In this document: piece by piece, positions 1 through 33,270 of the stretch
Layout of the letters: every line of letters begins with the position of its first letter
Position numbering within the stretch: position 1 is the stretch's first letter
Source: Bacillota bacterium
Lineage (GTDB): Bacteria > Bacillota > Clostridia > Caldicoprobacterales > DTU083
Direction of reading: 5' to 3'
Assembly: GCA_029777885.1 (NCBI GenBank)
Contig: JAKORJ010000114.1
Span: 1-33,270, forward strand
DNA: 33,270 nucleotides
Made by a program: the position numbers and the translations under genes
Notes under the pieces: generated by a model
The model's database searches: none
What the model saw: only the letters and a program-made list of their open reading frames with translations
Told to the model about the DNA's origin: nothing

Positions 1-2
1 AC

Positions 3-524
3 GACGCTGAGCTTGTGGCAAAGCAGTTTGGTATCGAATTACGCACGGTGGATCTGACACCGGTCCGGTCGGCCTTGCTCGGAGCTCTTGCTGATACAAC
101 GGAATTGACTGAAACAGCCCTGGCAAACATTGCGCCCCGCCTCCGCATGACAACCCTGTACGCCGTGGCTGCGAGTGAGAACCGGCTTGTGGCGGGGACT
201 GGCAACCGGAGTGAGTATCATATGGGCTACTTTACCAAATGGGGTGATGGTGCCTATGACTTCAACCCAATCGCCGACCTGACGGTAACGGAAATCTATG
301 AGTTCCTGAGCTACCTTCAGGTGCCCGAGTCTATCATCACAAAGGCACCTTCAGCCGGGCTGTTCGATGGCCAGACGGATGAAAGTGAAATGGGCATATC
401 CTATAAGAGCATAGATGAATTCTTGCTTACTGGTAAAGTCGGTGAACAGGAAAAAGCTATAATTGAAAGGTACCACAATGCCAGCCACCACAAGCGCAAG
501 CTGCCGCTGGTATATAAAGAATAA
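3..524 (+). CDS. nadE: NAD synthetase (NH3-dependent), C-terminal part, truncated by window start
   Basis: Frame open from nt 3; GTGNRSEYHMGYFTKWGDGAYDFNPIADLTVTEIYEF and HKRKLP C-terminus typical of NadE. Confidence 0.95.
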   Translation, partial: DAELVAKQFGIELRTVDLTPVRSALLGALADTTELTETALANIAPRLRMTTLYAVAASENRLVAGTGNRSEYHMGYFTKWGDGAYDFNPIADLTVTEIYEFLSYLQVPESIITKAPSAGLFDGQTDESEMGISYKSIDEFLLTGKVGEQEKAIIERYHNASHHKRKLPLVYKE

Positions 525-547
525 AGGGGCTTTGATCAGCCCCTTTT
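524..547. terminator. Bidirectional intrinsic terminator between convergent nadE and glnN
   Basis: AAGGGGCT-ttgatc-AGCCCCTT followed by TTCCTT, at a convergent gene junction. Confidence 0.8.
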
Positions 548-560
548 CCTTATCTCATAT

Positions 561-2660
561 TTACATTACGCTGTTCAGGATCTCCGCATAGGTCGGGATC
601 TTCCAATGCTCGCTGCTTACCAGCGTTTCAAGCTCATCAACGATCAGCCTGAGCTCGTTCATGGCCGCAAACACCCTTTCCCGGTATGCCCTGGCCAGCG
701 CAAGGCTGTCCTTTATCTCCCTGACCTCTATGGTCTGCTCGTACAGGTGATCCAGCCTGGTTTTCAGGCATTCTGACAGCCTGGATATTTTTTTCAGCAG
801 CTCTTCCTCAAGGCTTGTTGGGATCTCGGCACTTATTGCCTTCTTCTGAATTATCAGGTCTGCCAGTTCTTTCTGATAGCCCAGTACAGCAGGGATGATC
901 AGCTTGTTGACCATGTCGATCATCGTCAGAGCTTCGATGTTGATGGTCTTCGAGTAGTTTTCGAGCAGGATCTCATATCGCGAGTAAATCTCGTTTTTGG
1001 TAAAGACCTTATGGCGGATGAACATCTCCACATTTTTAGGATTGATTAGTGCCGGCAAGGCTTCGGGTGTGGTTCTCAGGTTGTGCAAGCCCCTAAGCTC
1101 CGCTTCCTTAACCCAGGCTGAGTCATAGCCGTTCCCGTTGAAGATGATGCGCTTGTGATTCTTGATGGTCGTCTTGATCAGCTTGTTCAAGTCCTTATTG
1201 AAATCAGTGCTCTTTTCAAGTACGTCAGCGAACTGGGACAGCACTTCAGCCACGATTGTATTGAGGACTATTATTGGTTCGGCTGTTGATAAGGCTGAAC
1301 CCAGCATGCGGAACTCAAACTTATTACCTGTGAATGCAAAGGGGGATGTCCGGTTGCGGTCTGTCGTATCCTTCGGAAAAGGGGGAAGCACCGTTGCGCC
1401 GATTTCCATCAAGGTTTTTCCCTTGCCATTATACAAGGTATCGTTTTCCAGGGCTTTAAGGATCTCGGTTAGCTCATCGCCCAAAAACATTGATACGATG
1501 GCCGGGGGTGCTTCATTGGCTCCAAGGCGGTGATCATTGCCCGCGCTTGCTACCGAGACCCGCAAAAGGTCCTGATACTCATCCACAGCTTTGATCACTG
1601 CCACAAGGAAAAGGAGAAACTGCGCATTTTCACAGGGCGTATCGCCTGGCTCCAACAGATTGATCCCAGTATCCGTGGACATGGACCAGTTGATATGCTT
1701 TCCGCTGCCGTTTACTCCTGCAAAGGGCTTTTCATGCAGGAGGCAGGCCAGGTTATGCTTTGCCGCGATGCTTTTCATAAGCTCCATTACCAGTTGGTTG
1801 TGGTCTGTAGCTATATTGGCTTCAGAGTAGATGGGGGCAAGCTCATGCTGGGAAGGGGCCACCTCGTTATGCTCGGTCTTGGCCAGTACGCCCAGCTTCC
1901 ACAGTTCCTCATCCAGCTCGCGCATGAAAGCTGAAACCCGTTGCTTAATTGCCCCAAAGTAATGGTCCTCCATTTCCTGGCTCTTTGGCGGCCTTGCACC
2001 AAACAAGGTCCTGCCACAGTATATAAGGTCAGGCCTTTTCAGGAACATGTCCTTGTCGATTAAAAAGTATTCCTGCTCAGGGCCTACTGAGGAAAGGACC
2101 CGCTTTGCATCAGTGACCCCGAACAAGCGGAGGATACGCAGAGCCTGGTGGCTGAGCGCCTGCATGGAACGCAGCAGGGGCGTTTTCTTGTCCAGGGCCT
2201 CGCCGCTGTATGAGCAGAAGGCTGTTGGGATATATAGCGTGTTATCTTTTATAAAGGCATAGGACGTCGGGTCCCAGGCAGTATATCCCCTGGCTTCGAA
2301 AGTGGTGCGCAGTCCGCCCGAAGGGAAGCTGGAGGCGTCGGGTTCGCCTTTGACCAGGGAGTTGCCCGAAAACTCCATAATGACCCTGCCGTTGCCGTCA
2401 GGAGCTATAAAGCTGTCATGCTTTTCAGCCGTTACGCCTGTCATGGGTTGGAACCAGTGGGTGAAATGGGTAGCGCCCTTTTCTATCGCCCAGTCCTTCA
2501 TGGCGCACGCGACTACATTAGCCACTTCCAATTCAAGGGGTGTGCCATCTGCGATCGTTTTCTTTAGTGCATTGTAAATGTGCTTCGGCAGGCGTTCCTT
2601 CATGACGGCTTCATTGAATACCATACTGCCGAATATATCAGATATTTTATTACTTGTCAC
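561..2660 (-). CDS. glnN: Glutamine synthetase type III
   Basis: 699 aa; GSIII features ([61 protein letters not shown]); GTG start after AAGGAGG. Confidence 0.95.
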
Positions 2661-2673
2661 TTTCCTTTCCTCC

Positions 2674-3681
2674 TTACAACAATTCTATTCCTGCTTCTCT
2701 GCAGCCTGTAATGGTGCTTTGGTCCCACACCGAGACCTGGACCTCGCCGATGTGCGCCTTCTGCAGCAGGAGCATGCACAGCCTCGATTGGCCTATCCCG
2801 CCGCCCATGGTAAGCGGGAGCTCGTCATTCAGCAGCATCCTGTGGAACAGCAGATTGCGGCGGTCATCACATCCTGCCTTGCTTAGCTGCTCATCCAAGG
2901 ATTCCTTGTCGACCCGTATGCCCATGGAGGATACTTCAAAAGCACACCCCAGGATGTCATTCCAGAAGAGGATATCGCCGTTGAGCTTCCAGTCGTCATA
3001 ATCAGGCGCCCTCCCATCATGCTTGATGCCTGATTTCAGCAAATCACCTATCTGCATGATGAAGGCGGTCTTATGGTCCTTTAAATACTTGTCTTCACGC
3101 TCCTTTGGCGAAAGAGCAGGATACATATCCTCAAGCTCCTGGGTCGTTACAAAGGAGACTTCTCGTGATAGTTCAACCGAAAGCACCGGGTACAGCTTCT
3201 TTATATCCTCAAGGGTATCGCAAATAGCGCCGACGATTTTGACCACGGTGCTTTTCAGGGTTTCCAGGTTCCTGGTGTCACGGTCGATGACCTTCTCCCA
3301 GTCCCATTGGTCGACATAGATCGAGTGCAGATTATCCATATCTTCATCGCGGCGTATGGCGTTCATATCAGTGTAGATCCCTTCCCCTACAGGGAAACCA
3401 TACTTGTGCAGGGCTAAACGCTTCCACTTCGCAAGCGAGTGGACGACCTGGGCTTGGTAACCGTCTTCCTTGATATTGAATTCCACGGGCCGCTCTATAC
3501 CGTTTAGGTCATCGTTGATACCGGTGTTGGCCAGGACGAACAATGGGGCCGATACTCTTTTCAGGTTCAATGCCTTGCTGAGATTGTCCTCAAAGATTCT
3601 CTTTATTTTTCCTATTGCACTTTGGGTATCATAAAGGTTCAATAGCGGCCTGTATCCTTTAGGCACTGTCAGCTTGCTCAT
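2674..3681 (-). CDS. asnA: Aspartate--ammonia ligase (asparagine synthetase A)
   Basis: 335 aa; class II synthetase-like; [32 protein letters not shown] and [14 protein letters not shown] typical of AsnA; 13 bp from glnN, likely one transcript. Confidence 0.95.
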
Positions 3682-3700
3682 GCTCTCTTACCTCCTTGCG

Positions 3701-3749
3701 AAAATAAAAAAGAAAAGGTGCCGCGGAACATAAGTTCCACAGCACCTTT
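3701..3749 (-). terminator. Leader terminator (attenuator) in front of asnA
   Basis: Minus strand AAAGGTGCTGTGGAAC-TTAT-GTTCCGCGGCACCTTT (16 bp with two G-U pairs) followed by TCTTTTTTATTTT, between promoter and asnA ribosome-binding site. Confidence 0.85.
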
Positions 3750-3755
3750 GCTGCA
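3738..3755 (-). promoter_or_regulatory. ANTAR-type hexaloop hairpin in the asnA leader
   Basis: TGCAGC-[AAAGGT]-GCTGTG, hexaloop with A1 and G4, overlapping the 5' arm of the leader terminator. Confidence 0.6.
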
Positions 3756-3762
3756 TGTAAAA

Positions 3763-3791
3763 AGTATAGCATCGGATCATTTGGATGTCAA
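3763..3791 (-). promoter_or_regulatory. Sigma-A-type promoter of asnA-glnN
   Basis: Minus strand TTGACA - 17 bp - TATACT. Confidence 0.85.
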
Positions 3792-3926
3792 CTATGAATT
3801 TATAAATTTTTATGAGTTTATGCAATAAGATATGGCTTAACTTGCAAAATACATTATTGGTGTAACGTAAACAAGGATAAAATCCAATATTATTGCAGTT
3901 TTAATTTTAGAATTATTCATATACTA

Positions 3927-3955
3927 TTGACACTTATATTGGTTTATAGTACCAT
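3927..3955 (+). promoter_or_regulatory. Sigma-A-type promoter of the glutamate synthase/glnA operon
   Basis: TTGACA - 17 bp - TACCAT. Confidence 0.65.
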
Positions 3956-3962
3956 AATTAGT

Positions 3963-3980
3963 GTGAACAAAGGCGTTCAT
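3963..3980 (+). promoter_or_regulatory. ANTAR-type hexaloop hairpin in the glutamate synthase leader
   Basis: GTGAAC-[AAAGGC]-GTTCAT, hexaloop with A1 and G4, overlapping the 5' arm of a long downstream hairpin. Confidence 0.6.
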
Positions 3981-4056
3981 CAGATAGTATCAGGCAACGA
4001 GCCAGGATGGCTTGTAGCCGCTTTTCAGGTACTATGTGATGAGCGCCTTATTTTAT
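3970..4056 (+). terminator. Long leader hairpin, possible attenuator
   Basis: AAGGCGTTCATCAGATAGTAT pairs with GTACTATGTGATGAGCGCCTT (one mismatch, two wobbles), nested hairpin GGCAACGAGCC-AGGAT-GGCTTGTAGCC, then ATTTTAT. Confidence 0.6.
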
Positions 4057-4072
4057 GACAGGAGGCAGGCCA

Positions 4073-5161
4073 GTGAGGGAAGGGATGTTCCGCAATCCAT
4101 CAGGATGCGCCATATCAGGTATCTTTTCAAAGTCCGGAAAGCGCTTTTCCGGCAAACGGATAATAGACTCCATAGCTGTGATGCATGAGCGTTCCAACGG
4201 GCTTGGAGGAGGCTTTGCAGCCTACGGGATCTATCCTGAATACAAGGATCATTATGCCTTTCACATATTTTATGATGACATATATGCCAAAAAGGAATGC
4301 GAGGAGTATCTGGAGGACCATTTTGACATAGCCAGCTTGTCACAGATCCCTACGCGCAAGATACCGGAAATCACAGATACACCTTTGATTTGGCGATATT
4401 TTGCTGCTCCGCTTCCGGCGAAGCTGGCTGACAGCCAGCTGGATGAGCGGGAGTATGTGGTCAGGTGCGTGTTCAGGATAAATACAGCGATTAAAGGCGC
4501 ATATGTCTTTTCCAGTGGAAAGAATATGGGCGTGTTCAAAGCAGTGGGCTTCCCTGAGGACGTAGGCCGATTCTACCGGCTGGAGGAATATGAAGGATAC
4601 TGCTTTATAGCCCATGGTAGGTACCCAACGAACACTCCCGGCTGGTGGGGCGGTGCCCATCCCTTTGCGCTCCTTGATTTTTCAGTTGTCCACAACGGCG
4701 AGATATCATCTTACGATGCGAACCGCCGCTCCATAGAAATGCACGGTTACAAATGCACCCTGCAGACAGACACCGAGGTCATTGCCTATATCATCGACTA
4801 CCTGCACAGGAAGCAGTGGCTTAACCTGAATGAAATATGCTCAGTCATTGCCGCGCCCTTCTGGTCAGTCATAGAGACCAGGCCACGTGAAGATAGGGAA
4901 GAGCTCGAGTATTTAAGATGCGTTTTTGATTCACTGCTGATCAACGGGCCTTTTTCAATAATCGTAGGCTTCGAAGGTGGGATGATGGCGCTTAATGACA
5001 GGCTTAAGCTCCGCAGCATGGTGGTGGGGGAGAAGGATGATATGGTCTACGTTGCAAGCGAGGAGGCTGCCATCAGGGTCATACAGAAGGATCTTGACAG
5101 GGTGTGGTCACCCAAGGGCGGCGAAGGAGTCATAGTAACTATAGAGAAAGGATCGGCATAA
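4073..5161 (+). CDS. Glutamate synthase GATase subunit (class II glutamine amidotransferase), stand-alone
   Basis: Near-N-terminal Cys in CAISGIF, HGRYPTNTPGWWGGAHPFALLDFSVVHNGEISSYDANRR; GTG 4073 has AGGAGG 7 bp upstream, better than the ORF-track ATG at 4055. Confidence 0.85.
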   Translation: MREGMFRNPSGCAISGIFSKSGKRFSGKRIIDSIAVMHERSNGLGGGFAAYGIYPEYKDHYAFHIFYDDIYAKKECEEYLEDHFDIASLSQIPTRKIPEITDTPLIWRYFAAPLPAKLADSQLDEREYVVRCVFRINTAIKGAYVFSSGKNMGVFKAVGFPEDVGRFYRLEEYEGYCFIAHGRYPTNTPGWWGGAHPFALLDFSVVHNGEISSYDANRRSIEMHGYKCTLQTDTEVIAYIIDYLHRKQWLNLNEICSVIAAPFWSVIETRPREDREELEYLRCVFDSLLINGPFSIIVGFEGGMMALNDRLKLRSMVVGEKDDMVYVASEEAAIRVIQKDLDRVWSPKGGEGVIVTIEKGSA

Positions 5162-6666
5162 TGGCTGCTTTTGATATATATCCGGAATATGAAATAGTAA
5201 GGAATAATGAACGGTGCACCAACTGCCGGGTGTGTGAAAAGCAATGCGCAAACGGGGCACATATATTCCTGACTGACAAAAACAGGATGGCTGCTGATGA
5301 TGCCAAATGCGTAAACTGCCACAGGTGTGTGGCTATGTGTCCTGTAAGAGCTTTGAAGATCGTGAAAACCGATCACACCTTCAGAGAAAATTCATACTGG
5401 ACCGGCAAAAGCATAAAGGAGATCAACAGGCAGGCAGAAAGCGGGGGCGTCCTTTTATCCAGCATGGGCAACCCGGAAACCTATCCCGTATACTTTGATA
5501 GAATACTGCTAAATGCGTCCCAGGTCACTAACCCATCCATCGACCCTTTGAGGGAGCCCATGGAAACCAGGGTCTATCTGGGGTCAAAGCCAGAAAAGGT
5601 CGTAAGGGATGAGAAGGGCCGCATTAAGGTCGACCTACCGCCGCATATCATGCTGTCCATACCTGTCATGCTGTCGGCCATGAGCTATGGATCGATCAGC
5701 TATAACGCCCATGAAAGCCTGGCGAGGGCTGCCGCAGAAGCCGGCATCTTATATAATACCGGGGAGGGCGGCTTGCACGAAAACCTATATAACTATGGCA
5801 GTAACACGATCGTTCAGGTTGCATCAGGGCGTTTTGGAGTGCACAAGAAGTACTTAAGCAGTGGAGCCGCTATCGAGATCAAAATGGGACAGGGCGCAAA
5901 GCCTGGTATCGGTGGGCACCTGCCCGGTACTAAGATCGTGGGTGACATTTCTAAGACCCGTATGATCCCTGAGGGCTCCGATGCCATATCTCCGGCCCCT
6001 CACCACGATATTTACTCCATTGAAGACCTGAGCCAGCTCATATATTCGCTAAAGGAGGCAACAGGCTATTCAAAGCCCATAATAGTCAAGATCGCAGCCG
6101 TCCACAATGTCGCTGCGATCGCCAGTGGCATTGCCCGAAGCGGCGCTGACATTATTGCCATTGACGGCTTCAGGGGCGGCACGGGCGCTGCGCCTACACG
6201 GATACGCGATCATGTGGGCATCCCGATTGAGCTGGCCTTGGCCAGCGTTGATAATCGGCTGTGCGATGAAGGGATCCGTAATCGGGTGTCGATCGTGGCC
6301 GGAGGGGGCATCCGTTCCAGCGCTGATGTTGTCAAGGCAATAGCGCTTGGCGCTGATTGCGTATATATAGGTACTGCAGCCCTCATTGCCCTGGGCTGCC
6401 ACTTATGCCGGAGCTGTCATACCGGCAAATGCAACTGGGGAATAGCCACCCAGAGGGAGGACCTGATGAAACGTTTGAACCCTGACTGGGGATACAAAAG
6501 GCTGGTGAACCTCTTGAATGCCTGGAAGCATGAAATAATGGAAATGATGGGCGGCATGGGCATAAACGCCATAGAAAGCCTAAGAGGCAACCGGCTTATG
6601 CTCCGTGGTGTAGGCTTAAATGAAAAAGAGCTTGAGATACTGGGCATCAAGCATGCGGGAGAATGA
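5161..6666 (+). CDS. Glutamate synthase FMN-binding subunit with N-terminal 2x[4Fe-4S] ferredoxin domain
   Basis: CTNCRVCEKQC and CVNCHRCVAMCP motifs followed by glutamate synthase core (MSYGSISYNAHESLARAAAEAG, GEGG, KMGQGAKPGIGGHLPGTK); ATG 5161 overlaps upstream stop region. Confidence 0.92.
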   Translation: MAAFDIYPEYEIVRNNERCTNCRVCEKQCANGAHIFLTDKNRMAADDAKCVNCHRCVAMCPVRALKIVKTDHTFRENSYWTGKSIKEINRQAESGGVLLSSMGNPETYPVYFDRILLNASQVTNPSIDPLREPMETRVYLGSKPEKVVRDEKGRIKVDLPPHIMLSIPVMLSAMSYGSISYNAHESLARAAAEAGILYNTGEGGLHENLYNYGSNTIVQVASGRFGVHKKYLSSGAAIEIKMGQGAKPGIGGHLPGTKIVGDISKTRMIPEGSDAISPAPHHDIYSIEDLSQLIYSLKEATGYSKPIIVKIAAVHNVAAIASGIARSGADIIAIDGFRGGTGAAPTRIRDHVGIPIELALASVDNRLCDEGIRNRVSIVAGGGIRSSADVVKAIALGADCVYIGTAALIALGCHLCRSCHTGKCNWGIATQREDLMKRLNPDWGYKRLVNLLNAWKHEIMEMMGGMGINAIESLRGNRLMLRGVGLNEKELEILGIKHAGE

Positions 6667-6717
6667 AGCAAATTGCCTTGATATGAAGTTATATATATGC
6701 AATTGGGGGTAATATAA

Positions 6718-7434
6718 ATGAATGTATCAGCTCGCAGGCTGGGAAGCCGGGCGTTGAACGATGAAATAAGAAGGGCTGAAGAAGATATAATAATCGAAGA
6801 CTGCTTTGGTGAACGCTACATCGGGAGCGGTGCCTCATCCATTACAATAACGATAAACGGCACGCCGGGGAATGCCATGGGAGCCTACCTGGACGGGGCA
6901 ACCATTATAGTAAATGGCAATGCCCAGGATGCTATCGGAGATACTATGAATGACGGTAAGATAATAATACATGGCAATGCCGGTGATGCTCTAGGATATG
7001 CCATGCGGGGCGGGAAGATCTATGTGAAGGGTGATGCCGGGTACCGGACCGGCATCCATATGAAGGAGTATAAGGATAAAAGGCCGGTCATAGTAGTAGG
7101 CGGAAGCACAGGAAGCTTTCTAGGCGAATATCTCGCCGGTGGGATAATCATAGTTTTGGGTATGGAGTCTGAAGCCTTTCCTGTAGGTGACTTTACGGGG
7201 ACCGGCATGCATGGCGGCCTGATATTCATAAGGAGCAGCACACCTCCGGCCAAACTACACAAACAGGTGACTGTAAGCCTGGCAGACGACTCGGATATGG
7301 GATTTATAAACGAGTACCTGATGGAGTATGCGGATACTTTCGGGCTCAGCATCGATGAAATATTGCGCAAACCCTTTTATCGGCTTGCGCCGAACGCCAA
7401 AAATCCATACAAGCAGCTGTACACCATATACTAG
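6718..7434 (+). CDS. Glutamate synthase GXGXG-domain subunit
   Basis: 238 aa repeated beta-helix pattern (NAMGAYLDGATIIVNGNAQDAIGDTMNDGKIIIHGNAGDALGYAMRGGKIYVKGDAGYRTGIHMKEY). Confidence 0.9.
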   Translation: MNVSARRLGSRALNDEIRRAEEDIIIEDCFGERYIGSGASSITITINGTPGNAMGAYLDGATIIVNGNAQDAIGDTMNDGKIIIHGNAGDALGYAMRGGKIYVKGDAGYRTGIHMKEYKDKRPVIVVGGSTGSFLGEYLAGGIIIVLGMESEAFPVGDFTGTGMHGGLIFIRSSTPPAKLHKQVTVSLADDSDMGFINEYLMEYADTFGLSIDEILRKPFYRLAPNAKNPYKQLYTIY

Positions 7435-7448
7435 GAAGTTAAATTACA

Positions 7449-7577
7449 ATGAGTATAGGAAATTCGTGGCCTGAATCGGATGATATGAATGAGAATAACC
7501 GTTTTCAAGTGGATCTATGTGATGATAAAATGAACATAAATGCTTTATCGCTGGAAAAAGGAGGCTGGATGCTTTGA
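7449..7577 (+). CDS. Possible 42-aa microprotein between the GXGXG subunit and glnA
   Basis: ATG...TGA ORF MSIGNSWPESDDMNENNRFQVDLCDDKMNINALSLEKGGWML; AGGAAG upstream; its stop overlaps the TTG start of glnA. Confidence 0.4.
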   Translation: MSIGNSWPESDDMNENNRFQVDLCDDKMNINALSLEKGGWML

Positions 7578-8893
7578 ATCATACTGCCAGTGAAGTGCTG
7601 GAATTTGTCAGGGAAAACGATGTGAGGTTCATCTGGCTCAACTTCTGCGACCTGTTTGGAGCTCAGAAAAGGATCTCAATAATGGCTGATGAGCTGGAAT
7701 CTGCATTTGAGCACGGGGTGTCCTTCGACGCTCATGCTGTACAGGGGTTTAAGGATGTCACCCAGTCTGATCTGTTCCTCTATCCGGACCCTTCCACCTT
7801 GATGGTCATGCCATGGCGCCCCGGCCCGGGCAGGGTCGTACGTTTTTATTGCGACATAAGGAATCCCGATGGGTCAGTGTTCGCCAATGACAGCCGGTAT
7901 ATCCTGAAACAGGTCACCGGCAAATGCGAAGGCATGGGGTTTGTTTGCAAGATAGGGCCGGAGTGCGAGTTCTACCTTTTCAAGACCAATGAGGATGGCG
8001 AACCTACAGATACACCGCTCGACAGGGGAGGATATCTGGATATGCATCCTCTTGATATGGGCGGCGACATACGGCGTGAAATATGCCTTACACTTGATGA
8101 AATGGGTATAAAACCTGAGACCTCCCATCATGAACAAGGGCCCGGCCAGAACGAGATCGACTTCAAGTTCAGCGATGCACTCTCAAGCGCGGACAACCTG
8201 CAGACATTCAAGGCTGCTGTCAAATCCATAGCTGCCCGAAACGGCCTATACGCTTCCTTTATGCCAAAACCTATACCCGGTGCTCCGGGCAGCGGCATGC
8301 ATGTCAACATCTCCCTGGCCAAAAACGGGCTGAATGTTTTCAAGGATATCAAGGAAGGCCAATCAAATGCCGCTGAAAGCTTTATTGCTGGTATACTTGC
8401 GAGAATACCGGAGATAACCATTTTCCTGAATCCCATCGCCAACTCATATGAGCGTTTCGGAAAATTTGAAGCTCCGGCATATGTTTCATGGTCACACCAT
8501 AATCGCTCTCAGCTCATAAGGATACCCGCAGCTATCGGAGAAAAGGTAAGGATGGAGCTGCGCTCACCGGATCCCTCGATGAATCCTTATCTTGGGTTTG
8601 CACTTATCATAGCTGCGGGTCTGGAGGGGATAGAGAAGGGCATGGTCCTGCCTGCCGCTGCCAATGTGGATTTGTACAAGGCGGATGAAGCCTTGACGAA
8701 AACCTTGACACCACTGCCTTTGAGCATGGACGAGGCAGTAAGGCTTGCTGAGGTCAGTGATTTTGTAAAAGGCGTGATCGGTGACGAACTGCATTCCAAG
8801 TACATTGCTGCCAAAAAGAAAGAAGCAGGGGATTTCGCAGCTGCTGAAGATAAAATGGTATTTTACAAAAGAAAATATTTCGGAGTAATTTGA
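7574..8893 (+). CDS. glnA: Glutamine synthetase type I
   Basis: 439 aa; ENDVRFIWLNFCDLFG, GPECEFYLF, EQGPGQNEIDFKFSDAL, GSGMHVNISL, NPYLGFALIIAAGLEGI; TTG start after AAAGGAGG. Confidence 0.95.
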   Translation: MNHTASEVLEFVRENDVRFIWLNFCDLFGAQKRISIMADELESAFEHGVSFDAHAVQGFKDVTQSDLFLYPDPSTLMVMPWRPGPGRVVRFYCDIRNPDGSVFANDSRYILKQVTGKCEGMGFVCKIGPECEFYLFKTNEDGEPTDTPLDRGGYLDMHPLDMGGDIRREICLTLDEMGIKPETSHHEQGPGQNEIDFKFSDALSSADNLQTFKAAVKSIAARNGLYASFMPKPIPGAPGSGMHVNISLAKNGLNVFKDIKEGQSNAAESFIAGILARIPEITIFLNPIANSYERFGKFEAPAYVSWSHHNRSQLIRIPAAIGEKVRMELRSPDPSMNPYLGFALIIAAGLEGIEKGMVLPAAANVDLYKADEALTKTLTPLPLSMDEAVRLAEVSDFVKGVIGDELHSKYIAAKKKEAGDFAAAEDKMVFYKRKYFGVI

Positions 8894-8896
8894 TTT

Positions 8897-9490
8897 GTGG
8901 CGAAAGGCAGCACGGGTATGGAATACGTTTTGATAGTATCGAATTCAGAAAAAGGGGCGGCATTGATTTCTGAACTGCTTAACCCGGCGTCCGTCTGCCA
9001 GATCATTGCTGTCAAATCCTGCGGCGAAGCACGGAGACTCCTGCTGGAACGGGATTTCGATCTGGTGATCATCGATGCTCCGCTAAAGGACGAGACCGGC
9101 GAAAGCCTTGCTATGCATGCAGCCTCCAGGGAGATGACACAGGTCATCCTGATTGTAAGGCGGGAATTCTACGAAGCCGTGTCAGCTGTATGCGAAAGAG
9201 AAGGGGTACTGACTATTGAAAAGCCGGTCAATAGGTATATTTTCATGTCTGCGCTATCGCTTGCCCGATCAGTCTACAACAGGATGAAAAAGATACAGAC
9301 CGAAAACGCCCAACTGAAGAAAAGGATAGAAGATATACGCATTGTGGACCGCGCCAAGTGTATACTTATATCCCTGATGAGCATGAGCGAAAAGGAAGCC
9401 CACAGGTATATTGAAAAACAGGCGATGGATATGCGCATCACCAAAAGGGCGGTGGCTGAAAGGATTCTAAAAACCTATGAGGATTTATAA
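8897..9490 (+). CDS. ANTAR-domain antiterminator with degenerate receiver domain (NitR-like)
   Basis: 197 aa; receiver-like N-terminus, coiled coil, then RAKCILISLMSMSEKEAHRYIEKQAMDMRITKRAVAERIL (ANTAR); 3 bp after glnA. Confidence 0.85.
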   Translation: MAKGSTGMEYVLIVSNSEKGAALISELLNPASVCQIIAVKSCGEARRLLLERDFDLVIIDAPLKDETGESLAMHAASREMTQVILIVRREFYEAVSAVCEREGVLTIEKPVNRYIFMSALSLARSVYNRMKKIQTENAQLKKRIEDIRIVDRAKCILISLMSMSEKEAHRYIEKQAMDMRITKRAVAERILKTYEDL

Positions 9491-9491
9491 T

Positions 9492-10943
9492 TTAGATATT
9501 GCCACGTTTCCAAAATGACGGCAAAAACAGCAGCATGATCGGGTAAATCTCTAATCTCCCGACAATCATACATACTGATAATACTAGTTTACTCAACACA
9601 GACAGGTCGGCGAAATTCCCCATCGGTCCGACCAAGCCCAGTCCCGGCCCAATATTGTTTAGGGTCGCAGCGACTGCTGTTGTTGATGTGATCAGGTCTT
9701 TTCCATCCAGCGAAACCACCAAAACTGACACAGCAAATATTAATATCCAGAAAAAGAAAAACGCCATGATGCCGGACAGGGTTTCTTCATCTACAATACG
9801 TCCGTTTATTTTTACTGTTTGTACCGCGCTTGGGTGGTTGATTTTTGCGATTTCCCGCTTAATTATCTTGGCAAGAAGGAGTATACGGATGCATTTAAGA
9901 CCTCCTCCGGTTGAACCGGCGCTCGCCCCAATAAACATCAAAAGAACCAGAATCAACTGGCTGAACACAGGCCAAATATTAAAGTCAGCGGTTGCATAAC
10001 CTGTTGTGGTAATAATTGAACTGACCTGAAAAGCGGCATATCGTATCGATTCACCTATGGTGCAGTATACTGTGCCGCTAGTATTAAGTACTATGAGTAC
10101 TATGGCTGTAAATACTATGCCAAAATAAAAGCGCAGTTCTTCATCCCGCAGGACAGTTTTAAGATTCCTTTTAGAAAGCAAGTAGTATAAGGTAAAGTTA
10201 ACACCGCATAGAAACATAAAAATAGTGATCACTGTTTCTATATAGACACTGCCATATGCAGCCACACTGGCGTTTTTGCTGGAGAAACCGCCGGTACTTG
10301 TTGTTCCGAATGCGTGTATCAAAGCATCGAATAGCGTCATCCCACCTGCCAGCAATAACACTACCTGGATCACTGTCAAAACAATATAGATAGTGTATAG
10401 GATCTTTGCTGTCTCGCTGATTTTGGGTACAATCTTGCCGGGTGACGGGCCGGGCGATTCTGCTTTCATAATGTTTATAGTACTGGCATTCACAGATGGC
10501 AATATGGCGATCATTAGAATGAGGACTCCCATACCGCCCATCCAGTGAGTGAAACTTCTCCAGAACAAAATGCTTTTTGGTAGTGCTTCAACATTTTTTA
10601 AAATACTCGCTCCTGTTGTGCTGAATCCGGATACAGATTCGAAAAGCGCATCGACTACAGAAGGGATCGCACCACTAAGAATAAATGGCAGAGCACCGAA
10701 GGCAGAAATATGGATCCACCCCAGCGCTACAATAGCGAAACCGTCGCGTGAGTATAAACGCGATATTGGTGATTTGATGCTTAGTAGTGCAAGCCCAACC
10801 ACAGCTGTAAGGAGTATGGATACTACAAAAGGTACTGTTGTCGCTTCCTGGTAAATAAAAGCTACCAAAAGGGAGGGCAGCATACAAGCCGCTTCTATGC
10901 ATAATACTGTGCCGATGCTTTTTGCAATCATTCTGTAATTCAT
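9492..10943 (-). CDS. trkH: TrkH/KtrB-family potassium uptake membrane subunit
   Basis: 483 aa; SVSGFSTTGASIL, FRSFTHWMGGMGVLI, GASAGSTGGGLKCIR; next to trkA. Confidence 0.92.
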   Translation of the reverse strand: MNYRMIAKSIGTVLCIEAACMLPSLLVAFIYQEATTVPFVVSILLTAVVGLALLSIKSPISRLYSRDGFAIVALGWIHISAFGALPFILSGAIPSVVDALFESVSGFSTTGASILKNVEALPKSILFWRSFTHWMGGMGVLILMIAILPSVNASTINIMKAESPGPSPGKIVPKISETAKILYTIYIVLTVIQVVLLLAGGMTLFDALIHAFGTTSTGGFSSKNASVAAYGSVYIETVITIFMFLCGVNFTLYYLLSKRNLKTVLRDEELRFYFGIVFTAIVLIVLNTSGTVYCTIGESIRYAAFQVSSIITTTGYATADFNIWPVFSQLILVLLMFIGASAGSTGGGLKCIRILLLAKIIKREIAKINHPSAVQTVKINGRIVDEETLSGIMAFFFFWILIFAVSVLVVSLDGKDLITSTTAVAATLNNIGPGLGLVGPMGNFADLSVLSKLVLSVCMIVGRLEIYPIMLLFLPSFWKRGNI

Positions 10944-10945
10944 AT

Positions 10946-12310
10946 TTATACACCCGGTTCAACAATGTCATTCAAGTCCGCTAGTTTTTTATCCTTAGCG
11001 ATAAGGATGACTTTATCGTCAGCTTTGATCACATCGCTTCCATGGGGGATTATGATCTCATTTTTTCTGACGATAGAGGCAACTAAGATACCTTTGACTA
11101 TTTTCAGGTCCTTAAGCGGTGTGTCAAGGAATTTTGTATGTTCATTAGCTGTAAATTCGATGGCTTCCACCCGACCGTCCATGATCCTGTAAAGGGCATC
11201 TATCGGATCACCCATTGCATTTTGTAAGCCGCGGACATATCTTAAAATATGGTTAGCCGTTATTAGCTTGGGGATCACTACACTATTTATCCCCATGTTA
11301 TTGATCGCAAAAGTATAATTCACCCTGTTGATTTTTGCTATTACTTTTTGAACCCCGTTTTGCTTTGCCATCAAGGCTGCTATGATATTTTCCTCATCTT
11401 TGTCAGTTACGGAAATAAACGCCCCCATGCTGGTCAGGTTTTCTGAATGCAGCAGACTTTCGTCAGTACCATCGCCGCATACGATCAAGGCTTTCGGGAG
11501 AAGTTCAGTCAACTCAATACAACGTTCGCGATTGATCTCGATAATTTTAACCTTGATATCCATTTCGTCCAGGTATTTGGCAAGGTAATATGCGATCCTG
11601 CCTCCACCCATAACCATGACGTTTTTGATCCTTTGCACATGGATGCCTATACGCTTGCAGAACTGTACTACCTTGGAAGGTTGACCAACGATGTACAATG
11701 TATCATTTTGCTTGATTACAAAATCACCATTCGGGATGACAACAGTCCCATCCCGAAGCACACCACCGATAAGTATACCTGCGTTGGTCCATTTGGAGAT
11801 ATTATTCAAGCTCATATTGACAATGGACATATCGGGTGTTACCTTCATCTCCATCATCACGACCCGGCCCTTTGAAAAAGTCTCAATGTTCAAGGCCGGA
11901 GGAAATTCAATCAACCTGGCGATTTCACTGGCTACTGCCTGCTCAGGATTGATCACCATGTCCAAATCAAGATCAGCTTTCAGTTTATCGAGCTCGTCAG
12001 CATACTCCGGGTCCCTGATTCTGGCGATCGTGTGCGCCGCTCCTAGCTTCTTGGCTGTCAGGCAGCATACCATATTCGTTTCGTCACTGGCAGTGGCGGC
12101 AATTAAAAGATCGGCTTCCTTTATACCGGCTTCCAACAGTATTTGTGTACTCAGACCATTGCCCTTTATGCACATAACATCCAAATACTCGCCTGCTTTT
12201 TTTAACGCCTCCGGATTTTTATCTATTATGGTAACATCATTATTTTCTTTGGAAAGATTTTCAGCCAGGTTATATCCCAGCTTACCATCGCCTATAATGA
12301 TAATCTTCAT
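10946..12310 (-). CDS. trkA: Trk system potassium uptake regulatory protein (two RCK/TrkA-N domains)
   Basis: MKIIIIGDGKLGYNLAENLSKENNDVTIIDKN and second Rossmann VMVMGGGRIAYYLAKYLDE. Confidence 0.95.
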   Translation of the reverse strand: MKIIIIGDGKLGYNLAENLSKENNDVTIIDKNPEALKKAGEYLDVMCIKGNGLSTQILLEAGIKEADLLIAATASDETNMVCCLTAKKLGAAHTIARIRDPEYADELDKLKADLDLDMVINPEQAVASEIARLIEFPPALNIETFSKGRVVMMEMKVTPDMSIVNMSLNNISKWTNAGILIGGVLRDGTVVIPNGDFVIKQNDTLYIVGQPSKVVQFCKRIGIHVQRIKNVMVMGGGRIAYYLAKYLDEMDIKVKIIEINRERCIELTELLPKALIVCGDGTDESLLHSENLTSMGAFISVTDKDEENIIAALMAKQNGVQKVIAKINRVNYTFAINNMGINSVVIPKLITANHILRYVRGLQNAMGDPIDALYRIMDGRVEAIEFTANEHTKFLDTPLKDLKIVKGILVASIVRKNEIIIPHGSDVIKADDKVILIAKDKKLADLNDIVEPGV

Positions 12311-12456
12311 ATTATCCTCCTAATTATAGTTATCAGCTTTTTTATGTTACCCGTAACTACATGATAAAACCTCTTTGATAAAACCGCAATAGCTTAAACT
12401 GATTGTTGGTGGTCAAAAGAGAAGAACGATTCGCAATGCACGGGTTGTGTTCAGGA

Positions 12457-12952
12457 CTATTTAAGCGTTTCTATGTTTTTCTTATTCTGAACAATGAATT
12501 GCAGCATCTGGCGGTTTGTTTTGGCCAACTCCTTATACTTATCCAGACTTTCAAAATAGGCAATGCATATCATCTGAATGGAGCAGATCACAAAGAACAC
12601 TGCCTGTTTCTCCTCCGGGGTCAACTTTCCTACACGGTCATAGCCATTCAGGATCCCTCCGAGTATATCCAGCCACTTTTCATATGCTTCTTCGCTGCCC
12701 TCAGACAAGATCCCGGTTGCACAATAGCAAACATCCCACAAGCGTATGTTAACTTCACTCAGATCAAAGCCCCACTGTATATTCTGACGTCTCACGCTTG
12801 GCAGCGCCCATTCCGCAACATGCTTGTATAGATCCACTTCGTTGGCTATAATACTGTTTTCAATAGACTTAAGAGCCTAATGCAGCCTTGCTATGCTTTT
12901 GCCATATTCTTCAGCATACCTTACGCGTTCTAGGCCAAACCTGTTATGTATT
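12457..12952 (-). pseudogene. Remnant of a phosphotransferase (APH/CotS-like kinase), C-terminal part
   Basis: Listed ORF 12457..12837; same frame continues upstream as FGLERVRYAEEYGKSIARLH*ALKSIENSIIANEVDLYKHV across a TAG at 12877-12879; no N-terminal kinase lobe. Confidence 0.6.
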
Positions 12953-13195
12953 AAAGCCGTATTCAAGCACCACATCAACAGCTCTGCGGCCACCTGCGAT
13001 TTCCGCAAGGGCATGGTCCAGCCGCCGCTTAATGATGAAGCTTGAAATCGATGAACCCATAACTGACGAAAACAAGCGGTAGAAATGAAAGGTTGAATAA
13101 TTCGCCCTCTGGGCCAGCTCTTCGACAGTGATATCCGATTTCAGATTCTGTTCTATATAATCCAGTGCTGATTTGATTATTTCAGGATAATGCAT
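12944..13195 (-). pseudogene. Truncated AraC-family HTH regulator
   Basis: 83 aa, SDITVEELAQRANYSTFHFYRLFSSVMGSSISSFIIKRRLDHALAEI...VVLEYGFNT then stop, where AraC proteins continue. Confidence 0.7.
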
Positions 13196-13327
13196 GGCGT
13201 TCCCTCCCGTTTGGCAGCTTAAGTATACACAAAAAACAGCGCGAAAACATTTCCTGCCCTGCTGTCTTGACTGAGTTTATATTAATATTAATTATAACTT
13301 GTGGCAATCGATATAAGGAGTGGGTCC

Positions 13328-13393
13328 ATGGTGGATAAACAACCAGAGGAAGTTATTTATATGTATGACGATGAAGATAGCGAAGATGAATAA
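13328..13393 (+). CDS. Possible 21-aa acidic microprotein
   Basis: MVDKQPEEVIYMYDDEDSEDE; AAGGAG 7 nt before ATG; upstream TTGACT with A/T-rich -10 candidates. Confidence 0.4.
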   Translation: MVDKQPEEVIYMYDDEDSEDE

Positions 13394-13490
13394 GCTATAA
13401 GGAAGCACTTTTACTAGCTGTACATTTATGTTACAATAAAACCTAATCGCGCATTTTTCCATTAATAATGGCAATTGTGTTTTAATTAAC

Positions 13491-15179
13491 ATGCATAAGG
13501 GTATAAACGTACAAATATTGTTATGGACCCATGGACAAGCTCCAATCTATTTTATAAGGTTGTGTGAGGTCACAGTGGACTTAAGGACTGTTATGTTGAT
13601 GATGGCAACCGGGTCTTTTTTGTATGCAGTTTTGCTGGTAATATTCAATTACAATAAGGACAACCAGCAAAAGGTCCCTTACTGGACTGCAGCGAAATTC
13701 CTGCAGGGTGCCGGATCCCTAATGCTATATTATAGGACAAGCGCTTATGACGGCCTGACAGTACTAGCTAATGCGGCACTGCTGTTGGGCTGTGCCTATG
13801 AAGCCTGGGCTGTCGGGGTTCTGACCGGCAAGCCGGTCAAACGCCGGCTGCATATATTGGCTTCCATCGGAATTTTAATAATATGTTTGATAACGATGTT
13901 TATAGCCAGGCCATATCGTTCAGGACTGGTTTTTCTTGTCCAGAGCTTTTTCTACTTATTGCCTGGTCTCTTCCTATTTCAAAACTCAATTACAAAGCTA
14001 TCCCTGCAATCGCTTTTAGCCGTATGCTACAGCATAACCGGATCGGTATTCCTGGCAAGCGGTATTTTGTGCTTTGGTTTCCCTGGGCTAGCTTTGAGCC
14101 TTGGCGGTGATGTCATATTCAGCCTTATACCCGGTATCAGCTTTTGTGTATTTATGGTAAGCGGGTTTATTCTGCTGATGCTTGCCAAGGAAAGAAGCGA
14201 CAGGCAGGTGGCTGAGATCCAAAAATCCCTGGAGAAAAGCGAAATTAGGTTCCAGCAAATAGTGGAGACGGCTATTGAAGGCATCTTGATTTTCGATGAG
14301 AATTACAGGATAACATTTGCGAATGAGAAGATGGCATCGATCCTGGGGTATACGGTAGAGGAAATGATAGGGGAACCGTATATATCGTTTTTCCCGGAAA
14401 GCCAGTTGGATATTTACAGACAACAGGAATCACTTAGAAAGAAAGGCCAAGACTCGGTTTATGAATGTTGCCTAAGAAGAAAGGACGGCCGGATCAACTG
14501 GTTTTTAGTGTCAGCAACAGCTATTCTGGATGAAGACGGACAATTCAACGGGTCCTTCGCCATGCTGACCGATATAAATGACAGAAAGGAAATGGAGCTG
14601 CTATTAGCAGAATCCAACCGACGGTTGACAGAACTCAGCAATACGGACAGCCTGACGGGAATTGCGAACAGGAGATGTTTTGATGCTGTTCTGGAGCGCG
14701 AATATTTCAGGCTGAGGCGTACCAATTCCAAGCTATCGGTTATCTTATTGGATATCGACAATTTCAAGGAATATAATGACTATTACGGACATGTTATGGG
14801 CGATGAGTGCCTGCAGCAAATCGGCAGGGTACTGGCTGGTTCAGTGAACCGGTCCGTTGACCTTGCAGCCCGGTATGGTGGAGAAGAGTTTGCCTGCATA
14901 TTACCCGATACGGACCTTTATCCTGCAGTTAAGATCGCTGAAAGGATCCAGCAAAGGATCCAGGCCTTGAAAATTGAACATAAAAAATCTATCGTTTCTA
15001 AGTATGTCACTGCAAGCTTTGGGGTGGCCACGGTTCAGTTTTCACCGGAGGTCTCCCTGGCGGATATTATAGCCATGGCGGATAAGCTGCTATATAGCGC
15101 AAAGGTTTCCGGCAAGAACACGATAAAATACGCAGAAATGGGAAGACATGAACAGGCTCGTTTGCAGGAAAATGCGTAA
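13491..15179 (+). CDS. Membrane-anchored PAS-GGDEF diguanylate cyclase (GTG 13575 is a likely start)
   Basis: Hydrophobic N-terminus with several TM segments, PAS domain, ARYGGEEFACILP active site with RSVD I-site five residues upstream. Confidence 0.92.
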   Translation: MHKGINVQILLWTHGQAPIYFIRLCEVTVDLRTVMLMMATGSFLYAVLLVIFNYNKDNQQKVPYWTAAKFLQGAGSLMLYYRTSAYDGLTVLANAALLLGCAYEAWAVGVLTGKPVKRRLHILASIGILIICLITMFIARPYRSGLVFLVQSFFYLLPGLFLFQNSITKLSLQSLLAVCYSITGSVFLASGILCFGFPGLALSLGGDVIFSLIPGISFCVFMVSGFILLMLAKERSDRQVAEIQKSLEKSEIRFQQIVETAIEGILIFDENYRITFANEKMASILGYTVEEMIGEPYISFFPESQLDIYRQQESLRKKGQDSVYECCLRRKDGRINWFLVSATAILDEDGQFNGSFAMLTDINDRKEMELLLAESNRRLTELSNTDSLTGIANRRCFDAVLEREYFRLRRTNSKLSVILLDIDNFKEYNDYYGHVMGDECLQQIGRVLAGSVNRSVDLAARYGGEEFACILPDTDLYPAVKIAERIQQRIQALKIEHKKSIVSKYVTASFGVATVQFSPEVSLADIIAMADKLLYSAKVSGKNTIKYAEMGRHEQARLQENA

Positions 15180-15189
15180 ATAGTAGCTG

Positions 15190-16458
15190 TTACAGCACCA
15201 CCCTTAGGACAAACTGCTCGTCTTTAGCGATAAACTGGCAGTTACCGTTCAGCTTTTCAGCGACATACTTGATGCTTAGCGTTCCCAGCCCGTGACCGTT
15301 GCCTTTAGCCTGAGGGATGTCGTCCACCATTTCGACCTTATGGGCGTATGGGTTCTTAATGGACAAGAGCAGCTTATCATCAAACATTCGCAGATCCAGA
15401 GCAATGGTCCTTTTATCCGGGTCCAGATCTGATACCGCATTAATAGCGTTCTCAAGGCCATTGGAAAGGATGGAGGTAAGGTCCACATCTGAAACCGGCA
15501 GCCTCGAAGGCACCTGGATCGAGTGGTGTAAGCGGATCCCCTTTTCATTCATTTCATTTCCATATGAAGACAGGATCATATTGACGATCTCATTATCACA
15601 GTACTTCTGCATAGCAGTCCTGTCTACAGAAGCAATGACTTCGCGTATATAGCTTTTTGCCTTCTCGGCATCGCCCTGTTCTATAAATGAAATGAAATTG
15701 TTCAAAAAATGCCTCATATCATGCCGTAAAAGGGAGACGGCATATTCAGACCGCTTGATTGCCTCGATCTCCTTTTCGGATTGCGCCCTTTTCATCTCCA
15801 TCAGCCGATTGAGCTGTTCCGCTTCGCATTTTGCCTCGTATTCACTAAAGTACACAACACTGAAAACCAAATAGGCTACGCAAAATACAAAGGGTAGGAA
15901 CTCGTAAACAGCTTCTGAACCACTGTAAAGCATGTTTGTATATACTGTGGCTATATAATCGAACAGGTAGTAGGCAGCGGGCAGGATGCTGAAAATCAAC
16001 ACAGTCCTGATGGGCTTGGTCAGGATGACTGCCATGGAAGGCGCAAAATAGCGGATGATCAGGACCCCCAATATCACGTTGATCACCGCACGGATGCCAT
16101 AGGCTATCCATAGCTCACCGGATAGCACCCATGCCAGAAGGCTGAGCCATTTGCTCAACTGGCAGCAAAGGTAAGCAGACAAAACAGCATAAAAACTGGA
16201 AAGTACCTTGTGTTTGTAGTACAGGCAGAAGAACAGGACAGAAGGCAGGTGGGTATGGAGGGGATAAAACCATTCAGCGCCTTTCAGACCTAACTTTGAG
16301 TAGCAGATATATTGCAGGGCATTGATGCCCAGGCAGAAAAAAAGCAAAATAAAAGTGTTCTTTTTATGAAAAGGAATGCTTAGTACAGCTGCTGATACGA
16401 ACACTCCAAACAGCAGTATCGTGCTGTTATTCAGCATACCCATCGAAAACTCCAGCAC
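15190..16458 (-). CDS. AgrC-like sensor histidine kinase (GHKL type)
   Basis: TM N-terminus, SLLRHDMRHFLNNFISFIEQGDAEKAKSYI, ENAINAV, GNGHGLGTLSIKYVAEKLNG. Confidence 0.9.
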   Translation of the reverse strand: MLEFSMGMLNNSTILLFGVFVSAAVLSIPFHKKNTFILLFFCLGINALQYICYSKLGLKGAEWFYPLHTHLPSVLFFCLYYKHKVLSSFYAVLSAYLCCQLSKWLSLLAWVLSGELWIAYGIRAVINVILGVLIIRYFAPSMAVILTKPIRTVLIFSILPAAYYLFDYIATVYTNMLYSGSEAVYEFLPFVFCVAYLVFSVVYFSEYEAKCEAEQLNRLMEMKRAQSEKEIEAIKRSEYAVSLLRHDMRHFLNNFISFIEQGDAEKAKSYIREVIASVDRTAMQKYCDNEIVNMILSSYGNEMNEKGIRLHHSIQVPSRLPVSDVDLTSILSNGLENAINAVSDLDPDKRTIALDLRMFDDKLLLSIKNPYAHKVEMVDDIPQAKGNGHGLGTLSIKYVAEKLNGNCQFIAKDEQFVLRVVL

Positions 16459-16479
16459 CTTGTTGCCCCCTCTCTATAC

Positions 16480-17199
16480 TCACTCTTGAAACATTGTGGC
16501 AAAGTACGCATCCTTGAATGCCTTACCGTATCCCCTGGCAATGGGTATCATTCGACCTGACTTGGTTTTGATTTCGGTACTATTGAAGTAGTCTACATTC
16601 GGTAAATAAACAAGGTAGCTCCTGTGGCACTTGAAAAAACCCTTACTGTCAGACAGCCTGGCTTCAAAGGTGTATAGTGGCTGGATTACCTCAACTGTTT
16701 TCCCTGATTTCAAATAGAACAATACCCGTTTATTCTGTGCCTCTATGTATTCGATATCATGAAGGTATATCTTCTGGTATCCACCCATGGTTTTTAGGAT
16801 CAGGTTCTCAGGCTCCTGATGAAAAAAGGCTGCACAATAGTCCATAACTTCTTTCAGTTTTTCGTAAGATACAGGCTTAATGCAGTAATCGGTTGCCTTC
16901 ACGGAATAGGATTGCAGTGCAAATTCAAGAGAGGAGGTCAAAAATACAATTTTCACTGTCTTGTCCCTGTCGCGCAGTTCCCTGGCTGTATCCATACCGT
17001 TTAATAGAGGCATGATAATGTCAAGAAAAATGATATCGTAACGGATGGTGTTGCTTGTCTTAATCAGCGAATCGCCGTTATCAAAGCAGTCTGTTTCAAG
17101 CTGAAAGGATGCAGAGGCAGCCCAGCGCTCAAGCATAAAGTTTATATCGTTAAGGCATCTTTCATCATCATCGCATATAGCGATCCTAAGCATCCACAT
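16480..17199 (-). CDS. LytTR-family response regulator (AgrA-like)
   Basis: Receiver IAICDDDERC...DIIFLDIIMP, then LytTR domain IEYIEAQNKRVLFYLKSGK...FFKCHRSYLVYLPNVDYF. Confidence 0.93.
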   Translation of the reverse strand: MWMLRIAICDDDERCLNDINFMLERWAASASFQLETDCFDNGDSLIKTSNTIRYDIIFLDIIMPLLNGMDTARELRDRDKTVKIVFLTSSLEFALQSYSVKATDYCIKPVSYEKLKEVMDYCAAFFHQEPENLILKTMGGYQKIYLHDIEYIEAQNKRVLFYLKSGKTVEVIQPLYTFEARLSDSKGFFKCHRSYLVYLPNVDYFNSTEIKTKSGRMIPIARGYGKAFKDAYFATMFQE

Positions 17200-17426
17200 C
17201 CCTCTTTATGCATGTAATTATTATGTACCTAATTATGTAATGATGACAGTCTATCAGAAAAACAGCTCATTTACAATGATTCAAGACTTTATTGATATTG
17301 ATGATGAAGAACTCCCGATGTATAAATTTATGTATTATAATTAAGATGGTCGATTCCCAAATAAATCATACCGGCATTTCAACAACTGATAATCATTTGA
17401 TCTTTGTTATCGTGTAAGGAAAGCTG

Positions 17427-18085
17427 GTGATTGTTTTGAAGATGTATGTTGGAGTCACGGACTACGACTGGTTTAGAATATTAAAGCAGGCATATTGCGA
17501 TGAAGTGAACTTTTGGAAGCCTGGAGGTAATACAAGTTTCAAGGCTCTGGATGAAGGCGACTTGTTTTTGTTCAAACTACATAGTCCGCTAAATTACATA
17601 GTAGGTGGCGGTTTGACAGGATATGCAGATTAAGAAGGATAAACAGCTTATTTGATCCTGATCCTCAAATTGGTTGTGTGATTTTATCAATGCCTTTTTA
17701 TTTTGAAGAGGATGACTGGATCCCTGTTCCAGCCAATTGGAGCAAAAATATCGTCCAAGGTAAAACATACGATACTACAGAATACTATGGACAAATTTTG
17801 TATCAGCAATTGCAGAGGGCGTTGAATAAGCAAAGGAATGATTCAAACATACTGAAAGAAAACTCAGCACACAGCAGATACGGCAAAGAGCAAATAATCA
17901 AACCAAGAATCGGGCAGGGCGCCTTTAAGGTTCTTATAACTGATGCTTATCATAGAAGATGCGCAATAACCGGTGAGAAAACCCTTCCTGTTTTAGAAGC
18001 AGCACATATAAAACCATACAGTCTTGAAAGGGATGGATTAAATCCCATGTTTATATGCCGGCACATGCCTGCTAATCAGAGGTGA
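17427..18085 (+). pseudogene. Decayed HNH-type restriction endonuclease
   Basis: N-terminal piece (MKMYVGVTDYDWFRILKQAY...GYAD) and a second frame piece (INSLFDPDPQIGCVILSMPFYFEEDDWIPVPANWSKNIVQGKTYDT...CAITGEKTLPVLEAAHIKPYS) split by stop/frameshift; C-terminus truncated. Confidence 0.8.
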
Positions 18086-18090
18086 GACAT

Positions 18091-18963
18091 TTGTCAAAGT
18101 TAAATATCAAGGATAATGCTGATATCTTCAAGTGCCCTGTATGCAGCGGCAATATGGATGTTGTTGACCTTAGAAGCCTTATATGCTTTAACGGACATAA
18201 CTTTGACATATCCAGGAGCGGTTATGTAAACTTTTTAACAAAACCCGTCAAGACAGAGTATGACAAGGCCTTGTTTCATTCAAGAAGTCTCATCAGCAGG
18301 CATGGCTTTTTTGGTCCCCTGATAGAAGCAATAGTTGAGCTGATAGCAGGTAAGGAGCCGGCCGATGCCGGTACGCATAGGAGAATGGTGCTGGATGCAG
18401 GCTGCGGCGAGGGCTCGCACCTTGACCAGATAATAGGTGAGCTTGATGCAAGAGCACGGCATGAATATGTGGGCGTCGGGATGGATATTTCCAAGGAAGG
18501 CATACAAATCGCCTCCAGGCAGTATCCGAACCGTATCTGGTGTGTGGGCGACCTTACCCATATCCCATTTAATGACGGGAGCTTTGATGTGATATTGAAT
18601 ATCCTGTCCCCGTCCAATTACAAGGAGTTCAGCAGATTGCTTGCAGTCACCGGGATCCTTATTAAAGTCATACCCGGAAGGGATTATCTCAAGGAGATCA
18701 GGGAAGCCTTCTTCGACAAAACTGAAAAACAGACTTATTCGAATGAAAGGGTGTACAGCCATTTCTGCAAAAACTTTGAGCTTATAGGCAGCAGGGATGT
18801 GCGATACACCACTATGCTCGATGAAGAAATGCTCCGGCACCTTATCAAGATGACCCCCTTGTCCTGGACTGCCACTGACCTGGAAACAGAGCATGCAATT
18901 GCTTCATTGAAGGGCGGCATTACAGCCGATTTCACTGTCCTTTACGGTGGAAAGGGTAATTAG
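18091..18963 (+). CDS. rlmA: 23S rRNA (guanine-N1)-methyltransferase
   Basis: FKCPVCSGNMDVVDLRSLICFNGHNFDISRSGYVNFL, SAM motif VLDAGCGEGSHL; ORF track starts at GTG 18082, TTG 18091 is better placed after AGAGGTGAG. Confidence 0.88.
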   Translation: MSKLNIKDNADIFKCPVCSGNMDVVDLRSLICFNGHNFDISRSGYVNFLTKPVKTEYDKALFHSRSLISRHGFFGPLIEAIVELIAGKEPADAGTHRRMVLDAGCGEGSHLDQIIGELDARARHEYVGVGMDISKEGIQIASRQYPNRIWCVGDLTHIPFNDGSFDVILNILSPSNYKEFSRLLAVTGILIKVIPGRDYLKEIREAFFDKTEKQTYSNERVYSHFCKNFELIGSRDVRYTTMLDEEMLRHLIKMTPLSWTATDLETEHAIASLKGGITADFTVLYGGKGN

Positions 18964-19029
18964 GTAACAGTTTGCCTAAAGGATACATACATTAATATAT
19001 AATGCTATGTATCTTTAGGGGGAGTAATC

Positions 19030-19956
19030 GTGCTGTCAAATGCTGAGTTTGTTAGACAATCGCTGGGATTGCACTTGTTTTTTGCTCGGATAATGAAGGA
19101 GCATTCGCTTTTTCTTGAGCTTGGATTTACACCAAGGGATACAGAGTTCGCCCAGGAGGCAGATGCCTTTCGAAAGGAGTTTGATGTGGTATTAAAGAAT
19201 GCCGTAAGGCTTTCTGACGGGGTTGTCAGCCCTGTAGTGCTCCGTTCAGGTGAAGTGGTAACTCCTTATACGTTGAATGCGGAAAAGCTGACTTCTTTTT
19301 ACACGGGAGTCAGGATACCGACCGATATTACGAAGGCGGAAGCCGAGTTGACAGGCGGAGATAAGTGTAAAATCAGTCTTGAGCTTGTAGATAAGGTCTA
19401 TGCATTAAATCAGAAGGCAATAAAGCTGACTGCGGCTTTGATCAAGTTTAAGGAAAAGATCCTGTCCAATGTCCTGTCCTGCAAAATGTTCACGTTCAAT
19501 TATCCATTGCTCATCCTCCATATTTTGCGTGAGGCAAAGTTATACCTGTCAAACCTCCAGAGACTGCAGAACAGGGGGGCATTCAATCTGGAAAGGGAGG
19601 CTTATGAGCTGGAGTTTTTCTGGAACAGGCAGATGGCAGAGCATGCGAATTTTATCCGGGGTTTGCTTGACCCGACGGAAAATGAGCTGATCAATACTGC
19701 AAATGATTTCGGAAATGAATTTGATCAGCTGACCGCTGAGGCCAGGGCAGCTATGGAATCGACTATACCGATAGAAAAGGTCACAGTGGACAGCCTGAGG
19801 GCTACGCAGAATCTGCGGGATTTCAAGGCGCAAGGCACTCAGGGATTGCTTGCATGCGAAATCAGATCCATCATAGTGCCTCTGCTGGGTGACCATGTGT
19901 TGCGTGAAGCAAATCATTATCTGCGTCTCTTAAGAATGTTTGAAGCAATAAGATAA
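19030..19956 (+). CDS. DUF2935 domain protein
   Basis: 308 aa with two similar halves (QSLGLHLFFARIMKEHSLFLELGF; FFWNRQMAEHANFIRGLLDPTE). Confidence 0.8.
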   Translation: MLSNAEFVRQSLGLHLFFARIMKEHSLFLELGFTPRDTEFAQEADAFRKEFDVVLKNAVRLSDGVVSPVVLRSGEVVTPYTLNAEKLTSFYTGVRIPTDITKAEAELTGGDKCKISLELVDKVYALNQKAIKLTAALIKFKEKILSNVLSCKMFTFNYPLLILHILREAKLYLSNLQRLQNRGAFNLEREAYELEFFWNRQMAEHANFIRGLLDPTENELINTANDFGNEFDQLTAEARAAMESTIPIEKVTVDSLRATQNLRDFKAQGTQGLLACEIRSIIVPLLGDHVLREANHYLRLLRMFEAIR

Positions 19957-19980
19957 TTAACAGGGATAAGGTTGGTTCAG

Positions 19981-20012
19981 GCCTGCTGGCAGTTTGCCGA
20001 CAGGCTGTTTTT
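19981..20012 (+). terminator. Intrinsic terminator after DUF2935 gene
   Basis: GCCTG-c-TGGCA-gtt-TGCCG-a-CAGGC then TGTTTTT. Confidence 0.75.
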
Positions 20013-20086
20013 ATGACTTAGAAATCCAGCCTGAAAACTTATTATTAAATCACTTATCCTATAATCGGTTAATTTTACTATAATGG

Positions 20087-20100
20087 TGTAAGCGCTTACA
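20087..20100. promoter_or_regulatory. Perfect catabolite-responsive element (cre)
   Basis: TGTAAGCGCTTACA, 14-bp perfect palindrome matching the CcpA cre consensus, just downstream of TATAAT (20079-20084). Confidence 0.75.
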
Positions 20101-20121
20101 ATATGCAAAGGAGGAAACGCT

Positions 20122-21687
20122 GTGACCAAATATGAGCAGCTAAAGGAGATAACAGAAAAATACCTGCAAGCGTTTCTTGGATTTGCAATCAACAAAACCA
20201 GTGACTTTGCGGAAGCTGAAGAGCTTGCACAGGAAATCGCATACCAGTGTGTACTCGCAATCGATCAAGGCAATATCCGGGACAATTTTGAGGCGTATAT
20301 CTGGAGCATTGCACACAACACATACAAAAGATGGTGCAGCAGAAGAAGGCCGTTTTCTCTTGATGATGAAACATATACCTTTACAAGTATCATTGGTAGC
20401 GAGGTCCCGGTCATTGACAAGATCGTAAGCGATGATGCGGCAAATAACGTTCGCATGAGCCTTTCCAGGCTAGCCGGTGATTACCGCAAAGTACTCGTCT
20501 GCTTTTATTACGATGAAATGTCTATATGTGAAATCGCGCATAAGCTTAAGATGTCCGAAGGTATGGTGAAGTTTTACCTTCGGGCAGGAAAGCAAAAGCT
20601 GAAGGAGGTATTTAGCATGGATCGAATCGGAGAAAAGAGCGTCAATCCGTCTGAATTCTCGATCTATAAATCAGCCATCGATTTTTCCAGGGTGAATGTC
20701 TGGGAACTGTTTAAACGCAAGCTGCCGTGCCAGATAGCGATCATATGCCATAATAAAGCCCGGACTATCAGTGAAATCTCCCTGGAAACGGGCACTCCTG
20801 CCGTTTACATTGAGGATGAGGTCAATTTGCTATGTGATGCGGGCGTTATGGTCAGCCCGGCGAAGAACAAATATCGCACTAATTTCCATATATTACAGAA
20901 AAGCACTTTCGCCCAGGTGAAAGAGCAATTCATGGAGCTATATAAGGCCTATACCCCGTATGTGCTCAAGGCGTATGAAAAATATCTGCCGCAGCTTAAA
21001 AGATGTGATGTTTTCAGGTTTGATGCGGCTGACAACCAGTGGGCATGGTTCTTTGCGCAGAATGTTTTTGATTTCGATTATGAAGGGCATGAGCTTGCTG
21101 CTGATGATTATCCTCAGATACTATCCTGTGGATCAAAGGCTTTTATATTTGCCGAGGAATCGGCAGGCTCACCCTGGGCAAGGGGCCAGACCCCGACATA
21201 TATTGACAAATGTACGGTATACCCCTGTGATGTTGTGGCATTTGGAGAACCGTGCCGGCAGAAAGAACTGCGGGATAAACGCAAGGCCAAGGCATTGTAT
21301 GATGTTTACAGCGACACCATCAAGGACGAGGATAAGGAAGTGTATGCTGAGCTTATCAAGCAGGGATATGTAATAGTGCGTAACAGAAAGCTTTTTTGCA
21401 ATGTTGCGGTCTCAACGGCGAAAAGCCGTCAATTGTTCGGTGAAATAAATGAAAAGCTTTCAGGTGTACTGAAAAGCCTATGTGGACCTGTACGCGAAAA
21501 TATCTCAAGGATCGTAAAGGCGACCATCCCGGAACAGTTGCGGAGCTTTTCCAAAGGGTATACCGAAACATGGATCTCATTCTTTGCAGGTGTATACCTG
21601 CTCGAAGCCCTGTACAACCACGGAATGATTACCATACCTGAGAAGGATGACGTGACACCGGTCGCCTGCTGGATATATGAAAAATAA
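20122..21687 (+). CDS. ECF-type RNA polymerase sigma factor with about 350-aa C-terminal extension
   Basis: Region 2 (EAEELAQEIAYQCVL...EAYIWSIAHNTYKRW) and region 4 (LAGDYRKVLVCFYYDEMSICEIAHKLKMSEGMVKFYLRAGKQKLKE), then wHTH-like segment and unknown domain. Confidence 0.85.
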   Translation: MTKYEQLKEITEKYLQAFLGFAINKTSDFAEAEELAQEIAYQCVLAIDQGNIRDNFEAYIWSIAHNTYKRWCSRRRPFSLDDETYTFTSIIGSEVPVIDKIVSDDAANNVRMSLSRLAGDYRKVLVCFYYDEMSICEIAHKLKMSEGMVKFYLRAGKQKLKEVFSMDRIGEKSVNPSEFSIYKSAIDFSRVNVWELFKRKLPCQIAIICHNKARTISEISLETGTPAVYIEDEVNLLCDAGVMVSPAKNKYRTNFHILQKSTFAQVKEQFMELYKAYTPYVLKAYEKYLPQLKRCDVFRFDAADNQWAWFFAQNVFDFDYEGHELAADDYPQILSCGSKAFIFAEESAGSPWARGQTPTYIDKCTVYPCDVVAFGEPCRQKELRDKRKAKALYDVYSDTIKDEDKEVYAELIKQGYVIVRNRKLFCNVAVSTAKSRQLFGEINEKLSGVLKSLCGPVRENISRIVKATIPEQLRSFSKGYTETWISFFAGVYLLEALYNHGMITIPEKDDVTPVACWIYEK

Positions 21688-21698
21688 CATAATAACAG

Positions 21699-21730
21699 TA
21701 AAGGCAAATAGCGCGACCTATTTGCCTTTA
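21699..21730. terminator. Hairpin between convergent sigma factor and GH9 genes
   Basis: TAAAGGCAAATAG-cgcgac-CTATTTGCCTTTA, 13-bp perfect stem; includes the last codons and stop of the GH9 ORF; flanks only moderately T-rich. Confidence 0.55.
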
Positions 21731-24216
21731 ACTATTTGCTGTACAGCCAGCACTAAAAACATAAAGTGCGAAGAGCCGCCTCCCAGTACATATTCCGTCT
21801 GCTGCCACAGGAAGGGGAACTCCAGCAGCTCTGGAAAGTCGGGGCGTATGAGGGCAGTGCCGGAAATCACCCCACCGGGAATATATGACCAGTCAGCGCG
21901 GTTCAGCCCATAGCCTATGGTTGCTGATTTGGCGCCGATCCCCGAAGCAAAGGACATGGTGTTGGAACCAGGATGGCATCCCAGGATGAAATTCAGCGAA
22001 TTGAATATAAGCTCAGGGTCAAAAATATATGGATAGGCCTTGTGCAGGAAGTAATACTCAAAGCCCAGGCGCTGGATTTGCCAGCCTGCTCCCCATATAT
22101 GGGGGCGATAGGGTATCCCGTAAGGCGTTTCAGCGCTCTGCTGCACTAACCGTGTTTTCAGCGCCGGCAAGGCATCCCGAATAGCTTTGGATAAAGCGGC
22201 ATCATTCACTGCCTTTTCTGCCCGGACTATAAACCAGCCTACCCTGTCAATATTGCCTGCTATAAATTCGGTCTCCTTCAGCAGGTAGTCTTTATATTTC
22301 TGCTCGCCGGTGGTCAGAAGCAGCTCTGTGGCTGCATGCAGCTTTGCCGCCCTGGCACGATCAGTCCCGTCGGTACCGTCAAAAATCTCACGGGCGGCCT
22401 GCAAGGCCTGATTGCTCAATGGATCATTGAAGCCCTTGAGCGCTCGGGCGGCAGTGGCCAGGTGGGCAGCCGTGGTAAGCTCCCGCGGCGGATTATCTTC
22501 AGTGAACACCCACCGGTCGTCAGCATTGCCCTTAATACCGTCCGTTATAGTGGCACTATCGCCTAAGTGAACATATTGCCTCAGGCTGCTTTCGATAATG
22601 CCCCGGTAAAGCCGTCCCAGAGCCTGATATGCACTTACTACGGACAGGACGCCGTGCTCTATCTGCTGAAGGATGTCGTTTTTACCGTCCGGCTGGTGGA
22701 TCTCGGTTATACGCCTGTCCTGATCTATTGTTGTCACATCATACCAGACATTGAAGGTTTCGTATGCCAGGGCCAGTATGTAAAATTCAGCGGACTGGGA
22801 TTCCACACGGATGTCAAAATCGCCGGCATCGTGCCAGCCACCGACATTCAGCCCCGGAACCACATCGCCAGGCTTGTATTTGGTTAGCGTGGATGTTCCT
22901 TGCCTGTATCCGTCGAAATGCAAATAATCCGTAGGAGCCATCCGGGCATCGTCATCATGACAAAGGCCATGCCATACCCGGTATTTTTCACTGACCCGCA
23001 TATGGCACATCTGTACGGGGAGGAAGTACTCCAGGACCGGCTGCCATACACCCCGGTCATATACATCGCCGGCTATTCGAAAGATAGCCGACTCTGACGA
23101 ACCATAACGGACCTTGTACAGGCCTTCGTCTTTTATATTTGTGAAATCGAATTTCAAGTAGTTGTAGCGAAGGAACTGCCCCCATACCTGCGCGGTACCT
23201 GACCAGACTTCCTGCTCGCCGGTCTCCGTTATTTTGACGAGAATTGCTCTTTCGTTCCTGCTGTCCCGCTTGTCCAGCTCAATAACAGCCGTTTTCCTTT
23301 GATTCGGATGGTACCCCACCTGGGATGTCTGGATTACCGGAGAATAGATCCAGTCTTCAACTACATTAGGGGTGACGACCCACTCAACAGCGTTTTTGGT
23401 CGCTCCTGCAGGCACTTCGCTGCTGATTACAAACCAGCCGTTGTTGTGGTTCATGCGCCCGTCATAGAGCTTAAGGTCCGTTCCCTTGCTTTCTATGGTC
23501 AGACGGCAGTACGGGTCGTCGGGCCGTACAGTAAAGCGCCTGCCGACAGCATATGGCTCGGCTATTATGTCGTCAGCGATGATTGGGCTGTATTCCTTGT
23601 TGTCGCCGGAGAGCCGTTTCATATCAGCTCTAGCGTCGGGCAGGCTGAAATTACCCGTGTGCAGATAGTTGGGCTTCTGCTTAAGGACAGGCCCGTTGGG
23701 CTGGGGAGGGAAGATGCCTTGCTTGTTGTCCATGATCCAGGGCTTGCCGAAGAGCACACCCGGAAACAGCTCCAGGTTGAAGCACAGCTTGCCTGCGAAC
23801 CTGTCAGGCACCGGTCTGTCCAGGTCAACACTAATCCTAAGCGACCTGCCTTCGCCTTTGACTGAGACCGTGTAGCTGAATTCAAAATCCGGATAGATCA
23901 TCGGGTTGAAACCATTTAAATGCCTGGCTCGATCCGGGTAGCTGAGAGTAGTGGTGATGGTGTTAGTCTCCGTATCCAGCTCTCGCTTGCCGGGCTTTGG
24001 CACGGGTTGCCACTGCCCGGGCGTCTGCTCAAAGCGCAAATCACCGTTGGAAGCGACACGGTTGCCATGCATGATGATGCTTATGCCGGATTGGTGGCCT
24101 TCCGGGTAAATATCGTCAAAGGCCATCACATCCACGCCCATGCATTGGAAATAACCACTGGTGTTCAATTTGAACCCCTGGTTCCGGCAGGGGGTGTTAT
24201 CCTTTGTTCTATCCAT
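21718..24216 (-). CDS. Glycoside hydrolase family 9 enzyme with CelD-type N-terminal Ig-like domain, no obvious signal peptide
   Basis: TSQVGYHPNQRKTAVIELDKRD (Ig-like), GGWHDAGDFDIRVE, DWSYIPGGVISGTALIRPDFPELLEFPFLWQQTEYVLGGGSSHFMFLVLA. Confidence 0.88.
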   Translation of the reverse strand: MDRTKDNTPCRNQGFKLNTSGYFQCMGVDVMAFDDIYPEGHQSGISIIMHGNRVASNGDLRFEQTPGQWQPVPKPGKRELDTETNTITTTLSYPDRARHLNGFNPMIYPDFEFSYTVSVKGEGRSLRISVDLDRPVPDRFAGKLCFNLELFPGVLFGKPWIMDNKQGIFPPQPNGPVLKQKPNYLHTGNFSLPDARADMKRLSGDNKEYSPIIADDIIAEPYAVGRRFTVRPDDPYCRLTIESKGTDLKLYDGRMNHNNGWFVISSEVPAGATKNAVEWVVTPNVVEDWIYSPVIQTSQVGYHPNQRKTAVIELDKRDSRNERAILVKITETGEQEVWSGTAQVWGQFLRYNYLKFDFTNIKDEGLYKVRYGSSESAIFRIAGDVYDRGVWQPVLEYFLPVQMCHMRVSEKYRVWHGLCHDDDARMAPTDYLHFDGYRQGTSTLTKYKPGDVVPGLNVGGWHDAGDFDIRVESQSAEFYILALAYETFNVWYDVTTIDQDRRITEIHQPDGKNDILQQIEHGVLSVVSAYQALGRLYRGIIESSLRQYVHLGDSATITDGIKGNADDRWVFTEDNPPRELTTAAHLATAARALKGFNDPLSNQALQAAREIFDGTDGTDRARAAKLHAATELLLTTGEQKYKDYLLKETEFIAGNIDRVGWFIVRAEKAVNDAALSKAIRDALPALKTRLVQQSAETPYGIPYRPHIWGAGWQIQRLGFEYYFLHKAYPYIFDPELIFNSLNFILGCHPGSNTMSFASGIGAKSATIGYGLNRADWSYIPGGVISGTALIRPDFPELLEFPFLWQQTEYVLGGGSSHFMFLVLAVQQIVKGK

Positions 24217-24302
24217 GTTAATTTACTCCTATCCTTTTAAGCTACTAATATACTATATAAGACAAATGCAACAATCAACCATAATATCTATCACATCAAG
24301 TT

Positions 24303-24331
24303 TTGATTGTAATTTTCCGGCTAATTATATA
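24303..24331 (+). promoter_or_regulatory. Promoter of the ABC exporter operon
   Basis: TTGATT - 17 bp - TATATA; palindrome TACAATTGTA (24330-24339) overlaps its 3' end. Confidence 0.55.
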
Positions 24332-24415
24332 CAATTGTAACATATTATATTAGTCGCAATATGTCCAAAGGCAGCATTTTGGATCGCAATCGATTCATTA
24401 AGAGAGGAAGTCTGC

Positions 24416-26065
24416 ATGAAGGAACTACTACTAAAGCGAAAAACCAAGTTTATACTGTACCTTGTTGCAACCTTTATGTTCATCATTGAACATTTTGCTC
24501 AAATGGCAATGGCAGCCCTTATACTGGGCGCTATCCAGAAAGCGGATATCAATTATTATAGAAATATAGTAATCGTCACAATCATCTTTATCTTGTATTC
24601 ACCATTGAACTTTTTGATCTCAAGGCTGCTCAGGATCCGTTATATGAGGGATACGATCCTGGATGTCAGGAAGCTAGCCTTTGATAAGATCATCAATATG
24701 CCCTTCAAGCAGTTTTCGCAAAAATCCAAGGAAATCTACATATCCAATTTGATAAACGACATCAATACCTTTGAGAGCAAGTTTTTTATCAGCCTGCTCA
24801 ATTTTTTGATCAACATCGGGATGTTTGTATTTTCCCTGATGATCCTGATCGTGCTGGACTACAAGCTGGCAGCCGGGATGCTGGTATTCTCAGTCCTTCT
24901 ATACATTCTGGCCAGCTTCTTTTCAAAGAAGTCCGTTTCCCTGGAACAGGAGATTTCTACTGCCAATGAGGCATTTACAACGGATATGGCCAATACCTTC
25001 GCTGGGCTTGAGATATTAAAGCTGAACAATATAGAAGACAAATTCCTGATCAAAAGCATAGGCACCATCAGCTGGGTGGAAAAAAGGAAGTTTGCGGCCA
25101 ATGTATTTACAGACATGCAGCGGGATGTAATAAGGATCCTGGCCTTCGTGGTTTCGGTGATCGTCCTGATATACTTGGGTCCGCAAATGCAGCAAGGCCT
25201 TACGTTGGGGATGGCTGGGTTTATTTTCTCGCTTTGCAGCTCCATAAGCAATTATCTGATCAGCGCTTTCCCCATGTGGAATCAGATGAAGGCCTCCGTC
25301 AGCATATATGAAAAGATAGCAAAACCAGAAGAGTACAGGGTCAATATCGGCAGAGGTAGCAAGCCCTTTATACTCAACGAAAAGATCGAGGTATCTAATT
25401 TGAGTTTCGCCTTTGGCAACAAGCAGGTGATCAAAAACGCTTCCTTTGTTATTGAGAAAGGGAAGAAATACCTGATCAAAGGGGTAAGCGGAGCAGGAAA
25501 GACGACTCTGATGAACCTGCTGGCTATGGTCTATGATGATTTTGAGGGGAGCATTACAGTGGATGGGATAGATTACAGGGACATAGAGGAAAAATCGTTC
25601 CACGACAAAGTCGCCTTTATCTATCAGGACGTATTTTTGTTCGAGGACACGATAAAGAACAATATAACCTTGTATAAGGATATCCCCATGGAGCAAATCG
25701 AGTATGCTGTTAAGGTAAGCGGCCTGGAATCACTTTTAGAGGAAAGAAAAGAGGGCTTGAACGAGAGGCTGGCCGAAAACGGGAAGAACCTGTCAGGCGG
25801 ACAACGTCAAAGGATATCAATAGCCAGGGCTATTGCCAAAAATACAGAGCTCCTCTTTGTCGACGAAGGTACATCCAGTCTGAATGAAGAACTGGGCAGG
25901 GAAATTGAAAGGGTATTCCTGGAACTGGACAATACGGTCATTGCTATCAGTCATCGGTACTATGAAGGTGTTACTGAGAACTATGACTATGTGATCGAAA
26001 TAAAGAATGGGGAGGTCAATTGCTTTCCTGCCAGGGACTATTTTGATGAGGTGATCACATGCTGA
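24416..26065 (+). CDS. ABC exporter half-transporter (TMD-NBD)
   Basis: Walker A GVSGAGKTT, LSGGQRQRISIARAI, Walker B LLFVDEGTSSLN. Confidence 0.9.
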   Translation: MKELLLKRKTKFILYLVATFMFIIEHFAQMAMAALILGAIQKADINYYRNIVIVTIIFILYSPLNFLISRLLRIRYMRDTILDVRKLAFDKIINMPFKQFSQKSKEIYISNLINDINTFESKFFISLLNFLINIGMFVFSLMILIVLDYKLAAGMLVFSVLLYILASFFSKKSVSLEQEISTANEAFTTDMANTFAGLEILKLNNIEDKFLIKSIGTISWVEKRKFAANVFTDMQRDVIRILAFVVSVIVLIYLGPQMQQGLTLGMAGFIFSLCSSISNYLISAFPMWNQMKASVSIYEKIAKPEEYRVNIGRGSKPFILNEKIEVSNLSFAFGNKQVIKNASFVIEKGKKYLIKGVSGAGKTTLMNLLAMVYDDFEGSITVDGIDYRDIEEKSFHDKVAFIYQDVFLFEDTIKNNITLYKDIPMEQIEYAVKVSGLESLLEERKEGLNERLAENGKNLSGGQRQRISIARAIAKNTELLFVDEGTSSLNEELGREIERVFLELDNTVIAISHRYYEGVTENYDYVIEIKNGEVNCFPARDYFDEVITC

Positions 26066-27675
26066 AGAAATACGCAAGAGTTATCCCCTATTTGCTGTTG
26101 GCAATTATTGTATCCTCGGTTTTCACTATTTTCTTTGGCTATGTGACTCTCCGCATGATGAAGCTGCTGGACCTGGTGCTGGATGGTAAGATCGACCTCA
26201 TGAAACAGACTGCACCCTCTATAATACTCATGGCAGCGCTCCTTGTGCCCCTTGGCATACTCACCACCGTTACCGCCAATCATTATAAAAAGGTAGCGAA
26301 CGTCGCGCTCAAAAGGTACTATGTAGCGAAGGTGTTTGGTAAGAATATTGCTGAATTCCAGAAGGAGAACAATGCCAGGTACCTGTCTGCCCTGACCAAT
26401 GATTTCAACACCCTGGAGCTGAATTTGATCCACAGCATTTATCTTGTATGCGATGGGGTGGTCAACTTCGTTGTAGGCATCTGGCTGCTGACAACGGTTG
26501 ACCCGAGGATGATCCTGCTGGCCTTCGTTATCATAATTATAAACCTGCTTATTTCAATATTCACCAGCAAGCCAACTAACCGGGCATACAAGGAACGCAG
26601 CGATATGTTTGAAGGCTATACCTCGTATATTAAGGAGGTCCTGTCGGCATTCCATATCGTGAAGAATTATAATCTTCAGGGGAAGGTCACTGAGGACTAT
26701 TACAGGAAGAGCGAGGCTATCCAGCAGAAAGGCTTTATAATCGAACGCATGCTCTCATTTGTTTTCAGTATCCAGCATTTTTTCATCAATGGGTCAATGT
26801 ATGGGGTCGTCTGCTTTGTTGGTTATTACGCTGTACTGAAGAAGGTTACAGCCGGTGGCCTGCTGCTGGTGGTAGAGGGCATCCAAAGGATGATGTTCCC
26901 AATATTCAATATAAGTGAAAACCTGCCTAAGCTGTTTACGACATCAGACCTGATAAAGAAGATAGAAAAAACCCTGGAGAATTCCTATAAGTATGAAGAA
27001 ACCGTCGATCTGCCGGAATTCAAGCATGAAATCGAGTTCCAGAACGTTGAGTTCCATTATGAGGATGATGACCAGCTTATACTGTCTGATATCAACCTCA
27101 AGCTGAAAAAGAACGGAAAGTACCTGATCGTCGGGCCCAGCGGAGGCGGCAAGACAACACTTTTGAAGCTTATACGCAAATACTTCAACCCTACCGCAGG
27201 GAGGATCCTGATAGACGGGCATGATCTGAAGGATGTTAAGCGCGACCAGTACTACGAGCTCATTGCGAATATCGAACAGCAGGTGTTCATTTTTGAGGAT
27301 ACCATCAGAAACAATATCACCTTATACAAGGATTATTCCGAAGAGGAGATAAATAAGGCCATTGAAGCTGCGGGGCTTGCCGGCTTTGTAGAAAGCCAGC
27401 CGGAGGGGCTGGATACCATGATCTATGACAACGGCAAGAACATCTCCGGTGGTGAAAGGAGCAGGATCGTAATAGCCAGGGCTCTGCTCAGCAAGGCGAG
27501 CATCCTGCTTATGGATGAAGCCTTTGCCTCACTGGATATGGAACGCGCTAAAGAAATCGAGAAAACCATATTGGGGCTAAAGGACCTGACAGTCATCAAT
27601 GTGAGTCATGTCATTTTCAAGGATACAAGAGAGCTTTACGATCAGGTGATCACGATCAGGAAAACGGTTTGCTGA
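26059..27675 (+). CDS. ABC exporter half-transporter (TMD-NBD), partner
   Basis: Walker A GPSGGGKTT, ISGGERSRIVIARAL, ILLMDEAFASLD; overlaps previous gene. Confidence 0.9.
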   Translation: MLKKYARVIPYLLLAIIVSSVFTIFFGYVTLRMMKLLDLVLDGKIDLMKQTAPSIILMAALLVPLGILTTVTANHYKKVANVALKRYYVAKVFGKNIAEFQKENNARYLSALTNDFNTLELNLIHSIYLVCDGVVNFVVGIWLLTTVDPRMILLAFVIIIINLLISIFTSKPTNRAYKERSDMFEGYTSYIKEVLSAFHIVKNYNLQGKVTEDYYRKSEAIQQKGFIIERMLSFVFSIQHFFINGSMYGVVCFVGYYAVLKKVTAGGLLLVVEGIQRMMFPIFNISENLPKLFTTSDLIKKIEKTLENSYKYEETVDLPEFKHEIEFQNVEFHYEDDDQLILSDINLKLKKNGKYLIVGPSGGGKTTLLKLIRKYFNPTAGRILIDGHDLKDVKRDQYYELIANIEQQVFIFEDTIRNNITLYKDYSEEEINKAIEAAGLAGFVESQPEGLDTMIYDNGKNISGGERSRIVIARALLSKASILLMDEAFASLDMERAKEIEKTILGLKDLTVINVSHVIFKDTRELYDQVITIRKTVC

Positions 27676-27696
27676 TCGCTAAATAAAGCTTTCAGT

Positions 27697-27737
27697 TCCC
27701 TCGATATGGGTATAGCTTCATATCGGGGGATTTTTTT
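27697..27737 (+). terminator. Intrinsic terminator after ABC exporter operon
   Basis: TCCCTCGATATG-ggtatagctt-CATATCGGGGGA then TTTTTTT. Confidence 0.9.
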
Positions 27738-27875
27738 GAAGCTGTTTCAAAATCCTTTTCATATTAAACGAAAAATATATTAAAATATTGACTCCGGTCA
27801 ATTGTTTTTCAGGAAACCTATGCTAAAATGCAGCTAAAAGGCAAATAATCTGACTAGCTGACATATAAGGGAGAT

Positions 27876-29756
27876 GTGCATTTGTTTGTCCTGAAACACA
27901 GAAATATGATCACTATAATTAACGGCATCCTGATAGCTGCTGCATTTTTCAGCAAATGGATAACGGGCAATATGTCAATTTTTGCATGGCTCATGGCAAC
28001 AGCTTCCGTATTGGGTGTTTTACCCATTGCCATCCAGGCTTATCAAGCCCTGCGTGTCAAGGTGATCAGCATTGATGTGCTGGTCACACTGGCGGTCTTA
28101 GGCGCCTTTGCGATCAGGAACTTTGAAGAATCAGCGGTCGTCACCTTCCTGTTCCTGTTCGGCGCATATCTGGAGCAGCGCACACTGAACAAGACCCGTA
28201 CAGCAATAAAAGAACTGACGGAAATGGCGCCGGAAAGTGCATTGAAGCATATGGATGACGGAGGATTCGTAGAAGTAGATGTGGACGAGGTTGAAGTAGG
28301 CGATGTCCTGCTGGTGAAAACTGGGGCAAAGGTCCCGGTCGACGGGACAGTCATAAGCGGGGAAGGCAGCGTTAATGAAGCCAACATTACAGGCGAGTCC
28401 ATCCCGGTTGCCAAGGCAAAGGGCTCAAAAGTGTTCGCGGGCACTATCCTGGACAATGGGACCATACAGATCGTCGCAGACCGGGTAGGTGAAGACACAA
28501 CATTCGGGAAAATAATCGAGCTGGTGGAGGAAGCCCAGGACTCTAAATCAGAAGCAGAGCGCTTCATAGACAGGTTCTCCAAATACTATACCCCCGTAGT
28601 CCTTGTGCTGGCCTTTACAGTATGGCTGATCTGGCGGGATATAGAGCTGGCGATCACCATCCTGGTCCTGGGATGTCCGGGAGCCCTGGTCATAGGTGTT
28701 CCCGTATCCAACGTGGCAGGTATAGGTAATGGCGCCCGAAATGGCGTACTGCTGAAGGGCAGCGAGGTGATCCGGGACTTAAGCAGGCTGGATACGATAG
28801 TATTTGATAAGACAGGTACACTGACTGTTGGAAAACCCTCGGTAGCTGAAAGAATATATTATGGCGGCGATATAGAAGAAGCCCTTGAATTACTCGCAAG
28901 CGTTGAGCGTGAATCGGACCATCCCCTGGCAAAGGCGGTGCTGGAGGAAATCGGCGATAGGGCGTTTTACCCGGTAGATGGTACGGAAGTAGTAAAAGGG
29001 GAGGGGATCATTGCTAAAGTCAGGGGCCACAGGGTAGTTGTCGGCAACTTCGCCTTGATGGAAAGGGAAAAGGTCGGGCTGGATGAAAAGGCAAGGACCG
29101 ATGCGGCTCGTTTGGAAGGAAACGGGAACTCCCTTGTATTCACTGCTGTCGATGGGGAACTTAAGATCCTGATGGGCATTCGTGACCAGATACGCACCGG
29201 GGTCAAAGAGGACCTGTTTAGACTCAGGAAATTGGGAGTAAGAAATCTTATAATGCTGTCTGGCGACAACCAAGGTACTGTTGACCTGGTAAGCCATGAG
29301 CTAAGCCTGACTGAAGCTTATGGTAATATGCTGCCTGAGGACAAGTCAGCCTTTATCAAGAAGCTGATAGAGGGAGGCCGTATAGTCGCTTTTGTAGGGG
29401 ATGGAATAAATGACAGCCCCTCGCTGGCCTTGGCGAACATCGGCATTGCCATGGGAGGCGGGACTGATGTCGCCATTGAAACATCAGATGTGGTATTGAT
29501 GAATTCAGACTTCAGCCGCTTGCCCCATGCCCTTGGCCTGGCAAAGGCTACGGCTCGGAATATGAAACAAAATATTGTGATTGCAGTAGGGGTGGTCTTG
29601 ATCCTGCTGGCTGGTGTTATATTCGGCGAATGGATGAATATGTCGATTGGAATGCTGGTGCATGAGGGCAGCATCCTGGCAGTCATCCTAAACGGCATGA
29701 GGTTATTGCGGTACATGCTGCGAAAGGATACGATACAGGAAAAGGGGACGAAATGA
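27876..29756 (+). CDS. P1B-type metal-transporting ATPase with CPG motif, lacking N-terminal HMA domain
   Basis: GCPGALVIGVPVSN, DKTGTLT, VERESDHPLAKAV, GDGINDSPSLALANIGIAMGGGTDVA. Confidence 0.93.
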   Translation: MHLFVLKHRNMITIINGILIAAAFFSKWITGNMSIFAWLMATASVLGVLPIAIQAYQALRVKVISIDVLVTLAVLGAFAIRNFEESAVVTFLFLFGAYLEQRTLNKTRTAIKELTEMAPESALKHMDDGGFVEVDVDEVEVGDVLLVKTGAKVPVDGTVISGEGSVNEANITGESIPVAKAKGSKVFAGTILDNGTIQIVADRVGEDTTFGKIIELVEEAQDSKSEAERFIDRFSKYYTPVVLVLAFTVWLIWRDIELAITILVLGCPGALVIGVPVSNVAGIGNGARNGVLLKGSEVIRDLSRLDTIVFDKTGTLTVGKPSVAERIYYGGDIEEALELLASVERESDHPLAKAVLEEIGDRAFYPVDGTEVVKGEGIIAKVRGHRVVVGNFALMEREKVGLDEKARTDAARLEGNGNSLVFTAVDGELKILMGIRDQIRTGVKEDLFRLRKLGVRNLIMLSGDNQGTVDLVSHELSLTEAYGNMLPEDKSAFIKKLIEGGRIVAFVGDGINDSPSLALANIGIAMGGGTDVAIETSDVVLMNSDFSRLPHALGLAKATARNMKQNIVIAVGVVLILLAGVIFGEWMNMSIGMLVHEGSILAVILNGMRLLRYMLRKDTIQEKGTK

Positions 29757-29803
29757 AGAAATAGCAATGAGAGATCAAGTAAATCACTGAGAGGAGAATA
29801 AGA

Positions 29804-30031
29804 GTGAAATCAGCAACCATCCAACTGGAAACCCTGGTATGCCCGTCCTGCATGCTGAAGATAGAAGGGGCACTAAAGGGACTAAACGGTGTTGAACGGG
29901 ATACAGTGAAGGTCCTGTTCAACTCAAGCAAGGCAAAACTGGATTTTGACGAAGAGAAGATTACGCTTGCAGAAATTGAAGGGGCGATCACCAGGCTGGG
30001 ATACGGCGTTGTCAAGTCCACGGTCAAGTGA
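29804..30031 (+). CDS. Stand-alone heavy-metal-associated (HMA) domain protein
   Basis: 75 aa, IQLETLVCPSCMLKIEGALKGLNGVE...GAITRLGYGV. Confidence 0.88.
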   Translation: MKSATIQLETLVCPSCMLKIEGALKGLNGVERDTVKVLFNSSKAKLDFDEEKITLAEIEGAITRLGYGVVKSTVK

Positions 30032-30234
30032 TCAGGTATTATGTCAAGCCCGGATTTCGTGAAAAAGGGATCGGGAGAGCAATGGTTGAGTTCGCCGGGG
30101 AATGGGCGCTCAAGCAAGGATGCTCTGAGCTTGCTTCAGACTGTGAGCTGAACAACTCAGCCAGCAAGGCATTTCATAAAAAAGTAGGCTTTAAAGAAGC
30201 GAACAGGCTGATATGCTTTAATGAACCTGCTTGA
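30028..30234 (+). pseudogene. C-terminal fragment of a GNAT acetyltransferase (AAC(6')-like)
   Basis: YVKPGFREKGIGRAMVEFAGEWALKQGCSELASDCELNNSASKAFHKKVGFKEANRLICF; N-terminal half absent. Confidence 0.7.
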
Positions 30235-30271
30235 GATACAACATTACTAAAAATAAGCAGGGCTACCTGTG

Positions 30272-30300
30272 TTGACAGCCTGCCTGAAATCTGGTATTTT
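30272..30300 (+). promoter_or_regulatory. Promoter of the sugar isomerase gene
   Basis: TTGACA - 17 bp - TATTTT. Confidence 0.75.
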
Positions 30301-30315
30301 CGTTATGTACGGTGA

Positions 30316-30343
30316 GTATACAACTTGTATACAAGTTGTATAC
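30316..30343. promoter_or_regulatory. 28-bp perfect palindromic operator
   Basis: GTATACAACTTGTATACAAGTTGTATAC equals its own reverse complement; central TTGTATACAA resembles GntR/FadR (FCD) operators. Confidence 0.8.
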
Positions 30344-30370
30344 TATATTAGAAAGGTGGCTGTAATTGCT

Positions 30371-31210
30371 ATGCTCACAGAAAATAACAGGCGGGTAGGA
30401 TTAAGCAGCTTTGCATTTCGTTATAATATCGGTTTTGCAGATTTCAGGCCTCCTGTACCCATGACTGCCCTTAAATTTTTGCATGAAGCGAAGAGCCTGG
30501 GCTTCAACTGTGTTCAGCTGTGTGAGAATCTTGGATATGCAAAGCTCAGCGATAAGGAGCTATCAGTACTGGCTGATACGGCAAAAGAGCTGGGTATTGT
30601 TGTGGAAGTAGGCATGAGGGGCATTTCGGATGTTTCCCTGGCCAGGCATCTTGATATAGCCGAGCTTATGTCATCAGACCTGCTTCGGATAGTGCTGGCT
30701 GAAAGCGACGATTATTTAAAAGATCCGAAAGGCTTTAAAGAGAAAACAGCCAGGATGATTGATATGGTATTGCCCCGGTGCAGGCAGAGCAACATCAGGA
30801 TCGGCATAGAAAATCATTTTGACCTTCCTACTAAAGACCTGGTTGATTTGGTGGATATGATCAAAGACCCAAACGTTGGGCTCATTTACGATACTACCAA
30901 CGGAATCGGTTTCATCGAGAAGCCACTGGAGACTCTGGAACTGATGAAGCACAAGCTCTTTTCCATACATCTTAAGGATTATACTATAAAGAAGGTGGAG
31001 GCAGGCTACTTTATGACCGGCGCAGTGCTGGGCGAAGGTCTGCTTAATGCTGTGCATGTCCTGGATACTATAAGAACGCTCGGGTCCGATATTTCAATCA
31101 TCATGGAAATGACCGTGAAAAGGCAGGCCCATCACTCAGTAGACGAAGTGCTTGTATGGGAGAGGGAATCTATCAAAAGGAGCGCAGATTACTTGTTTAA
31201 CCTGATCTAA
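30371..31210 (+). CDS. Sugar phosphate isomerase/epimerase (TIM barrel, AP endonuclease 2-like)
   Basis: VGLSSFAFRYNIGF, NIRIGIENHFDLPTKDLVDLVDMIKDPNVGLIYDTTNGIG, SIHLKDY; ATG 30371 preferred over 30269 because the latter lies in the promoter. Confidence 0.85.
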   Translation: MLTENNRRVGLSSFAFRYNIGFADFRPPVPMTALKFLHEAKSLGFNCVQLCENLGYAKLSDKELSVLADTAKELGIVVEVGMRGISDVSLARHLDIAELMSSDLLRIVLAESDDYLKDPKGFKEKTARMIDMVLPRCRQSNIRIGIENHFDLPTKDLVDLVDMIKDPNVGLIYDTTNGIGFIEKPLETLELMKHKLFSIHLKDYTIKKVEAGYFMTGAVLGEGLLNAVHVLDTIRTLGSDISIIMEMTVKRQAHHSVDEVLVWERESIKRSADYLFNLI

Positions 31211-31326
31211 GACGTCAGGTACCAACCAAAGTAAAAATAATAAGTGAACCCGAACGAAGGCTATCACTAACCTGGTCATCAGAGAAATGGTGATCTTAAA
31301 ATGAGTATTTGCAAGGAGGACTTTAT

Positions 31327-31968
31327 TTGGCAGAGGTTAATTACCAAAACCTGAGAGAAAAAGCTTATGCAATTATAAAAGAAAAAATAGTCAACTGCGA
31401 ATTTCTGCCCGGCACCCCGCTGTCTGAGAGCAAGCTGATATCGGAGATTGGAGCCAGCCGTACCCCTATCCGTGAAGCTTTGAACAGGCTTGAGCATGAG
31501 AACCTGGTCAGGATCTATCCCCAAAGGGGAGTTTTTGTTACGGATGTCTCCGTAAAGGATGTCATAAATATTTACACAGTCCGTGAAGTCGTAGAACCTC
31601 TTGCGGCAAGGCTTGCAGCTCCCCATATCGACCTTGATGCTTTAAGGTACTATTATGAAATTTTCAGTGATGATGGGGCTGTGTACAGCTTGACCGACCA
31701 TTTCAGGATCGATAGGGGATTCCATTCCTTGATCGCCAATTCAACGGACAATGATTATCTGGCCAAGATCCTCCTCGGCCTGTATGATCAGAACAGCAGG
31801 ACCAGGATCCTCTCAAAAATAAGGGTGAAAGAGCGCCAGCAGGAAGCAAGGTTGGAGCATCTGGAGATAGCAAGATGCCTGATGGAAAGAGATGCGGATA
31901 AAGCCGAGGAAGCCATGAGAAAGCATATAATTAACGGGCGCAATACAGCCCTGAAAATCACCACTTAG
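31327..31968 (+). CDS. GntR-family regulator, FCD (FadR-like) type
   Basis: LREKAYAIIKEKIVNCEFLPGTPLSESKLISEIGASRTPIREALNRLEHENLVRIYPQRGVFV; TTG 31327 preceded by AAGGAGG (ORF track starts at 31309). Confidence 0.9.
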   Translation: MAEVNYQNLREKAYAIIKEKIVNCEFLPGTPLSESKLISEIGASRTPIREALNRLEHENLVRIYPQRGVFVTDVSVKDVINIYTVREVVEPLAARLAAPHIDLDALRYYYEIFSDDGAVYSLTDHFRIDRGFHSLIANSTDNDYLAKILLGLYDQNSRTRILSKIRVKERQQEARLEHLEIARCLMERDADKAEEAMRKHIINGRNTALKITT

Positions 31969-32076
31969 AAAAATAACCACATTGTTTATTGACGGAGTCT
32001 GGTTAAACCAATAAAATAATAGGTGGGATTCGGCAGGGAAGATAGCCAAATAGAAGCGGGCGGGTTTGCTGTTGCC

Positions 32077-32364
32077 ATGCAAGTCTATGTTATGACAGTC
32101 AAGCTGTATGCCCCCTGGGTTCACAGCCTCAAAGAAAAAAGATCGATAGTAAAAGGGCTTCAGAGTAGGCTTCGCAACACATACAATGTGTCTGTCATCG
32201 AGAGCGGTGCGCAAGACATCTATCAGACGATCGTTCTGTCGATTGCTTACCTGGCAGACAACAAGTCTATTGCAGACAGCATACACGAGAGCATTTGCAG
32301 CTTTATTGAAAGCAATACAGATGCGGAGATCATGGGGATCCAGGTCGAGGCTTGCCTTTTCTGA
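32077..32364 (+). CDS. DUF503 (YlxP-like) protein
   Basis: MQVYVMTVKLYAPWVHSLKEKRSIVKGLQSRLRNTYNVSVIE. Confidence 0.88.
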   Translation: MQVYVMTVKLYAPWVHSLKEKRSIVKGLQSRLRNTYNVSVIESGAQDIYQTIVLSIAYLADNKSIADSIHESICSFIESNTDAEIMGIQVEACLF

Positions 32365-32475
32365 TACTTGATATTATCAGAATATTGTGGCAACATTATA
32401 CTATATGTAATCCGATGCCTGGCTGCGTTTTTTCTAAGCTTTAGTAAAGTTGGTAAACGGAGGAGTGAAGCCATT

Positions 32476-32715
32476 TTGACCAAGCAGCGCAATGAGGATA
32501 AGGGGACCAGGAATAATAGTGAGTTTTTGCGCGCTTTGGCTTACTTCTCCCATATTGGAGTGACCATGGCGGCATCAGTGGTGATTGGAGTCCTGCTCGG
32601 CAAATTTCTGGATGACATGCTGGGCACAACGCCCTGGCTGCTGCTTGTATTTTCCTTATGTGGAGCCGGAGCTGCGATCAAGGTGATGTTCGACGCCTCG
32701 CAGGGCAAAAAATAG
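32476..32715 (+). CDS. AtpZ/AtpI-family protein
   Basis: FLRALAYFSHIGVTMAASVVIGVLLGKFLDDMLGTTPWLLLVFSLCGAGAAIKVMF; TTG start after GGAGTGAAG. Confidence 0.8.
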   Translation: MTKQRNEDKGTRNNSEFLRALAYFSHIGVTMAASVVIGVLLGKFLDDMLGTTPWLLLVFSLCGAGAAIKVMFDASQGKK

Positions 32716-32730
32716 CCGGCCTTAATATTC

Positions 32731-33111
32731 ATGGAGATAAGAGGTATTATGAAGCTATCGGGATTAGCAAGGCGAATGATTATCACAATACTCATCATAT
32801 CATTGATATGTGTCCTGGGTTCTGTTGTCTATTACCGCTCTATGGCGTCCATTCCCTTTGTCCTGGGCGTGCTGGTAGGTTCAGCCGTCAGCATTGTAAA
32901 GGTTTTTCTACTGGAACGTACTGTTGATAAAGCGATAACAATGGATATAGGCAAGGCCGGGGGCTATGTTAGCTTGCAGCACGTGTTGAGGCTCCTGTTT
33001 TCCGGTGCCGCGCTTTATATGGGTGCAGTTGTTCCCCATATCAGCCTGTGGGGTGTAGCAGCTGGGATCCTGGCTTTCCAGCTCGCTGTGTACAATATTA
33101 AGTTTTTTTAA
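32731..33111 (+). CDS. atpI: ATP synthase subunit I-like membrane protein
   Basis: Small four-TM protein between AtpZ-like gene and atpB. Confidence 0.7.
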   Translation: MEIRGIMKLSGLARRMIITILIISLICVLGSVVYYRSMASIPFVLGVLVGSAVSIVKVFLLERTVDKAITMDIGKAGGYVSLQHVLRLLFSGAALYMGAVVPHISLWGVAAGILAFQLAVYNIKFF

Positions 33112-33160
33112 GTCAAACCGTTAAGACAACCGGGTACAATAAAGAGGTGGTGGTCATATA

Positions 33161-33270
33161 GTGGGCTTGAACATAGATAATCTATGGGTCATCAATGTAG
33201 CAGGGATCGAGATATGGATAACAGAAACAATATTCTATACATGGATTATCATGTTGTTTCTTATTGTGAT
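33161..33270 (+). CDS. atpB: ATP synthase F0 subunit a, N-terminus, truncated by window end
   Basis: GTG start after GAGGTGG; VGLNIDNLWVINVAGIEIWITETIFYTWIIMLFLIV open to the window end; position after atpI. Confidence 0.7.
   Translation, partial: MGLNIDNLWVINVAGIEIWITETIFYTWIIMLFLIV

Follow-up and report, generated by a model that had tools for sequence, protein, structure and literature searches.

What controls the transcription of asnA and glnN in this genome? The window, by which we mean the whole analysed stretch of 33,270 nucleotides from a clostridial member of the Bacillota, carries on its minus strand asnA, encoding an aspartate-ammonia ligase (2674–3681; Pfam AsnA, 1.4e-104), and downstream of it glnN, encoding a type III glutamine synthetase (561–2660; Pfam GSIII_N, 4.2e-82). 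Our analysis indicates that the asnA leader is very probably an ANTAR-controlled transcription attenuator with a single hexaloop, for which the ANTAR protein encoded next to glnA would serve as the antiterminator of asnA-glnN. The RNA elements, their covariation, the conservation of A1 and G4 in the loop, the position of the elements, the regulon and the co-occurrence with ANTAR genes are all computed results.

The sequence upstream of asnA contains a sigma-70 type promoter (3763–3791, minus strand), in which TTGACA at 3791–3786 and TATACT at 3768–3763 are separated by 17 nt. Transcription is predicted to start at A3758 or A3756. Seven nucleotides after TATACT begins the hairpin TGCAGC[AAAGGT]GCTGTG (3738–3755, minus strand), a predicted ANTAR binding site and antiterminator to which sequence, folding and stem covariation all point. 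It consists of the 5′ arm TGCAGC (3755–3750), the loop AAAGGT (3749–3744) and the 3′ arm GCTGTG (3743–3738), and its 6-bp stem comprises four Watson-Crick and two G-U pairs. The hairpin overlaps a 16-bp intrinsic terminator (3714–3749, minus strand), in which nucleotides 3749–3734 pair with 3729–3714 around a 4-nt loop. The U-tract of the terminator occupies 3701–3716, its first three U residues being also paired within the stem, and is followed by the asnA Shine-Dalgarno sequence AAGGAGG (3697–3691) and the ATG at 3681. An initial annotation of this DNA had described the promoter, the AAAGGT hexaloop, the 16-bp terminator, the U-tract and the Shine-Dalgarno sequence, and all of them match base for base.

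The 5′ arm of the terminator begins with the hexaloop and the 3′ arm of the hexaloop hairpin. Because nucleotides 3749–3738 are common to both structures, the two are mutually exclusive, just as the initial annotation had claimed. The 79-nt leader folds with an energy of −38.3 kcal/mol (z = −7.4), a value equalled by none of 200 shuffled sequences, and its predicted shape is that of the terminator. When folded as isolated elements, the terminator has an energy of −27.2 kcal/mol compared with −7.2 kcal/mol for the hexaloop hairpin. Since the terminator is far more stable, the unaided RNA should terminate, and any factor preventing this would have to intervene before the terminator's 3′ arm has been synthesized. 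In the model of the bare RNA, A1 and U6 of the window's asnA loop pair with each other, since position 6 is U, leaving an AAGG tetraloop, a point against the ANTAR reading. Such pairing is impossible in leaders with the loop AAAGGC.

Does the window contain other elements of this type? A scan for terminator-overlapping A..G.. hexaloops with stems of 4 bp or more returned two sites only, the asnA site and one at 3964–3979 on the plus strand. The latter lies in front of a divergent operon that comprises gltB-like genes, glnA and an ANTAR gene. Its promoter (3927–3955, plus strand), assigned from sequence and promoter score, has TTGACA at 3927–3932 and, after 17 nt, TACCAT at 3950–3955. The hairpin itself, TGAAC[AAAGGC]GTTCA, was supported by both the scan and folding and has a stem different from that of asnA; a long terminator overlaps it (3970–4049, plus strand; −49.8 kcal/mol, z −8.8). 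Of the four pairs nearest the loop, two differ between the window's two stems, through changes on both sides or on one side of the pair, and pairing is kept in either stem. Thus, a second leader, missed by the initial annotation, is present at 3964–4049 on the plus strand, and the ANTAR gene appears to be under its own control.

The operon behind this leader begins with split glutamate synthase-like genes (4055–7434, plus strand), which fall into three parts by domain: a class II glutamine amidotransferase gene that starts at 4055 or, more likely, at 4085 and ends at 5161 (its relatives begin MFRNxSG), a part with the Glu_synthase domain (5104–6666) and a GXGXG part (6718–7434). Next come glnA, encoding a type I glutamine synthetase of 439 aa recognized by domain search (7574–8893, plus strand), and the gene for an ANTAR regulator with a degenerate receiver domain (8897–9490, plus strand; Pfam ANTAR, PF03861, 1.8e-15). 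The ANTAR domain is at the C-terminus of this protein, the predicted trans-acting antiterminator. The rest of the regulon in the window's own genome (G000) was explored by pattern search only. The hairpin TGAAC[AAAGGC]GTTCA, together with a long terminator, is also found there at about 813–875 on the minus strand of G000:C87 (L289), before a purB-like gene that we named by eye from its sequence as encoding adenylosuccinate lyase. In addition, the genome has a second asnA (L292, G000:C179:5583–6587), which is 62% identical to that of the window and lacks a hexaloop leader.

We then asked how widespread the element is. Orthologous asnA leaders in other genera (L002, L003, L004, L006 and L007) keep AGC[AAAGGY]GCT and the terminator. 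A scan of species-representative genomes for the stem-loop, with a 3-bp stem fixed, plus a terminator yielded at least 120 loci; the AGCAAAGGYGCT pattern without a terminator occurs by chance too frequently to be used alone. The titled loci among the scan matches listed belong mostly to Lachnospiraceae and other Clostridia. Among these matches, the first gene downstream encodes GSIII in at least 31 cases and an ammonium transporter (amtB) in at least 19, other downstream genes being those for Asn synthase, class II amidotransferases, carA/B, pyrG, P-II and AsnA. The downstream genes in relatives form a nitrogen-assimilation regulon, as the initial interpretation would predict. A strong sigma-70 promoter precedes 85 of 118 leaders among the matches listed, compared with just 10, and no peak, for the control region, and the −10 box in this set of 118 mostly ends 10–14 nt before AGC. 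With this spacing, the transcript is predicted to start a few nucleotides before the hexaloop stem. The loop, the stem complementarity, the terminator and the promoter spacing recur across genera, and by this sequence comparison the asnA leader is more than a chance arrangement.

Some of the relatives show variations on the arrangement. In the sister genome G001, amtB (L291, G001:C29:82984–83110) is preceded by two complete hexaloop-terminator units in series, with identical loops and different stems, and a Desulfosporosinus leader (L161) likewise consists of two complete single-hexaloop attenuators in series. Proteobacterial and verrucomicrobial leaders L092, L105, L109 and L134 combine AAAGGC with a second upstream A1/G4 hexaloop, some of them before nitrate/nitrite genes; as expected, these fit NasR/NasT targets. 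At L344 (4471, minus strand), pyrG, encoding CTP synthase, a glutamine user, is preceded by an AAGGGT hexaloop attenuator near an ANTAR gene.

A covariance check in relatives, which the initial annotation had proposed, revealed that the hexaloop stem covaries strongly. The fourth stem pair, left unfixed by the search pattern, is Watson-Crick in 89 of 119 leaders among the matches listed, compared with 39.7 expected, and A-T, C-G, T-A and G-C all occur at this position among them. For 62 leaders selected on nothing but loop and terminator, each of pairs 1–5 scored above all 2000 shuffles, which neither pair 6 nor pair 7 did. Alignment A2, which comprises 36 leaders hand-picked from an unselected set and is thus biased to paired stems, the 62-leader counts being less biased, has a covariation score of 0.741 versus 0.254 when shuffled, with 92% of its cells paired versus 67% when shuffled and at most 52% when slid. 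Since the 5′ arm of the hexaloop hairpin lies outside the terminator, the terminator cannot account for the pairing of this arm.

The loop was assessed in a blind sample of 40 loci (551 kb) picked solely for holding an ANTAR gene. Of the hexaloops in these loci, 16 are promoter-proximal and overlap with a terminator; 12 of the 16 have both A1 and G4 (background 6.7%), and two of the remaining four arise when the same hairpins are read with a shift. Each of the 12 A1/G4 hexaloops is located 5′ of GSI, GSIII, gltB-type, asnA or pyrG genes. The loops AAAGGC, AATGGC, AACGGC and AAGGGT were found, in which positions 1 and 4 are constant and others change. The A1/G4 signature of ANTAR targets, to which the initial annotation had appealed, is thus kept in loops sampled without selecting on those positions.

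The distribution of the element follows that of ANTAR genes. An ANTAR gene is present in 26 of the 27 genomes with a hexaloop-terminator compared with 127 of 246 genomes of the class overall (Fisher p = 1.5e-7, treating as independent genomes that are not entirely so, the 27 coming from 22 genera). In G237, the sole motif genome without ANTAR, the 500 nt downstream of the motif contain no gene of 60 codons. Since no gene was found behind it, we discarded this hexaloop-terminator as probably a chance match. In the window's assembly, which is 91% complete, the ANTAR gene about 5 kb from the asnA leader is the only one found (one match in G000). On the opposing side, among 28 unselected loci with a His-type ANTAR gene, 6 have an AAAGGY leader and 13 have any A1/G4 hexaloop, at the set thresholds and within the fetched stretch.

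What kind of regulator might act on these leaders? Of the 83 ANTAR genes examined, 61 immediately follow a gene for a type I glutamine synthetase. All 61 glnA-linked ANTAR proteins lack the receiver's acidic pair, and in 52 of them another residue, mostly Asn, takes the place of the phosphoacceptor Asp. The receiver of the window's ANTAR protein retains Asp60 and Lys109, has lost the acidic pair and has Val in place of Thr, so that its phosphorylation site is incomplete. EutV is known to be regulated by phosphorylation and AmiR, whose receiver cannot be phosphorylated, by a partner protein. The loss of the acidic pair suggests that the glnA-linked group is under partner-type, kinase-free control. 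Perhaps the signal comes from the glutamine synthetase encoded next door, the obvious candidate partner; in Bacillus, glutamine synthetase is the partner of both GlnR and TnrA. At the position of EutV Tyr164, which stacks on loop G4, the window's ANTAR protein (in our alignment) and most glnA-linked homologs have His, and so does AmiR. The window's protein appears to be of the NitR kind, NitR of Clostridium acetobutylicum being encoded by an ANTAR gene next to glnA.

Is a single hexaloop a credible ANTAR target? According to the study of eut regulation (PMC3369931), two hexaloops are a feature of every characterized ANTAR attenuator, removal of the first hairpin of eutP abolished induction, and the eut linker between the hexaloops is 5–12 nt, with lengths of 3 or 14 nt drastically reducing induction. 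A crystal structure study narrowed the binding site down to one hexaloop, with antitermination still requiring two successive contacts (PMC8934654). These findings would favor a dual target like those already described, with a first hairpin that had been overlooked, and the initial annotation had itself been uneasy about the single stem, suggesting a minimal variant. However, we looked for a second hexaloop upstream of the first in the window and found none, and the predicted transcription starts leave no space for it. Among the matches listed, which are mostly from Clostridia, a second upstream A1/G4 hexaloop occurs in 14 of 110 leaders versus 10.7 for control letter pairs. The corresponding numbers for the non-clostridial group among the matches listed, several of which stand ahead of nitrate or nitrite genes, are 6 of 10 versus 0.8, showing that the test is able to detect a second hexaloop where present. 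The dual target is thus largely refuted, and we consider it quite unlikely; it is one hexaloop that is conserved in the clostridial set, and the earlier doubt about an overlooked stem is resolved in favor of the variant. The element is, as judged from these comparisons, a widespread clostridial single-hexaloop, 5′-terminal variant of the ANTAR attenuator, although the eutP first-hairpin deletion (PMC3369931) and the two-contact requirement (PMC8934654) count against one hexaloop being sufficient.

Other explanations do without the hexaloop as an RNA signal. The inverted repeat could be a DNA operator bound by a dimeric regulator, with the terminator being incidental, and the repeat indeed lies near the transcription start, a frequent location of repressor binding. 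Yet its arms vary freely (CAGC/GCTG, GAAC/GTTC, GACAC/GTGTC, AAGGC/GTCTT) and include G-U pairs, meaningful in RNA only, whereas the middle AAAGGY and the closing C-G pair are nearly fixed, which is the opposite of an operator pattern. Moreover, the element repeatedly overlaps a terminator and follows the distribution of ANTAR genes, making an operator very improbable. We give still less credence, hardly any, to a leader peptide that, through glutamine codons (CAG CAA at the 5′ end), would couple attenuation to the ribosome, or to a T-box. Although an ATG at 3756 of the window opens a 22-codon frame starting Met-Gln-Gln, there is no space for a Shine-Dalgarno sequence, a start codon is in frame with xAG CAA in just 6 of 69 promoter-supported leaders among the matches listed, and the stems of many leaders lack CAG CAA. 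As to a T-box, already dismissed in the initial annotation, neither it nor any other Rfam family gave a match to the leader, whether at the gathering score or with E values as high as 5. Finally, the attenuator may be real and its factor another ANTAR protein or a different RNA-binding protein. The role of the glnA-linked ANTAR protein is a prediction from sequence, the window's protein has His for Tyr164, and a further ANTAR gene could be missing from the incomplete assembly. Against this stand the single ANTAR gene found in that assembly, the same leader before this gene's own operon, the presence of ANTAR genes in all motif genomes but the one with no gene behind its motif, and the A1/G4 loop, which is the published ANTAR signature. 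A different factor is therefore unlikely, and the glnA-linked ANTAR protein is retained as the putative antiterminator.

The single-hexaloop attenuator could operate as follows. RNA polymerase would start a few nucleotides before the stem, and the AAAGGY hairpin would be the first to emerge. The active glnA-linked (NitR-like) ANTAR protein would bind this hairpin and thereby withhold its loop and 3′ arm from the terminator, allowing asnA-glnN to be transcribed. If no protein is bound, the far more stable terminator would form and RNA synthesis would end before the Shine-Dalgarno sequence. The gltB-like/glnA/ANTAR operon would be controlled likewise and, as the ANTAR gene belongs to this operon, the control would be self-activating. 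From sequence we infer that the ANTAR protein binds, that the switch is on under a shortage of nitrogen or glutamine, and that the signal does without a kinase. Going further, it is possible, if somewhat short of probable, that one hexaloop at the 5′ end is sufficient across Clostridia, for both nitrogen assimilation and glutamine-consuming enzymes, and that the non-phosphorylated receiver is governed by the adjacent glutamine synthetase acting as a sensor.

The published model needs two hexaloops per leader, though one dimer is unable to bind both simultaneously. The large conserved set of one-hexaloop leaders allows a direct test of why other leaders need two; search models built on two stems could overlook such sites. 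The set also suggests a control route for glnN, amtB, asnA, gltB and amidotransferase genes in numerous Clostridia of the gut and the environment, and draws attention to an as yet unexplored link from glutamine synthetase to a regulator that binds RNA. If this link is true, glutamine synthetase would be the sensor of an RNA-based nitrogen switch.

Some of this is already known. Ramesh et al. 2012 (PMC3369931) predicted that glutamate and glutamine genes of Firmicutes are under ANTAR control, including glutamate synthase/nitrogen regulons in Desulfotomaculum reducens and D. acetoxidans, and NitR of Clostridium acetobutylicum is cited in another source (PMC4676874) as an antiterminator of ammonia assimilation. 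The novelty lies in the single-hexaloop architecture, backed by covariation, and in the degenerate receiver of the glnA-linked regulator. In the NitR literature searched, we found neither a 5′-terminal single-hexaloop target nor a Clostridia-wide regulon, and our literature search, with supplements and subscription papers outside its scope, returned no description of single-hexaloop leaders.

The EutV-controlled eut leaders of Enterococcus faecalis (PMC3369931; PMC8934654) resemble the leaders described here in having an A1/G4 hexaloop on a short stem, a terminator-proximal hexaloop that overlaps the 5′ arm of the terminator, a linked ANTAR gene and nitrogen genes under control. They differ in that here there is one hexaloop instead of two, it is at the extreme 5′ end, the loop is a near-fixed AAAGGY, and the regulator has a degenerate receiver, whereas that of EutV is phosphorylated. 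The Desulfotomaculum regulons share with the present set predicted ANTAR attenuators before glutamate/glutamine synthesis genes of Firmicutes; unlike the single-hexaloop set, they were found with a dual-hairpin model, and the two sets may overlap. On the side of the regulator, AmiR-AmiC of the Pseudomonas amidase system likewise features an ANTAR antiterminator with a non-phosphorylatable receiver and His at the Tyr164 position, and NasT-NasS an ANTAR antiterminator under the control of a partner protein. In contrast to both, the protein encoded directly upstream of the regulator here is a type I glutamine synthetase and not an amide or nitrate sensor.

Follow-up and report, generated by a model that had tools for sequence, protein, structure and literature searches.

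The window, by which we mean the whole 33,270-nt stretch of DNA analysed, carries two divergent transcripts. Three glutamate synthase subunit genes, glnA and an ANTAR gene lie on one strand 3' of the gltS leader, and asnA and glnN occupy the opposite strand behind a second leader. The features are as follows.

561-2660, minus strand: glnN, type III glutamine synthetase (Pfam GSIII_N).
2674-3681, minus strand: asnA, ammonia-dependent asparagine synthetase (Pfam AsnA).
3714-3749, minus strand: overlapping terminator of the asnA leader, followed by TCTTTTTTAT (terminator scan).
3738-3755 (read 3755-3738), minus strand: second hexaloop hairpin, TGCAGC-AAAGGT-GCTGTG (folding, motif scan).
3763-3791, minus strand: promoter TTGACA-17-TATACT of the divergent asnA-glnN transcript (consensus scan).
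3927-3955, plus strand: sigma-70-type promoter TTGACA-17-TACCAT of the gltS-glnA-ANTAR transcript (sequence, consensus scan).
3963-3980, plus strand: 5'-terminal hexaloop hairpin, candidate ANTAR site and antiterminator (folding, covariation, conserved loop).
3970-4056, plus strand: overlapping terminator hairpin and U-rich tail (folding; like layout in relatives).
4073-5161, plus strand: glutamate synthase class-II amidotransferase subunit, first gene of the operon (Pfam GATase_2).
5161-6666, plus strand: glutamate synthase catalytic subunit with ferredoxin domain (Pfam Glu_synthase).
6718-7434, plus strand: glutamate synthase GXGXG subunit (Pfam GXGXG).
7574-8893, plus strand: glnA, glutamine synthetase (Pfam Gln-synt_N and Gln-synt_C).
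8897-9490, plus strand: ANTAR protein with a receiver-like N-terminal domain (Pfam ANTAR, 1.8e-15; RNA-contact residues).

In the gltS leader, the boxes TTGACA (3927-3932) and TACCAT (3950-3955) are separated by a 17-nt spacer. A gap of seven bases leads from TACCAT to a hairpin made of GTGAAC (3963-3968), the loop AAAGGC (3969-3974) and GTTCAT (3975-3980). A preliminary description had placed this succession at the predicted 5' end of the RNA, and every base of it is present. The foot of a predicted 80-nt terminator hairpin (3970-4049) consists of loop bases 2-6 together with the 3' arm; in this hairpin the 5' strand AAGGCGTTCATCAGATAGTAT (3970-3990) pairs with the 3' strand GTACTATGTGATGAGCGCCTT (4029-4049), an apical stem lying between them. 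The tail ATTTTAT (4050-4056) is followed by the SD sequence GGAGG (4061-4065) and by the GTG start at 4073. This large hairpin built on the loop and 3' arm had likewise been described, and folding reproduces it. The -10 match is mediocre and the U-tract imperfect.

The gltS terminator has a long apical stem (3981-4028), and because of this the terminator scan listed only the asnA terminator at the two leaders, the gltS hairpin missing from its output. The apical hairpin was considered as a second ANTAR hexaloop and rejected, since its loop does not have the AxxGxx hexaloop form and relatives have other sequences in its place. The flanking CAGATAGTA/GTACTATGTGAT stem is conserved between genera beyond the needs of a terminator. 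A timing delay or another contact may be the reason.

The asnA-glnN leader is built on the same plan, but its stem sequence differs. Its minus-strand boxes are TTGACA (3791-3786) and TATACT (3768-3763), and its terminator has 16 bp and a good U-tract. The occurrence of two AAAGGY switches in the window is not due to chance: in 400 first-order Markov shuffles of the window, AAAGGY switches arose 0.0075 times per shuffled window and switches with any AxxGxx loop 0.97 times, compared with two in the real window, both AAAGGY.

Nascent-chain folding of both window leaders predicts that the small hairpin forms first and the terminator afterwards; in the gltS leader, the hexaloop hairpin is displaced at about 90 nt of nascent RNA. 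The terminator fold is better than the best fold keeping the small hairpin by 17.4 and 14.4 kcal/mol in the two window leaders, and by a median of 14.1 kcal/mol over 123 leaders of the wider family. This energetic preference suggests that termination is the default and that the small hairpin needs something to hold it.

That family was collected with a scan for hexaloop hairpins from which a terminator further downstream takes back the loop and the 3' arm. The scan covered 80 ANTAR-bearing loci from public genomes, mainly of Clostridia, together with Treponema, Fibrobacterota, Desulfobulbaceae and others. It returned AAAGGC 43 times and AAAGGT five times, and shuffled sequences gave no recurring loop of such kind. 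When any hexaloop with an upstream -10 box was admitted, AAAGGC was found 29 times, AAAGGT six, AAAGAC three and AATGGC two, all other loops occurring once. With the whole genomes of relatives added, the leaders total 123, a few of them doubtful scanner matches (for example L077:6326 and L106:4285). They precede gltS (35), glnN (25), asnA (10), glnA (9), gdh (9), asnB (6), amt (6), purC (5), purB (4), pyrG (4), purF (2) and a gltB-type gene (1), seven having no gene assignment; the names were confirmed for representatives with curated family models.

The genome of the window holds a third site, upstream of purB on another contig (C87; L162:855-913, minus strand). The purB product is 91% identical to that of the same genus over 223 amino acids, and the site ties adenylate synthesis to the nitrogen regulon. 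The expectation that a genome scan would reach amt and other nitrogen genes was borne out: it holds for purB in this genome and for amt and pyrG in the same genus, where leaders of both were found. A search of the window's own assembly found neither amt nor pyrG; as this assembly is about 91% complete, the genome may still encode them. In one relative (G009), a gltS-type leader lies directly 5' of glnA-ANTAR and the gltS genes are not in between. At L048:7576 (minus strand), a leader of this type is kept directly before glnA-ANTAR, with no gltS genes separating them, and a second leader just past the ANTAR gene drives gdh.

A plain pattern, AAAGGY...RCCTTWTT, gave 37 matches in the window's genome, the gltS site included. 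Of the 30 of these examined as loci, only two had even a short stem round the loop, and neither was leader-like. Since the pattern missed the asnA site, a covariance model of promoter and hairpin, with the terminator left out, was used instead. Across 65 leaders, five of the six stem pairs are altered on both sides, the closing C-G pair being invariant, and 90.8% of stem cells are paired as against 24-51% in slid controls. The preliminary description had remarked, for the asnA and gltS leaders, that the stems differ and the AAAGGY loop and geometry are kept; with such strong covariation, this is true over the 123 leaders. The stem follows the gene: leaders of glt, gln, asnB, pur and pyrG genes mostly have TGAAC, those of glnN and asnA have ACAGC or GCAGC, and those of gdh have TAAAC.

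Among the top loci of the whole-genome model search, a few of which perhaps belong to training organisms and so are not strictly independent, a hairpin further downstream pairs with the 3' arm in 26 of 27 evaluable cases. Weak background matches of the model served as the control, and an overlapping terminator accompanied none of 21. They replaced a control with swapped downstream regions (overlap in 307 of 756), which is uninformative because many leaders have a common stem sequence.

The published ANTAR targets consist of tandem hexaloops, P1 and P2, separated in the E. faecalis eut leaders by a linker of 5-12 nt. EutV requires both hexaloops in vivo, and loss of either abolishes or reduces eutP induction (PMC3369931). 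In the leaders described here the loop opens with A and has G as its fourth base (AAAGGC, AAAGGT), the hexaloop overlaps the terminator and an ANTAR gene is present in the genome; the two tandem hairpins are lacking. Judged on these sequence features, the single-hexaloop leaders are a variant of ANTAR antitermination. That there is a single hexaloop instead of the published pair had been overlooked in the preliminary description.

It could be argued that these are classical dual-hexaloop targets after all, with a second hairpin of non-canonical form or one situated beyond the stretch scanned, as might happen if a promoter farther upstream gave a longer RNA. The ANTAR targets tested in the literature consulted are dual, and the order itself contains a sister family (G001, G002, G004; L175:8206, L172 at about 8780-8860 on the minus strand and L171 at about 1738-1830) in which clear dual leaders precede glnA. 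In these textbook cases GCGC-AATGGC-GCGC is followed by GTACTC-AACGGC-GAGTAC, and only the second hairpin overlaps the terminator; they offer a natural contrast of single and dual forms. We nevertheless regard a hidden second hairpin as unlikely, on three grounds. In most leaders the hairpin follows immediately after the -10 box: the distance from this box to the 5-bp stem in 66 leaders is usually 6-12 nt, with a mode of 8, so that the RNA, its start being deduced from the -10 box, would begin at the hairpin or a few bases away from it and leave no space for P1. A second AxxGxx hexaloop is found downstream in one of the 66 leaders, at or below the 5% expected by chance, and upstream in three of the 123, one of which is the true dual leader of G001 and another a tandem array. 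It is absent from both window leaders, and among the 27 evaluable top loci it occurs in only one, 93 nt off. Finally, asnA and most glnN leaders often leave only about 35 nt from the loop to the end of the terminator.

Two glnN leaders (L201:2560-2730, plus strand; L200:1290-1440, minus strand) each contain two full modules of hexaloop plus terminator, one after the other, at spacings of 61 and 90 nt. These read as repeated attenuators, not as a P1/P2 pair.

The structure of EutV with RNA indicates that the dimer contacts one hexaloop at a time. Walshe et al. (2022) proposed the single hexaloop as the minimal site, expected it where the polymerase sets no time limit, and explicitly asked that single hexaloops be studied both by bioinformatics and by experiment (PMC8934654). 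The single-hexaloop terminator leaders do not fit that expectation, because asnA and most glnN leaders allow only some 35 nt.

The covariance model was applied to 196 genomes of the class with a cut-off of E <= 0.001. It found matches in 51, namely 48 of the 100 genomes with an ANTAR gene and 3 of the 96 without (Fisher p = 4e-14, a value that overstates independence since the genomes are related), so that an ANTAR gene accompanies the motif in 48 of 51 cases. At the level of the order, seven of eight genomes with a match have an ANTAR gene. In dual leaders (G002, G004) the model picks up the first hairpin as well; the co-occurrence therefore concerns ANTAR hairpins in general and not the single form alone. 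Four genomes (G010, G070, G115, G213) carry the motif and yielded no convincing ANTAR gene even at loose thresholds, which may reflect assembly gaps; conversely, G016 has an ANTAR gene and lacks a strong motif match. A genome search of the window's assembly found exactly one ANTAR gene, that of the gltS-glnA gene string. The regulon under one ANTAR protein that had been postulated for the two window transcripts thus gains comparative support, from a motif that tracks ANTAR genes and from the single ANTAR gene in the operon. Because this only copy sits behind the gltS leader, its autoregulation through that leader is plausible.

The motif genomes in which an ANTAR gene went undetected would be accommodated if the attenuator were governed by another factor, either a different RNA-binding protein or a small molecule. 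Against this stand the strong co-occurrence, a loop that equals the A1/G4 consensus of ANTAR sites, and target genes that agree with known ANTAR themes. An Rfam search at gathering and relaxed thresholds gave chance snoRNA matches only and no riboswitch, and a 6-nt loop on a 5-bp stem would be very small for an aptamer. Control by a non-ANTAR factor therefore appears quite improbable. Hairpins at the 5' end can protect mRNA, and the small hairpin might be a mere stabilising stem-loop beside an incidental or constitutive downstream attenuator, but such a role requires neither a fixed loop nor a 3' arm shared with a terminator, both of which are kept across many families and some other phyla, and it has next to no likelihood.

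The regulator encoded in the window aligns with EutV across the ANTAR domain (PF03861, 1.8e-15). The EutV RNA contacts K149, E160 and Y164 (published numbering) correspond to K154, E165 and H169 in the window protein; among relatives, these are K in 84/84, E in 84/84 and H in 83/84 sequences. The positions of EutV K143 and K147 are occupied by basic residues, and that of R142, which is not conserved, by Ile. ANTAR domain and RNA contacts are thus both in place. The receiver-like domain lacks the features of a phosphorylatable receiver: the acidic pair is replaced by Ser and a variable residue, and the phospho-acceptor, Asp60 in the window protein, is Asn in 68 of 84 relatives. By its sequence it is probably a pseudo-receiver, which makes phosphorylation unlikely as the signal. 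The preliminary description had overlooked that the usual phosphorylation site is missing from the receiver of most relatives.

The ANTAR gene lies directly 3' of glnA in 75 of the 88 loci searched (85 with ANTAR detected), the window among them; this is the NitR-type arrangement. In Bacillus, GlnR and TnrA work with feedback-inhibited glutamine synthetase. By analogy, and given the position of the ANTAR gene after glnA, it is a reasonable guess that a signal other than phosphorylation passes through GlnA.

Taken together, the gltS leader very probably attenuates transcription as part of an ANTAR regulon and represents a type with a single hexaloop. Left to itself, the RNA of the leader would fold as the terminator and RNA polymerase would halt before gltS. 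An active ANTAR protein, made from the end of the same gene string, would grip the AAAGGC hexaloop as it emerges at the 5' end of the RNA, pinning the loop and the 3' arm in the small hairpin; the terminator stem would then be blocked and readthrough allowed. The same protein would act on the asnA-glnN transcript and on purB of its own genome, and its counterparts in relatives on amt, gdh, asnB, purC, purF and pyrG. The signal is presumably nitrogen or glutamine status, sensed probably without phosphorylation, perhaps via the neighbouring glutamine synthetase.

A wider scheme is possible rather than probable. It would join a widespread antitermination by ANTAR proteins at one 5'-end hexaloop, a phosphorylation-independent pseudo-receiver gated by glutamine synthetase, and a global glutamine and nitrogen regulon (glt, gln, asn, gdh, amt, pur and pyrG), spanning many clostridia as well as some other phyla. 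The target genes across the leaders are ammonium- or glutamine-linked, and the leaders outline a clostridial nitrogen regulon extending to purine, CTP and asparagine synthesis. The accepted ANTAR mechanism requires two hexaloops, and natural single-hexaloop terminators make the question of one or two directly testable. The literature searched, to which the older clostridial NitR papers do not belong, describes neither single-hexaloop terminator leaders nor the purine and CTP part of the regulon.

Among known systems, an ANTAR gene next to GS-GOGAT genes is shared with NitR of Clostridium acetobutylicum and with Clo1313_2030, which belongs to the glutamate synthase cluster of C. thermocellum. 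For these, antitermination of ammonium assimilation genes has been proposed (PMC4676874); the literature searched on these proteins, the original NitR papers lying beyond it, gives no RNA target element. AmiR of Pseudomonas aeruginosa is a pseudo-receiver ANTAR protein as well, with His at the position of EutV Tyr164, but it serves a single operon, whose hairpin is dual, and responds by way of AmiC. The leaders resemble the dual-hexaloop targets eutP/G/S/A, nasF and amiE (Ramesh et al. 2012, PMC3369931) in the A1/G4 hexaloop on a short stem, the overlap with a terminator, the nitrogen genes downstream and the ANTAR gene in the genome. Unlike these, they have one hexaloop, with no P1 and no linker, and the hexaloop stands at the 5' end of the transcript and is itself the element that overlaps the terminator. 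With the proposal of Walshe et al. (2022; PMC8934654) they share the single hexaloop as the minimal binding unit, whereas the single sites described here lie on terminators of nascent transcripts.
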